A stretch of DNA of 64,000 nucleotides from Paludisphaera mucosa (lineage in GTDB: Bacteria; Planctomycetota; Planctomycetia; Isosphaerales; Isosphaeraceae): assembly GCF_029589435.1 (NCBI RefSeq), contig NZ_JARRAG010000002.1, forward strand, positions 2,356,001-2,420,000, written 5' to 3'. A model generated the notes under the pieces. That model saw only the letters and a program-made list of their open reading frames with translations, did no database searches and was not told the origin of the DNA. Every line of letters starts with the position of its first letter. Position 1 is the first letter of the stretch. Position numbers and translations under genes: made by a program. Below are positions 1-64,000 of this stretch, in pieces.

Positions 1-784
1 CCAGGGTCCTCAGCAGCTTGACCTGGGTGCCGAGCGGGATGTCGCCGACCTCGTCGAGGAAGAGCGTGCCGCCGTTGGCGTGCTCGAACCACCCCTTGCG
101 CTCGCGGTCGGCCCCGGTGAACGAGCCCTTCACGTGGCCGAACAGCTCGCTCTCGAGGATGTTGTCGCTGAGCGCCGCGCAGTTGAGGGCGACGAACGGC
201 TTGTAGCGGCGGGGGCTGTTGTTGTGCAGCGCCTTGGCCACCAGCTCCTTGCCCGTGCCGCTCTCGCCGGTGATGAGGACCGAGGCCGAGGTGGGCGCGA
301 TCTGGCGGAGGCGGGCGACGACCGTGTGCATGGCCGCCGAGCTGCCGACGACCCCCTCGAAGCCGAACTTCTCGTTGAGCTGGCGCTGCAGCTCGATGTT
401 GGAGCGGGCGAGCCGCTGCGACTGCGACGCCTTGTCGACGACCGTGCGCAGCTCGCCGATGTCGAGGGGCTTGGTCAGGTAGGTCGTGGCGCCGGCCTGC
501 ATGGCCGTGACGGCGGTCTTGATCGTGCCGTGGCCGGTGAGGATGACGACCTCGGCGTCGGGCAGCTCGCGCTTGGCCTTGGCGAGGATCTCCAGGCCGC
601 CGACGCCGTCCATGATCAGGTCGCTGATAATGATGTCGAAGCTCTGCTCCTCGATCAGCCGCAGCCCCTCGCGGCCGCTGGTGGCCACGACGCACTCGTA
701 GCCGACGCGCGCCAGGCTCTCGGCCACGGCCTCGGCGTGGGGCTCGTCGTCGTCGACCACCAGGACGCGGATCTGCTGGTCCAT
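1..784 (-). CDS. Sigma-54-dependent response regulator, NtrC family (partial, C-terminus outside window)
   Basis: A bacterial enhancer-binding protein that activates sigma-54 promoters after phosphorylation. 261 residues are visible, starting at ATG (782-784 read on the minus strand). The receiver domain covers about residues 5-120, with acidic residues D11-D13, phosphoacceptor D55 and conserved K105. The AAA+ domain starts near 145, with Walker A GESGTGK (173-179), sigma-54 contact loop GSFTGA (220-225, a variant of GAFTGA) and Walker B LFLDE (241-245). The C-terminal part of the AAA+ domain and the Fis-type HTH lie beyond the left edge. The cognate-looking histidine kinase lies 32 bp upstream on the same strand, so the two probably form one operon. 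The receiver and AAA+ motifs make the family call secure; the target regulon is unknown. Confidence 0.95.
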
Positions 785-816
785 CGTTCCTACTCGACTC
801 TCCGAGGGGGGCGGGG

Positions 817-1671
817 CTAGGAGGCCGCGGGCTGGGAACGATCGGCCCGCCGCGACGTGGGCGTGGGCGCCGGCAGGCGGATCGAGAATCGGGAGCCCTT
901 CTCGGGCACGCTCTGGACCTCGATCGAGCCGCCGTGGGCCTCGACGATGTTCCGCGTGGTGGGGAGGCCGAGGCCGGTCCCCCCCTTGCGCGTGGAGTAG
1001 AAGGGGTCGAAGATCCTGGACCGGACGTCCTCGGCCATGCCGCAGCCGGTGTCGATCACGTCGAGCACCACGAAAGGCCCGTCGCGACGGGTGGTCAGGA
1101 TCAGCTCGCCCCCCTCGGGCATGGCGTGCTCGGCGTTGAGCATCAGGTTGAGCACGGCCTGCTTGAACGCGTCGGCGTCGATCGCCACCCCGGGCAGGTC
1201 GGGGGCGAAGTGGGTCCGGACGACCACGCCCCGGGTCGACGCCTGGGGCTCGTAGAAGTCGCACATCTCCTCGACGACCGCGTTGAAGTCGGTCGGGGCC
1301 GGCTTCAGGTCCTGGAGCCGGGCGAACCGCAGGAAATTCTCCAGGATGTCCTGCAGCCGCTTGGTCTCGTGCTTGAGACGGCCGATGCGGGCCCCCGCGC
1401 GGCGCTCCCGCGGAGTCTCGGCGTCCTGGAAGTCCTCGGCGAGCAGGTCGAGGTTGAGCGAGAGCGTCGACAGCGGGTTGCGGATCTCGTGGGCCAGGCC
1501 GCCGGCCAGTTGCGCGATCTGGGCGTTCTGCTCGCGGAGGCGGCGGGCGAGGTCGAGGTCGGCCGGTGTCGGGTCGAGGTCGGGAGGAAGGTCCGCGGCG
1601 GGGAGGGGCCGAGCGGCCGCCTCGGCGGCGTGCGACGGGCCGAGGGCTGTTCCGGCGAGTGGTTGGGCCAT
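817..1671 (-). CDS. Sensor histidine kinase, NtrB-like, cytoplasmic
   Basis: Autophosphorylates on histidine and passes phosphate to a response regulator, most likely the adjacent NtrC-type protein. 284 residues. A short N-terminal region rich in Ala and Pro is followed by a HisKA domain with [14 protein letters not shown] (phospho-acceptor H61). The HATPase_c domain has an N box ([11 protein letters not shown]), a G1 box ([11 protein letters not shown]), an F box ([11 protein letters not shown]) and a G2 box ([17 protein letters not shown]). No transmembrane segment and no obvious PAS domain is present, so the input is probably cytoplasmic or comes through a partner protein. The kinase precedes the regulator in transcription order. 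Confidence 0.93.
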
Positions 1672-1790
1672 GGTCTCGATGCGTCGGTTCCGGGGCGAAG
1701 GGACGATCCAGGGCCGCGCGGGGAGCTTCCTGGAGACGCCCCGGCGGCGAGGCCCGGGCGTCTCCAGGAATTCGTAGCGTTGCAGCGGGC

Positions 1791-4124
<2,334 letters not shown>

Positions 4125-4260
4125 GCATGTTACCTGGATGAGACACGAAGTTGTGGGGCGTGGCGATGGTCGCGGAACACGCCGCGAGGCCGGGAAGTTC
4201 GAGTGTCCGCCGCCACCGGGCCCACGCTCGCGGGCGTGGAACGCCGACGGCGCGCGACCT

Positions 4261-4296
4261 AAAGTGAAAAAGGCCGAGCCCCGCGGAGGGTCGGCC
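4261..4296 (-). terminator. Terminator-like hairpin with T tract between rpsO and pnp
   Basis: Read on the minus strand this is GGCCGA, a GC-rich middle, TCGGCC and then TTTTTCACTTT. The 6-bp outer arms (4272-4277 with 4291-4296) close a further CC/GG-rich inner stem, and the T run (A run on the plus strand, 4261-4271) follows immediately. It sits inside the 327-bp gap between rpsO (ends 4452) and pnp (starts 4124). That is the place of the known rpsO terminator and the pnp leader in Escherichia coli. Partial termination would let rpsO be expressed more than pnp. The function here is inferred from shape and position. Confidence 0.6.
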
Positions 4297-4451
4297 GTCT
4301 CGCTCGGGCTGGCATTCGGCCGATCGCGACGGGCCGACGCGGGCTTGCAGCCGCGAAGGGATCGTCGCACGCCGGTCGTCGATGACGACGATCCGGCGAA
4401 GCTTGGACGGAACCGGTCGTCCCGGAGGGCGGCGCGGCGCTCCCCTTCGCC

Positions 4452-4721
4452 TTACTTGCGGATGCCCAGGCGGCTGATCACCTCGAGATACTTCTTCCGG
4501 TCGTGGAGCCGCAGATACTTGAGCAGGCCTGACCGCTTGGACACCATCATCAGCAGCCCGCGGCGACTGGCGTGGTCCTTGCTATGCGTCTTGAAATGAT
4601 CGGTCAGATCGTTGATCCGGGCCGTCAGGAGGGCGATTTGCACCTCCGGCGAGCCCGTGTCGTGATCGGCCCGGCTAAAAGACCCGATCAGTTCCTGCTT
4701 CTTCTCCTTCGTGATCGCCAT
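4452..4721 (-). CDS. rpsO: 30S ribosomal protein S15
   Basis: Primary binder of the central domain of 16S rRNA. 89 residues starting at MAITKEKKQ (ATG at 4719-4721), exactly the usual S15 length; an ATG four codons upstream is less likely. Conserved S15 features are [35 protein letters not shown] broken over the middle of the protein, then RSGLLKYLR and the C-terminal [14 protein letters not shown]. It is the first gene of the rpsO-pnp pair. Confidence 0.98.
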
Positions 4722-4883
4722 CGCTCGCCCCAAAGCTCCGGCCTTCGCGTTGAAAGCCGATCTTGTGAAACCCTCTACACTTCAAGTGAACCACAATAGG
4801 CGAACCCGGGTCGGAATACAATCCCTTCCCCGACGTTTCCCGGGGTGGTTCGATCCGCGCGTTCGCCTCGGACCGTGCCATCG

Positions 4884-7433
4884 TCAGCGTCGATTCTCGT
4901 GCATGGCTTCGAGGCCCGCCCCCCAGGTGAACGTATGCCAGGCGCGTCCCCAGCGCGACTGGACCGAGACGCCGGTCGGCCCCAGCCTCGGGATCGAGGC
5001 GACGACCACCAGGATCGCCGCGGCCAGCCAGACGGCCTTGAGCCGACCCGCCCCCGCCATCACGACGTGGTCGGGCGTCGCCGTCGCGGAGCCGGGACGC
5101 AGCATGCATCCGAGCGCCAGCAGGCAGCCTACGGCGGTTGCGGCCAGGCCCGCCGCGAACCCCGCGGGGGCGTACCGGAAGACGATTCGATGGCTCCCGG
5201 GCTTCACGAAGACGGCCCGGAACGCCACGTAGGCCGGGACGATCGCGGCGGGCTCGCCGTCGACGGTCGCCGACCAGCCGGGGTCGAACGTGTCGGCCAG
5301 GACGAGATACGCCGGGGTCTCGGCCGACACCGAGACGACGACCTCCTCGGGCAGGTCGGTCTCGATCTTCGCCGTCCCCGCGACCCGGGCGTCGGCGTCG
5401 AGCGGACGTGCGGGGTCTTCCACGACGAGCCGCTCCTGGACTTCGGGGCCCAGGCGCGTGAGGGTCTCGACCGCCTCCTCTCGCCCCTCGGCGTAGGCCG
5501 GCCGGCCGGCGAGCCGGGCGCGGGGGAGCGCGTTGGGATTGACGTGCAGGAAGGCGTCGCCGACCGGCTCGTTGGGGACGAACGTCGAGCGGAGGGTCCG
5601 GCCCGTGACGACGTGGCTGACGCTGTCGAGGTCGAATCGGCCGGCCCGGTACTGGGCGTGGTCGAAGTAGTCGAGGATCCGCCGCGGGATCATCGGCGTC
5701 TCGCCTTTCGACGAGGCCAGGCCCCAGGCGGCCGGCAGGCTCCAGTCGAGGGCGTCGCGCGCCCGGAAGAAGTCGATCGGCTCCGAGGCGTATCCCGGCT
5801 CGCCCGCGCTCCGGTCGCCCTTGCCGAAAACCCGGATGAACGTCGGGTCGGCCTTGAGGCGTTGCACGCTCTCGGGCGGCGACGTCCAGTACGACGGCGG
5901 CACGGTCACCGGGTCGACCTCGTGGGCCCCCAGCAGGTCCATAAAGACCAGGACCGGCAGCGCCGCGGCGAGTCGGGCGCGGCGGACCGGGTTCTGCGCC
6001 GCCGCGGCCGCCCGCGCGAGCATCAGGCCGGCGACGAGCAGGACGCCGGTGCGGATCGCCCCCACGCCCAGCTCGCGGCCCAGCCAGCGGTAGCGGTCGA
6101 TGTGGTACGGGGTCGTCCATCGCCGGGGATCGGTCCACACGGGCGAGTAGACGTAGGCGAGGATCGGCAGCGACGCAATCATCACCACGGCCACGAAGAC
6201 CATCGCCGCGCGGAGGCTCACCAGTCCCGGCCGCTGAAGTCGCTCGACGCCCACGGCCGCGAGCGCGGCGACGCCCAGGGAGACCCAGAGGTGCAGCCGA
6301 ACCGGCTCGCGCGAGCTGCCGGCGATGGGGATCCGATTCGCGTAGTCGAACAGGAAGGTGAACCGGCCGAGCATCAGCAACGCGCCGGTGATCGTCAGCA
6401 ACACGAAACCGGTCGTCCACCGATCGCGTCCTCCCGGACCCGCAGCGCCCACGACCGCCAGCGCGAGGCCGAGCAGGCCCAGGTACGCGTTCATCTCGTG
6501 GTAGGGGTAGAAGCCGTCCATCCAGTCGGTGTCGCGGGCGCGGGTGCCGTAGGCCTCGCGGAGGGCCAGCGTCGGCAGCAGCTCGGGACTCCACGAGCCG
6601 TAGGTCAGCTCGTCGTACGACAGGCCGCCGGCGCGGGGCGAGCGGTCGAGCAGCTCCTTCGACGGGATCCACTGCACGGCCGAGATCAGGACGCCCAGTG
6701 CGACGAGGCCGAACGTCCGCGTCAGCACGGTCCGGGCCTCGGCACGGGTCGACGACGTGCAGGCCCGGAAGAGGCCGTAGAGGCCGACGATCCCCGAGCA
6801 GAGGATGACGTCCTGGAGGTGTCCTGCGAAGACCTGGCAGGCGAGGGCGAACCCGCCCAGAGCGACGCCCCGCCACCGTCCCGATCCCCACGACCATTCC
6901 AGCGCCCAGACCACGAACGGCACACTCGCCAGCGCGTTGATCATGCTGGTGTGGACGAGGTGCGCCCAGGTGAACCCCCCCGCGCCGAAGAGGGCCGCTC
7001 CGGTCAGCGCCGCGGCCGGCCCGACGTGCCTGCGCAGCCAGCCGTACGTCCCCGCGCCGGCGAGCCAGATGGAGAAGACCGTGTCGAAATTGAAGGCCTT
7101 CCAGGTCTCCATCCAGGGATAAAAAAGGTACTTGAGCGGGTGGAGATAGCCCGCCTGGCTCTCGCTGAACAGGGGCATCCCGCAGTATAGCCAGGGGCAC
7201 CAGCGCGAAAACCGGCCCGCCTTCAGCTCCTCGGCGAAGAAGTGCCGGTACGGGTAGTTGATCTCGCTGACGTCGAAGTAGAAGAACGCGCCCCGGAGGA
7301 ACACGGCCTCGCGGAAGACCCAGCAGAGTCCTGCCGTCCAGACGGCCAGCGCGACGAGGTCGCGCGTCCCCCAGGTCGGGGGCTCGAACCAGCTCGAATC
7401 GGCCTCGACGAGCGTCCCTTCGGGTTGCGACAC
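4884..7433 (-). CDS. YfhO-like polytopic membrane protein
   Basis: 849 residues with an acceptable GTG start at 7431-7433, preceded by a GAGG-type ribosome binding site. The N-terminal half has about twelve hydrophobic segments with the loop pattern of the YfhO/GT-C superfamily. Early in the protein is FYFDVSEINYPYRHFFAEEL, followed by GMPLFSESQAGYLHPLKYLFYP. Members are thought to transfer sugars from lipid carriers, or to support such transfer, at the outer face of the membrane. The C-terminal third is a soluble beta-rich domain containing DTFDPGWSATVDGEPAAIV, the typical end of YfhO proteins, then two last membrane helices. It lies 31 bp downstream of another polytopic protein and may be co-transcribed. 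The substrate is unknown. Confidence 0.8.
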   Translation of the reverse strand: MSQPEGTLVEADSSWFEPPTWGTRDLVALAVWTAGLCWVFREAVFLRGAFFYFDVSEINYPYRHFFAEELKAGRFSRWCPWLYCGMPLFSESQAGYLHPLKYLFYPWMETWKAFNFDTVFSIWLAGAGTYGWLRRHVGPAAALTGAALFGAGGFTWAHLVHTSMINALASVPFVVWALEWSWGSGRWRGVALGGFALACQVFAGHLQDVILCSGIVGLYGLFRACTSSTRAEARTVLTRTFGLVALGVLISAVQWIPSKELLDRSPRAGGLSYDELTYGSWSPELLPTLALREAYGTRARDTDWMDGFYPYHEMNAYLGLLGLALAVVGAAGPGGRDRWTTGFVLLTITGALLMLGRFTFLFDYANRIPIAGSSREPVRLHLWVSLGVAALAAVGVERLQRPGLVSLRAAMVFVAVVMIASLPILAYVYSPVWTDPRRWTTPYHIDRYRWLGRELGVGAIRTGVLLVAGLMLARAAAAAQNPVRRARLAAALPVLVFMDLLGAHEVDPVTVPPSYWTSPPESVQRLKADPTFIRVFGKGDRSAGEPGYASEPIDFFRARDALDWSLPAAWGLASSKGETPMIPRRILDYFDHAQYRAGRFDLDSVSHVVTGRTLRSTFVPNEPVGDAFLHVNPNALPRARLAGRPAYAEGREEAVETLTRLGPEVQERLVVEDPARPLDADARVAGTAKIETDLPEEVVVSVSAETPAYLVLADTFDPGWSATVDGEPAAIVPAYVAFRAVFVKPGSHRIVFRYAPAGFAAGLAATAVGCLLALGCMLRPGSATATPDHVVMAGAGRLKAVWLAAAILVVVASIPRLGPTGVSVQSRWGRAWHTFTWGAGLEAMHENRR

Positions 7434-7464
7434 GAAACGTCCTCGATGCGGATTCGAGAGGGGC

Positions 7465-9063
7465 TCAACGGGGGCGGATCGGCCACGTCGCGATCGTCGT
7501 CCCCCGCTCGCGGAGGAGCACCCGGCCGCCTTCGCCGAGCGCCTGCTGCAGGAGCCGCTGGTCCTCGGGGGTCGATCGGACGACCAGGGTCGTCGGCCGA
7601 CCGCCGGGAAGGTCGCGCGACCATTCGGGGAATCGGTTCGGGTAGATCGGGTGCGGCACGCCGCGAAGCGGCCGACGGCTCAGGAACGCCAGGCGGTAGG
7701 CGTCCCAGTAACCCGCCGTGAAGTCGGCGACCGCGGGATGCTCGTCCAGCCAGCGGTGCGCCGGGTCGTCGACCGTCCGCCGCACGACCGTCCCTCGCTC
7801 GTCGATCCACCCCAGACGACGATACCACGCCGAGGCGTCGAGCGTGAACGCGAGCCCGAAGGCGATCGCGATTCCCAGAGCCGCCGCGAGCCCTCCCGTC
7901 GACTTCCTCGCCAGCGAGTCGAGAGCGAGCCCGAACCCCAGCGCCCAGGGGATCAGCAGCAGGACCAGGTACCGATAGTTGTCGGCGTTGAAGATGTTCC
8001 GGTTCACTACGAACGCGGTCAAGATCGCCGCCGAGGTCGTCAGCAGCCCCAACGCGACCGTCCTCCCCGCGATCGTCCCGGCCCGCACGACCTTCGCGGC
8101 CAGGGTCGCGAACGCCACCAGGAAGAGCACGAGGCCCAGGAAGGTCGTCACGACGTCGACCGCGTCAATCTGCCTGCGACCCCCCGCACGCCGGACCGGC
8201 GCCCCGCCGCCGAGGAAGGCCGGGTCGGGGTCGGCTTCGAGGCCCGGCAGGCGATGTCCGGCCACGAGCCGCGGCAGGCAGTCGAGGCCCAGGATCCGGG
8301 TATGCTCTTTCAGCAAGGCGGGGTCGAGGCTCCATGCGAACTGCTCGTTGTAGGCGTCGTGGGGCTCGATCCACCGGCCGATCGGCCGGGGGGCGGAGCC
8401 GATCGCCAGGCCGGCGGAGAGCAAGAGCCCGCAGACGAGGGCCGAACGCCACGTCCCGGAACCACGGCAGGCCACGGCGGCGAACAGGCCGGCGACGATC
8501 AAGCCGACGAGCGTCATCAGGAACATCGAGTCGTGCCACAGCCCCAGCCCGCACCAGAGGCCCAGCAGGAAGGCCCTGCCCCGCCCTCCTCGGGCGACGA
8601 ACCAGGCCAGCAGCGCCCAGGCCCCCGCGCTCCAGGCCGCGGCGAGCATGTGGCCGCCGGTGATCCGGCCGGTGAGCCAGATCGTCCCCGTCGACGCGAA
8701 GGCCAGCGGTACGAGGCTGCAGCCCGCGACCCCCGGCCCATGGACGGCCCAGGCCGTCGCGAAGACGCCCGCGATCAGCAAGGCGTAGGCGAACGTCCCG
8801 CCCGCGACGAGCGTCGACGGGGACGCCCCCCAGACCTTCGCAGGGACGTAACTCAGGAGCACGGCCCCGGTCCCCATGTAGGGCGTTCCGGGATAATGCC
8901 ATCGCCAATGGCCGTCGACCGCGTCGCGGAGCGTCAGCCCGTCGACCGCCAGGTCGCTGTCCAGGTGCACCGGCGCATTCGCGACCAGCGGGAGCCGCAC
9001 GACCACGCTCCACCCGAGCGCGACGAGGAGGGCCAGCAGCGCGAGCACTTCCGGTCGTTTCAC
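7465..9063 (-). CDS. Polytopic membrane protein, GT-C glycosyltransferase-like
   Basis: 532 residues beginning with a GTG that overlaps the TGA of the upstream Uma2 gene (GTGA), which suggests translational coupling. The N-terminal helix is followed by VHLDSDLAVDGLTLRD. Acidic residues in the first large outer loop are typical of GT-C enzymes using polyprenyl-phosphate sugars. About ten membrane segments follow, then a soluble C-terminal part of about 130 residues. Its neighbour downstream is the YfhO-like protein, so both may act in one envelope glycan pathway. No family was recognised with certainty; a general membrane protein of unknown role remains possible. Confidence 0.6.
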   Translation of the reverse strand: MKRPEVLALLALLVALGWSVVVRLPLVANAPVHLDSDLAVDGLTLRDAVDGHWRWHYPGTPYMGTGAVLLSYVPAKVWGASPSTLVAGGTFAYALLIAGVFATAWAVHGPGVAGCSLVPLAFASTGTIWLTGRITGGHMLAAAWSAGAWALLAWFVARGGRGRAFLLGLWCGLGLWHDSMFLMTLVGLIVAGLFAAVACRGSGTWRSALVCGLLLSAGLAIGSAPRPIGRWIEPHDAYNEQFAWSLDPALLKEHTRILGLDCLPRLVAGHRLPGLEADPDPAFLGGGAPVRRAGGRRQIDAVDVVTTFLGLVLFLVAFATLAAKVVRAGTIAGRTVALGLLTTSAAILTAFVVNRNIFNADNYRYLVLLLIPWALGFGLALDSLARKSTGGLAAALGIAIAFGLAFTLDASAWYRRLGWIDERGTVVRRTVDDPAHRWLDEHPAVADFTAGYWDAYRLAFLSRRPLRGVPHPIYPNRFPEWSRDLPGGRPTTLVVRSTPEDQRLLQQALGEGGRVLLRERGTTIATWPIRPR

Positions 9064-9623
9064 GCGAAGACGTCCGACACCAGGCAGCGGAACCCGCGAA
9101 GCTCGGGGAAGTTCTCAAGGACGTCGCCGTCGTTCAGCACGACCGGCGGCGACTCGGCGTCGCGATAGATCGCGATCGACCGCTTCTTGGGGTAGACGAT
9201 CCAGACGACGAGCGTGCCCGCGTTCAGGTATTCAGCAACCTTTTCGAGGATCTCGCCTCGCCGATTGCTCGGCGAGACGACTTCGACGGCCAGGTCGGGG
9301 GCGATGGGCGGGATGGTGACGAACGTCGTTGGCTTGGGCCACCGGGCATTGCTGAAGAAGACGAAGTCGGCGCCACGGACGGTGTCGGGGCTTCGCTGGG
9401 TTTGCACCGCGGAGTCGTTCGTCGCGGCGTGTCCATATCCCGTCCGGCGCTGATACTCCCAGAAGAGCCCGGACAGGTTATAGCAGATCGATCCGTGTCC
9501 GTAGCCAGGCGGCGGGGTCACGAGAACCACCTCTCCCCGCACGAGTTCGTGGGGGCCTTCCCCCAGGTCGGCCCGCATGAACTCCTCGGCGGTCATCAGG
9601 CGTGCGGCGGGTGCGGTCGCCAT
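9060..9623 (-). CDS. Uma2 family protein (PD-(D/E)XK nuclease fold)
   Basis: 187 residues starting at ATG with GGAGG a few bases upstream. Uma2 hallmarks are the N-terminal MTAEEFMRAD, ELVRGEVVLVTPP, HGSICYNLSGLF, the region around GADFVFFSNAR, then PDLAVEVVSPSNRRGEILEKVAEYLNAG and VVWIVYPKKRSIAIYR. D and E-x-V of the PDLAVEV stretch match the predicted PD-(D/E)XK active site. The family is hugely expanded in planctomycetes and cyanobacteria and its biological role is not settled. It sits between a radical SAM gene (15 bp) and a membrane protein (overlap), so it is probably part of a co-transcribed block. Confidence 0.9.
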   Translation of the reverse strand: MATAPAARLMTAEEFMRADLGEGPHELVRGEVVLVTPPPGYGHGSICYNLSGLFWEYQRRTGYGHAATNDSAVQTQRSPDTVRGADFVFFSNARWPKPTTFVTIPPIAPDLAVEVVSPSNRRGEILEKVAEYLNAGTLVVWIVYPKKRSIAIYRDAESPPVVLNDGDVLENFPELRGFRCLVSDVFA

Positions 9624-9638
9624 CGTTCCCTCCGGTCC

Positions 9639-11432
9639 TCAGACGGCCCCGGCCATGGCTTCGAGCTGGACGACGGAGCGGTTCTGCTCCTTCGCCAGGT
9701 AGTCGCGGCCGTACTTGATGTGGATGTGGTCCCAGGGCAGGACCTCGTCGACGGGCCGCTCGCGCTGGCTGTAGGCGGCGACGTCGATCCCCAGGTCCTC
9801 GAAGGTCCGCCACCAGAGCGAGGCGTTGAAGTACTCGCTCCAGGCGTCGAGCCGGGCCCCGCGGCGCCAGGCCTCCTCCATGGCGGCGGCGACGCGGCGG
9901 TCGCCGCGGGTGAGGATGCCTTCGAGCATGCTGCGCTCAATGTCGTGGGCCTTGACCGTGACCGAGCGGAGCCGGACCTGCGACTTGAGGTACTTGTGGG
10001 CCCAGTGGAAGTACTCGCGGTCCTTCATCCCGTTCCACTGGTACGGCGTGTGGGGCTTGGGGACGAAGTTCGAGACGCTCGCGGTGACGTCGGCGAAGCG
10101 GCCGGTGACGTCCTTGCCGATCCGGGCGATGGTCTCGGCCATCTCGATGATCCCGTCCAGGTCGGCGGGCCGCTCGCCGGGGAGGCCGCACATGAAGTAG
10201 AGCTTGACCCGCCGCCACCCTCGGCGGAACGCCTCGGCGCAGCCGTCGTAGAGGTCGCGGTTGTCGATCGGCTTGCGGATCTGGGCCCGCATGTCGTCGC
10301 GGGCCACCTCGGGGGCCAGGGTCAGGCCGCTGCGGCGGCCTTCCTGCAGGAGTGCGGGGATCTTCTTCAGGGTCTCGGTGATCCGAAGGCTGGGGAGCGA
10401 GATCTTGACCCCCAGCGGCGTGAAGACCTCGCTCATCCGTGTAACGAGGTTCTCGAAGTCCGGGTAGTCGCTGGACGAGAGCGACAGCAGGCTGATCTCG
10501 TCGTAGCCGGTGTTGCGGTACGACTCCAGCGCCGCGGCGACGATCGTCTCGACGGTCCGGTAGCGCAGGGGCCGCTTGATGACGGTGCTCTGGCAGAACC
10601 GGCACTGCCAGGGGCAGCCGCGCATGATCTCGATGGCGATCCGGTCGTGGGCGGTCTCGACGAACGGGACGACCGGCCTCGTCGGCAGGGGCGTCCCTTC
10701 CAGGTCCTGGATGACGCAAGGGCGGATGCCGGCGGGGACGTCGTCGCGGGTCGGCCGGATCTCCAAAATCGTGCCGTCCTCGGCGTAGATCGGCTGGTAG
10801 AACCGCGGCACGTAGGCCCAGTTCACCGACCCGGCGATCTTCGCCAGCTTCTCCTCGCGAGACAGACCGGAATCCCTCATCGCCCGCCACTGCTCGCAGA
10901 CGACGGGCAGGCTGGGCTCGCCGTCGCCCATGACGAACAGGTCGACGTAGGGGGCGAGCAGCTCCGGGTTCTGGCCGCCCGGGCCGCCTGCGATGACCAG
11001 GGGGTCGTCGGCGTCGCGGTCCTCGGCGTGGAGCGGGATCCGGCCCATGTCGAGGATCGTCAGGACGTTCGTGTACGAGATCTCGTACTGGAGCGAGAAG
11101 CCGACGACGTCGAACTGGTCGAGCGGGGTGAACGTCTCCAGGCCGTAGAGCGGCAGGCCCTCGGCCCGCATCGCGGCCTCGAAGTCGGGCAACGGGGCGA
11201 AGACCCGCTCGCAGGCCCAGCCCCGGTCGTTCATCAGGCTGTAAAGGACCTGCAGCCCGTGGTGGCTCATGCCCAGCGAGTACGTGTCGGGGAAGGCGAG
11301 GCAGACCGTCCCGACGACCGTCGCATGGTCCTTGGCGACGCTGTTCAGCTCACCGCCGACGTACTGGGCCGGCGTCCGGACCCGCGTGAGGACCCGGGCG
11401 ACGACGGCGTCCTTGAGTTCCTGATTCAGCAT
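9639..11432 (-). CDS. B12-binding-type radical SAM protein, TIGR03960-like
   Basis: 597 residues. An N-terminal cobalamin-binding-like region contains LAFPDTYSLGMSHHGLQ and GGPGGQNPELLAPYVDLFVMGDGE. The radical SAM core carries the cluster motif CPWQCRFCQ (CxxxCxxC) within RGCPWQCRFCQSTVIKRPLR. Later SAM-core features are LTLAPEVARDDMRAQI, LYFMCGLPGE and FVPKPHTPYQW. The length and motif order match the widespread TIGR03960 family, whose reaction is not known. In many genomes it adjoins a DUF2344/TIGR03936 gene; none is visible here. Confidence 0.88.
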   Translation of the reverse strand: MLNQELKDAVVARVLTRVRTPAQYVGGELNSVAKDHATVVGTVCLAFPDTYSLGMSHHGLQVLYSLMNDRGWACERVFAPLPDFEAAMRAEGLPLYGLETFTPLDQFDVVGFSLQYEISYTNVLTILDMGRIPLHAEDRDADDPLVIAGGPGGQNPELLAPYVDLFVMGDGEPSLPVVCEQWRAMRDSGLSREEKLAKIAGSVNWAYVPRFYQPIYAEDGTILEIRPTRDDVPAGIRPCVIQDLEGTPLPTRPVVPFVETAHDRIAIEIMRGCPWQCRFCQSTVIKRPLRYRTVETIVAAALESYRNTGYDEISLLSLSSSDYPDFENLVTRMSEVFTPLGVKISLPSLRITETLKKIPALLQEGRRSGLTLAPEVARDDMRAQIRKPIDNRDLYDGCAEAFRRGWRRVKLYFMCGLPGERPADLDGIIEMAETIARIGKDVTGRFADVTASVSNFVPKPHTPYQWNGMKDREYFHWAHKYLKSQVRLRSVTVKAHDIERSMLEGILTRGDRRVAAAMEEAWRRGARLDAWSEYFNASLWWRTFEDLGIDVAAYSQRERPVDEVLPWDHIHIKYGRDYLAKEQNRSVVQLEAMAGAV

Positions 11433-11642
11433 CGGCGCGGGCTCCCGCGAGAGGTTCGTCGAATGGCCGGAACCGCTTGGTCGCGCGACGAGGGCGTGGG
11501 ATTCGGGTCGTTCGCGAGCCAGGTCGAAGGCCGGCGTCCCCGGCCTCGGGCCGGCGACGGGTCATGGTCATGAATCTTAACCGCGACCCCGCCCGCTGAA
11601 CAGCCGGCGCGAGGCGTTCGCCCGCCGTCTCGGCCGAACGAC

Positions 11643-11648
11643 TATAAT
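11643..11648 (+). promoter_or_regulatory. Probable -10 box (TATAAT) upstream of pdxA
   Basis: A perfect TATAAT lies 44 bases before the chosen pdxA start, in very GC-rich surroundings. No good -35 hexamer is seen at 17 bases. A possible ATG start at 11647 lies inside this box, which argues for the downstream ATG at 11692, since a transcript from here would begin near 11655. Confidence 0.45.
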
Positions 11649-11691
11649 GAAGAGGACGTCCCCCCCTCCGGAGGTTTCGAGAAACGCCGTC

Positions 11692-12753
11692 ATGGACCGC
11701 CCGAAAGTCGCACTCACCATGGGAGACGTCGCCGGCGTCGGCCCCGAGCTGATCGCGAGGGCCTGGAGCGACCCCGCCCTGCACGCCCTCTGCGCCCCCC
11801 TGGTCGTCGGCAGCGTCGCCGTCCTCCGCCGGGCCCTGGCCCTCGGCGCCGTCGCCAGCCCCGCCCGGATCCAGCCGATCGCCCGCCCCGAAGAGGCCGA
11901 TCCTTCGCCCCTGCTGGTCCCCTGCCTGGAACCCCCGGGCGCGACGGACGTCTCCGGGGTCGAGCCCCGGGCGGTCGACGCCCGCGCCGGCCGGGGCGCG
12001 TACGAATACCTGGTCCACGCCATCGACCTGGCGCTGGCCCATCGGGTCGATGCGATCATGACCCTGCCGCTCAACAAGGAGGCCCTGAGCCGGGCCGGAG
12101 TCCACCACCCGGGTCACACGGAGATCCTCGCCGAGCGCTGCGGGACGCCCGACCATGCGATGATGCTCTATCTGCCCGCCGAGGCCCCGCCGGCCGATCC
12201 CAACGCCGCCCCGGGCCTGGGGGTCGTCCACGTCACGCTCCACATGGCGCTCCGGGACGTCTTCGCCGCAATCACGATCGATTCGGTCGCGGCCAAGATC
12301 CGCCTCGCCGACCGGGCGCTGCGGCCGTTGACGGAGGGGCGGCGGCCGCGCATCGCCCTGGCCTCGCTCAACCCCCACGCGGGCGAGAACGGCCTCTTCG
12401 GCGACGAGGAGATCACGACCATCCGGCCCGCCGTCGCCCTGACGAAGGCCGAGGGCCTCGACGTTTCGGGCCCGTTCCCCAACGACACCCTCTTCAAGGA
12501 GGCCCTCTCGGGGACCTTCGACGCCGTCGTGGCGATGTATCACGACCAGGGGCACATCGCCCTCAAGACGGTCGGCTTCTCGCGCGGGGTGAACATCACG
12601 CTCGGCCTGCCGATCGTCCGGACGAGCGTGGCGCACGGCACGGCGTTCGACATCGCCTGGGAGGGGCTGGCCGACCCCTCGAGCCTGATCGAGGCCGTCC
12701 GCGCGGCCTCGCGGATGGTCCTCTGGAACCGGCGAGCCGCGTCGTCGCCGTGA
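11692..12753 (+). CDS. pdxA: 4-hydroxythreonine-4-phosphate dehydrogenase
   Basis: Oxidises 4-phosphooxy-L-threonine in the DXP-dependent pyridoxal phosphate pathway; a cytoplasmic dimeric metal- and NAD-dependent enzyme. 353 residues from the ATG at 11692 (MDRPKVALTMGDVAGVGPEL), where the N-terminus aligns best with the family. A GGAGG stands about 17 bases upstream. Family signatures are LPLNKEALSRAG, HHPGHTEILAERCG (metal-binding His), ASLNPHAGENG, GPFPNDTLF and the C-terminal MYHDQGHIALK followed by VNITLGLPIVRTSVAHGTAFD. It is a single gene reading against both neighbours. Confidence 0.95.
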   Translation: MDRPKVALTMGDVAGVGPELIARAWSDPALHALCAPLVVGSVAVLRRALALGAVASPARIQPIARPEEADPSPLLVPCLEPPGATDVSGVEPRAVDARAGRGAYEYLVHAIDLALAHRVDAIMTLPLNKEALSRAGVHHPGHTEILAERCGTPDHAMMLYLPAEAPPADPNAAPGLGVVHVTLHMALRDVFAAITIDSVAAKIRLADRALRPLTEGRRPRIALASLNPHAGENGLFGDEEITTIRPAVALTKAEGLDVSGPFPNDTLFKEALSGTFDAVVAMYHDQGHIALKTVGFSRGVNITLGLPIVRTSVAHGTAFDIAWEGLADPSSLIEAVRAASRMVLWNRRAASSP

Positions 12754-12756
12754 CGA

Positions 12757-13452
12757 TCAGAGCCGAGTCCGCGGCCGTTTGGGGGGCGAGGCGTCGGCGG
12801 GCGCGTCGGTCGGGGCCGGTTCGGCGCCCGGGGGCGAGGGTTCGGCGCCGGGGACGCCCGGCATCTCGTCGATGATCGTCGGCTGACGCAGGTGGAGGTC
12901 GTCCCGGCCCTCGGCTCGGTCGAGCAACTCGTCGAGCGCGTCCTGGACGTCGTGAAGCTCGCGGTGGACGTGCCCCAGCTCGGTCCAGACCCGGTCCAGA
13001 GGCTCGTCGGAGCCCTCTTTGTCGGTCAGGATCATGAGGTTGTCTTCCGCGAGGACCCGATAGGTCATGCCGACCTGGTCCAGGAGGAGCTTCAGCCCCG
13101 TCTTGAGGCGACTCCCCTTCAGTTCCAGCTCGACCGGATCGTCCTTCTTGACGTCGAGACGCTCGAGCGCGGCGATGTCCAGGACCACTTCTCCGCCCAG
13201 GTCGGCGGAAAGCTTGCGCGCGACCTGCTCCAGCGGCGTCGGGCGGCCGAAATCGAACGCGTAGGGCCGCAGCAAGGCCTCCTGGAGCGAGCCCTTCCCC
13301 TCGGTTCGGGGCGTCGCGGCCGTGCCGATCGGCGTCGGCGGCGAGTCGGCGGCTTCCTGGGGCGGCTTCTGGGCGTGCAGGGGCATCCGCGCCGCGGCCA
13401 TCAGCCCGACGACGAGCCCCACCAGCGCGAACAGCACGTTTCGAGGCGTCAT
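12757..13452 (-). CDS. Membrane-anchored or exported protein with STN-like domain, unknown function
   Basis: 231 residues from MTPRNVLFALVG (ATG at 13450-13452, preceded by GGAAGGGAC). A hydrophobic segment at about residues 5-23 acts as a signal peptide or anchor. A Pro-rich linker follows. Residues about 60-150 (RPYAFDFGRPTPLEQVARKL..., LKLLLDQVGMTYRV, LMILTDKEG) have the pattern of STN/secretin-N short domains, common in planctomycete proteins. A predicted coiled coil (ELHDVQDALDELLDRAEG) and a Pro/Ala-rich tail close the protein. No function can be assigned. Confidence 0.6.
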   Translation of the reverse strand: MTPRNVLFALVGLVVGLMAAARMPLHAQKPPQEAADSPPTPIGTAATPRTEGKGSLQEALLRPYAFDFGRPTPLEQVARKLSADLGGEVVLDIAALERLDVKKDDPVELELKGSRLKTGLKLLLDQVGMTYRVLAEDNLMILTDKEGSDEPLDRVWTELGHVHRELHDVQDALDELLDRAEGRDDLHLRQPTIIDEMPGVPGAEPSPPGAEPAPTDAPADASPPKRPRTRL

Positions 13453-13539
13453 GGGCCGTCCCTTCCGTTCCAACCCCAAGGAGTTCCCACGCCCGGCGCG
13501 TCCGGACGGGACGACCCCATTGTAGCGGGCGACCGGAAA

Positions 13540-14646
13540 TCAGTCGACGATCCCTCGGGCGAGCGCGGCGTCCACCTTTTCCGCCGAGGGGAATCCGAAT
13601 TCCAGGCGGTCCAGCACGAGCGCCGAGGCCGCCGACGCCCGCCGCATCGCCGCGCGGACGAGTTCCACCTCCACCGTGCACGATTCGGGCCGCCATCCCT
13701 CGCCGAGGAGGCTCGCGATCAGGAAGGCGGCGAACGCCTCCCCCGCGCGGTTGGTGTCGCGAGGGGGGCGGGCCCTGGGGAACGCCGGGATCCGGACCGT
13801 CCGCGCACCTCCTTGCGGGTCGGTGAAACGCACCCAGGCCCCCGCGGCCCCATCCGTGACGACCAGGATGGACAGCCGCGCCGCGACCTCCTCGCGATCC
13901 TCCAGCGCCTCCCACTCGCCCCGATTGCAGCAGAGGAGGTCGACGGGCCCGATCAGCGGCAGCACCGGGTCGATGCGGTCGATCATGTTCCGCATCGCCG
14001 GCGCGAAGACCCGTAGCCGGGCTCCGGGGGCCTTTAAGATCCCCACCGACAGCCGGTTCGGCAGGGCCGCCACGATCCGGACGTCGCAGGATTCGGCCAG
14101 AGAGGGCTCGAAGGCGGCCGGTTCGAGCGCCGCGTGGCAACCGCGGAAGCCGACCGCGAGCTTATCCCCGTGCCCACCGCTGGAGATCAGGAGCGTCCAG
14201 TCGGCGCGCCGGTCCGTGCGGAGGCCTCGGTGGGCGACGCCGTGGCGTTCCATCAGGTCGGCGACTTCCCGGCTCGTCGGGTCGTCCTCCGGCCCCAGGG
14301 CCGAGACCAGCTCGGCCCCCAACGCGGCGGCGAACCCCGCGCCCATGCCTCCCAGGTCGTCGGCCCAGGCCCCGGAGCGAACGGCGATGCGGCTTCCGGC
14401 AGGGCCGCCGAGGCCGCCGTCTAGCTCGACGACCCCGCGGGGACCGGGCCAGTCGTCGGGGAGGGCGATCGCGATCGAAGCCCCATCAGGGGCGACGAGG
14501 GTCAGGTCGTCGCCCCCGCCGAACCCGACCCGGCCCTCGACGCTCTGATCGAGCGGGGCCGTCGAATCGGGACCCGTCAGGGGCCCGTCGACGCGGAGGA
14601 CTCGGTCGAGGTAGGCGGGGCCGAAGACCCGGACGCGACCGAGCAT
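13540..14646 (-). CDS. PfkB-family carbohydrate kinase-like protein with altered catalytic motif
   Basis: 368 residues from ATG at 14644-14646, preceded by GAGGGG. A GTG 22 codons upstream abuts the -10-like sequence and is less likely. The ribokinase fold is visible in [31 protein letters not shown], the stretch [12 protein letters not shown] and [13 protein letters not shown]. The signature near the C-terminus, normally DTxGAGD, reads DTNRAGEAF: the second conserved Gly is Arg and the catalytic Asp is Glu. The protein may have weakened or lost kinase activity. It is divergent from the RNase Z-like gene and shares its AT-rich promoter region. Confidence 0.78.
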
Positions 14647-14717
14647 GATGCGACCCCTCAGGCCCGAGGCCGGCCGTCCGGCGAAAGCCGCCGTGTTCAG
14701 ACCGATCTTCACTGGTC

Positions 14718-14723
14718 TATAAT
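14718..14723 (+). promoter_or_regulatory. Probable -10 box in the divergent promoter of the PfkB-like and RNase Z-like genes
   Basis: TATAATAATAG is the only AT-rich spot here. TATAAT reads on the plus strand and TATTAT on the minus strand, so it could serve both divergent genes. Distances to the chosen starts are 55 bases (plus, GTG 14779) and about 71 bases (minus, ATG 14646). No clear -35 elements are seen. Confidence 0.4.
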
Positions 14724-14778
14724 AATAGCCAGCCTCCCGTCAGTCCCCCCCGCCGCAGTCGTGCCGAAGGAGAGAAGG

Positions 14779-15660
14779 GTGTCGGTCGATATCGAATCGG
14801 ATGTGGAGTCGCTCGATCATCCCGTGGACAACGCGCCGGTGCGCTCGATGTCCCACCGCGGGCTGACGGTCGAGGGCTATTCCCGGGCCGCCGTGCAGAC
14901 CTACTGGCGGGTGCCGGAGCTGAAGCTCGGCTTCGACCTGGGGGTCCAGCCGTGGTCGTTCATGACCACGCCCAACTGGTTCGTGTCGCACGCGCACCTG
15001 GATCACATCGCCGCCCTGCCCGTCCTCGTCGCCCGCCGCCGGATGATGAAGATGGAGCCGCCGACGATCTATCTGCCGACCGAGGCCGTCGAGGGCGTCA
15101 ACCAGCTTTTGCGCGCCTTCCAGCGGCTCGACCGGGGCCGCATGCCCGTCAAGCTGGTGGGCGTCGAGCCGGGCGACGAGATCGCCCTGTCGCGCGAGTT
15201 GGTGGTGAAGGCCTTCGCGACCCGGCACACGATCCCCTCGCTCGGGTTCCTGGTCTGGGAGCGCCGGAAGAAGCTGAAGCCCGAGTATCACGACCTCAGC
15301 GGCGAGCAGATCCGCGACCTGCGGCTCTCCGGCGTCGAGGTCTCGTCGGAGATCCGGATCCCCAAGGTGGCCTACATGGGGGACACCGCGCCCGCCGGCC
15401 TGGACGCCAACCCGGACGTCTACCGCGCCCAGATCCTGATCCTGGAGATGACGTTCGTCGCGCCCAACGAGCGGGCCGCGATCATCCACAAGTTCGGCCA
15501 CACCCACCTCGACGACCTGATCGCCCGCGCGGATCGGTTCGAGAACGAAGTGATCGTGGCCTCGCACTTCAGCACCCGGCTCCATCCCGACCACATCCAG
15601 CGGATCGTCGACCGCCGCCTGCCCGAGTCCCTGCGGTCGCGGCTGAAGGTCTGGCTGTAA
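14779..15660 (+). CDS. Metallo-beta-lactamase-fold hydrolase, RNase Z-like
   Basis: 293 residues from GTG at 14779, chosen because AAGGAG (14767-14772) stands 6 bases upstream. A GTG six codons earlier lacks such a site. The MBL metal motif is [12 protein letters not shown] (HxHxDH). Later ligands are suggested by [28 protein letters not shown] (the conserved GDT of RNase Z-type enzymes), [15 protein letters not shown] and [13 protein letters not shown]. The pattern resembles plant/cyanobacterial RNase Z-like hydrolases, which may process tRNA 3' ends or act on small phosphodiesters. The exact substrate is not known. Confidence 0.85.
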
Positions 15661-15689
15661 GCGGCCGGCCGACGACGACGCGAAGCGAC

Positions 15690-15730
15690 GGCGAGGCCCC
15701 GACGGAGAAGACCCCGGCCGGGGCCTCGCC
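15690..15730 (+). terminator. Hairpin downstream of the RNase Z-like gene
   Basis: GGCGAGGCCCCG (15690-15701) pairs perfectly with CGGGGCCTCGCC (15719-15730) around a 17-base loop. It lies 30 bases after the stop codon of the hydrolase. There is no T tract after it, so termination may be Rho-assisted, or the stem may simply protect the 3' end. Confidence 0.6.
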
Positions 15731-15889
15731 GCGTTTCGGGCCGTCCCGCGGTTCGCCGCCGCTATCCCGTTGCTTTCGGCCCGCGCGCCCGTCACCATGA
15801 GAACCCGTTCCGCGCGGCCGATCGCGTCCCGACGCGGGCCGCACCGATTCCGGGTCGTGGTCTCCCTCCGGGGATGGCGAGGTTCCGAC

Positions 15890-17029
15890 ATGAACGCGTT
15901 TGCATCCGGCGAGGGGCGAGCCCCCTTCGCGCTCTTAGGGTGTCTCCTTTCGCTGGCGATCGTCGCCCCGGCCCAGGCGTTCGGCGACGTCAAGGGGTTG
16001 AGCAAGATGGGCTACGGCAAGACGAAGGACGGCGAGGCCGTCGAGCTGTACACGCTCCAGAACGGCAAGACCACCGTCAAGATCGCCACCTACGGCGCGA
16101 CGGTCGTCTCGATCGAGGTGCCGGACAAGAACGGTCACGTCGCGGACGTGACGCTCGGGTTCGACTCGCTCGACGGCTACCTGGGCGAGCACCCCTACTT
16201 CGGCGCCACCGTGGGCCGCGTCGCCAACCGGATCGCGAAGGGCAAGTTCAGCCTCGACGGCAAGGACTACACCCTGGCGGTCAACAACCCGCCCAACACG
16301 CTCCACGGCGGCAAGAAGGGCTTCAACCGCGTCGTCTGGAAGGCCGAGCCGGTCGAGTCGCCGGACGGCCCCGCGGTGAAGATGACCTACACCAGCCGCG
16401 ACGGCGAGGAAGGCTACCCGGGGACGCTCACGGCGTCCGTGACGTTCACCGTCACCGCCAACGACGAGCTGAAGATCGCCTACGCGGCGACCACCGACAA
16501 GGCGACCCCCCTCAACCTGTCGAACCACACCTATTTCAACCTGAGCGGCAAGGGCGACGCGACGATCCTCGACCACGAGCTGACGCTCGCCGCGTCGAAC
16601 TACACGCCGGTCGACGACACCCTGATCCCCACCGGCGAGATCGTCACCGTCTCCGGGACCCCGCTCGACTTCACGAAGCCCACGGCCATCGGCGACCGGA
16701 TCGCCAAGCTGACCGGCGAGCCCGGCGGCTACGACCACAACCTCGTGCTCGACGCCAGGGCCGGGGCCAAAGCGACGGTCTACGACCCCAAGTCGGGCCG
16801 GGTCCTCGAGATGTCCACCACCGAGCCCGGCGTCCAGTTCTACAGCGGCAATTTCCTGGACGGAACGGTCGTCGGCCGTGGCGGGCAGGTCTACAGGAAG
16901 CACTTCGGCCTCTGCCTGGAAGCCCAGCACTTCCCGGACTCGATCCACCACGCGAACTTCCCGGATTCGGTGCTCCGGCCCGGCCGGACCTACACCCAGA
17001 CGACCACCTACAAGTTTTCGACCCGCTGA
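15890..17029 (+). CDS. galM: Aldose 1-epimerase (mutarotase), exported
   Basis: Interconverts alpha and beta anomers of aldoses. 379 residues from ATG at 15890. The N-terminus is a signal peptide (hydrophobic FALLGCLLSLAIVAPAQA, cleavage near AQA-FG), so this is a periplasmic or secreted version. Family motifs are GATVGRVANRIAKGKF, NTLHGGKKGFNRVVW (active-site His), LSNHTYFNLSG (catalytic His), GGYDHNLVLD and GVQFYSGNFLDG, then CLEAQHFPDSIHHANFP with the catalytic Glu. It starts a plus-strand carbohydrate cluster with a symporter and a glycoside hydrolase. Confidence 0.95.
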   Translation: MNAFASGEGRAPFALLGCLLSLAIVAPAQAFGDVKGLSKMGYGKTKDGEAVELYTLQNGKTTVKIATYGATVVSIEVPDKNGHVADVTLGFDSLDGYLGEHPYFGATVGRVANRIAKGKFSLDGKDYTLAVNNPPNTLHGGKKGFNRVVWKAEPVESPDGPAVKMTYTSRDGEEGYPGTLTASVTFTVTANDELKIAYAATTDKATPLNLSNHTYFNLSGKGDATILDHELTLAASNYTPVDDTLIPTGEIVTVSGTPLDFTKPTAIGDRIAKLTGEPGGYDHNLVLDARAGAKATVYDPKSGRVLEMSTTEPGVQFYSGNFLDGTVVGRGGQVYRKHFGLCLEAQHFPDSIHHANFPDSVLRPGRTYTQTTTYKFSTR

Positions 17030-17153
17030 GATCGCCACGCCAGCCGGGCGTCGACCTCGTCCCCAGGACCATTCGAGACTCCCTCCGAGCGGCGACGATC
17101 GGCCGAGCGCGCCGGACCGTCCCCGCCCGCCGTCCGTGCGATAGGAACGACGC

Positions 17154-18956
17154 ATGCATACCTCACTGGCGTGGATCGATTACCTGATCATGGTGATCTA
17201 TTTCGCCTTCGTCCTGGGGATCGGATTCGCCCTCAAGCGGTTCATGAAGACCAGCACGGACTTCTTCCTCTCGGGCCGGTCGATCCCGGCCTGGGTGGCG
17301 GGCCTGGCGTTCATCTCGGCGAACCTGGGCGCCCAGGAAGTCATCGGGATGGCCGCCTCGGGGGCCAAGTACGGCATCGCGACGTCGCACTTCTACTGGC
17401 TGGGGGCGATCCCGGCCATGGTGTTCGTCGGCCTGTTCATGATGCCCTTCTATTACGGCTCGCGGGCCCGGTCGGTGCCCGAGTACCTCCGCCTGAGGTT
17501 CGACGAGAAGACCCGGGGCCTGAACGCCATCTCGTTCGCCGCGATGACCGTCATGTCGTCGGGCATCTCGATGTACGCGATGGCGAAGCTGATCGAGACC
17601 CTGCACATCTTCGACCCCCTGATGCAGACGCTCGGCCTGCCCCAGAGCTACATCTTCCACCTCAGCATCGTCGTCTCGGCGCTGATCACGCTGGGGTACG
17701 TCTACCTCGGCGGCCTGACGAGCGCGATCTACAACGAGGTGCTCCAGTTCTTCCTGATCGTCGCCGGCTTCTTCCCGCTGATCTGGCTGGGGTTGAAGAA
17801 CGTCGGGGGTTGGAGCGGGCTCGTCGCCAAGACGCCGGCAGGCTTCGGCCACGCCTGGCAGGGGATGACCGACCCGGACAAGAACCCGCTGGGCGTCGAG
17901 TGGTTCGCGCTGGCGATGGGGCTGGGCTTCGTGCTGTCGTTCGGCTACTGGTGCACCGACTTCCTGGTGGTGCAGCGGGCGATGGCGGCCGACTCGATGA
18001 CGTCGGCCCGCCGCACGCCGCTGATCGCCGCGGTCCCCAAGATGTTCTTCCCGTTCCTGGTGATCCTGCCCGGCCTGATCGCCATCGCCCTGCCGACCCC
18101 CACCGCGGCCGACGCCCCCCCCGGCGCGTCCGCGTCCGTCGTCAAGGCCGAGACGATGGGGCTGGGGATCATCCCGGCCAAGGTCGATTTGCAGGGGAAC
18201 GTCGAGGTCGACACCAACGGCAAGCCGGTGCTCGACTACGACCTGGCGATCCCCAACATGCTGCTGCACTACTTCCCGACCGGCCTCCTCGGCCTGGGCC
18301 TGACGGCGCTGCTGGCGAGCTTCATGTCGGGCATGGCCGGCAACATCACGGCCTTCAACACGGTCTGGACGTTCGACATCTACCAGGCATACATCAAGCC
18401 CCAGGCGAGCGACAAGCACTACCTCTGGATGGGCCACTTCGCCACGTTGTTCGGCACGGTGATCTCGATCGCCGCGGCCTACGTGGCGACGCAGTTCAAC
18501 AACATCATGGAGCTGCTCCAGCTCGTCTTCGCGTTCGTCAACGCGCCCCTCTTCGCGACGTTCATGCTGGGCATGTTCTGGAAGCGCGCCAGCGCCGACG
18601 GCGCGTTCTACGGGCTGCTCTCGGGCATCGCCGCCGCGGCGATCCACCACGGCGTCACCCTGCCGGCGGGGGCCGTTCCGGGCGTCAAGGGGGGCTGGCT
18701 CTACGTGGCCCACGGCTACCGCAACGAGATGGCGCAGAACTTCTGGACGGCCATCTGGGCCTGGTCGGTCTGCTTCGTCGTCACCATCGTCGTCAGCTTC
18801 CTCACCAAGCCGCGCAAGGAGGAGGAGCTGGTCGGCCTGGTCTATTCGCTGACCAAGCACGACGTCGACGAGCATCTCGCCTGGTGGAAGCGGCCCGCGG
18901 TCCTGGGCGTCGTCGTCCTGCTGATGACCCTGGGGCTCAACATCATCTTCATGTGA
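17154..18956 (+). CDS. Sodium:solute symporter (SSS family), probable sugar transporter
   Basis: 600 residues with about 14 membrane segments and the SSS/SGLT pattern. TM1 is followed by TSTDFFLSGRSIPAWVAGLAFISANLGAQ split over the Na+-site region, then GMAASGAKYGIATSHFYW, RSVPEYLRLRFDEKTR, and YVYLGGLTSAIYNEVLQFF. Others are YWCTDFLVVQR and LLASFMSGMAGNITAFNTVW. An AGGAA ribosome site precedes the ATG. It lies between a mutarotase and a GH13 enzyme, which suggests uptake of sugars released by the latter. The substrate is inferred from context only. Confidence 0.92.
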   Translation: MHTSLAWIDYLIMVIYFAFVLGIGFALKRFMKTSTDFFLSGRSIPAWVAGLAFISANLGAQEVIGMAASGAKYGIATSHFYWLGAIPAMVFVGLFMMPFYYGSRARSVPEYLRLRFDEKTRGLNAISFAAMTVMSSGISMYAMAKLIETLHIFDPLMQTLGLPQSYIFHLSIVVSALITLGYVYLGGLTSAIYNEVLQFFLIVAGFFPLIWLGLKNVGGWSGLVAKTPAGFGHAWQGMTDPDKNPLGVEWFALAMGLGFVLSFGYWCTDFLVVQRAMAADSMTSARRTPLIAAVPKMFFPFLVILPGLIAIALPTPTAADAPPGASASVVKAETMGLGIIPAKVDLQGNVEVDTNGKPVLDYDLAIPNMLLHYFPTGLLGLGLTALLASFMSGMAGNITAFNTVWTFDIYQAYIKPQASDKHYLWMGHFATLFGTVISIAAAYVATQFNNIMELLQLVFAFVNAPLFATFMLGMFWKRASADGAFYGLLSGIAAAAIHHGVTLPAGAVPGVKGGWLYVAHGYRNEMAQNFWTAIWAWSVCFVVTIVVSFLTKPRKEEELVGLVYSLTKHDVDEHLAWWKRPAVLGVVVLLMTLGLNIIFM

Positions 18957-18968
18957 GGATCCCGATCC

Positions 18969-19196
18969 ATGTCCCTAGATATCCGCGTCCCGATCGGGCT
19001 CCTCTTCCTCGCGCTGGGGGGCCTGCTCGCGGGCTTCGGGGCCGTAACCCATTTCACGAACCCGGCGATGTACGCGAAGTCCCTCGAAGTGAACGTCAAT
19101 CTCTGGTGGGGCCTGGTGATGATCGCCTTCGGCGCGTTCATGTTCCGCCTCGGCCGCAAGGGCGTGAAGCCCGCCGCCCCGTCCTCCGACCTCTGA
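18969..19196 (+). CDS. Small two-helix membrane protein, unknown function
   Basis: 75 residues. Two hydrophobic segments (PIGLLFLALGGLLAGFGAV and LWWGLVMIAFGAFMFRLG) flank HFTNPAMYAKSLEVNVN. It starts 12 bases after the symporter stop codon, and its TGA overlaps the ATG of the next gene (TGATG), so it is translated in the operon. The position suggests a symporter accessory or an energy-related microprotein, but no family was recognised. Confidence 0.72.
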   Translation: MSLDIRVPIGLLFLALGGLLAGFGAVTHFTNPAMYAKSLEVNVNLWWGLVMIAFGAFMFRLGRKGVKPAAPSSDL

Positions 19197-21040
19197 TGCC
19201 GACGGCTCCCGCGCGGCTCGTCGCGCTCGCCGTCATCCTGACGACGGCCGCCGCGGCCGGGGCCCAGACGGTCGACCGCGTCGGCCCGCCTTCCTGGTGG
19301 GTCGACGACGAGCCCCAGCGGCTGACGCTCCTGGTCGAAGGATCAGGGCTCCTCGACGCCGCGGTCCGCGTCGCCGAGGGGCCGATCCGGATCGAGCGGA
19401 TCGAGGCGATCGCCGGCGGCCGGGCGGTCTTCGTGGACGTGGCGATCCCCGCCGGGGCCGCGCCCGGCCGTTGCACGATCGCGATCGGACCCAACGTCCG
19501 GATTCCCTGGGACCTCGTGCCCCGGCCGCCGCGGCGACCGCAGCCGTTCGGCCCCGACGACGTCGTCTACCTGGTCATGCCCGATCGCTTCGCCGACGGC
19601 GATCCCACGAACAACGAGGCCCCGGACGGCGACCGGATGTTCGATCGCAAGGACGCGCACGCCTACCACGGCGGCGACTTCGCCGGCCTGCGCAAGCGGC
19701 TCCCCGCGCTCGCCGATCTGGGGGTGACGGCCCTCTGGCTGACTCCCCTCTACCGGCCCGCCGACAACTGGACCGAGGCGAACGTCGCCGGCAAACCTCG
19801 CAAGCTCGCCGACTTCCACGGCTACGCGCCCGTCGATTTCTATGCGATCAACCCTCGATTCGGGACGTTCGACGAATACCGCGCGCTCGTCGCCGAGGCC
19901 CACGCGCTGGGCCTGAAGGTGATCCAGGATCAGCTCCTCGGATTCACCGGACCGGAGCACCCCTGGCGGGATCGGCCGCCGACGGACGACTGGCTCCACG
20001 GCCCGATCGGCCATCCGCCGGAGGTTTCCTTTCGGCTGGGGGCCCTGGCCGACCCGCATGCCCTGGAGTCGGAACGTCGAGGCGTCACGGACGGCTGGTA
20101 CTACGGCCTGCTCCCCGACCTGAACATGCGCGACGATCGCGTGATCCGCTACGCCTTCCAGCAATCGCTCTGGTGGACCACCCTGTTCGAGGCCGATGGC
20201 GTCCGGCTCGACACGTTCCCGATGGTCGACCGGACTTTCTGGCGTACCTGGCACGGCCGGCTCCAGGCGACCCATCCCGCGATGCGGGCGGTCGGCGAGG
20301 CCATGACCTGGGACGCGTCCGAGCTGAGTTTCTTCCAGGGCGGCCGCGCCGGCTGGGACGGCGTCGACCCCGGCGTCGAATCCGTCTTCGACTTCCCCAT
20401 GCAGGGGGCCGCGACGGGCGTGTTCCGGGGGAAGGACCCGGTCTCGTTCCTGGCCCAGCGGCTGGGGAGCGACCACCTCTACTCGAACCCCGACCTCCTC
20501 ATGACGCTGCTCGACAACCACGACCTGCCACGGCTGGCGAGCGTCCCCGGCGTCACCCCGGCCCGGCTGCGGCTGGCGGCGGCGTTCCTTCTGACGTCGC
20601 GCGGCATCCCGCAGATCACCTGGGGCGACGAGATCGGCCTCCCCGGCGACGGCGACGACCGCCGCGACTATCCCGGCGGATTCCCCGGCGATCCTCGCGA
20701 CGCCCTCACCGCGGCGGGCCGAACACCCGAGGAGGAGCGTCTCTTCTCGACCTACCGCGCCCTGCTCCACCTCCGCAAGGACGAGCCCTCCTTGCGCCGG
20801 GGGCGGCAGACCACCCTCATGGCCACGGACGAGGCTTATGCGTTCCTCCGCGAATTCGAAGGCTCGCGCGTGGTCGTCGCCCTGAACCGCGGCGGCAAGC
20901 CGGCGCGTCTGAAGATGCCCGCGTTCCTGACCGGCCCGGCCGTCGTGCTAATGGGCGAAGGCCGTTGGACGCCCGGCCCCGACGGGGCCGTGCTGGACGT
21001 GCCGCCCGAATCGGCCGTCATCCTGGGATATGCACGGTAA
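19196..21040 (+). CDS. GH13 alpha-amylase family enzyme with cyclomaltodextrinase N domain, exported
   Basis: Hydrolyses alpha-1,4 glucans or cyclodextrins. 614 residues from an ATG overlapping the previous stop codon. A signal peptide (VALAVILTTAAAAGAQ) precedes an N-terminal beta domain (about 25-110; RLTLLVEGSGLLDAAVRV), as in cyclomaltodextrinase-like enzymes. The GH13 barrel has VYLVMPDRFADGD, YHGGDFAGLRKRL, ADLGVTALWLTPLY, DGVRLDTFPMV (nucleophile Asp), AVGEAMTWD (acid/base Glu) and LLDNHDLPR (third acid). The small C-terminal beta domain ends in PPESAVILGYAR. All three catalytic acids are present. It forms an operon with the upstream symporter and mutarotase. Confidence 0.93.
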   Translation: MPTAPARLVALAVILTTAAAAGAQTVDRVGPPSWWVDDEPQRLTLLVEGSGLLDAAVRVAEGPIRIERIEAIAGGRAVFVDVAIPAGAAPGRCTIAIGPNVRIPWDLVPRPPRRPQPFGPDDVVYLVMPDRFADGDPTNNEAPDGDRMFDRKDAHAYHGGDFAGLRKRLPALADLGVTALWLTPLYRPADNWTEANVAGKPRKLADFHGYAPVDFYAINPRFGTFDEYRALVAEAHALGLKVIQDQLLGFTGPEHPWRDRPPTDDWLHGPIGHPPEVSFRLGALADPHALESERRGVTDGWYYGLLPDLNMRDDRVIRYAFQQSLWWTTLFEADGVRLDTFPMVDRTFWRTWHGRLQATHPAMRAVGEAMTWDASELSFFQGGRAGWDGVDPGVESVFDFPMQGAATGVFRGKDPVSFLAQRLGSDHLYSNPDLLMTLLDNHDLPRLASVPGVTPARLRLAAAFLLTSRGIPQITWGDEIGLPGDGDDRRDYPGGFPGDPRDALTAAGRTPEEERLFSTYRALLHLRKDEPSLRRGRQTTLMATDEAYAFLREFEGSRVVVALNRGGKPARLKMPAFLTGPAVVLMGEGRWTPGPDGAVLDVPPESAVILGYAR

Positions 21041-21085
21041 CCCGAATCCGGGCGTACCAAAATCGTCGCGAGGGCCGACGCGAAT

Positions 21086-21114
21086 CGTCCTTCTCCCCTT
21101 GGGGGAGAAGGACG
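21086..21114. terminator. Bidirectional hairpin between convergent genes
   Basis: CGTCCTTCTCCCC (21086-21098) pairs over 13 perfect base pairs with GGGGAGAAGGACG (21102-21114) around a 3-base loop. It sits in the 92-bp gap between the convergent GH13 gene and hldD, so it can end transcription from both sides. No long T tract follows on either strand. Confidence 0.68.
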
Positions 21115-21132
21115 TCGAGCCCGCGGCGCGAT

Positions 21133-22116
21133 TCATCCCGTCCTGGTCACGACCGCCGGGGCGTCCGACCAGGAAAGGGCATGGCGGACCCCGTCTTCGA
21201 GGGTCGTCGGGGGCTTCGCGTAGCCCGCGTCGCGGAGTTTGCTCATGTCGGCCTGGGTGTAGTTCTGGTACTGCCGGCCGAGTTCGGGGGGCATGTCGAT
21301 GAACTGGATGCGGGGCTCGCGGCCGAGGGCCGAGAAGACGGCCGTGACCAGGTCCAGGAACGTGCGCGACGTCCCGGTGCCGCTGTTATAAATCGCCGAG
21401 GCGTCGGGCTGGCCCCAGAGCCAGAGCATGTGGTCGATGCAGTCCTCGACGAAGACGAAATCCCGACGCTGGCCGCCGTCGGGGTAGGCCGGGTCGTTCG
21501 ATCGGAAGAGGCGGACCTCGCCGGTCTCCAGGATCTGCCGGCGGGCGTGCCAGACGACGCTCGCCATCTTCCCCTTATGGACCTCGCGGGGGCCGTAGAC
21601 GTTGAAGAACTTCAGCCCGGCCCAGATCGGCGGCCGAGGGCGGCCCGCGGCGATCTCGGCCAGCGCCCAGGCGTCGAAGTCGTTCTTGCTCTTGCCGTAC
21701 AAGTTCAGCGGCTCCAACTCGGTCGGGGGGGTGCGATCGCTGAACCCGCGCGAGCCGTCGCCATAGGTCGCGGCGCTTGAGGCGTACAGGAAGGGCCTCT
21801 GCTCGGCCGCACACCAGGTCCAGAGGCTCTGCGTATAGCCGACATTGTTGTCCTGGAGGAACGCCCAGTCGGTCTCGGTCGTCGAGCTGCACGCCCCCAG
21901 GTGGAAGACGGCCTCGATGTTCCGGCCCTCGCCTCGTTCCAGATCCGTCAGGAACCGCTCCATCGGCGTGAAGCGGAACCGCCCCAGCCCGGCCCAGTTG
22001 ACGGCCGTCGCCGCCGTCAGGGGATGGTCCACCAGCAGCAGTTCCCGGCCCGCCGCCGACAGCCGGTGGGCGAGGTTCGAGCCGATGAATCCGGCGGCCC
22101 CCGTGATCGCGATCAT
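21133..22116 (-). CDS. hldD: ADP-L-glycero-D-manno-heptose 6-epimerase
   Basis: Converts ADP-D,D-heptose to ADP-L,D-heptose for lipopolysaccharide inner core. 327 residues from ATG at 22114-22116 (MIAITGAAGFIGSNLAHRL), where the Rossmann GxxGxxG begins at once. HldD features are VFHLGACSSTTETD, FLYASSAATYGDG, the YGKSK catalytic Tyr-Lys pair, LKFFNVYGPREVHKGKMASV, FRSNDPAYPDGGQRRDFVFVEDC and YNSGTGTSRTFLDL. No other heptose genes are adjacent. An MFS gene lies upstream. Confidence 0.95.
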   Translation of the reverse strand: MIAITGAAGFIGSNLAHRLSAAGRELLLVDHPLTAATAVNWAGLGRFRFTPMERFLTDLERGEGRNIEAVFHLGACSSTTETDWAFLQDNNVGYTQSLWTWCAAEQRPFLYASSAATYGDGSRGFSDRTPPTELEPLNLYGKSKNDFDAWALAEIAAGRPRPPIWAGLKFFNVYGPREVHKGKMASVVWHARRQILETGEVRLFRSNDPAYPDGGQRRDFVFVEDCIDHMLWLWGQPDASAIYNSGTGTSRTFLDLVTAVFSALGREPRIQFIDMPPELGRQYQNYTQADMSKLRDAGYAKPPTTLEDGVRHALSWSDAPAVVTRTG

Positions 22117-22260
22117 CCCTGAATTCTCCAGAGGTCTCTGAGGCCGCGAACGTCCGTCCTCCGTCCCGAACCCGGTCGCGATCGACTCGCGAAGGGCCTC
22201 GACGCGGCCCCTAAAATACTCGCCGCAACCCTTTCCCACCAGCCGACTCCGCAACCCTCG

Positions 22261-23526
22261 TCAGGCGGCTTCGGGCGCGAGTTTCCCGGACGGGACCACG
22301 GGCGCGTCGAGGGTCTCGGGCGTCGCCAAGGCGTAGAGCAGCAGGCCGGCCACGGCGATCCCGGCGAGCGTGAGGAACCCCGCGTCGAAGCCCGCGGCCT
22401 TCACGATGTACCCGCAGGCCACGTTGCTGAGAGCGGCGCCGAGGGCCGTCGCGGTCGCCAGGACGCCCTGCGTCAGGTTGAACCGCCCGGTCCCTCGCGT
22501 CAGGTCGGCCACGACCAGGATCGAAACCACGCCGAAGACTCCCGCCCCGATGCCGTCGAGGATCTGGATGGCGACCAGAAGATAGGGGTCGGCCGTGAGC
22601 GTATAGAGCAGCCCGCGGATCGGCAGGACCGCGAACCCGATGAGGAAGACGGGCTTGCGGCCCCAGGTCTCGGCCAGCCGGCTGGCCGCCAGCGCGACCG
22701 GGATCATCACGACCTGGGCCGTGATGATGCACGCCGACATCAGCACGGCCGTCCCGCGATCGAGCCCTTGCGTGACCTTCTGCCCGACCAGCGGCAGCAT
22801 CGCCGCGTTGGCGAAGTGGAACATGACTGCGCACGCCGTGAACATCAAAATGCGCGGGTCCTTGAAGAGCACCGCGATCGATTCGACCTTCGCTCCCCGC
22901 TCCTCGCCCTCCCGGGCCCCCCGCGCCCGATCGTGGTCGATGTCCGACTCGGGCAGGATCAAGACCGTGACGGCGCTCAGGGCGGCCATGAGGGCGACCA
23001 GGACGAAGATCGACCAGTAGCCGATGAAATAGCCGGCGGCCCCCGCGGCGACGGCGGCGGCGACGTTCCCCAGGTGGTTGAACGCCTCGTTCCGGCCGGT
23101 CCGCCGGGCCATCCGCGCGTGGCCGACGATCCCCAGCGTCATCGCCGCGATCGCCGGCGGGAAGATGGACGCGGCCGCCCCGATCAGCCCCTGCGAGGCC
23201 ACCACGACGGAGTAGCGCGGCGAGAGGATCATGGCCAGGCACCCCGCCGCCACGACGGCGGCCGCCCCCGCGACGGCGGATCGCTTCCACTTCACGCGAT
23301 CGATCAGGGCCCCCGCCGGCGACTGGGTCGCGATCGTGCCGACGAGCATCGCCGCCATCGCGACGCCGACCTGCGAGGGGTCCCAGTGCTGCCTCGACGT
23401 GAGATAGATCGCCAGGTAGGGCCCCAGCCCGTCCCGGACGTCGGCGAGGAAGAAGTTGAGCGCGTCCAGGCAGGCCAGGCTTCTCGGCGAAGGGTCGTGA
23501 TTCGCCGCGGCTTCGGTATCGGCCAT
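22261..23526 (-). CDS. MFS transporter
   Basis: 421 residues with twelve predicted membrane helices in two sixes, separated by a charged loop (SDIDHDRARGAREGEERGAKVES). MFS signatures are GALIDRVKWKRSAVAGAA after TM2 and SRLAETWGRKPVFLIGF after TM8. The N-terminal DALNFFLADVRDGLGPYLAIYL resembles exporters of the drug or metabolite type. The next gene, hldD, follows in the same direction with a 144-bp gap. The substrate cannot be read from the sequence. Confidence 0.88.
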   Translation of the reverse strand: MADTEAAANHDPSPRSLACLDALNFFLADVRDGLGPYLAIYLTSRQHWDPSQVGVAMAAMLVGTIATQSPAGALIDRVKWKRSAVAGAAAVVAAGCLAMILSPRYSVVVASQGLIGAAASIFPPAIAAMTLGIVGHARMARRTGRNEAFNHLGNVAAAVAAGAAGYFIGYWSIFVLVALMAALSAVTVLILPESDIDHDRARGAREGEERGAKVESIAVLFKDPRILMFTACAVMFHFANAAMLPLVGQKVTQGLDRGTAVLMSACIITAQVVMIPVALAASRLAETWGRKPVFLIGFAVLPIRGLLYTLTADPYLLVAIQILDGIGAGVFGVVSILVVADLTRGTGRFNLTQGVLATATALGAALSNVACGYIVKAAGFDAGFLTLAGIAVAGLLLYALATPETLDAPVVPSGKLAPEAA

Positions 23527-24634
23527 AATGTCCCCGAGCTTGGTCGTGTGGCGTGAGGTCCGGATCCGGAATCCCGGCGTCCTCCTCTCAGGATCGGTTG
23601 GAACACACGTGTCCGAAGCACGTTCGATACCAAGAGGCTAAAGAAAATTCATGAAGCGCGATCGATCTCCGGACGTGGGGCGGATCGCACTTTGACCATC
23701 GATCCGGCCGTCCCCGTATCTTCATCCACCCGAGCGAACTGCAAGCCGACTGGGGCCGACGTCGGCGACTCCTGAGGTCCTCGGCCCATACGACAGGCAC
23801 GCCGACCGTCCCGACCACGCCGCGACCGACCTCCGGCTCGACGACGACTCCCGTGTCGAAGTTTATCCCCGTACTCTTGGCGTTGCGACGTCTCCGCTGG
23901 CTCGGCTGGGATGGCCGGTCGTGACGACCGTGGGCGGAGCCCGCGCCCGTCCGGACCGGGTGGGCGACCACCGACCTCGCGGGACGGCCACTCGGACTTG
24001 CCTGGAACCTCGGCGACGGCACCGACTCTGAGACTCCCTAGACCGGCACGTCGGCCGGGGCCTCGGTCAGCACGCGCTGGAAGACCGGATCCGCCCCGAC
24101 TCCGGCGGCCGCGTCAGGTTGCGTTCCTCCCGATCGCGGGTGCAGTCCTCCGGCTCCGCCGGCGAGCCGATCGGCATCGTGAATCACCAGGCCCTCAGGC
24201 TCGATTCCTGGGGATCGCCGTCGATGAGACTCTGGATCGAGGACCTGCTCGTCCGTTAGGTTGCAGCTTCTCGAAGTTGGCTTCGACTTGGTTTCGATCG
24301 CGCTCGCGACCAACGAAGCCATTTGACGCAAAGCGTTTTGCATTAAATCTTTGAATATCTTATTCGTTCCCACCGGCCGCTGTCGTCGTGGTTGTTTTTC
24401 GTCATCCTTCGGCCGGGCCTCGGTGCTCGACCTCGATTTCGGAGCCGCCTCGGCGACCATGGCGGCCGCAGGGATGCTCGTGCAAGCCTTCCAAAGAAGA
24501 TACATCCATTTCGTCGAATCGAAACGCGGCCGCAATCGTGGCGAGGGGCGAAGGCTTGATTGACGAAGCGGGGAGGCTTTGGTAGCCTGAATCTCCGCAT
24601 CGGCCCCCCTCGACCCGGGGCCGCGATCGATCGA
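23527..24634. other. 1.1-kb stretch without a convincing gene
   Basis: Between the MFS gene and tRNA-Ser. Open frames here lack ribosome binding sites and recognisable domains. One minus-strand frame (24038-24748) runs through the tRNA and yields the artefact GGFEPPIRFYPYNGLANR, so it is not coding. Within it, about 24060-24340 reads like protein (SCNLTDEQVLDPES), perhaps a decayed gene, but no family was recognised. The stretch is less GC-rich near 24300-24420. Confidence 0.5.
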
Positions 24635-24723
24635 GGAGAGGTGGCTGAGTGGTCGATAGCGACGGTTTGCTAAACCGTTATACGGGTAAAACCGTATCGG
24701 GGGTTCGAATCCCCCCCTCTCCG
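24635..24723 (+). tRNA. tRNA-Ser (anticodon GCT)
   Basis: Cloverleaf with acceptor arm GGAGAGG (24635-24641) pairing with CCTCTCC (24716-24722) and discriminator G24723. Anticodon GCT is at 24669-24671 within the loop TTGCTAA, on a stem ACGGT/ACCGT. A long variable arm (TATACGGGTAAAACCGTATC) is present, as expected for class II serine tRNA, and the T arm is GGGGGTTCGAATCCCCC. CCA is not encoded. An integrase gene lies 118 bp downstream, so the 3' end of this tRNA is a likely attachment site. Confidence 0.96.
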
Positions 24724-24841
24724 CTCTGGATGGAAGGTGCCGGCGCAAATCGCCGGCCCTTATAGGTTTCCGACTCGGACATCTCGAACTCTCCCTTCAT
24801 TGTGCTGAATTTGTACTACATGGTCTTCGCGCCCCGGGCAC

Positions 24842-25960
24842 TCAGCCTGGGGCCGGGTCGCTCGGACCGCGGCCGGACTGGGACAGCTTCCGCATCGCCT
24901 CCTGCGAGGTCGCCGAGGCGATGTGCGTGTAGAGCTTCATCACGTCGCGATCGACGTGCCCGACCCACTCGCGCACGACCGACTCGGCGATCCCGCCGGT
25001 CAGCGCCCTTGAGATGAAGGCGTGGCGGAACGTGTGCAGGTGGCCCGGCAACCCCAGCCGGGCCAGCACCCGCTTCAGGGCGGCCAGCAGTCGGCGGTCG
25101 GACATCTGACGAATCTCCGCAGGCCGACCCGAGATCGAGGGGGCGGTGAAGGCCCACTCTCCTCGACGCGGCATCGCCTCCAAGGTCGCCCGGGCCCTCG
25201 GCGACATCGGGATCGCGCGGCGGTCGCCCGTCTTCGGAGTCCAGCCCGGCTTCGGCCGGATGTGGATCACGTTGCGGGCGAAATCGACGTCCTCCCAACA
25301 CAGATGGACCAGCTCGCCGGCCCGCATTCCGGTGTCGGCCAGCACCACGTAGGCGTCGCGGTAGGCAGCCCCGGCGGATGCCAGGATCCGCTCGACTTCC
25401 TCGTTCGACCAGCAAGGCTGGCTGCTCGGCTTGGGCTTGCCCAGCCGCAGGCCCCGAAGCGGATCCTCGGTGATCATCCCGCGGCTGAGCGCGAACTTGA
25501 CGAGCTGGCGGGCGATGACCGTCTCTGTGTACACGGTCTTCGGGGCGGCCCCGGCCTGGACCCGCGACTTGCGGTAAGCGTCCATCGCCTTCAGGTCGAG
25601 GTCCAGGAGCGAGCCGGCCCGGCGGTCGCGGAGCAGGCCCGCGAGGCGGCCCAGGACGTATTCGTACTTGACCATCGTCTTGGCCGAGCGCCGCTCGGCG
25701 CGGAGGTGGTCCAGGTAGGCCGAGACGGCCTCGTCGACGGTCGGCGGCTCGGGACGGTCCCGGTGGCGGCCCTGGAGCAGCTCGGCCTCCAGCAGGAGCG
25801 CCCTGCGACGGGCCTCCTTCTTGTTCGTGGTCCCGAGGCTCTTGCGATTCTGGCGGCCGGCATGCTGGTAGTTGGCCCACCAGGTCCGGCCGCGGAGGAA
25901 GATCCGTACGAGGTTCCCGACGGGCTCGGAGCCGGAGCCGGGAGGATTGTCGGTCGTCAT
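24842..25960 (-). CDS. Tyrosine recombinase / phage-type integrase
   Basis: 372 residues. An N-terminal arm-binding region (IFLRGRTWWANYQHAGRQ) is followed by a SAM-like core-binding domain (VDEAVSAYLDHLRAE) and the catalytic domain. Catalytic residues are Arg in DTGMRAGELVHL, HTFRH (HxxR), His in EWVGHVDRDVM and nucleophile Tyr in KLYTHIASAT. It faces the tRNA-Ser gene with its 3' end 118 bp away, the typical arrangement of an integrative element inserted at a tRNA 3' end. The ATG overlaps the stop codon of the upstream HTH gene (ATGA). Confidence 0.93.
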   Translation of the reverse strand: MTTDNPPGSGSEPVGNLVRIFLRGRTWWANYQHAGRQNRKSLGTTNKKEARRRALLLEAELLQGRHRDRPEPPTVDEAVSAYLDHLRAERRSAKTMVKYEYVLGRLAGLLRDRRAGSLLDLDLKAMDAYRKSRVQAGAAPKTVYTETVIARQLVKFALSRGMITEDPLRGLRLGKPKPSSQPCWSNEEVERILASAGAAYRDAYVVLADTGMRAGELVHLCWEDVDFARNVIHIRPKPGWTPKTGDRRAIPMSPRARATLEAMPRRGEWAFTAPSISGRPAEIRQMSDRRLLAALKRVLARLGLPGHLHTFRHAFISRALTGGIAESVVREWVGHVDRDVMKLYTHIASATSQEAMRKLSQSGRGPSDPAPG

Positions 25961-26217
25961 GTGATCAGCCCTTCATTGAAGATCCGCTCGACGAGGCGGT
26001 CGCGGAAGATCCGCAGGTACTTGCCGACCCGGCGCGAGCAGCCGCGAAGCAGGCCGCGCGAGCTCCAGTCATAGATGGTGTTGCATGGGACCTGGAGCAG
26101 GGCCGAGGCCTGCTTGACGGAGAGTATCGGCGGGAACAGGCGGGCCCAGTGCGGGTCGTCGAAGGCCGCGGCGACCTCGAACGGCTTGAGTTTCAGGTTC
26201 ACGTCTTTGCGGGGCAT
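25957..26217 (-). CDS. Small helix-turn-helix protein, excisionase/MerR-like
   Basis: 86 residues from ATG at 26215-26217 (GAGGGA upstream; an ATG 8 codons earlier is weaker). The segment ILSVKQASALLQVPCNTIYDWSSRGLL has the HTH_17 pattern used by recombination directionality factors and AlpA-like regulators. The remainder is basic. Its stop overlaps the integrase start by four bases, so it is probably the element's excisionase or integrase regulator. Confidence 0.72.
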   Translation of the reverse strand: MPRKDVNLKLKPFEVAAAFDDPHWARLFPPILSVKQASALLQVPCNTIYDWSSRGLLRGCSRRVGKYLRIFRDRLVERIFNEGLIT

Positions 26218-27307
26218 CGATCCCTCGACGCGATCGGTCACGGGGGCCGTTCATTGAGGACGTGCGGAGGGCCGTCCGGCGGCCCCCGGGCCCGCGGGAC
26301 GACGTCCTCCACCAGGTAAGGGAAAACCGGAAAGGCATCCGGCGGACGGGCGTGGGGCCGGGGCGGCACCCGATTCAATTTGGTCCGAATGAGGGGTCCT
26401 CCTTTCGAGTTGCTACAATGGCTATGGACCAAGGATGGGCAGCCTGGAGGACCGGACGATGGATCCAATCGGCGACGACGAAGGCGCGAAGGAACGGCGC
26501 AGCCTCGAGGGAAGCGTGACGGTCGGGATCGGCGACGTCGGAGGTCGTCAGGTCTACACCTGGACGCCCTTCCCCCCGATCCAGATCCAGGCCGACCCGC
26601 CGCAGGACTTTCGCATCGAGATCTTCTGCCGCACGGGGGGGGACGGGACGAGGCGGTTCGTCCCCGCCTCGGGCGTCGAGGCGTTCTTCGTGGAGGCCTC
26701 GCTGGGAGGCCTGGCCCTGCTGGGCCGACGTCGGGCCTTGCAGGACCTGGAACGATTCGCTTATGACTTCATGCGACAGATGTTCCAGCAGGCCCCGAGT
26801 TGCAGCGAGCATTTCGACCGGAGGTTCCGCCACGGGGGCGATCTCCGCGTCGCCGGCTCCGACGTCGACGTGCTGCCCGACCGGCTCGGCCTCGACGCCC
26901 GGGGGCTGGGTAAGCATTGGTCGGTGAAGAAGCTGTTCCGGCGAGGACGAGAGCAGACGTCCTCGAACCGGGGGAGACCCGACACGGAACGGTTGATCGC
27001 CGCAGGTCTGCTCGTAGCGGCCCGGCGCCGCCCGATCGACCCCGCCTCGATGAGCGAGGCCGATGGCCGGTTTCGGGTCCGCATGGCCCTCTTCGACCTC
27101 GGCCCCGGGGAAGCACCCGTCACCCCCGAGGTCAAGGCGATGGTGCTCCAACGGCTCTGCAGGCTCGTGGAACGTCATTCGGGCGACGTCTCGGCCGTCT
27201 TCCAGCGATGGTTCATCGCAGATCGGAGCGACCTGATCCGGTGCATCGCTGTCCAGAGGAGCGAAGAGGGGCCGATCGCCCGCAAGGTCGTACGCGCGGC
27301 GTTGCTA

Positions 27308-28343
27308 GAGCGGTTTCCTGTTGATTGTGGCGGTTGACGCGGTTATCCCAAGATGGCTATGGAGGGCCACCCGGGATGAAAGCCTACTCGACCGACCTCC
27401 GCGAGCGGGTGGTCGCGGCGTGCGACGCCGGCGACGCCACCCGCGAGCAGGTCGCCGCCCGCTTCTCGGTGAGCGTCGCGTGGATCCGCAAGCTGATCCG
27501 CCAGCGTCGCGAGACCGGCTCGATCGCCCCCAAGCCTCGCGGCGGCGGGCGGGCGCCGGCCTTCGACGCCGACGCCGCCCTGCGGCTCCGAGAGGCGGTC
27601 CGGGCCGACGACGACGCCACGCTGCAGCAGTTGGCCCGCGCCGCCGGCGTGGCGTGCTGCAGCTCGGCCGTGCACCGGGCGCTCGTCCGCCTGGGGATCA
27701 CTCGCAAAAAAAGTCGCGGCGGGCGGCCGAGCAGGACCGCCCCGGGCTGAAGGCCGAGCGTGCCGCCTGGCGCGACGAGTTCGCGACGCTCGACCCGACC
27801 CGGCTGGTCTTCGTCGACGAGACGGGCTCGAGCACGGCGATGGATCGGACGCACGGCCGCTCGCCCAGCGGCGTGCGCGTCGACGGCCCGGTCCCGCACG
27901 GCCACTGGAAGGTCGTCACGCTCACGGCGGCCGTCCGGCTGGGGGGCGTCGGGGCCTGCCTGGCGTTCGACGGGGCGACAGACTCGGCCGCCTTCGAGAC
28001 CTACGTCGAGCGATGCTTGGCGCCGACGCTGAGGCCCGGAGACGTCGTGATCCTCGACAACCTGTCATGCCACAAGACGGCCGAGGCGGCCCGTCTCATC
28101 GCCGCCGCCGGGGCCGAACTGCGGTTCCTGCCGCCGTACAGCCCCGACCTCAACCCGATCGAGCGGATGTTCTCGAAGGTCAAGGCCTGGCTCCGATCGG
28201 CCAAGGCCCGGACGATCGGCGGCCTGATCGAGGCGATGGGCGACGCCCTGCGGGCCGTCCGTCCCGCCGACGTGCTGGGCTGGTTCCGCCATAGCGGATA
28301 TCAGCCCCGCCGATCAAGCGATACACCCGACGAGAAACCGCTC
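27308..28343 (+). mobile_element. IS630-family insertion sequence (1036 bp) with TA target duplication
   Basis: Terminal inverted repeats GAGCGGTTTC (27308-27317) and GAAACCGCTC (28334-28343). TA flanks both sides (27306-27307 and 28344-28345), the target duplication expected for IS630/mariner elements. It carries one transposase encoded in two overlapping frames and is complete, so it may be active. Confidence 0.93.
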
Positions 28344-28346
28344 TAG
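27376..28346 (+). CDS. IS630-family transposase, two frames joined by -1 frameshift
   Basis: The first frame starts at ATG 27376 (MKAYSTDLRERVVAACDAG), an HTH region with VSVAWIRKLIRQRRETG, and stops at 27750. The second frame carries the DDE domain: Asp in LVFVDETGSS, Asp in VILDNLSCHKT, and Glu in PPYSPDLNPIERMFSKVK. A run of seven A (27706-27712) followed by G is a standard -1 slippery site, and it lies just where the frames meet. The stop TAG at 28344-28346 uses the TA of the target duplication plus the flanking G. Confidence 0.9.
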
Positions 28347-28972
28347 AACTGGTCTGGGACTCGTACGCTTATATAGGCGATTGCGTGGCGGTGCAGATGG
28401 CCGCCTTCGCCCGGGCCCTCCCCGAGCCGCTCACCGAGGAGGAGGGCCGGATTTTCGACGCGTTCTACGCCCGACGCGCCTACCTCGGCGGCCTACCGCT
28501 GGTGATCCTCCACGCGCGGTTCCCCTTCCTCCGCGAGGCGATCCTCGATCTCCTGGACGACCCGGTCGATCCGCTCCGGGTCGGCGCCCTGCTCCTGCTC
28601 ATGGAGTATTACGCGACCATGGCCTCCGCTCGTCGCGTGGCCGATCGGGCCGCCAAGCAACGCGCATCCGCAAGGCCCAACCCTTCGGCCAAGGGTCGGG
28701 GCCGGCGTCCGAAAGCTCCGAGTGGAGCCGGCCGACGCCACCTACTCTTCTGTTCGATCGCCGAAGAATTCCGCAAAGCCTTCGGGGTCGACTGCCCGTG
28801 CGGGCCCCTGGCCGATTGGTCGGCGAGTTTCCCCGAGGGCGATACAAACGCCGACCCGATCGTGCTCCAGTTCGATTGCGCGTCCTGCGACCGTTCGGAA
28901 CGACGAGAGGCCGGACGAGCCGAGTTCATCGAGGTCAGCCGTCGGTTGCAGTCCCAGACCCAGCACGTCTGA

Positions 28973-29860
28973 GCCTCGGGTTTCGACGCCTCCACCCGGG
29001 GCTGAAAGGTCGGCGAGATCGGCGTCAAGCCCCGATCGTCGGCGCGATCACGACTCGACCTCGGCCCGCCGGTCGGCCCCGGAGGGCCCGAATTCGCCGG
29101 CGTCGGACCTCCCGAATTCGTCGACCCGTAAACCCGCGACCAAATGTTTATGACGCATTAACCGCGACTATTCAGGACCCGACGGCCGACCAGGGTGGGA
29201 CGAGTTGCCGACCCTCGAAGGATAGCTGGAACCGGAGGACCTCGACCGCCATGAGCTGGAACACGGCCGGCGTCCCCGGAAAGGACTGCCGGAGCTGATC
29301 CCGAACGATCGCGATGAGCTTGATGCCGAGCAGGTCATCGATCCCACCGCGGTCATCTGGGTAGGTTCGTTGGGTCGACTTACGGCCCATGGTCAGGGCT
29401 CGAGAACTACCTGGCGAGACATGGGAATCCTCAAGTTGTTGCTCTGAAGCGTCTTGCGTTCACGTCGAAGATCAAGGCATGGCGTCGATCCTCGGCCGAG
29501 GGTCGACGCCATGCCTTGGTCCCATTATCGACTTTCCGACGATTCGATCCATGACGCGTGGAGTTATCCACTTCGGAGCCGATAGTTGGCGCTACTATGT
29601 TAGCTTCGACCCGCTACAAGCGATTTGGGGACGACGGCAGTCGCTATCGTGTCGGCTGACAAGGTCAGCAGCCGGACAAGTGCCCGGCGGATCGCCAGCA
29701 GCGCGATCACAGGGGCTCGGCCTCCCTTTTCACCCATCCGGGGTCGTTCCGACGGTTCGATGGCGTTCCAGGGATTGGATGGGCGCGCCATCTGGCACCG
29801 TCTCCGTCCCCTTAAGCTGCGCCGCCTACTGAGACCCCCCAAGCCTACGGCCTCGAAGGC
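28973..29860. other. 0.9-kb stretch without a convincing gene, holding a long palindrome
   Basis: Small open frames (for example 29172-29390 on the minus strand, MGRKSTQRTYPDDRGG...) have no recognised domain and no clear ribosome site. The most notable item is the 46-bp palindrome at 29473-29518. The stretch separates the IS630-split gene from a decayed peroxiredoxin and is best read as degraded island DNA. Confidence 0.5.
29473..29518. repeat. 46-bp near-perfect palindrome
   Basis: CAAGGCATGGCGTCGA (29473-29488) is perfectly complementary to TCGACGCCATGCCTTG (29503-29518). The 14 bases between are T-CCTCGGCCGAGG-G, itself a palindrome with only the outer T/G pair imperfect. It can extrude as a cruciform or form a 22-pair RNA hairpin. 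No T tract follows. It may be a protein-binding site, a terminator or a remnant of a mobile element. Confidence 0.9.
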
Positions 29861-30322
29861 TTACAGCCCCCGAACCGCTTCGAGCACCACCTGGACGTGA
29901 CCGCTCACCTTCACCTTAGGGAAGACCCGCCGGACGCCGTCCGACTCGATCTCACGACCATCGTACGCTCGACGCCCATCGACTTCTTGCCGCACATATT
30001 CTTCTCCTTCCAGACGCCGTACGCCTGGATGACCTCCTTGTCGGGGTCCGCCAGCAGGGTGAACGGCAGCCCATGCTTGTCGGCGAACTTGCGGTGCGAG
30101 GCGACGGTGACGGGGCCGACTCCCAGAACCCGGGCACCCAACCCTTGATAGTCGGAGGCCGCGTCGCGGAAGTCGCACGCCTGCGTCATACAGCCGGGCG
30201 TCGCGTCACGTGGATAGAAATAGAGGACCACTGGCTGTCCCTTTGGGGGCCGCGAGTTGGATGTTGCCACCATCTTGGTCCGGCAGAATGAAGTCGGGAG
30301 CTGGTTGGCCCTCGATGACCAT
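29861..30322 (-). pseudogene. bcp: Decayed peroxiredoxin of the Bcp/PrxQ type
   Basis: Thiol peroxidase relic in three frames. ATG at 30320-30322 begins VIEGQPAPDFILPDQDGGNIQL. A first frameshift near 30240-30260 moves the reading to KGQPVVLYFYPRDATPGC, with the peroxidatic Cys context (TPGCMTQACDFRD). The middle (VLGVGPVTVASHRKFADKHG) stays in this frame. A second frameshift near 29950 restores the C-terminal VFPKVKVSGHVQVVLEAVRG. All Bcp segments are present in order, so it was recently a full gene of about 154 residues. Sequencing error at both places is the alternative. Confidence 0.85.
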
Positions 30323-30494
30323 CAGGCAAGCCTTCTCGTGAGATGTCCAGAGCAGGCCATATGTCACCGACCGCCCCCTGTCGCGAGGACGGATGAGTGC
30401 GGCGGGGCGATTTGATGGCTCCCTGACTCGGTCCTACGCTGTGGAGACCGGGTAGCTCAACGTCCGCGGGGACGTCTGACCGGAGATCCCCGCC

Positions 30495-30824
30495 TGTACG
30501 CCATCGAAAAGGCCTCCTTGATCGGCCGGGTCTCGCCCGTCCGGGTCAGCTCACCCACCACCGCGAAGTCCCCCGACCGGTCCAGGGCGACCTGCCGCTC
30601 GCAGCCAGGATCTCCAGCGCGATCGGCAGGTCGAAACCGCCGGCGTCCTTCTTCAGGTCGGCCGGGGCCGATCTCTGTTGCGAAGATGCTGGCTCGCGAG
30701 TACGGGCCGCCAGAACTTCGCCGGTTTCGCGGCAGATGACCCGGACGAGGTCCGCGTGGATGAGGACCTCGACCGGGACCGCGTCCAAGCCGACCAGGGC
30801 GTAGGAGGAGATCGAGGCTGCCAT
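30495..30824 (-). pseudogene. comM: Fragment of a ComM/YifB-like Mg-chelatase ATPase gene
   Basis: MAASISSYALVGLDAVPVEVLIHAD is the ComM N-terminus. A disordered stretch of about 35 residues replaces the conserved VGLPDAAVKES region. PADLKKDAGGFDLPIALEILAASG then matches the family again, and in a shifted frame QVALDRSGDFAVVGELTRTGETRPIKEA and FSMA. The frame is thus broken at least once, the middle is altered and the whole ATPase part (about 380 residues) is missing. This is a dead remnant. Confidence 0.75.
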
Positions 30825-31035
30825 CGCCGGAGTGTACCGCGACCCGGCCCGCCCGTGAATGCCCATGCAGAGGCGCACGGCGTCATCCAGCACGTGCCCC
30901 TCTCAGTCAGAGGTCCGGGCAGGAGGCAAGGGATGAGCCGGCCCCCGACACGCGCCGATGCGTATAGTGTCTTGGTACGCCGGCCCGGACCAGTTCGACA
31001 TCGAGAAAGAGGGCAGGACGCTCGTTGATCTCGGC

Positions 31036-32930
31036 CTACCGGCCGCCCCCTGAATCACCTCGCGGGGTGGGAGTCGGAAATAACGCCTCAATTTCGCGGA
31101 TCACGCGGCCTGTTTCGGCATAGGGTTCCTCGCCTACGTATCGCAGGCGTACCCGCCCTTCCGTGTCGATCACGAAGAGGCCATGGAGCGGGGTTTCCCC
31201 CATGCAGCCGTATTGGGCGAACGCCTCGCGACGCGAGTCCTCGACGAAGTGGAAATCGACGGCGTCGGTCGCCCCGACCCTCCTCATCGCGTCCCGTGGC
31301 GACTTGAGGGGCCGGTCCGACAACGCGAGGATCGTGACCCGGCCATCCAGCTTCGCGGATGCGGCCTCGACGAACTCCCGGAGCTGCTTCGAGCAGTGGC
31401 TGCACTGGAGCCCTCGGAAGAACAGGGCCACGGTGGGGCGGGGCCCACCCTTCGCGAGTTCTCGCCGCGTGCCGGACGTGTCGGTCAAGACGATGCGCGG
31501 GGCGGCCTCATCGACGCGGTCGAGTCTCTGCGCCTTGCCGGGGGCGGCCGGTTGTCCGGCCGCGTCGAGAATCTCGAACGTCTTCATCATGCCCTGGTCC
31601 TCGTGGTCGAGGATGTGGCAGTGCATGACCGTCTTGCCCGGCCAGTCGCCGAAGCGCGTGCCGACGGTCACCTTCACGTCCGAGCTGATCAGGATGGTGT
31701 CCTTCCATTGGCCGACGAGGTCGAGCCAGTCCTTGCCGTTCGCCGGGTCCAGCGGCCTGCCGTCGGCGGTCGTGACGGACAGGATCTGGAACGGATTGAC
31801 GTGCAGGTGGAACGGGTGATTGTCGGGCCCGGTACTCCCCTCGGGGGGCGGGGCTACGGTCAGCGTCCAGACCTCCGTCGTGTTCAGGACCGGGCGGATA
31901 TTCTGGTCCTTGTCGGTCATGTCGGCGGGCGTCAGCGCCTCCGAGAACGACTTGCCGTTGATCGTATAGACCTTGTTGGCGTCGTCCAACAGGAAGTGGA
32001 TGGAACGGGTCTTGTCGGCCGGCACCGTGGGGGGGTCGATCGACTGCGCCGCCGAGAAGGCGCGGCAGCGGGCGATCTCCGCGCCGGGCAGGTCCATCGA
32101 GACCGGCTGGCCTGCCACCACGACCTTGGCAAGGAAGCGAGTGGGGGCCGGGGCGGACCCCTTCCGGAGCCTCCGCGCCGCCGCCGGCGGCTGGGCCGAG
32201 AGGTAGTAGGTGCCCGGGGCGGTCGGGGCCTTGACCAGCAGGTCGCAGCGATAGCCGGGGTAGAGCGTGAGGGAATCGATCTGCGTCAACTGGCCGGTGG
32301 CCAGGCCGTCCAGGGCGACCAGGTAGAGCGGCGATTGGGCCTTGGGCACGGGATTCCCCTGCGCGTCGCCCCAGGTCAGGGTCTCCCCCTCCTCGCGGCC
32401 GGCGTGGATGAATCGCCACCGCTGGACCTCGCCCGGGCGGAGCCGGCAGGTCGGCATGAGCACGCCGTTGACGGTCGTGGCCGCAAACTGCGTCTGCCGG
32501 GGGAACTTGCGGACCGGCGGAGGCGCGGCCTTGGGGTCGGCCGGGTAGGGTTCCGGGGCGCGGTTGTCCTCGGGGTTGTAGATGTCGTCGGGATAGACCC
32601 AGCCGAGCCGTCTCGGGTCGTCTCGCATGAGGAGTTGCTGGAGCACGAAGATGCGTTCGGCGGCCGAGGCGACCTGGGGCAACGACTCCAGGTCGCTCGA
32701 AATCGGGGCCGGGCCGGCCTCGACGATCAGGGCCCCGGCGAGGCCGCTCGCGAGCTGGTAGCCGACGGAGCCGTGGTGGTGGGGGTGGTACCAGAACGTC
32801 CCGGTCGGATGGTTGTCGGGGATCTTGTACTCATACGTGTGCGACTCGCCCGGCGCGATGGCCACGTTCAGCACGTCGTCGGCCCGGCCGATCGGGCTCA
32901 CGTGCAGGCCGTGGGTGTGGATGTTGGTGG
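31036..32930 (-). pseudogene. Multicopper oxidase-peroxiredoxin fusion, 5' end cut off by an IS3-family element
   Basis: About 630 residues remain. All four copper motifs are visible: NIHTHGLHVSP (motif 1, at the very edge), FWYHPHHHGSVGYQ (motif 2), HPFHLHVNPFQIL (motif 3) and HCHILDHEDQG (motif 4). A thioredoxin-fold domain of the AhpC/TSA type follows, with LFFRGLQCSHCSKQL and FVIDTEGRVRLRYVG. The reading frame is intact to the stop, but the signal peptide and roughly the first 80-100 residues are replaced by the IS end at 32931. The open frame extends into the IS up to 33063, but that part is IS sequence. The fused oxidase and redoxin may have acted in copper or peroxide handling outside the cell. 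Confidence 0.85.
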
Positions 32931-32994
32931 TGGACTTCCCCACGGATGGCGGGCGCCGGGTTAGGAGCGTAAGCTCGAACCCAGGAGTCCACCG

Positions 32995-33291
32995 ATGGCG
33001 AAGACACGAAGGACGTTCACCCCCGAGTTCAAGGCCGAAGCGGTCAAGCTCGTCACCGACCACGGCAAGAGCCTGGCCGAGGTCGCCCGCGACCTCGACC
33101 TCGGCGAGAGCATGCTCCGGGCCTGGAAGGCGGCCCTGGCCAAGGGCGGCGAGGACGCCTTCCCCGGTAAGGGGAACCCGCCCGCCCTGGAGGAGGAACT
33201 GCGTCGCCTCCGCGCCGAGGTCAAGCGGCTGACCATGGAGCGCGACGTGCTGAAAAAAGCGACGGCCTTCTTCGCCAGGGAGTCGTCATGA
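32995..33291 (+). CDS. IS3-family transposase OrfA (IS-A)
   Basis: 98 residues, with MAKTRRTFTPEFKAEAVKLV as the HTH_Tnp_1 start, LAEVARDLDLGESMLRAWK as the helix-turn-helix and a C-terminal leucine-zipper region (LEEELRRLRAEVKRLTMERD). The end is VLKKATAFFARESS. Run AAAAAAG (33253-33259) is a possible frameshift site. Its stop overlaps the orfB start (ATGA). Confidence 0.92.
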   Translation: MAKTRRTFTPEFKAEAVKLVTDHGKSLAEVARDLDLGESMLRAWKAALAKGGEDAFPGKGNPPALEEELRRLRAEVKRLTMERDVLKKATAFFARESS

Positions 33292-33938
33292 GGTACGACT
33301 TCGTCGAGAGTCACCGGGAGCGATGGCCGGTCCGGCTCATGTGCCGCGTCCTGCGCGTCTCCCCCGGCGGCTATTACGACTGGCGGGGGAGGCCGCAGAG
33401 CACCCGGGCGGCCAGGCAGGACGCCCTGGTCGTCTCCATCAAGGCGATCCACGGCGAGGTCAAGGCCCGCTACGGCAGCCCGAGGATCCACGCCGAGCTG
33501 GCCGCCCGGGGCGAGCCCTGCTGCGTGAACACCGTGGCCCGCCTGATGCGCCGGGAGGGGATCGCCGCGAAGACGAAGCGGAAGTTCCGCGTGACGACCG
33601 ACTCGAACCATGCCCGCCCGGTGGCCGAGAACGAGCTCGACCGTCAGTTCGAGCCGGGGGCCCCGGATCGGGCCTGGACGGCCGACATCACCTACGTGGC
33701 GACCGCCGAGGGCTGGCTCTACCTGGCGGCGGTGGAGGACCTGCACTCGCGGCGGATCGTGGGCTGGTCCATGGGCCCGCGGATCGACAGCCGGCTGGTC
33801 GTCGACGCCCTGGAGATGGCCCTGGCCCGGCGTCTGCCCGGCGCGGGGCTGGTGGCGCATTCGGACCGGGGGAGCCAGTACGCCAGCGAGCACTACAAGG
33901 AGGTGCTGGCCAGGCATGGGATCGTCTGCAGCATGTGA
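33288..33938 (+). pseudogene. IS3-family transposase OrfB (IS-A), truncated by IS-B
   Basis: 216 residues. An HTH_21 part (YGSPRIHAELAARG) precedes the rve integrase core with the first two acids (Asp in WTADITYV, Asp in VAHSDRGSQYAS). The frame ends after GIVCSM because IS-B starts at 33936 (TGAAC...), which supplies the stop codon. The catalytic Glu and C-terminus are gone here. A C-terminal piece of the same kind lies at 39223-39382. Confidence 0.9.
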
Positions 33939-34402
33939 ACTTCCCCACGGATGGCGAGCGCCTAGGTGAGAGCGTAAGCTCGACCTGAGGAGGCCCCCGA
34001 TGGCGAAGGCCCGAAGGACGCTCACGCGCGAGTTCAAGGTCGAGGCGGTGCGTCGCATCGACGAGCGGGGCGAGAGCCCGGCCGAGGTGGCCCGCGAGCT
34101 CGACCTCGGCGAGAGCATGCTCCGGGGCTGGCGGCAGGCCCCGGCCGCCGAGGGCGGCCGGGCCTTCCCGGGCAAGGGCTGCCAGCCCGCCCTGGAGGAG
34201 GAGCTGCGGCGGCTCCGGGCCGAGGTCGAGCGGCTGCAGGCGGAGCGCGACATCCTGCCTCTGAACGCGTCAATTGCGCGGCCGACGTTTTCGCCGGAAT
34301 CGTCTCCGGAAGCGATCCTGGTGTCCGTCCGAACCTGATCGTCAGGCGCGACGGGGCCTACGCCCCTGAAGGCGGATCGCGCGCCGACTCATCCGGCCGA
34401 GG

Positions 34403-35689
34403 TTACGCCTCCAGTTCCGCGACTTTCGGCTTGGGCCCCTTGCGCGGAGGCGGGGCATGGACCGCCTCGGCGAACTCCCTCGCGCCGGCCGCGTCGAGGG
34501 CACGTCGCTCTCCCGGGGGCCATATCTGCGGCCCTTTCACTTCGGGAAGCCCTACGCGGGCGTATGTGCGGTTCAGTCGATCTTTGAGCTCTGAACCCGG
34601 CGGTTGCCCCGTTTTCGGTTTGGTCGACTTGCCCGCCTCCTCGGCGGCCCGCTCGACGTGCCGCAACTTGGCCTGCACCCGCTCGGGCCGAGCGTAGCGA
34701 TAAGGCTCGTTGTTCTTGAGCATCAGGAAGGCGATCGTCACGAGCTTGCGGGCCGTGGCGACGATCGCCACGTTGCGGGCCTTCCGCTTCTTCAGCCGCC
34801 GGTAGAAGGCGCCCAGGGGTCCGGGGTGCTCGGCGGCATGCTGGGCCGCCTGGGTGAGCATGGCCCGCGCCGTCGAGCTGCCCGCCTTGGTGATCGGGCC
34901 TCGGTAGCACTTGCCCGCCGACTGCCGGACGATCGGCGTCAGGCCCAGGTAGCTGGCGGCGTGATCGCCGTCGCTGAACCGGGCGACGTCCCCGAGCGCG
35001 GCGACGAGCGTCAGGGCCACGCCGTGGGCGACCCCGGGCAAGGTCATCAGGAGCCGGACGCGGTCGTCGTGATGGGCCAGCGTCCGCAACTGCGCGTCGA
35101 GCGACTCGAGCTCGGCGTCGACCGCGTCGTAGAGCCTCAGGAATCGATCCACCGTGCCCCGGGCGTCCTCGGGGAGTTCCAGAGCACGCACCCAGGCCAG
35201 GCCCTTGGCCGTGAAGAGCCCGCCCTCGGGCAGGACGACCAGCAGCCCGGCGAGGACGCCGTGGATGCGATTCTTGAACCGGGTGCGGTCTCCGACCAGG
35301 GCAGACGGCACGCCGGTCAGGTGCCTCAGCCGCTGGGTGACGCCGTCCGGCTCCCAGACCTCGGGCAGGAATTCGCACCGCAGGAGGTTCGCCAGGACCT
35401 CGGCGTCGATCTCGTCGGTCTTCACCTTCGCCTGGGCGATGGCCCTGGTCTGCATGGGATTGCCCACGACGATCGCCGCGACGAACGGGCGGAAGATCGC
35501 GGACACGGCCCAGGTGCTGGTCGTCGCCTCGACGGCCAGCTTGTCGGCCGGTTCGAGGTGAGCCCGGGCGAAGGCCTCGAGTGAGTTGCGCTCGCAGGCG
35601 ACGGAGTGGCGGGCGAGGACCTTCCCCGTCGCGTCGAGGATGCAGACCTCCAGCGTGCGCCTGTGGAGGTCGAGTCCGACGAATCGCAT
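34403..35689 (-). CDS. IS110-family transposase (DEDD RuvC-like plus Tnp20 domain)
   Basis: 428 residues. The N-terminal DEDD domain starts MRFVGLDLHRRTLEVCILD (first Asp), with VEATTSTWAVSAIF (Glu) and AKVKTDEIDAEVLANLL (Asp pair). The C-terminal transposase_20 domain has LMTLPGVAHGVALTLVAALGD, FSDGDHAASYLGLTPIVRQS and GPITKAGSSTARAMLTQAA with the conserved Ser region. The length is normal to slightly long, with a Pro/Lys-rich tail. Members recombine DNA guided by a bridge RNA. Confidence 0.93.
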   Translation of the reverse strand: MRFVGLDLHRRTLEVCILDATGKVLARHSVACERNSLEAFARAHLEPADKLAVEATTSTWAVSAIFRPFVAAIVVGNPMQTRAIAQAKVKTDEIDAEVLANLLRCEFLPEVWEPDGVTQRLRHLTGVPSALVGDRTRFKNRIHGVLAGLLVVLPEGGLFTAKGLAWVRALELPEDARGTVDRFLRLYDAVDAELESLDAQLRTLAHHDDRVRLLMTLPGVAHGVALTLVAALGDVARFSDGDHAASYLGLTPIVRQSAGKCYRGPITKAGSSTARAMLTQAAQHAAEHPGPLGAFYRRLKKRKARNVAIVATARKLVTIAFLMLKNNEPYRYARPERVQAKLRHVERAAEEAGKSTKPKTGQPPGSELKDRLNRTYARVGLPEVKGPQIWPPGERRALDAAGAREFAEAVHAPPPRKGPKPKVAELEA

Positions 35690-35990
35690 GTGGGTGCCTC
35701 CTGGTGTGGTGCGACCGAGCCGATGGATCGCGGTGAACGGACGGGCCGAACGGCATCTACCTCTTCGAACTCGTGGCTCAGCCGGGTGGGCCGGTGAGGG
35801 CGGTCGGTTGAAAAAACGGGCTCGAAGCCCACAGGATCTCTCGACCTGCCCCGAGTAGGATCGGCTCCGCCTCCACCACCGAGGTGGTGCTCCGCTCGTC
35901 CCATGCCCGGCACGGCCATGGGAGCGTGTCTCGTCGCCGTCGGCAAGCTGGCGGCATGCCTCGACGGCATCGTTTTATCGTTCATACCCG
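35690..35990 (-). ncRNA. Candidate bridge RNA region of the IS110 element
   Basis: The 300-bp noncoding region upstream of the transposase is where IS110-group elements encode their bridge RNA. It contains several foldable parts: CACCAC/GTGGTG around CGAG (35875-35890 area), CCCATG/CATGGG around GCCCGGCACGGC (35900-35922 area) and a GCATGCC/GGCAT pairing near 35950-35970. Exact ends and the target- and donor-binding loops could not be determined by eye. Confidence 0.4.
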
Positions 35991-36028
35991 TTAAAAAAAG
36001 CGACGGCCTTCTTCGCCGGGGAGTCGTC

Positions 36029-36765
36029 GTGAGGTACGACTTCGTCGAACGCCGCCGGGGGCGATGGCCGGTCCGGACGATGTGCCGGGTCCTGCGCGTC
36101 TCGCCCGGCGGATTCCACGGCCGGCGGGGGAGGCCTTCGAGCGCGAGGGCCCTGCGGAGCGGGGCCCTGGTCGAGGCCGTCCGCGACGTCCACGGCGCGT
36201 CCAAGGCCCGCTACGGCAGCCCGCGGGCGCACGCCGAGCTGGCGGACCGCGGCGTGCCCTGCTGCGTGGACACGGCGGCGAAGCTGATGCGTCGCCACGG
36301 CATCGCCGCGAGGGCCGGGCGGAAGTTCCGCCGCACCACCGACTCGGGCCGCGGCCTGCCCGTCGCCGAGAACATCCTGGGGCGGGAGTTCGAGCCCGGC
36401 GCGACGGACCGGGCCTGGGCGGCCGACGTCACCTACGTCCCGACCGGCGAGGGGCGGCTCTACCTGGCCGCGGTCGAGGACCTGCACCCGCGGCGGATCG
36501 TGGGCTGGTCGATGCCCGGGCGGAACGACGGCCGCCTGGCCGTCGACGCCCTGGAGATGGCGGTGGCGCGACGGCCCCCCGGCGAGGGCCTCGTGGCCCA
36601 CTCGGACCGCGGGAGCGCCTACGCGAGCGGGCATTACCGGCGAATCCTGGCCCGCCGTCGGATCGCCTGCAGCATGAGCCGGCGGGCGAACTGCCGGGAC
36701 GACGCCCCGATGGAGTCGTTCTTCGCGAGCTTGAAGAAGGAGCGGACGACGACCTCCCATCGACG
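36029..36765 (+). pseudogene. IS3-family transposase OrfB (IS-B), 3' truncated
   Basis: Starts GTG AGG TAC GAC at the place where IS-A has ATG AGG TAC GAC. It retains YGSPRAHAELADRG, Asp in WAADVTYVP, Asp in VAHSDRGSAYAS and Glu in APMESFFASLKKE, so all three acids are present. Homology ends after KKERTTTSH near 36765, where the recombinase unit begins. The open frame continues to 36841 with unrelated sequence. The normal last 45 or so residues are missing. Confidence 0.85.
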
Positions 36766-36794
36766 AAGTCGTTGTCGGCGCGGATATAACAGAG

Positions 36795-37055
36795 TTGACC
36801 GCGTGTCCGTGGGCCTTGCTCGACCTGGCCCGCTTCTGTGAGGAGTATCACGCTCACGCCGGAGGAGCTGCACCATGCCCGACCGACCCATCCCCGTCCC
36901 CCCCGCGCCTGACCCCGCCCCGACCGACCGGGCCTCGGTGGCAGGACCTGCCGACCGGCCATCAAGAAGAGCTGCTCCGACGACTCGGCCTGATGCTCGC
37001 GGAGCGAATCGCCGGCCCCGACGCACGAGCGGAGGGGACTCATGAGCCGCGCTGA
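36795..37055 (+). CDS. Small protein preceding the serine recombinase
   Basis: 86 residues with a TTG start at 36795 (a later start is possible). A Pro-rich middle is followed by WQDLPTGHQEELLRRLGLML, a helical pattern seen in small proteins that often sit just before recombinase genes in such elements (recalled, not searched). Its end overlaps the recombinase ATG by 14 bases, which suggests coupling. No function is known. Confidence 0.5.
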   Translation: MTACPWALLDLARFCEEYHAHAGGAAPCPTDPSPSPPRLTPPRPTGPRWQDLPTGHQEELLRRLGLMLAERIAGPDARAEGTHEPR

Positions 37056-39222
37056 CGCCGCCTCGCCGTCCGCCCACAAGATCCGCCCCCGGCACTGCGA
37101 TCGCCTCGCCGTCGTTTACGTCCGCCAGTCGACCCCGCAGCAGGTCGCCGGCAACCGCGAATCGGCCGACTTGCAATACCAACTGCGACGACGGGCCGTC
37201 GCCCTTGGCTGGGCCGACGACCGCGTCGTGGTGATCGACGACGACCAGGGGATCAGCGGCGCGTCCGTCGAGAACCGGCCGGGGTTCCAGCGGCTGCTGG
37301 CCGAGGTGTCGCTCGGGCACGTCGGCGTCGTATTCGGCCGCGAGATGAGCCGGCTGTCGCGGTCGTGCAAGGACTGGTATCAACTGCTGGAGCTCTGCGG
37401 CCTGTTCCAGGTCCTGCTCGCGGACGCCGACGGCGTGTACGACCCGACCGATCCGAACGACCGGATGTTGCTGGGGCTGCGCGGCATGATGAGCGAGGCG
37501 GAGGTCCACGTCCTGAAGGCGCGGATGCACCAGGGCAAGTTGAACAAGGCCCGGCGGGGCGAGTTATTTACATGCGTACCGGTCGGGTACGTGGGCTCGC
37601 CCGACGGCGGGATCGCCATGGACCCGGACGAGCAGGTGCGCTCGGCGGTGTCGCTGGTGTTCGCCAAGTTCGCCGAACTCGGCTCGTTGACGAAGGCGCA
37701 CGCCTACTTCGCGGCCAACGACATCCAGCTCGGGCTGCGGGTGTACAAGGGGCCGGGCAAGGGGCGCCTGGAATGGCGCAGGCCCCGACGCAGCGGCCTC
37801 TACGAAATGCTGCGACACCCGATCTACGCAGGGGCCTACGCCTACGGCCGCTCCCCCTTCGACCCGACCCGAAGGGTCGCGGGCAAGCCGAAGTCGGGCC
37901 GCTGGAACGCCCCGCCCGAGGAGTGGGCGTGCCTGCTCCGGGACGCCGTCCCCGCGTACATCCCGTGGGAACAGTTCGAAGCGAACCGGCGACGGCTGGC
38001 CGCGAATGATCGCGGCCCCGGATCGAAGAAGGCGACGGGTCGTGCGCCGACCCTCCTGAACGGGATCGTCCGGTGCGGTCGGTGCGGCAGGCCGATGGGC
38101 GCGCGAAACGCGCGGGCGTCGGCGAACCCGCGGTACGCCTGCGACTGAGAGTTCCGGGAATACGGCGGGCCGCGATGCCAGGGCCTGGTGGCCGCCTACC
38201 CGGACCGCCTGATCGAGTCGCTGGTGCTCAAGGCGGTCGAACCGGCGTCGCTGGAGCTGAGCCTCCGCACCGCCGGGCGAGTCGAGCAGGATCGGGAACG
38301 GCTGCACGGGCTCTGGAAGCAGAGGCAGGAGCGGGCCGAGTACCAGACGGACCGGGCGCGGCGGCAGTACGACGCGGTCGACCCGGAGAACCGATTGGTG
38401 GCCCGGGAGTTGGAGCGGCAGTGGGAGCAGAAGCTGGCCGAGCGACGGAGGCTGATGGAGGACTACGACCGATTCCGGGCCGAACAGCCGCGACATCTGA
38501 GCGCGTCCGATCGCGAGCGGATCGCGACATTGGCCGCCGACCTGCCCGGGCTGTGGCGCTACCCGACGACGACCGGAGGCGATCGGCTAGCGATCGTCCG
38601 GCTCCTGATCGAGCGCGTGGAACTGACCCGTGCCGGGGAGTCGGAGCGGGTCGACGTGGTGATCCACTGGCGCGGCGGGACGGTCACGCGGCACGCGATC
38701 CGCCAGGGCCTGCGGACCTACCATTCGCTCGGCGGGCTGGCACGGCTCCGGGAGCGGATCCTGGAGCTGCGCGGGGAGGGACGGACCGCGGATGCGATCG
38801 CCGAGAGGCTCGATCGCGAGGGCTATCGGGCGGCTCGCGGCGACGGGTTCACCGGCGACCTGGTTCGTCAGTTGCTGGCGCGTTTCGGGAGGACGGGCGT
38901 CCCGGCCGGCGTGCGCGACGCGAATGACCTGCCGGGGCCGGGCGAGTGGTGGTTGCCTGCCCTGGCGGCGGAACTCGGAGTGAAGCCGATCGTCGTCCAC
39001 CGATGGCGGTGGTCGGGATGGCTGTACGCGCGGCATCTGCGAGGCGAGAATGGCCGGTGGATCGTGTGGGCCGACGCCGCCGAAGTCGGTCGACTCCGCC
39101 GGCTGCGGGCGTTCGAGATAGAGTACCACGGACGCCGGACGCCTCCGCCCGACCTGACCAGCCGGCCGAGTCGACCGGGCGACCAGGGCCTGACAACGTG
39201 CTTGCAGAGTGGAGGTGAATGA
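37042..39222 (+). pseudogene. Large serine recombinase interrupted by one in-frame TGA
   Basis: 726 codons in one frame, broken only by TGA at 38146-38148. The N-terminal resolvase domain has VVYVRQSTPQQV with the nucleophile Ser, GISGAS, and VVFGREMSRLSRS. A recombinase domain (VPVGYVGSPDGG to YEMLRHPIYAGAYAYGR) and a zinc ribbon follow (IVRCGRCGRPM...YACD). The stop falls between the second Cys pair residue and YGGPRCQGLV. After it come a coiled-coil region, IERVELTRAGESERVDVVIHW and a C-terminal HTH-like part. The catalytic domain could still be made as a truncated 368-residue protein. TGG (Trp) to TGA is one possible change. Confidence 0.85.
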
Positions 39223-39420
39223 TGCCTCGTTCAAGAAGGAGCTGATCCACGGCCGGGGCCACGCCGGCCGGGCCGAGGCGAGGGCCGAGATCTTCGAGTA
39301 CATCGAGGTGTTCTACAACCGCGAGCGACGCCATTCGTCGCTCGGCTACAAGTCCCCGTGCGAGTTCGAGACGACCGGTTGAACCCTTAACCCCGCGCTC
39401 GCCATTCGTGGGGAAGTCCA
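39223..39420 (+). mobile_element. 3' remnant of an IS3-family element with its right end
   Basis: Encodes ASFKKELIHGRGHAGRAEARAE, IFEYIEVFYNRERRHSSLGYKSP and a TGA at 39380-39382: the C-terminus of an OrfB. The right terminal repeat follows (39391-39420, ending AAGTCCA). It starts after the serine recombinase stop codon. The segment between GIVCSM (33935) and this piece, about 17 residues, is not found, so it may come from a different copy than IS-A. Confidence 0.8.
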
Positions 39421-41195
39421 CGTCGACGATCACCCTGACCGGCGGCCCGCTGACGCTGGGCTATACGGTCCAGGGGACCGCGGGCGCGCTGCAGACCTTC
39501 ACGTTGAGCGGGGTCGGACTCGGCTACGACATCCACCTCCATTATTCCCATCCCCTCGAAGCCTCGACCGACGGCGTGAACTGGTTCTCGGGCGACCTCA
39601 GAATCCCGGAGACGAATGGGGTCGTCCACGACGCCACGGTCTACTTCCGGATCTCGGCCACGGGATCGGTCGGCCCGATCTCCGGATCGATTTCGGTCGC
39701 GTCCATCTCCGCCACGACCCTGTATGTCAACTACAGCGGGGGCGTCGAGACGGCGACGTCCCTCAGCCCCGAGTCGCTCCCCGACGCCACCGCCGGCTCT
39801 CCCTACAGCCAGCAGCTCGCCGCCTCGGGGGGCTCGGGCTCGGGATACGTGTTCTCGGCCGCCGGCGTGCCGGCCGGGCTGGGCCTAAGCGTCGACGGCC
39901 TTCTTTCGGGAACTCCGACCAATGCCTCGGGATCTCCCGACAGCTTCGTGGTGACCGTCATCGACGGCAACGGCGTCGTCAAGACTTTCAAGTACTCGCT
40001 GGTGACCAAGTCCACCACCATCGCGGGCGATATCAACTCCTCGACGCATCAGGCGTATTACGGCCAGGACGTCGTGCTGACCGCGTCGTTCTCGGCGGAC
40101 GGCTCGGTCCCGATGACCGGCACGGTCGCCTTCTACGACGGCGACACCTTCCTGGGCACCGCGCCGATGGGCCCGACCGGCACCGCCTCGCTCCTCTCCG
40201 TCGCCACCGTCTCGGGGCATGCGGCCCTGGCGACGTCGAATCTCTCGGTGGGGAACCACGTGATCACCGCGATCTACTCGGGGGACGGCTACTACTCGAC
40301 GGCGACCTCTCGGTCGTCGGTGGCGGTCGCGGTCGCACCGGCGACGACGAGCACGACGCTGAAAGCGGTGACCACCGGGGGAGGGACGACTTTGGTGTCG
40401 ACCGTCGTCGTGACGTCTCCCGGCAATCCGCCGTTGTCCGGGACGGTGTCGTTCTACGACGGGAACACCCTGCTCGGGACGTCGACGTTGGTGGACGGGG
40501 TCGCGAGCCTGGCGCTCGGAGTCTCGCCGGCCGGTTCGCACACCTACAGCGCGCTCTTCTCGGGAGGAGGTACGTCCTCGGCCAGCGCGACGTCGGTCGC
40601 CGTGACGACCGGCGGGCCCCAGATCATCGGCCTGAGCCGCTATGGTTTCCACGCCCGATCGACGGTACTGATCCTCTACTTCGGCGCTCCGCTCGACGCC
40701 TCAGGCGCCCAGGACGTGTCGAATTACATCATTACGGACGGTCGCGGGCGCCGGATCGCGGTTTCCTCGGCGACTTACGATCCGGCGACCTTGACGGTCG
40801 CTCTGCGGCCGTCGAGCCGCTTGAACATCCACAACGCCTACGGCCTGACGGTGATCGGCACGGGGTCGGCGGGTTTAAGGGCTGTGTCCGGGGTGCCGCT
40901 GGACGGGGCTGGGAACGGCGGCTCGGGGACCAACTTCGTGACGCGGATCACCTGGACGGCGCTGACGGTTCCGGGGAACCCGCCTGCAATTCCGTACGTG
41001 AACGGTCAGCAGCACGGCCACGCGGGGGGCTTCAAACGGTATGTGGACGCCGTGGTGCGGGCGACCAACGCGGCGGGCCGATCGGTCAAGAAGTCCTTGC
41101 CGGTGCGTCATGCTTCCATGCCCGATGGGCTGATCAAGCCGACCAAGTCTCATGTGGCCACGCCGAAGAACCATTCGGCATCCAGATCGCGCTGA
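39421..41195 (+). pseudogene. Secreted Ig-like repeat protein, 5' truncated by the IS right end
   Basis: About 590 residues remain. An open frame begins at GTG 39408 inside the IS end, but there is no signal peptide. Modules: a beta-sandwich start (TITLTGGPLTLGYTVQGTAG), a putative-Ig/cadherin-like unit (LPDATAGSPYSQQLAASGGSG... LLSGTPTNASG), and two group 3 bacterial Ig-like repeats (VLTASFSADGSVPMTGTVAFYDG and LVSTVVVTSPGNPPLSGTVSFYDG). The C-terminal unit (LILYFGAPLDASGAQDVSNY) is common in planctomycete surface proteins. The protein was probably a large cell-surface or secreted adhesin. Confidence 0.8.
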
Positions 41196-41260
41196 TACGG
41201 TGAGTTTCGATCGAGCTAATTCATGGACTCGGTCCTCCCTTCGCAGGTCGATCATCTGAC

Positions 41261-41819
41261 GTGCCCCCCGGGCATGTGGCCGAGGTCGAGCGGATCTGCG
41301 ACCGTTTCGAGGCCGCCCTGCGGGACGGCGGGCGTCCGCAGATCGAGGACGAGCTCCTCGCCCTGGTCGCGTCCGGCCGCGACCTGCTCCTGAAAGAACC
41401 GGTCGCCCTGGACCTGGCCTACCGACGCCGGGTCGGCGAGACGCCCGGACCGGCCGAGTACCTCGGCCGGTTCCCCGACGACGAATTGGCGGTCCGCGCG
41501 GCCTTCGGAGTCCTGTAATCGGAGACCCGGCCGGGCGAGTCCGCCACGCGCCAAGCGGGCGAGGCTCGGCCGGCGAGCGCCCGGGGCGACCGCGAGTACG
41601 ACGACCCGGCGGACGGCGAGAGCGTCCGCTACTTCGGCGACTACGAGCTGCGGGGCCTGCTCGGGCGCGGCGGGATGGGCGTCGTCTATCGGGCGATGCA
41701 GAGGAGCCTCCACCGCCCGGTCACCCTGACGATTCGCGGGGACGCGACGGACTCGGACGAGCAGCGGCGGCGATTCCGCAAGGAGGCGGAGATCGCCGCC
41801 GGGACATCGGCGAGGTAGA
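41261..41819 (+). pseudogene. N-terminal fragment of a planctomycete-type Ser/Thr protein kinase
   Basis: Opens ICDRFEAALRDGGRPQIEDEL and LAYRRRVGETPGPAEYLGRFPDDE, the standard N-terminal region of these kinases. A TAA at 41516-41518 interrupts the frame. The same frame then continues with YFGDYELRGLLGRGGMGVVYRA, the glycine loop of the kinase domain. The VAIK-type lysine is lost (LTIRGDATD). The frame ends at TAG 41817-41819, just past the point (about 41803) where the DNA switches to histidine kinase sequence. It is a dead fragment. Confidence 0.82.
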
Positions 41820-41892
41820 GTCGTACGACTGGCGGATCGAGCGCGTCACGCTCCCCGACGGGCGCGACGGCGTCGCCTGCTACTTCTACGAC

Positions 41893-43932
41893 TTGAGCGA
41901 GCGGAAGCGGCGGGAAGCCGCCTTACGCGACCGCGAGTTGCAGACCCTGGCCGACAACTCGCCCGACATCCTCACGCAGTTCGACCGCGAGCTGCGCCAC
42001 GTGTTCGTCAACGCCGCCGTTGAGAAGGCCACCGGCCGTTCCCGCGAGTCGTTCCTGGGCAGGACGAACCGCGAGATGGGGATGCCGCCCGATCGCCGCG
42101 ACGCCTGGGACGCCGCCCTTCGGTCCGTATTCGAGACGGGTCGGGGCGTATCGAGCGACTTCTCCTACGAGACGTCGAGCGGCGAACGGCACTACTCCGC
42201 TCGGTTCGTGCCGGAGACGGGCCCGAGCGGCCACGTCGAATTCGTCCTCGGCGTGACTCGGGACGTGACCGACAAGGTGCGGGACGAGTTGGCGTTGCGA
42301 GCCGGCGAGGAGCGGCTGCGCATGGCCCTCAACGCCGCCCGCGCCGGGGCCTGGGCGTGGGAAGCCCCGACCGGCTCGATCGCGTGGTCGCCGGAGAACT
42401 ACGTTCTCTACGGACTCGACCCTGACGCCGGCCCGCCCTCCTATGGGGATTGGGAGGCGCGGATCCATCCGGACGACCGGGACGGGGCAAACGCCGACGT
42501 CCGGGACGCCCTGGAAGGCCGCACCCCCGGGTTCCGATCGGAGTTCCGGGTCGTCGACCCGATCCAGGGCGTCCGATGGCTGCTGGGCCTCGGCCGGGTC
42601 GATTTCGGCCCCGATGGCAAGCCCCTGCGGATGATCGGCATCAACCTCGACGTCACCGACCGCAAGCGCTTCGAGCAGGCGATGGCCGACCAGGATCGAC
42701 GCAAGAACGAGTTCCTGGCCACCCTCGCCCACGAGCTGCGGAACCCCCTGGCCCCCATCCGCACCGGGCTACAGGTGCTGAAGCTGGCGCCGCCGAACAG
42801 CCCTATGATCCCCGAGACCCGCGTGATGATGGAGCGGCAGCTCGGCCACATGGTGCGGCTCATCGACGACCTGCTCGACGTCTCGCGGATCAGCCGGGGC
42901 AGGGTCGAGCTGAAGCGGGAACGCGTCCGGATTCGCTCGGCGATCGAGCACGCCCTGGAGGTCAGCCGCCCGCTGATCGACGCGGCCGGGCACCAGCTGA
43001 CCATCGCTTATCCCGACGATTCGGTCTACGTCGACGGCGACCTCACCCGCCTGACCCAGGTCGTCGGCAACGTGCTCAACAACGCGGCCAAGTACACGCC
43101 CGACGGGGGCCGCATCGAGCTCTCGTCGGGGGTCGAGGCGGGCCGGGTCGTGATCCGCGTGGCCGACGACGGCGCCGGCATCACCGCCGAGATGCTCGTC
43201 GGCGTCTTCGACCTGTTCGCCCAGGTCGACCAGACGCTCGACTGGGCCCAGGGAGGCTTGGGCATCGGCCTCTCGCTCGTCAAGAAGATCCTCGAGTTGC
43301 ACGGCGGGACGATAGAGGCCGCGAGCCCCGGCCTGGGCCTCGGCAGCACGTTCACCATCAGGCTGCCCCTGGCGACCGTGCCGAAGGCAGTCGACGCCCC
43401 CGCTCCCGGGGAGAGCCAGGCTGCGGGCCCGTCCGAGACGTCGAGCCTCCGCGTCCTGGTCGTCGACGACAGCCTTGACGGCGCGCAGAGCCTGGCGATG
43501 CTCGTCAGGATGTGGGGCCACACGCCGCAGACGGCCCACGACGGCTCTGGGGCCATCGCTGCGGCCGCCGACCACCGCCCCGAGCTCGTCTTCCTCGACA
43601 TCGGCCTGCCCGGCATGGACGGCTACGAGGTCTGTCGTCGTCTTCGCTCGGACCCCAAACACTCTGGCGCGACCTTCGTGGCCCTCACGGGCTGGGGCTC
43701 CGAGGCGGAAAAGCGGCGCGTCCGAGACGCCGGCCTCGACCACCACCTGGTCAAGCCGATCGACCCCGACTTGATCAGGGAGGTTGAAGAAGGCCGAGGC
43801 CGAGCGGAGATGAATGGCCGGAGCGGGCGAAAGACTTCGCAACTGGGCGGTCCTCCCGGCGAGCGCGGTGGGACGATGCGAGGCCTCGGGGAGGCCCGGT
43901 GGCACTTCCGAAGTTGCATCCTCGCAACGTAA
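41893..43932 (+). CDS. Hybrid histidine kinase with PAS domains, N-terminally truncated
   Basis: 679 residues from the TTG at 41893; the same frame extends upstream to about 41803 (DIGEVESYDWRIERVTLPDG), the end of a PAS/PAC domain, so the real N-terminus is lost. Domains: PAS 1 (LQTLADNSPDILTQFD), PAS 2 (AWAWEAPTGSIAWSPENY), HisKA (KNEFLATLAHELRNPLAPIR), HATPase_c (NVLNNAAKYTPDGG, VADDGAGIT) and a C-terminal receiver (LRVLVVDDSLDG, VFLDIGLPGMDGYEV, KPID). The tail after EVEEGRGR looks unrelated to receiver sequence. With a weak start codon and a missing sensor, expression is doubtful. Confidence 0.82.
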   Translation: MSERKRREAALRDRELQTLADNSPDILTQFDRELRHVFVNAAVEKATGRSRESFLGRTNREMGMPPDRRDAWDAALRSVFETGRGVSSDFSYETSSGERHYSARFVPETGPSGHVEFVLGVTRDVTDKVRDELALRAGEERLRMALNAARAGAWAWEAPTGSIAWSPENYVLYGLDPDAGPPSYGDWEARIHPDDRDGANADVRDALEGRTPGFRSEFRVVDPIQGVRWLLGLGRVDFGPDGKPLRMIGINLDVTDRKRFEQAMADQDRRKNEFLATLAHELRNPLAPIRTGLQVLKLAPPNSPMIPETRVMMERQLGHMVRLIDDLLDVSRISRGRVELKRERVRIRSAIEHALEVSRPLIDAAGHQLTIAYPDDSVYVDGDLTRLTQVVGNVLNNAAKYTPDGGRIELSSGVEAGRVVIRVADDGAGITAEMLVGVFDLFAQVDQTLDWAQGGLGIGLSLVKKILELHGGTIEAASPGLGLGSTFTIRLPLATVPKAVDAPAPGESQAAGPSETSSLRVLVVDDSLDGAQSLAMLVRMWGHTPQTAHDGSGAIAAAADHRPELVFLDIGLPGMDGYEVCRRLRSDPKHSGATFVALTGWGSEAEKRRVRDAGLDHHLVKPIDPDLIREVEEGRGRAEMNGRSGRKTSQLGGPPGERGGTMRGLGEARWHFRSCILAT

Positions 43933-44125
43933 CCGGACGCCTGCGATCTCGCGTCATGAAGGGCGTCGAGGAGATCGTCGCGATCCTCGATCTGCGAAGT
44001 CACGGGTGAGAAGTCTTCGAGAAAGCTTCCTGGACGAATCAGGACTTTCGGAAGCACTCCGAATGGCAGGTGATCGGAGACGACGCGCGGTCGTTCCCCG
44101 CTTCCGCGAGGGCCGCCGAAGCCAC

Positions 44126-45072
44126 TCAAGCCGACTTCCTGCGAACGATCATCGTGATCTCGTTGCCGCTGTCATTGTGGCTGACCTCGTCGATGAACGC
44201 TCGGATCAGGATCATCCCGCGGCCGCCGATCCGGGTCAGGCTCTCGGGGTCGAACGGGGCGTCGAGGCCCGCAGTGTCGAACCCGGGCCCTTCGTCGCGG
44301 ATCCGGAATGTCGCGGATCCGCGATCGATCTCCGCGGTGACGTGGATGCGACGGTCCCGATACGGCGGGACGTCGCGCCTGGCGTCCGCCAGTTCGTGGA
44401 AGATCCGCTCGTCCTCCTGACGCAGGTCGGACGAGACCTCGAGGTTGCCGTGGAACATCGCGTTGCTGAGCGCCTCCTGAAGTGCGACGCCGACCCTCGT
44501 CCGTCTGCCGCCGTCGCACACTCCCATGCCGGCCAGATCCTCCTGGAGCGAGCCGATCAACGTCGAGATCAAATTCCCGTCGTTGGCGAGCCGCCACGAG
44601 GTGACGCTCCGTTCCACGCAGCGGAGCAGCTGCACGCCTCGATCGCTGCGGGCCGCCGCGGCCAGCACCGAGTCGATCGTGCCGGCGAGCTCGGCCGCGA
44701 GCGACTTCTTGGGCACGTAGTGGGTCGCCCCCGCCCGGAGGGCCCGGTACGCGACATCCTCGCTGCCGTAGGCCGTCATCAGGACGACCGGTAGGTCGGG
44801 ATGGACGCGTCGGATCTCCTTGACGAGCTCGAGCCCGTCCATGCCCGGCATCTGGATGTCGGTGACCACGACGCTCGGCTTGGAGCCTGCGATCAGCTTC
44901 AGGGCCTCCCCGCCGTCGTTCGCGACGACGGGGCGGAGCCCGGGGTTCCTGGCGACGATCGCGGCGACGAGGCGGCGGTCGACGGGCGAGTCGTCCACGA
45001 TCAGGACCGTCAGGACTCGGGCCGCGGGATCCGCCGAGGCTTCGATCGTCGATGCGGCTTGCGGGGCTTCGA

Positions 45073-45082
<10 letters not shown>
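44126..45082 (-). CDS. Receiver domain fused to RsbW-like HATPase (anti-sigma/serine-kinase type)
   Basis: 318 residues from ATG at 45080-45082, with AAGGAG just upstream. The receiver (about 20-140) has LIVDDSPVDRRLV, phosphoacceptor Asp in VVVTDIQMPGMDG, the Thr in VLMTAYGSED and Lys in YVPKKSLAAE. The C-terminal part is HATPase_c_2: GVALQEALSNAMFHGNLE (N box), FRIRDEGPGFD (G1 box) and GGRGMILIRAFIDEV (G2 box). Such ATPases usually phosphorylate an anti-anti-sigma factor. No STAS or sigma gene is adjacent. It overlaps the end of the upstream hybrid kinase by 10 bases, which suggests that this kinase phosphorylates it. A PP2C gene lies nearby. Confidence 0.9.
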
Positions 45083-48210
<3,128 letters not shown>

Positions 48211-48382
48211 GTTAATGATTGAATCACTCGAGTTCTCGCGGATGGGCCTGTGAAGCGTACGGCGAAGCCGTCGTGGATGGGGGGGTGTTTGAAGCCGGAA
48301 GAGAGGCGGGAGCCAGAACCCACCATAAGGGACCATCGTGCGGAGCCCGCGTCTCCGCGAGGCGGACCGTCTCGTGTTCGTC

Positions 48383-49012
48383 TTACCTGGGGGGGCTTTG
48401 TGGCGTGAACGTTCCGCCGCGCTCCTCGATTCGACGACCGCCCAGCGGGCAGCCGAAGACCGGGCCGTCCCGACATCGGACCCGAACGCCGATCGCCGAC
48501 TCGGCCGCCTCCGCGGACCAATCGTTGGGCCCTTCGACGCCGCGCCCCCGCGTGATCCCCCCGCTGAACGCGAGCCGGCCGCCCGCATCGAAGACGAGGA
48601 CGTGGCCCGAGGTCGCCGCGCCGAAGCGGCGTGCCTCGGCCCCTCCGGGGTCGAGCTGCACCGCGACGCCCGGCATCGATTCCGCCTTCGACCAGGCCGC
48701 GGACCTCGCCCAGCCGTCGCCCGCTCCTTCCGGTCGGAAGAAGAGCACCCGAATCGACGCCGCCCCTTTGCATCCGCCTGCGAGGCGTTCCAGCTCGATG
48801 AGGCTCGCCAGGGTGCACGGACATCGCGGGTGCGCGAACATCAGCACATTGGGCCGCGAGCCGTCCCTCGCCAACCCGCTTCCGGCCGGCCAGGCGTCCG
48901 GAGGCGGCCCGGCGGCCCCGGGGGCGGACTCGTAGCGGCATAGCAGGCCGAACCCCGAGGCCACCGCGACGCCCCAGGAAACCGTCGCGACCATCCCGAG
49001 CGACATCTTCAT
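48383..49012 (-). CDS. RedB-like thioredoxin-fold protein, exported or membrane-anchored
   Basis: 209 residues. An N-terminal hydrophobic segment (LGMVATVSWGVAVASGFGLL) is followed by NVLMFAHPRCPCTLASLIELERL, in which the Cys-Pro-Cys motif sits at a thioredoxin-like active site. Later come VRVLFFRPEGAG and HVLVFDAGGRLAFSGGITRGRG. The pattern fits RedB proteins known from myxobacterial and planctomycete genomes; the reaction is unknown. It lies between the PP2C gene and the hybrid kinase on the same strand, with a 172-bp gap before the kinase. Confidence 0.75.
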   Translation of the reverse strand: MKMSLGMVATVSWGVAVASGFGLLCRYESAPGAAGPPPDAWPAGSGLARDGSRPNVLMFAHPRCPCTLASLIELERLAGGCKGAASIRVLFFRPEGAGDGWARSAAWSKAESMPGVAVQLDPGGAEARRFGAATSGHVLVFDAGGRLAFSGGITRGRGVEGPNDWSAEAAESAIGVRVRCRDGPVFGCPLGGRRIEERGGTFTPQSPPR

Positions 49013-49065
49013 GCCATTCCTCCCTCGCAGAGGACGCGAGCCCTCGGCATCGAGGGCTCAGGCGA

Positions 49066-49920
49066 TCAGCTCGAGACCTGGGCCACCATGACGGTCACGT
49101 CGTCGGCGATCCGATCGTCGTGTTCGGCCAAGGCCAAGGCGTCGTCGACGAGTCGCTGGGGGCTCCTGTCGTCCCGGGTCGACGTCAAGGCGGCGAGTCC
49201 CTCGAGACCGTAGCCCCAGCGGCCCCACCGGATCGACTCGACGCCGTCGCTGTAGAGGACGAGTCGGTCGCCGTCGGCGAGCTCGACCTCGCCCTGTGCA
49301 TAGCTCGCCGGAAAGACGCCCAGCAACGGGCCGCCGCCGTCGGTCAGGAGGATGGGCGGCCGGCCGGGCCGGAGCAACAATGCTGGCGGGTGCCCCCCCT
49401 GGCAGTAGGTCCATGTGCGTCGGGCCGAATCGAACACGCCGTAGACCATCGTCAAGAACGGCGATCCCGGGAAATCCGCGGCGATCATAGCGTCGTTCAG
49501 TGAGTTCAACACGTGGTCGGGCGTGATGATTTCGTAGTCCGTCCCCGCGATCCGCTTGGTGCGCAGCGCCTGCATGGCGTAGACGCTCAGCAGGGCCGCG
49601 GCGACTCCGTGGCCCATCACGTCGCCCAGGCAAGCCCCGAGCCGCTCTCGATCGAGACGAAAAGCGCCGTAGAAGTCGCCGGCGACGTGCAGGGAGGGCC
49701 GGACGGCCGCGCCGAGCTCGAGGCCCGGCGCGCTCGGCAGGGGGCGTGGGAGCAGGCTGCGCTGGACCTGCTCGGCGAGCCGCAGGTCCGCGATCAGCCG
49801 ATCGCGCTCCCGACGTAGCTCAAGGGCGCGGGCCCGCACTACGCGTTCCCGCCGTTGCGAGGCCTCGAACCGAGCCTTCCACGGGCCGGAGGGGTTATGG
49901 GTCGGAGTACTGGTCGCCAT
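49066..49920 (-). CDS. PP2C-type Ser/Thr phosphatase, SpoIIE/RsbU family
   Basis: 284 residues from ATG at 49918-49920, preceded by GGAGAAG. An ATG 7 codons earlier is possible. An N-terminal coiled coil (RERVVRARALELRRERDRLI) leads into a linker, LRLAEQVQRSLLP, typical of RsbU-like proteins. The phosphatase domain shows VAGDFYGAFRL (metal Asp), CLGDVMGHGVAAALLSVYAM, DRLVLYSDGVESIR and ADDVTVMVAQV. It would dephosphorylate an anti-anti-sigma factor, the opposite reaction to that of the RsbW-like ATPase downstream. Confidence 0.9.
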   Translation of the reverse strand: MATSTPTHNPSGPWKARFEASQRRERVVRARALELRRERDRLIADLRLAEQVQRSLLPRPLPSAPGLELGAAVRPSLHVAGDFYGAFRLDRERLGACLGDVMGHGVAAALLSVYAMQALRTKRIAGTDYEIITPDHVLNSLNDAMIAADFPGSPFLTMVYGVFDSARRTWTYCQGGHPPALLLRPGRPPILLTDGGGPLLGVFPASYAQGEVELADGDRLVLYSDGVESIRWGRWGYGLEGLAALTSTRDDRSPQRLVDDALALAEHDDRIADDVTVMVAQVSS

Positions 49921-50697
49921 CCGAGGCACTTCTCCCTTCATAGGTCGTCGCGATTCGACGTGGACACACCCGGAATGCGCATCGAGATCGACGGCCCGAC
50001 GACATGCTGGTGGGCTCGCCACCCGCGGCCCCCTTCCTCAACCCTAGTACACGCAGGCGAGTCGTCGACGTAACTGAGGGCCGGAGCCCGAGAATTCGTC
50101 CCGGAGATCCGGGTAGGCCCCCGTCTCGGGCGACTTCCGGTAATTGTCGTGGGAGTTCGTCGTCCATCGTGCGATCCTCACGCGGTCGGATGGCCCACTA
50201 TTCGGGCGCAATCATCGGCGACGCCTGCCTTGATTCGTTCTCGAAAACGAGTGCGGCGGCGAACGGCGTACGTTCGACGAGAGGAAGCCGGAATCGAGGC
50301 AATAACTTCGGCGTGCGACTCTCCGGGGCTTCCGGCGAAGGTGCCGAGCGCCGATCGGCGTGCAACACCCGCATCATGGGGGGGGCGGCCCTACGGCTGG
50401 CGGCATGTCGCAAGGAGCCGGTCGGACCAGTCGAGCCCCGACTCGAGCGACCCTATTCGGTTTGAATTCGGCCGCGCCGTTCCGTGTCTGTCCGAGTCCG
50501 TTCCCGGCTGAGCGAAGGTTGGGTTCGTGACCTAGAGTTGAGCTGGGCGCCTCTCGGCGTTCGACGGGGCTGTCCCGGCCGAAACGGACTCGTCCCAAAA
50601 GGGTGGACCGACCGGATCACCTTGATTAGGTCGTCGGGACTCGCTCCGACCCGGCGGATCGCGAGGATCTCCGAAACTCACAGGAGGAGGACTCGAG
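49921..50697. other. 0.78-kb intergenic region between divergent genes
   Basis: Lies between the minus-strand phosphatase and the plus-strand adaptor gene. Small open frames on both strands have no recognised domains. It should hold promoters for both sides, but no clear -35/-10 pair was found. A strong ribosome site (GGAGGAGG, about 50681-50688) stands before the adaptor ATG. Confidence 0.55.
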
Positions 50698-52197
50698 ATG
50701 GCGAGGACGAGCGGCGATGAGTTGGTGACGCCTAAGCTCTTGGATGCCGTACGAGAGTCGACGGCGGCCAATTGTCGCGCATGGGCCGGGCTCGCTCGAG
50801 AGATTCCGCGTTGGTGCTTTCGAGCCGTCGTCATGAATTCCTGGCTCAGCTTCACAGTGGTCGTCTCCGGCGTGATGGGCCTGGCAATCGTGATCACCAT
50901 CGTGCTGCCGGGGTACACCTGGCCCTCCAGCCGACTCTACACCTCCAAGTTCGGATACGGCTCGATGTTGCGGAAGTTGAAACGGCCCTTTCCAGTGCCG
51001 GCGACGCGGGCCACCTCCCGGATGCTCCATCACAAAGCGCTCGGCGAAGGGTTGGTGCGGTCGGAGCCGGTGGTCGTCCCGATCGTGCCCATGGGCACCA
51101 TCATCAAGGTGTATGTCGAACAGGGTGACCACGTGACGAAGGGTCAGCTCATCGCCGAGGTCGATCCGACGAAGGCGACCATCAAGGTCGAAGCCGCGAA
51201 GGCGGCGTTGGAGACCGCCAAGGCCGAGCTTGAGCGAGTCAAGATCGGCTCGGCGTACGTCTTGACCTACGAGCGGCCCAAGCTGGATCAGATCCGGATG
51301 GCCAATGCGAAGAAGCAGGGCGGGCTGAAACGGCAACTGATCGACATGAACACCCCGCTGATCCACAAGGGCTATGTCGCGAAATCGGAGATGCTACTCC
51401 TCCAGATCGAGCTCGCCAAATCGGAGCTCGATCAGGAGGAGGCCGCCTTCAACCTCTCGATGTCGACCGAAGGTGTGAAGGAGAGCGTCACCATCGCGGA
51501 ATCGGCCATGCGAGAGGCGGACCTCGCCCTCCAGCACCGGCTCACCGAACTCAAGGAATACAAGGTCCACAGCATCGCGGACGGCTTGATCGAGCGGTGC
51601 CTGGTCCATGAGGGGGAATACAACCAGGATCCTGGAAAACCAGCATTCCTGATCGCTTCGGATTCCTGGTTCGAGGGGAACTTCGATCAGATGGCGTTCG
51701 ACCGGGTCCACGTCGGCGACGAGGCCAAGGTCAGGCTCGAAGCATATCCCGATCAGTTCCTCCCCGGCAGGGTGATCTGGGTCAACCCGTTCGTCAACTA
51801 CGATCTGGGCGGCCCCGAATCCACCCGACCCATCCGGCCCATGGGGACCGGCGCGCCCGAGTGGCCCGCGACGTTCTCCGCTCGGATCAAGCTGGACGCC
51901 CCGTCGTCTCCGGTCGTCCCGGGGATGACAGGTTTCTGCATCCTGCAGAGCCAGGCCGATGTCGCATGCCTGCCTCGCGAGGCCGTCTCCGCCATCACCG
52001 CGGGGAAGGGCATCGTTTACGTAATTAAAGGCGACGGATTCGTGCCGCGAGAAGTGACGCTCGGCCTGGTCGACGGGGACTGGATCCAGATCCGCGATGG
52101 CCTCGGCCCCTCCGAGGACGTCATCCTCGACGGCTATCAGGTGCTCGAGCCCAACGACAAGATCAAAGTCGTCCCAGGGCCGGAAGGGGCGGGCTGA
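50698..52197 (+). CDS. HlyD-family membrane-fusion/adaptor protein
   Basis: 499 residues, ATG at 50698 with GGAGGAGG upstream. A single membrane helix at about residues 48-72 (LSFTVVVSGVMGLAIVITIV) precedes a biotinyl-lipoyl/barrel-sandwich half (VVVPIVPMGTIIKVYVEQGD, KGQLIAEVDPTKAT), a long coiled-coil hairpin (about 165-300) and the second half (LIERCLVHEGEYNQ, FLIASDSW). The C-terminal beta barrel has VRLEAYPDQFLPGRVIWVNP and VVPGMTGFCILQS. Such proteins bridge inner and outer membrane in export of proteins or polysaccharides, like the periplasmic part of Alg44. It is coupled to the next gene by a TGATG-type overlap. No transporter ATPase or RND pump is adjacent. Confidence 0.88.
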   Translation: MARTSGDELVTPKLLDAVRESTAANCRAWAGLAREIPRWCFRAVVMNSWLSFTVVVSGVMGLAIVITIVLPGYTWPSSRLYTSKFGYGSMLRKLKRPFPVPATRATSRMLHHKALGEGLVRSEPVVVPIVPMGTIIKVYVEQGDHVTKGQLIAEVDPTKATIKVEAAKAALETAKAELERVKIGSAYVLTYERPKLDQIRMANAKKQGGLKRQLIDMNTPLIHKGYVAKSEMLLLQIELAKSELDQEEAAFNLSMSTEGVKESVTIAESAMREADLALQHRLTELKEYKVHSIADGLIERCLVHEGEYNQDPGKPAFLIASDSWFEGNFDQMAFDRVHVGDEAKVRLEAYPDQFLPGRVIWVNPFVNYDLGGPESTRPIRPMGTGAPEWPATFSARIKLDAPSSPVVPGMTGFCILQSQADVACLPREAVSAITAGKGIVYVIKGDGFVPREVTLGLVDGDWIQIRDGLGPSEDVILDGYQVLEPNDKIKVVPGPEGAG

Positions 52198-53522
52198 TGC
52201 ACTGTCTATTCTCCAGGGTGCTGGCCGTGTTCGCGGCCTTGCTGCTGATCGTGGCGTTGATCAAGCCCTGGATGGAGGTCCCCGTCGACGTCGAGGAACT
52301 TCCCGACGGTAAGATCCAGTGCATCGCCGCGCGGCCTCGAACGGCTATACCCTTCCGGATTACCTGCCTCGCCTTTTCGCTGGTCATGGGATTCGGCCAC
52401 GTCTGGCATCGACGCACTAGCGATCGCAAGGCGATGCTCGGAGCCGCGTTCCTCTCCTCTCAGCTATTCTTCCCCTACGTGGTGATGGCCTGGGAACCAG
52501 CCTTGTCGGCGCGGGCCAATTGGCTGCACATGCAGCACGAAAACCTCACCTGGCTGGGCGGCGATCTCTGCACCAACCTCGAGTACAGCAGAAAATCCTG
52601 GAAAGACTCCATCTACATGGTGGACACGCCCCGCCAGATCAACGTCGTCCGGTTGCCGTCGTCCGGGCTCGGGGCGTTCCAGTTCGGGCGGCTGATGACC
52701 TGGTTCGAGATGCTGGGCTTCTCCAATCGATTCTGCCAGTTCGTGAGGATGGGCTGGATCACGGCCCTGCTCGGGACCACGTTGTTGATCATGTCCGAAT
52801 GCCTGCCAGCCGGACGACTCGACCGAAGGCGCGCCGTCCGCGCCCTGACTTCCGGAGTCGGCGCGTTCGCCTGCGGCACTCTGATCGCCGTGGCACCCGT
52901 GGTCGTCTCGTCGCTCGAGTTGGACCGCTGCCGAGACGCCGTAGCCCGCGGCCTGTACGACTCCGCCGAGGCGCACCTCAGGCGGGCGACGTTCTACCTC
53001 CCCGCCCTCCGCGAGGACACCTTCTACGTGGCCCAGCTCGGCTTGCTCGACTTCCGACGCGGCCGCCGCGAGACCCCCGCGGGCCGCCTCTTCCAGGCGA
53101 ACCTCCTGGAGCGGCAGGGTCGCTATGCGCAGTCGATGGACCTCTATCAAGAGATCCTGTCGAAGGAGCCTCGCGAGACCGCCGTCTATCGCGAGGCATT
53201 GAGAGCCGTGCTGAGGGCGGGCCTTCACGCCCTCAACGGCCAGCGCAACGACCTAGCCTGCCGATGGCTCGAACAGGTGATGCGCGCCGAGCCCTGCAAT
53301 TTGAAGGCAAACTTCGCCCTCCAGATCGCCTATCTGAGGACGTGGCGGCGCGACGACCTCGACCGCACGGTGCGAAGGATCGTCGCGATCTACGGCTACT
53401 TCCAGATGCCGACAAAGCAGATCGTACTGGCGGCCAGCCACGAAAACGCCCTCTTCGCCGCCTATCGCGATCACGACCTCGCCGCCGCCTACACCCATTC
53501 GCTCAAGGCCAAGAAGCCCTGA
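52197..53522 (+). CDS. Membrane protein with TPR-like C-terminal region, unknown function
   Basis: 441 residues. Helices: an N-terminal one (VLAVFAALLLIVALIKPW), two around 60-100, and two around 185-245 (WITALLGTTLLIMSECL, ACGTLIAVAPVVVS). From about residue 250 it is helical with TPR-like pairs (YDSAEAHLRRATFYLPAL, LLERQGRYAQSMDLYQEILSKEP, NDLACRWLEQVMRAEPCNLKANF). Its start overlaps the adaptor stop by one base, so the two should work together. An IS3 element begins 17 bp after its stop codon, and whatever followed has been displaced. No family was recognised. Confidence 0.65.
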   Translation: MHCLFSRVLAVFAALLLIVALIKPWMEVPVDVEELPDGKIQCIAARPRTAIPFRITCLAFSLVMGFGHVWHRRTSDRKAMLGAAFLSSQLFFPYVVMAWEPALSARANWLHMQHENLTWLGGDLCTNLEYSRKSWKDSIYMVDTPRQINVVRLPSSGLGAFQFGRLMTWFEMLGFSNRFCQFVRMGWITALLGTTLLIMSECLPAGRLDRRRAVRALTSGVGAFACGTLIAVAPVVVSSLELDRCRDAVARGLYDSAEAHLRRATFYLPALREDTFYVAQLGLLDFRRGRRETPAGRLFQANLLERQGRYAQSMDLYQEILSKEPRETAVYREALRAVLRAGLHALNGQRNDLACRWLEQVMRAEPCNLKANFALQIAYLRTWRRDDLDRTVRRIVAIYGYFQMPTKQIVLAASHENALFAAYRDHDLAAAYTHSLKAKKP

Positions 53523-53559
53523 GCACGTCGAGATGAGGTGCCCCGGAAAGTTGGACCGG

Positions 53560-54429
53560 CTAAACGAGAGCTTTTCGGACTGACGAGGCAGTGCTCATGC
53601 TGGCCTGCGTTGATGCGAATTCCCTGGGGGCCAGGTAGCCCAGGGCGCTGTGGGGACGGCGTTCATTGTACTCGACGCGCCACGATTCCACCTCCTCCCG
53701 GGCGTCTTCCAGGCTGGTGAAGTAGTTCTGGTTGAGGCACTCTTCGCGGACCCGCCCGTTGAAGGACTCGATGAAGCCGTTGTCCGTCGGCTTGCCGGGC
53801 CGGCTGAAATCAAGGGTGACGCCGTTGAGATGCGCCCACAGGTCCAGCATCCTCCCCGTGAATTCCGGGCCGTTGTCGACCCGGAGTTCACGGGGCGCCC
53901 CCCGACCGGCCGCGACCTCGGCCAGGACCTCGGCGACCTGCCCCGAGGTGAAGCGGACTCCCACGCGAATGGCCAGGCTCTCGCGCGTGAATAGGTCGAT
54001 GACGGTCAGCACCCGGAGCTTGCGCCCGTCTGCGAGGGCGTCGCTCATGAAGTCCATCGCCCAGGCCTGGTTCGCCCCCTCGACGGCGGGCCGGTCGTCG
54101 CGATGGCGAGAGCTCGCCCGTCGCCTCGGGTTCTTGCGCCGCAACGTCAACCGCTCCAGTCCATAGAGGCGATAGACGCGCTTGACGTTGACGGCCCAAC
54201 CCTCCCGGAGGAGCAGGATGTGCAAGCGGCGGTATCCATAGCGGACCCGGTCCGTCGCCAATTCTCGGAGACGCATCCGAAGCGGCTCCTGCGACGCGCG
54301 GCTGGGCTTGTAGTTATGGGTCGCGCGGGGGAAGCCGGTCGCCTCGCAGGCCCGCCGCACGCTCACGCCGTAGCGGACCGTGAGGTCCGCCACGATCGTC
54401 CTGCGTTGCGGCGGGGTCAGGCTTTTTTT
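53560..54429 (-). CDS. IS3-family transposase OrfB (reached by -1 frameshift)
   Basis: About 290 residues in the frame entered at a run of seven A (minus strand, 54423-54429). HTH_21 (DRVRYGYRRLHILLLREGW) is followed by the rve core with Asp in QAWAMDFMSDAL, Asp in LRVDNGPEFTG and Glu in GFIESFNGRVREECLN, so the DDE triad is complete. The end is HSALGYLAPREFA plus a short tail. Confidence 0.92.
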   Translation of the reverse strand, partial: KKSLTPPQRRTIVADLTVRYGVSVRRACEATGFPRATHNYKPSRASQEPLRMRLRELATDRVRYGYRRLHILLLREGWAVNVKRVYRLYGLERLTLRRKNPRRRASSRHRDDRPAVEGANQAWAMDFMSDALADGRKLRVLTVIDLFTRESLAIRVGVRFTSGQVAEVLAEVAAGRGAPRELRVDNGPEFTGRMLDLWAHLNGVTLDFSRPGKPTDNGFIESFNGRVREECLNQNYFTSLEDAREEVESWRVEYNERRPHSALGYLAPREFASTQASMSTASSVRKALV

Positions 54430-54683
54430 GCCAGGACGTCCTGGAGCATCCTCTTGTCGAGGCTCAGGTCGGCCACCAACTGCTTGAGCTTCTGGTTCTC
54501 CTCCTCCAGGAGCCTCAACCTCCTCAGCTCGGGGGTCCCCAACTCGCCGTATTTGGCCTTCCAACGAAAGAACGTAGCCTGGCTCACGCCCAACTTTCGA
54601 CACGTGTCCTCGACGCCCAGGCCGGCCTCGGCCTGCCTCAGGGCGAAGACGATCTGCTCCTCGGTGAACTTCGACTTCCTCAT
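54417..54683 (-). CDS. IS3-family transposase OrfA
   Basis: 88 residues from MRKSKFTEEQIVFALRQAE (ATG 54681-54683; AAAGGAG upstream). A helix-turn-helix (EDTCRKLGVSQATFFRWKAK) is followed by a leucine zipper (LRLLEEENQKLKQLVADL). It ends MLQDVLAKKA just after the A7 slip site, where ribosomes can shift -1 into OrfB. Confidence 0.92.
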   Translation of the reverse strand: MRKSKFTEEQIVFALRQAEAGLGVEDTCRKLGVSQATFFRWKAKYGELGTPELRRLRLLEEENQKLKQLVADLSLDKRMLQDVLAKKA

Positions 54684-54697
54684 GGATCGGGCTCCTT

Positions 54698-55909
54698 TCA
54701 GGGGAGCCTCATCGTATCCGAGTTCTCGAATGCGATGGTCCACTTTCCCGGGGGCACGTCAATCGTCGGAGGGCGGCGGCCCACCTCCGCGCGGAGCGTG
54801 AAATGACTGATCTCGGGGGGGCAGCCGAAGCGGATCGGGTGCTTCGCGCCCAGGCCCCTGGAGACGTACATGAGGGTGGGGTCGATCTGATAGAAACCCG
54901 CCTCGAAGCGGCGGCTGTAACGGCTGGGCATCAAAATTGAGCCCAGGATCGGGAGCTGGACCTGGCCGCCGTGGTTGTGGCCGCAGAGCATGTAGTCCCA
55001 TCCCTGCCTCGCGGCCTGGTAGACGATGTCGGGGGTGTGGCTCAAAAGTAGTCGGAAGTCGGCCGCGGGTACGGACTCGTCGGCAATGGTCCGCCCCCAG
55101 GGAGCGCACGTGCCGCCGATCGCCAGCGTCGAACCCATTACGTCTATCGTCTCGACCTCGCCGTCGAGCACGGTGAAACCCGCGTGCCGGATCGCCGCGT
55201 TGATCGGGTCGACGTCGTGACCGTGGTCGTGATTCCCCAGGATGGCGTACCTGCCGATCGCGGCCGGCAGCCGTTCGAAGAGGGGAGCGATCCACGGGAT
55301 GCAGGTCGGGTCGTCGATCAGGTCGCCCGTGATCAGGACGAGGTCCGCACGACAGCCGGAAGCCACGTCGAATACGGCCTCGAAATATCGGCGGTCATAG
55401 ACGTGGGAGAAATGGAGATCGGTCAGGTGGAGGATCGAGAGACCGTCGAGCCGCTCCGGGAGCTTTCGGATCGGCACAGTCCAGTGGTGGACCGTCAGAT
55501 CCAGGGCCTCGTTCCCCGGGAGCCGGAGTTGCCAGTTGTGCTTCCCTCGGCCGACGAACCGCTCGCGGGGGCCGTCGCCGACGAGATCGACGTGACGATC
55601 CTTGCGACCGATCCCCTTCACCGTTCGTGCATGTCGAGCGAACGTGGACAAGGGGAGGCCGACCAGGGACGCCAGGCAACAGATCACGGCGCCCGCCTGG
55701 AGGCAAAGGGGCCAGTCGGCCGCCGGGACGAACCACCATCGACGCGTCGTCTCGAAGGAGAGGAGGCCGATGATCAGGAACGATACGATCGAGCCCGCCT
55801 CGAGCCCGCGGACCTTCCACCCCATGCCGTGGACGATGTTGATCGCTAGGACCAGGAGGCACATCTCGCCGGCCGCGAACGCCATGTAGAAAGGCAGAGT
55901 GAGCATCAT
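54698..55909 (-). CDS. Membrane-anchored metallophosphoesterase (calcineurin-like)
   Basis: 403 residues from ATG at 55907-55909 (an ATG next to it at 55906 is equally possible). About three membrane helices in the first 95 residues are followed by the phosphoesterase domain: LSILHLTDLHFSHVYDRRY (D-x-H), VLITGDLIDDP (GD), YAILGNHDHGHDV (GNHD), LLLSHTPDI, and MLCGHNHGGQVQLP (GHxHGG). All metal ligands are present. The domain ends at CPPEISHFTLR. The last 20 or so residues (from DVPPGKWTI) are encoded by the IS3 right end, so the original C-terminus was altered slightly. Related to YkuE/YaeI-type enzymes acting on lipid or glycan phosphates. Confidence 0.88.
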   Translation of the reverse strand: MMLTLPFYMAFAAGEMCLLVLAINIVHGMGWKVRGLEAGSIVSFLIIGLLSFETTRRWWFVPAADWPLCLQAGAVICCLASLVGLPLSTFARHARTVKGIGRKDRHVDLVGDGPRERFVGRGKHNWQLRLPGNEALDLTVHHWTVPIRKLPERLDGLSILHLTDLHFSHVYDRRYFEAVFDVASGCRADLVLITGDLIDDPTCIPWIAPLFERLPAAIGRYAILGNHDHGHDVDPINAAIRHAGFTVLDGEVETIDVMGSTLAIGGTCAPWGRTIADESVPAADFRLLLSHTPDIVYQAARQGWDYMLCGHNHGGQVQLPILGSILMPSRYSRRFEAGFYQIDPTLMYVSRGLGAKHPIRFGCPPEISHFTLRAEVGRRPPTIDVPPGKWTIAFENSDTMRLP

Positions 55910-56952
55910 CGCTGCACCTTCGCTCCGTTGGACCATGACAGACTACCAACGCGAGCTTCGCGACGCCCGGGCTCGCCCCCGAGCGTCTTGGGCAGGCCCC
56001 ATGCCGCCATGAGGGCGAAGCAGAGGACCTCCGCGACGATCTGGATCAACCGCCAGGCGAGCGAGGCGACCAGGGCCTGCTCGGCCGGCATCCACGGCGA
56101 GAGCAGCGTGGTCAGACATGCCTCGCGCACCACGAGGCCGCCCGGGGCGAAGATCGCAAAAAAGCCGACGAGCCAGGCCGCCGCATTGCCGGCGATCGCG
56201 GCCCCGACGGGTACGTTCGCCCCTCCCGGCGCGGCGTGGACGACCATTGCAAACACGAGGCCGTTAAAGATTCCCATGATCGCGAAAAAGGCCACCCCTT
56301 TGGCGAGACCCAGGACGCCGACACGCAACTCGCGGAGGGCGAGCAGCTGAGCCTTAAAGCGGGAGAATCTGGCTAGGAATCGAGGAGAGTTGGACGCCAA
56401 GACCGCCGTCGACGCCGCGAGCAGCAGGGCGGCGAGCCCACCAACGGCGAACCACCCCGACGCCAGCCTGGGGAGATGCCGCCCGAGCATCGTCAGAGAA
56501 CTTGCCAGATACCCCCAACCCAGCCCTGCGACGACCGCCCAGCCGACGATCGTGACGAGGATCTCGAGCACGAGGCTGGCGGCGACGGTCCCCGTCTTCA
56601 AGCCGAGCCTCGAGGCGAGGAACGTGCGGGAACCATAGGACCAAACGCTGCCCGGCAGCCATCGGCAGGCTTCGGACGCCAGCCAGACCCTGACCCCCGC
56701 ACTCGTGCCGATCCGTTGGCCGAGCGACCGGACCATCAGGCCCCAGCCGCCGGCGTTGACGATCCGATGGACCACGCTGAGGCCGAGGGCCAGGATCAAG
56801 CTCGAAAGACTGATCTGGCTCCCGGACCTCAGGAGCGACGCTCCATGCCCGGCGAGGCTTTGCAGCATGGCCGCCGCGATGAGAACCCCCAGTGTCGGCA
56901 GGACCCACCGACGGATTCTCGAGGTGACTCTCAAATGACTCACGAATGCCAT
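55906..56952 (-). CDS. Flippase-like membrane protein (UPF0104/AglD-type)
   Basis: 348 residues with about eight membrane helices. Features of the lysylphosphatidylglycerol synthase TM/AglD group are LSVVHRIVNAGGWGLMVRSLG, CRWLPGSVWSYGSRTFLA and the late FFAIFAPGGLVVREACLTTLL, which is the most conserved block. Such proteins are thought to move or modify lipid-linked glycans. The stop overlaps the start of the phosphoesterase gene, and a GT4 gene lies 27 bp upstream, so all three should form one operon. Confidence 0.82.
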   Translation of the reverse strand: MAFVSHLRVTSRIRRWVLPTLGVLIAAAMLQSLAGHGASLLRSGSQISLSSLILALGLSVVHRIVNAGGWGLMVRSLGQRIGTSAGVRVWLASEACRWLPGSVWSYGSRTFLASRLGLKTGTVAASLVLEILVTIVGWAVVAGLGWGYLASSLTMLGRHLPRLASGWFAVGGLAALLLAASTAVLASNSPRFLARFSRFKAQLLALRELRVGVLGLAKGVAFFAIMGIFNGLVFAMVVHAAPGGANVPVGAAIAGNAAAWLVGFFAIFAPGGLVVREACLTTLLSPWMPAEQALVASLAWRLIQIVAEVLCFALMAAWGLPKTLGGEPGRREARVGSLSWSNGAKVQR

Positions 56953-56979
56953 CCCGCTTCTCGCTCGTAAGGGTCTGGG

Positions 56980-58290
56980 TCAACTCACGCCGCTTCGGTC
57001 GGCCTTCGTCGCGAGGCCCGATTGCGAACGGTGGGGACGGGGCAGCGCGTTCGTTTCGAGTGCGACCCCGATGGCGTCGCGGTAGACCCCCTCGATTCGA
57101 TCGGTGATGCGATCCCAATCGAAGGCCTCGCGGGCGAATTCCATGGCGTTCTCCGCGAGGGCGCTCGCCCGCTCGGGGTGGTCGAGAAGGCCCAGGATCG
57201 CCGCGGCGAGGGCCGAAGGGTCCTTCTCGGGGACGAGGATCCCCGTCCGTCCATGCTTGACGACGTCCGGGATCCCTCCCACGTCCGACGCGACGACGGG
57301 GCGGCCGTGGGTGAAGGCCTCGATCGGGCCGAGACCCAGCCCCTCAGTGTCGCCGTGGTCGTCCACGATCGACGGGTTGACGTAGACGTCGCAGTCGGCG
57401 TACAGGGCGTCCAGTTGCTCGTTGCTCACGAAGCCGAGGAACTCGATCGACCAGTCCAGCCCGAGCGAGCGTGTAAGCTCCTCGAGCCGCTCTCTCTGGT
57501 CGCCGTTCCCGGTGATCTGGAGGATCGCGCGCCGATCGGCGAGGATCTCGGGCATGGCGCGGATCAAGTACTCGACGCCCTTGCGCTGGATGAGCCGCCC
57601 GGTGAAGAGGATCTTGGGCACCTCGTTGCGAGGGAGGGGGGTCGGCCTGGCCTCGACGGTCGATCCGTACGGGATGACGACCGAATCTCGTCCCGAGAGG
57701 CGCTTCACCTCGCCGGCCGTGTGAGAGCTGTTGCTGATCAGCCTATCGGCGTCGAGCAGCGCGCTGCGGAGGATTGGTCGCACCCAGCTCTTGCGCCTGG
57801 CGAGGGCGAACTCGGCGCCGTGGCTGTTCATGACGACCGGGGCGCCGCATGCGCGGCGGGCCGCGGCCGCGATCGGCCCGTGGGGGAACGGCCAGTGGGC
57901 GTGGATCACGTCGAAGTGCTCTCGACTGGCGAGTTTCCTGGCCGAAAGGATCCCCATACCCACGTAGGGCAGTCCCAGCACCTGGTAGATTCGCTTGCGG
58001 ATCCGGTTGGGCGCCCCCTGCTCGTGGGTCAGGCGCTCCCACGATCTTGGGGCGTAACGGAAGCGATGGACCGGGACCCCGTCGATCGTGTGAGACGCGA
58101 GCCCCTCGTAAGAGGGCGCGAGCACGGTCACCGAATGACCGCGGCCTGTCAGCCTTTTGATGGATTCCCGCAGCCAAGGGACGGCGTAGTCGTCCTCATG
58201 GCGGGGATACGTGGAACCGATCACCAGTATGCTCAATCGCCTGCTGGCGATAACCTCGCGGGAGTCGACGCGGAGCGAATGGACGTTCAT
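56980..58290 (-). CDS. Glycosyltransferase family 4
   Basis: 436 residues in the GT-B fold. The N-terminal domain has ILVIGSTYPRHEDDYAVPWL, FDVIHAHWPFPHG and VVMNSHGAEF. The donor-binding domain has ILFTGRLIQRKGVEYLIRAM, GNGDQRERLEEL and VYVNPSIVDDHGDTEGLGLG followed by PIEAFTHGRPVVASDVGG, the GT4 EX7E-type block. It is soluble or peripheral at the cytoplasmic membrane. It probably adds sugars to a lipid-linked glycan in the surrounding polysaccharide locus; the sugar is unknown. Confidence 0.92.
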   Translation of the reverse strand: MNVHSLRVDSREVIASRRLSILVIGSTYPRHEDDYAVPWLRESIKRLTGRGHSVTVLAPSYEGLASHTIDGVPVHRFRYAPRSWERLTHEQGAPNRIRKRIYQVLGLPYVGMGILSARKLASREHFDVIHAHWPFPHGPIAAAARRACGAPVVMNSHGAEFALARRKSWVRPILRSALLDADRLISNSSHTAGEVKRLSGRDSVVIPYGSTVEARPTPLPRNEVPKILFTGRLIQRKGVEYLIRAMPEILADRRAILQITGNGDQRERLEELTRSLGLDWSIEFLGFVSNEQLDALYADCDVYVNPSIVDDHGDTEGLGLGPIEAFTHGRPVVASDVGGIPDVVKHGRTGILVPEKDPSALAAAILGLLDHPERASALAENAMEFAREAFDWDRITDRIEGVYRDAIGVALETNALPRPHRSQSGLATKADRSGVS

Positions 58291-58320
58291 CGGCTGGCTC
58301 TCCAGGGGCGGTGGTTCGCG

Positions 58321-59502
58321 TCAAGCTCCGTCGGCGGCCTGCGTCAACTGGCCGCCGCTGCGGTGACAGTGGTACGCCAGTTGTACGGCCGGCAGGGGAG
58401 GGTGCTCGCTGGAAGTCGACGCCCGGTCGTTCGTCGTGTCTTCGACGATCGGGAGCTTCCAATGCGCCCAGAGGCCGCCGCGGATCGCGAGCTCGGCGAG
58501 CAGTCCGCAGAACGAACCGACGATCGCGGTCGCCAGCATGACGACGCCGGAAAGGACGGCGACGCTGGCCGCCAAGGGGAGCTTGGTCAACGCAAGGACG
58601 AAGCCGGCGACGATCAGCGAGACCGCTGAGCAGGCGCAGACCGCCGAGACGCCGCCGATGAAGTGCGAAGGGCGCTCGCGGTACTTGCGGAGGAAGCCGA
58701 CCGTCATCATGTCCATGAAGCCGCGGAGGTAGCGCTCGAAGCCGTATTTACTGACCCCGTGCCTGCGTGGGTGGTGTTCGACAACGATCTCGGCCGCGCG
58801 AAAGCCCTCGATGGCGGCTAGCGCGGGCACCATTCGATGCATCTCCCCGTGGAGCGTGAGGCCCTTGACGACGCCGGCCCGGTAGCACTTGAACCCGCAG
58901 TTGTGGTCGTGGAGGCGAACGCGCGAGACGTGGCTGAGCATGAGATTGAACAGGCGGCTCGGGAGTACCTTGTGCCAGGGGTCGTGTCGGGTCTTCTTCC
59001 AGCCGCTGATCAGGTCGTAGCCCTCGTCGAGCTTCTCGAGGAATCGGCCGATCTCCTTGGGGTCGTCCTGAAGGTCGGCGTCCAGGGTGAACACAATCCC
59101 GCCTCGGGCCGCACGAAACCCGGCGGTCAAGGCCGAGGCCTTGCCCGCGTTTCTACGGAATCGCAGCCCGCGGACCGTGTTGGGTTCACGCTCGGCGAGC
59201 GACTTGATCGTTCCCCACGAATCGTCGCTGCTGCCGTCGTCGATGAAGATCACCTCGAATCGGGTGGTCTCGGGCATTTCGGAAGCGATGCGCTGGTACA
59301 ACTCGACGAGGGTGGCCTGCTCGTCCATGAGCGGGATGACGAAGCTCAGGTCGATTTGAGCGGACTTACGACCGCCAACCGTCTGCTCGACATCAAAGGA
59401 TTCGTGCTGCTCGGCCGGACCGGGCGTCGCATCTGAGCGGTCCGGACGGGTATGAGCACGATGCGATTTCTTGGACGACGCTACTGCTGAGGCGGGGTGC
59501 AT
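58321..59502 (-). CDS. Glycosyltransferase family 2 with C-terminal membrane helices (GtrB/DPM1-like)
   Basis: 393 residues from ATG at 59500-59502, preceded by AAGGAG; an ATG 14 codons earlier has no such site. The first 65 residues are polar and probably disordered. The GT2 domain contains LSFVIPLMDEQATLVELYQ, VIFIDDGSSDDSW (DDGS), RNAGKASALTAGFRAARG, TLDADLQDDPKEI (DxD) and LHDHNCGFKCYRAG. Two hydrophobic helices (CACSAVSLIVAGFVLAL and VMLATAIVGSFCGLL) close the protein. This resembles polyprenyl-phosphate glucosyl/mannosyltransferases. Confidence 0.92.
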   Translation of the reverse strand: MHPASAVASSKKSHRAHTRPDRSDATPGPAEQHESFDVEQTVGGRKSAQIDLSFVIPLMDEQATLVELYQRIASEMPETTRFEVIFIDDGSSDDSWGTIKSLAEREPNTVRGLRFRRNAGKASALTAGFRAARGGIVFTLDADLQDDPKEIGRFLEKLDEGYDLISGWKKTRHDPWHKVLPSRLFNLMLSHVSRVRLHDHNCGFKCYRAGVVKGLTLHGEMHRMVPALAAIEGFRAAEIVVEHHPRRHGVSKYGFERYLRGFMDMMTVGFLRKYRERPSHFIGGVSAVCACSAVSLIVAGFVLALTKLPLAASVAVLSGVVMLATAIVGSFCGLLAELAIRGGLWAHWKLPIVEDTTNDRASTSSEHPPLPAVQLAYHCHRSGGQLTQAADGA

Positions 59503-59703
59503 GATCGAGGCTCCTTGCGAGGCGTCAGGAGTGGAGGGGCTCATCGTGAGTGATTCGTGGTGTTTCGCACGTACGCGGCGCGAGGGCCGATCCCGGAGGC
59601 CCTTTCGGCCGCGACGACCGAGACGGTCGTCTTTATGCGGAGCCGGGGATGTCGCCTAAGATCGGCGACGGGGGCTCAAGCCGCTTCACCGAGCGAACGG
59701 TGA

Positions 59704-61152
59704 TCAAGCCTTCTGGAGGGGTAACCACTCGACGGGGGCCAACACCTCGACGTCGGAGATGTCCCATGCGAGATCGAAGGATTCGGAGAGAGGGTCGGGC
59801 GTCACAAGCTCGAGGACGTTGGCCCGGGTGTGCGGGCGGGAGCTGCCGGGCGTAAGCCGGCCGATGCCCTGGTACTGGAATCCGGAGCTCAAAACCTTGG
59901 CTTCATCAAGGCAATTGCGGCCGTCGAAGATGACCCGATGGTTCATCAGGTCGCTCATCACTGCGAAATCCGGGGACTGGTACTGCTTCCAGTCGGTGAC
60001 GATCGCCACCGCGTCGGCCATCTCGAGGGCCGAGTAGGGGTCCTCGCAGTAGTCCAATCGGTCGCCGTAGATGGCTCGCACGTGCTCGAGCGCCTGGGGG
60101 TCGGACACTCGGACGAGGGCGCCGGCCTGGAGGAGCTCTTCGATGAGCACCAGGGCCGGAGACTCGCGGACGTCGTCGGTCTCGGGCTTGAAGGCCAGGC
60201 CCCAGACGGCGATCCTCAGGCCGCGGACCGACCCGCCGAAATGATTGAGGATCAATCGGGGCAGCACGTCCTTCTGCGACTCGTTGACGCTGTCGACGAC
60301 TTCCATCATCTGGCAGGGCAGGCCCACCATTTTGGCCATGTGTATCAGGGCGCGGACGTCTTTCGGGAAGCACGAACCGCCGTAGCCGGCGCCCGGCGCC
60401 AGGAATTGGAAGCCTATGCGACGGTCGTAGCCGATCCCTCGCCGTACGTCGTCGATGTGCGCCCCGTAGCCCGTGCAGAGGTTGGCCATCTCGTTGATGA
60501 AGCTGATCTTGGTCGCCAGAAGGCAGTTGGCGACGTATTTCGTCATCTCGGCGCTCTCGGGCAGCATGGCCAGAAAGGGACGATCCGCGCCTAGGATCGG
60601 CTTGTACACCCGCAGGAGCGTCGCGACGACCTCCGGACGGCGGGCGCCGACGACGACTCGGTCGGGCTTGTAGAAGTCCTCGATCGCCGCCCCTTCCTTC
60701 AGGAACTCGGGGTTGCTGGCCACGTCGAAGGGCACGTCGGTGATCTCGGCCATCTGACGCGACAACTCGGCGTTGGTGCCCACCGGCACCGTGCTCTTGA
60801 TGACGATGGTTGCCGGCCCCTTGAGGTTCTCCGCGATCTGGCGACCGACAGCCCAAACGCCGCTCAGGTCGGCGCCCCCGGATTTGCCCTGGGGCGTCCC
60901 GACGGCGATGAAGATCACCTCGGCGTCCGCGATCGCGGTGGGAAGGTCGTCCGTGAACGTGAGGTTCCGCGAGCAGGTGTTCTTGATGACCATCTCGGGG
61001 AGGCCCGGCTCGTAGATCGGAATCCGCCCAGCATTGAGCAACGCGATCTTGCCACGATCCTTGTCGATGCAAATCACTTCGTTGCCGAGATCGGCCAGGC
61101 AGGTGCCCGTGACAAGGCCGACGTATCCCGTGCCGACGATTGCGATCTTCAC
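59704..61152 (-). CDS. ugd: UDP-glucose 6-dehydrogenase
   Basis: Oxidises UDP-glucose to UDP-glucuronate, a precursor for acidic polysaccharides. 482 residues from GTG at 61150-61152 (VKIAIVGTGYVGLVTGTCLA), with GGAAGGAAG upstream. Motifs: the Rossmann GxGYVG, YEPGLPEMV, FIAVGTPQGKSGG, KSTVPVGTN, FLKEGAAIEDFYKPDR, the catalytic-Cys block GGSCFPKDVRALI, and GLAFKPETDDVRESP. The C-terminal NAD/UDP domain continues to DWKQYQSPDF. GDP-mannose dehydrogenase is the near alternative, but the motifs favour Ugd. Confidence 0.95.
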   Translation of the reverse strand: MKIAIVGTGYVGLVTGTCLADLGNEVICIDKDRGKIALLNAGRIPIYEPGLPEMVIKNTCSRNLTFTDDLPTAIADAEVIFIAVGTPQGKSGGADLSGVWAVGRQIAENLKGPATIVIKSTVPVGTNAELSRQMAEITDVPFDVASNPEFLKEGAAIEDFYKPDRVVVGARRPEVVATLLRVYKPILGADRPFLAMLPESAEMTKYVANCLLATKISFINEMANLCTGYGAHIDDVRRGIGYDRRIGFQFLAPGAGYGGSCFPKDVRALIHMAKMVGLPCQMMEVVDSVNESQKDVLPRLILNHFGGSVRGLRIAVWGLAFKPETDDVRESPALVLIEELLQAGALVRVSDPQALEHVRAIYGDRLDYCEDPYSALEMADAVAIVTDWKQYQSPDFAVMSDLMNHRVIFDGRNCLDEAKVLSSGFQYQGIGRLTPGSSRPHTRANVLELVTPDPLSESFDLAWDISDVEVLAPVEWLPLQKA

Positions 61153-61625
61153 GAATATCTTCCTTCCGGAGGCAATTCGCCTACTGGACGGCGATCGAGG
61201 GAACGGACACTCGGCGTCGAGTGGTTGTGGACTCACCTTGGTGCAAGGTCAGAGATCCCACAGGCTGCTCTCATCCAAACCCTAGGTCGCGTGTTTCCAG
61301 GCGACGAAGAAATGTCGTCGAACGAAGCCGGGGAGACTTGGTCGTGAGAGAGCCGGCAGGAGTGCGAGGCTCGGCCTACGGAGATTCCTCGTTCGGCCGC
61401 GGCAGCGTTCCCATGGCGGAAGATGATGTCCAGGGACGAGATCCGCCCCCACCTCCCTCGCTCTTCCCACGGGCCATGGTTACGAGCGGAGATCGTTCGC
61501 ATGGCGCGACGGCTTGAAGCCGTCATTCTGCCGTGGACTTCGAATCCTCCTCGAAGCGTTAAGGAAGGTTGGGCAGGGAACTGTTGGATGCAGCCGTCGT
61601 CGGCCGGTCACCCCGATCCGTCGCT
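61153..61625. other. 0.47-kb intergenic region
   Basis: Between the PilZ-like/toroid gene (minus strand, ends 61626) and ugd (minus strand, starts 61152). Only short open frames without recognised domains occur. It probably holds the ugd promoter; no clear hexamers or terminator hairpin were found. Confidence 0.5.
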
Positions 61626-63119
61626 TCACTTGAGCCAGCCTCGACCGACGGCTAGGCGCCTCGCTACGTTGCGGTAAACAACGTCGGTTGTCGTTGTGGT
61701 GGCGAACGAGAAGGCCTGGATCATCGTCTTGTAGTCGATCGACTTGACCGTCCCCGAGCGCGACGCCTCGGTGCCGGTTCTGCTGTCGTCCGACGAGGCG
61801 ACCTGACCGTCGGCCCCGACCCTCGCCGACAGCCAGCCCAGGCCACGGACGATCATCGCCTCGACCTGACCACGCAACTCCGGCGAACGGCAGGTCGTCA
61901 GGAAGCGCTCGGCCATCAGGATGCCATAGGCCTGGTAGCTCGTGTCGCTGCCCCCTTTCTCCGGGTTCACCCCATCCGCGGCCTGGAGAGCGTGCCCCCG
62001 AGCGGCGTAGTCCGAGGCTGCCCGGCTTAAAGCCTCGGCATCCGCTCGATAATGGGCCGCGATCGTCGGGTCAGCCGGCGACTGCATGGCTGCGGCGGTC
62101 TCGCCGAGCGCCGCGGCGAGCAGCCAACGGCGGTGCGTATAGGGAGCGTCGTTGAAGTCGCCTTTCGCGGCGACCCCTGGGGTCGCCAGCCATCGGGCGG
62201 CCGCATCAAGCTTCGGCAGGTACCTGGCGAGGACCGTCGGGGCGTCCGAGGCGTGGGATTGCGCCGTCAGCAATAGCGCGCGGGCCGCGGCCTCGACGAA
62301 CATGGACGTGCTGTGGAATGCGTCGCCCGTGCCCACGAAGCTCCCGTCGACCGCCTGACGGGCGAAGCCCCAGTCGAGGATCTTCCAGCCGCGTGCGACG
62401 AGCGCCGCGTCCCCGCGTACGAGGCCCGCCTGGACGAAATCGGCCCCATATCGCTGCTGCTCGATGAACCAGGAGTTCGAGCCGCCGGCTTCCCAGGCGG
62501 CGTTCACCCCGATCGCTCCGCTCTCGGCGATGTCGCTCGCCATGCGGCCGGGCGTGCTGTAGAGGATCGACGAGAGCAGCGAGTCGTCGGCAAGGCTGTA
62601 CAGAGAGGGCGGCATCGGCCCAGTAGGAGGCGCCGCGACAAGGATCGGGGCCTGCGGAAGTACCGCGCCGGCCGAGAGCAGCTGACGCCCTTCCAGGCTT
62701 TCCAGCATGTCCGGCCGGCTGCGCCTCGACGGCCGCCCGAGCTTTACGCCGGCGATCGATTCGACGGTCGACGTCGGACATCGCGTATGGAAGGCCAGGC
62801 GGATTAACGAGGTTCCGTCGGCGCACGCGTGGATGCCTCGGATTTCCGCCGCGACCTCCCTACGACCATGTCCGTCGCCCAGTACGACCAGCACTGACGC
62901 CAGGAGCAAGGGCGCGACCCCGACCGCCCGCAACGCGGCACCGCCCCGGCTGATGTTGGCGACGCTCGCCGCGACCTCGTGGCTGCCTCGATGGTCCGCC
63001 CACACGAGCATCACCCGCGCCGAGGAGACGAAGCGGTGGTCGGTCCGTCGTTCGTCGACCAGAGGTAGGTTCAAGCCCAGGGCGGAGAGGCCCGCCATCA
63101 TTCGATCGATCAGGTCCAT
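61626..63119 (-). CDS. PilZ-like domain fused to an alpha-toroid (lyase-like) domain
   Basis: 497 residues. Residues about 20-115 look like PilZ: ERRTDHRFVSSARVMLVW (RxxxR-like), VAASVANISRGGAALRAVG (the N/DxSxxG block) and IRGIHACADGTSLIRLAF. PilZ domains bind cyclic di-GMP. Residues about 138-150, MLESLEGRQLLSAG, match the motif found near the N-terminus of exported planctomycete proteins. The rest (about 170-497) is helical with hairpin repeats like alginate or heparinase-type (alpha/alpha) toroids (WFIEQQRYGADFVQAGLVRG, WILDWGF-like, YTHRRWLLAAALGETAAAM, SDTSYQAYGILMAERFL). No catalytic residues could be fixed. It sits at the end of a polysaccharide locus. Confidence 0.72.
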   Translation of the reverse strand: MDLIDRMMAGLSALGLNLPLVDERRTDHRFVSSARVMLVWADHRGSHEVAASVANISRGGAALRAVGVAPLLLASVLVVLGDGHGRREVAAEIRGIHACADGTSLIRLAFHTRCPTSTVESIAGVKLGRPSRRSRPDMLESLEGRQLLSAGAVLPQAPILVAAPPTGPMPPSLYSLADDSLLSSILYSTPGRMASDIAESGAIGVNAAWEAGGSNSWFIEQQRYGADFVQAGLVRGDAALVARGWKILDWGFARQAVDGSFVGTGDAFHSTSMFVEAAARALLLTAQSHASDAPTVLARYLPKLDAAARWLATPGVAAKGDFNDAPYTHRRWLLAAALGETAAAMQSPADPTIAAHYRADAEALSRAASDYAARGHALQAADGVNPEKGGSDTSYQAYGILMAERFLTTCRSPELRGQVEAMIVRGLGWLSARVGADGQVASSDDSRTGTEASRSGTVKSIDYKTMIQAFSFATTTTTDVVYRNVARRLAVGRGWLK

Positions 63120-64000
63120 CCCGAATCTCCAGGTCGCCGATGTTAGCGATGCGCGAGTCCGCCGACGCGAGGCGTGTCCGGTTTCCCCACGAGGGAGGTG
63201 TCAGGCCCCGCACCCGGCAGGTTGGGGCCGCGGTAAGTCTCGAGGGTCGCCAGAGAATCCTAGGATGCGGATGGTGAGGGCCGGAGGACTCGTGGTCGGG
63301 CGCGTCCCTCGAGCGACGTGAGCTTCTCCGAAGTTGCCGAGGAGCCACGGCTGTGCGGATGCTCGGCCCCAAGCGGTCCAGACGAAGCGAGGCATCCCGA
63401 CGCGACGCCCCGAAGCGACGCTCCGCCGCAAATCTCCGTCCCTCGCATCATGGGTTGAAAATGAGCGACGTCCGCGAGTCGGATATCGAGGATTCGGCCG
63501 TGATCGCGTTCAGAAAGGCGATCGGTCCGGTATCCATAACCACCGAATATCCCGAACAGAGACCTTCGTCGCTTCATCGACGAGAGTCGAGACGCCGATC
63601 GAGGTCGATAGGGGGATTGTCCAGGTCGCGACGTCGGAGGCCGATCGCCATCGCGATGCGCCCGCTCGACGCCATTGAACGACGCCCAGCCTCCACCTCG
63701 CCGCGGAGAGCTAGGGTTCTCGTGGGACGGGGCTGAACCTGCGTGGGCGTCGCATCGCCGATGTCCGGCCCGCCGCGACGTCGACGCAAGATCTTGGTCC
63801 CAGCCCCGAACGAAGGCTCGATGACGCGAGCGGCTCGCCGAAAGGCGACGAGAAGCCTTGGGAAGCGTCCACGTCGTTGTGGATTCTCCGATGTCCTGGA
63901 TCCGAAGCTGGAGGCCCTCCTCCCGAAGGAGGGTTGCACTAAAGCATGTTGAATAAAATTCGATCTGAACATCACCATGGAAAGCGACGCAAGTTCCGGG
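63120..64000. other. 0.88-kb stretch without a convincing gene
   Basis: Open frames on both strands are short, rich in Arg/Ser/Ala and lack domains and good ribosome sites; for example 63574-63978 on the minus strand is not gene-like. Inverted repeats are weak. The sequence becomes less GC-rich toward 63950. A gene may begin beyond the right edge. Confidence 0.5.

What the first reader, a model, noticed from the sequence alone, without database searches (positions are those of the whole stretch)
35690..35990. Candidate bridge RNA in the IS110 element
About 300 bases of noncoding DNA precede the DEDD transposase and can form several hairpins. IS110 elements are known to encode a bridge RNA here with loops matching target and donor DNA. 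The empty site is exactly known from the sister IS-A copy (GTGCTG-AAAAAAGCGACG), a useful handle for testing loop-target pairing. The target lies inside another IS, in its own frameshift-prone A run.
Basis: partly seen in the sequence, partly recalled or inferred. Interest (0 to 1): 0.62.

Follow-up and report, generated by a model that had tools for sequence, protein, structure and literature searches.

The report
Bridge RNA with mirrored guide order
A jumping gene in a Planctomycete genome appears to carry a small guide RNA that leads it into one exact spot of another jumping gene, and its guide segments sit in the opposite order from the best-studied relative, IS621.

Summary
The 304-nt leader of this IS110-family element (34258-35993, minus strand, 1736 bp) very probably encodes a bridge RNA. 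Two modules (stem, 5' guide, hairpin, 3' guide) are conserved in 20 relatives with compensatory changes. One loop fits the target: 5' guide GAGATCC[TG] is complementary to the right flank at 8 of 9 bases, 3' guide GTTTTTT[CA] equals the left flank plus core at 8 of 9; the restored empty site ranks 1 of 124,496 in the window. Matching holds in 26 elements (0 and 9 of 10,000 permutations) and in 20 proteobacterial plasmid elements (0 and 141). In a scan of 920 offset/string combinations the two best are these loops. The other loop fits the element's own ends, less decisively. Against IS621, re-read as a control, both loops are mirrored: 5' guides face the downstream flank and LE, 3' guides the upstream flank and RE. 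That order was published for IS1111 elements, whose RNA usually lies downstream of the gene; here it lies upstream. The RNA is not shown experimentally; single-sequence folding is not significant.

The parts
34258..35993 (-). IS110-family element, 1736 bp, left end at 35993, right end at 34258
   Evidence: Ends by comparison with P. soli and Sorangium copies; coordinates computed
34403..35689 (-). DEDD transposase/recombinase, 428 aa
   Evidence: PF01548 8.5e-23 and PF02371 8.7e-22; NF033542 IS110 family RNA-guided transposase, 248 bits, cut-off 140
35725..35857 (-). Bridge RNA core region (two modules)
   Evidence: Alignment A1, structure; model R1 scores it 121 bits, the next window hit 10.6 bits (the window sequence is one of the 20 in the model)
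35797..35852 (-). Target-binding module: stem 35842-35852 with 35797-35806, hairpin 35818-35830
   Evidence: Helices 1 and 2
35832..35840 (-). 5' target guide GAGATCC[TG], complementary to the right flank [CA]GGATGTC at 8 of 9 bases
35809..35817 (-). 3' target guide GTTTTTT[CA], equal to left flank CTTTTTT plus core [CA] at 8 of 9 bases
35751..35793 (-). Donor-binding module: stem 35790-35793 with 35751-35754, hairpin 35767-35779
   Evidence: Helices 3 and 4
35782..35788 (-). Putative 5' donor guide CACCCGG, complement of the left end ACGGGTA at 5 of 7 bases
   Evidence: Second-highest own score of 1000; does not separate own from other elements
35758..35764 (-). 3' donor guide AGAGG[TA], equal to the right end AGAGG plus the left-end core TA
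   Evidence: Highest own score of 1000; varies with the right end among relatives
34258..34273 (-). Right end TTGACGCGTTCAGAGG: -35-like TTGACG and inverted repeat arm CGTTCA
35979..35993 (-). Left end TAACGGGTATGAACG: donor core TA, -10-like TATGAA, inverted repeat arm TGAACG
34249..34257 (-). Right target flank [CA]GGATGTC (3' part of IS3-type orfA, codons ..ERDIL on the plus strand)
   Evidence: PF01527 on the interrupted ORF
35994..36000 (-). Left target flank CTTTTTT (A6 run on the plus strand)

Best explanation
The leader encodes a bridge RNA transcribed in the direction of the transposase gene. When the element excises as a circle, its abutted ends would form a sigma70-like promoter (TTGACG-17 bp-TATGAA) that drives the RNA (inferred). 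The RNA folds into a target-binding and a donor-binding module (supported comparatively). The target loop fits both strands of TTTTTT[CA]GGAT in an IS3-type orfA, and the donor loop fits AGAGG[TA]ACGGG at the joined ends (sequence match shown, pairing inferred). The DEDD recombinase then exchanges strands at the dinucleotide core (inferred from IS621). Within each module the geometry is that of IS621 (core at the 3' edge of each guide), but the DNA is read from the other side: 5' guides match the downstream flank and the LE, 3' guides the upstream flank and the RE. The strand that IS621 treats as top is therefore predicted to be the non-coding strand here.
For: Own-flank matching: group-weighted 4.10 of 7 against 2.56 permuted for the 5' guide (0 of 10,000) and 4.58 against 3.29 for the 3' guide (9 of 10,000) in 26 elements with 15 guide pairs. 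Positional scan: the two best of 920 combinations are the two loops. Second set of 20 plasmid elements: 4.11 against 2.49 (0 of 10,000) and 4.72 against 4.25 (141 of 10,000). Structure: 97.5% of cells paired, 11 pairs with double changes, 0 of 500 shuffles on four of five measures. The model built from 20 leaders finds all 18 plasmid loci L119-L136 that were not in it (92.7-111.7 bits). Restored empty site best of 124,496. Junction promoter pattern in 17 of 19 elements, many of them close Sorangium relatives. IS621 control gives the opposite order with the same conventions.
Against: No RNA, binding or recombination data. Single-sequence folds are not better than shuffles. Matches are partial in many relatives: 5' guide 1 of 7 in So0157_28, 2 of 7 in L009 and L107, 1 of 7 in L124 and L125. 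In the plasmid set one IS621-order comparison, 3' guide with right flank, also exceeds permutations (31 of 10,000), although its mean of 1.76 of 7 is what chance gives; leaving out six elements weakens the 5' guide to 241 of 10,000. In the donor scan ranked by own minus other, the 3' donor guide is only fourth and the 5' donor guide shows no excess. One structure measure, further pair types, is not above shuffles (146 of 500).
Confidence: 0.85

Rival explanations
1. A bridge RNA with the ordinary IS621 guide order; the mirrored order is a reading error.
For: Upstream noncoding region and long transposase as in IS110-type elements; one IS621-order comparison in the plasmid set is above permutations (31 of 10,000).
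Against: IS621-order scores are 1.07 and 1.25 of 7 in the first set and 1.62 and 1.76 of 7 in the second, all near the 1.75 expected by chance; the same conventions applied to IS621 give the published order.
Confidence: 0.03
2. The element is simply an IS1111 member whose RNA moved upstream, so that mirrored order is expected.
For: IS1111-type guide order (passages and sections of PMC11187229); inverted repeats of 6-10 bp in 10 of 11 distinct end pairs, 7-9 bp from the left and 2-4 bp from the right end. A few IS1111 members have an upstream noncoding region.
Against: 428 aa against 330-350 aa for IS1111 and 395-455 aa for the IS110 subgroup; the window element's own repeat is 6 bp, below the 7-17 bp given for IS1111; in the tree three IS1111-like rows, assigned by me from length and layout only, stand apart, but branches are very long.
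Confidence: 0.15
3. The leader is an ordinary structured 5' untranslated region that controls transposase translation; target resemblance is chance from a T-run.
For: T-runs are simple sequence; the single fold is unremarkable.
Against: Both halves match at the predicted loops, including the non-T half ATCC[TG], and the match follows each element's own flanks across 26 and 20 elements.
Confidence: 0.03

Closest known systems
IS621 bridge RNA (PMC11208160, PMC11208158)
   Same: RNA upstream of the recombinase gene, two modules with guide loops on both sides of a hairpin, core dinucleotide at the 3' edge of each guide, promoter formed by the joined ends.
   Different: Guide order mirrored in both loops (against 70, 71); recombinase 428 aa against 326 aa as read; core CA/TA instead of CT; the RNA model built here gives no IS621 hit up to E = 1.
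IS1111-group seekRNA, e.g. ISEc11 (PMC11187229)
   Same: Top-strand complement first, bottom-strand match second; subterminal inverted repeats.
   Different: IS1111 RNA usually lies downstream of a 330-350 aa transposase gene; here it lies upstream of a 428-aa gene.
ISEc21 (IS110 type, PMC11187229)
   Same: Upstream noncoding region; targets a conserved site inside IS3-family elements.
   Different: ISEc21 has the IS621-like order and hits the codons around the second D of DDE; this element hits the 3' part of orfA.

Membership tests
IS110 family (sensu lato) | Transposase with PF01548 and PF02371 domains | tested here: met
IS110 group | Long noncoding region upstream of the gene, short right end | tested here: met
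   304 nt upstream; 145 nt between gene and right end
IS110 group | Bottom-strand match 5' and top-strand match 3' in the RNA (known from IS621 and ISEc21) | tested here: not met
   Order is the reverse; IS621 control
IS1111 group | Top-strand complement 5', bottom-strand match 3' | tested here: met
   definition
IS1111 group | Subterminal inverted repeats of 7-17 bp | tested here: inconclusive
   Window 6 bp; relatives up to 10 bp; no shuffle control run
IS1111 group | Noncoding region downstream and transposase of 330-350 aa | tested here: not met
Bridge RNA | Conserved two-module structure with internal loops | tested here: met
Bridge RNA | Loop sequences that follow each element's own target | tested here: met
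Bridge RNA | Loop sequences that follow each element's own ends | tested here: inconclusive
   highest own scores at the expected places, little own-versus-other difference because the ends are conserved
Bridge RNA | RNA is made, bound by the recombinase and needed for recombination | not testable with these tools
   Needs experiment

The most novel reading that the evidence does not exclude
A widespread lineage of long IS110 transposases, seen here in Planctomycetota, Myxococcota, Acidobacteriota and Pseudomonadota, uses bridge RNAs mirrored relative to IS621 in both loops. It combines the IS110 gene layout with the IS1111 guide order and inverted repeats, so it may link the two groups and may begin recombination on the opposite strand. 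Guide order and RNA position would then evolve independently.
Probability: 0.6. Interest if true: 0.68.

Novelty: new variant of a known kind. Interest (0 to 1): 0.6.

Why it matters
Bridge recombinases are being developed as programmable DNA-insertion tools, and the design rule (which guide reads which flank) comes mainly from IS621. This clade appears to need the reverse rule; designs by the IS621 rule would miss the target or its orientation. Natural members with different guides offer ready test pairs. It also bears on how the IS110 and IS1111 groups diverged, because polarity and RNA position appear separable.

Tried and rejected
Rejected: a known Rfam family (no match here). Rejected: IS621 guide order. 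Rejected by reasoning: an RNA from the opposite strand; its guides would carry the core at their 5' edge, unlike IS621. Rejected: a boundary with a TT core and CAGAGG counted as target; the Sorangium copies place the end after TTCATAGG, and only with CAGAGG inside the element do the joined flanks of the window and P. soli read orfA in frame (my reading).

Led nowhere: viral contigs (12 stretches, no relative); wide samples gave few relatives (3 of 392 genomes of the phylum at E 1e-60 including the own genome; 1 of 235, the query's own Sorangium; 4 of 396 including the centre genome). The first tree held a wrong reading frame for L017 and a broken one for P. soli; I rebuilt it without five rows, and it still has very long branches, so I use it only weakly.

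Dropped before the guide counts: L004 (target loop not recognisable, and no hit of model R1 in its genome G008), L006 (RNA cut by the contig end), L008 and L046 (no right flank found; kept in the RNA alignment), L013 (right end missing), and partial loci without the RNA (for example L027, L030, L032). L010 was used for its right flank only. Of 26 elements 25 have a right and 20 a left flank; of the 20 plasmid elements 17 and 19. The right end of L073 was found by eye; tests were repeated without it (0 and 26 of 10,000; without L073, window and P. soli 6 and 162). The right end of L110 was first seen with help of its guide; tests were repeated without L110 and L119 (1 and 181 of 10,000). Boundaries were placed with motifs that contain the core (first set: right core C/T-A, left core TA), so core counts are partly by construction.

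Full report
WHAT IS THERE. The window lies in a genome of the same genus as Paludisphaera soli: that species' contig (L005) has the same length and element as L044 from a same-genus genome. On the minus strand a 428-aa DEDD transposase ORF (34403-35689) is preceded by 304 nt that I take as noncoding. A P. soli copy, whose transposase reading frame is split, sits at the same codon of a similar IS3-type element. Sorangium copies with different flanks define the ends: left end [TA]nnnGGTATGA or [TA]nnnGTTATGA, right end TTGAC..TTCATAGG. By homology the window element spans 34258-35993. In its own genome one search found one full copy and two short partial matches, and the RNA model one match.

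STRUCTURE. I aligned 20 leaders from Planctomycetota, Myxococcota, Acidobacteriota and two alphaproteobacterial plasmids. RNAalifold proposes two similar modules, each stem, 5' loop, hairpin, 3' loop, stem (12 of 27 pairs with at least one double change). For a 22-pair structure that I named, 97.5% of cells pair (shuffles 92.1%), 11 pairs change on both sides (shuffles 3.6), 28 cells do so (6.3) and the covariation score is 0.260 (0.147); 0 of 500 shuffles reach these, and slid structures stay at or below 0.084. The fifth measure, further pair types, is not above shuffles (146 of 500). The single window sequence does not fold better than shuffles. The model R1 built from these 20 finds the 18 plasmid loci L119-L136 (92.7-111.7 bits) and, weakly, L108 and L109 (37.2, 27.6 bits); it reports none of six IS621 loci nor L112, L137, L138 up to E = 1.

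TARGET GUIDES. I took the 9 nt before the T that precedes the first hairpin, and the 9 nt after the hairpin, as guides and compared them with the flanks of 26 elements with 15 distinct guide pairs. Boundaries came from end motifs, not from guides, except for L073. The 5' guide is complementary to the right flank; the 3' guide equals the left flank. Group-weighted means over the 7 non-core bases are 4.10 (permuted 2.56, 0 of 10,000) and 4.58 (permuted 3.29, 9 of 10,000); without L073 0 and 26; without L073, the window and P. soli 6 and 162. The IS621 order gives 1.07 and 1.25. A scan of 230 offsets and four flank strings, ranked by own minus other, puts these two loops first and second of 920. 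Some members match poorly: So0157_28 1 of 7, L009 and L107 2 of 7 for the 5' guide. For the window element both guides match 8 of 9 bases including a CA core. The restored site scores 14 of 16 and is the single best of 124,496 sites; the next sites shown score 12, the sister IS-A copy among them.

SECOND SET. I then fetched 18 further elements from plasmids of Alpha- and Betaproteobacteria and added L110 and L111. The same rule gives 4.11 for the 5' guide (permuted 2.49, 0 of 10,000; 12 groups) and 4.72 for the 3' guide (permuted 4.25, 141 of 10,000; 13 groups). Against my reading: the IS621-order comparison of the 3' guide with the right flank also exceeds permutations (31 of 10,000), although its mean of 1.76 of 7 is the chance level; L124 and L125 match 1 of 7, L131 2 of 7; and leaving out L110 and L119-L123 weakens the 5' guide to 241 of 10,000.

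DONOR GUIDES AND ENDS. In the second module, ranked by own score, the first two of 1000 combinations are the right end in sense at the 3' loop and the complement of the left end at the 5' loop; ranked by own minus other they are fourth and without excess, because these ends are conserved. The 3' donor guide equals the last five bases of the right end in 24 of 25 first-set elements with a right flank: AGAGG with AGAGG, ATAGG with ATAGG, ATAGA with ATAGA in L017; P. soli has one mismatch (my reading). L004, outside that set, has one mismatch too. In the plasmid set the guide is mostly ATCCG and the right end CATCCG. In the window the guide has two extra nucleotides relative to the DNA (TTCGAAGAGG against TTCAGAGG), which resembles the discontiguous IS621 right donor guide. 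Joined ends give TTGAC[AG]-16/17-[TC]ATGA[AT] in 17 of 19 elements, many of them close Sorangium relatives, as expected for a promoter formed on circularisation. Inverted repeats of 6-10 bp lie 2-4 bp from the right and 7-9 bp from the left end in 10 of 11 distinct end pairs (no shuffle control). The left core is TA in 20 of 20 elements of the first set (partly by construction) and 19 of 19 of the second, whereas the right junction carries TA 23 and CA 2 of 25 and TG 9, TC 6, TA 2 of 17.

CONTROL. Five IS621 copies from E. coli plasmids, read with the same conventions, show the published order: the 5' target guide ATCGGGC[CT] resembles the left flank (ATCAGGC[CT] or ATCGGGT[CT], one mismatch each), the 3' guide GCGT[AG] complements the right flank [CT]ACGC (full in two copies, one base short in two, two short in one), the 5' donor guide ACAGTAT equals the right end and the 3' donor guide CAAG complements the left end. 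So the window clade is mirrored in both loops. In PMC11187229 IS1111 elements have the top-strand complement first and ISEc21 the reverse. The window clade therefore has the IS1111 order in an element with the IS110 layout.

TARGET CHOICE. Five elements (window, P. soli, L004, L027, L030) sit at the same codon boundary, after [DE]-[IV]-L of an orfA-like frame, in the same orientation; L032 does not. Only the window's flanking ORF was tested by HMM (PF01527); for the others the orfA identity is by resemblance. The guides of L008 predict the same site, but its contig ends at the element. Sorangium and acidobacterial members recognise GTCG[TA] sites that look like rhs-type repeats (name recalled, not tested).

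MECHANISM. Supported by sequence: conserved RNA structure, guide/flank and guide/end matching, polarity, ends. Inferred: transcription from the joined ends, RNA binding by the recombinase, strand exchange at the core, and first cleavage on the strand opposite to that of IS621. Each module keeps the IS621 geometry (core at the 3' edge of each guide), so the simplest reading is that the RNA works alike while the DNA is turned around relative to the gene.

CLASSIFICATION. The 428-aa length and the upstream noncoding region fit the IS110 subgroup of PMC11187229 (395-455 aa). The tree sets three IS1111-like rows apart from the rest, but with very long branches and my own assignment of those rows.

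NOVELTY. Nine searches of the held library listed no paper whose listing describes an upstream, mirrored bridge RNA in long IS110 elements; most subscription papers, preprints and all figures are not held, and Extended Data Fig. 10c of PMC11208160 could already contain one. Of PMC11208160 I read the abstract, sections 5-7, 12, 19, 21 and passages; of PMC11208158 the abstract and sections 7 and 8; of PMC11187229 the abstract, sections 6, 12, 13, 14 and passages; of PMC12045711 passages only.

Noticed in passing
32995-33938 and 34000-36760: Two IS3-type elements lie side by side; the second is interrupted by the IS110 element. Their orfB-like proteins are the only two matches of that protein in the own genome at E 1e-40 (71% identical).
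   Followed up: partly
37042-39222 (+): A serine recombinase (PF00239, PF07508) next to the IS cluster appears as two ORFs (37042-38148 and 38188-39222) in different frames.
   Followed up: no
31036-33063 (-): ORF that resembles a multicopper oxidase by eye; it ends inside the neighbouring IS3-type orfA region.
   Followed up: no
L011 625-1891 and 2344-4463: Two copies of the Sorangium IS110 element close together in related target sites.
   Followed up: no
L135, downstream of the transposase (seen): The right end (CTTGTCGATCTCATCCG with its upstream bases) is repeated in tandem just before the target flank.
   Followed up: no
L073, left flank: The element sits directly after a terminator-like hairpin followed by T-rich sequence, so a T-run guide may also lead to terminators.
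   Followed up: no
L108 1282-1424, L109 1226-1422: More distant relatives (38-39% identity, 465 and 491 aa as read) match the RNA model weakly and show GTCG[TA] after the first hairpin.
   Followed up: partly
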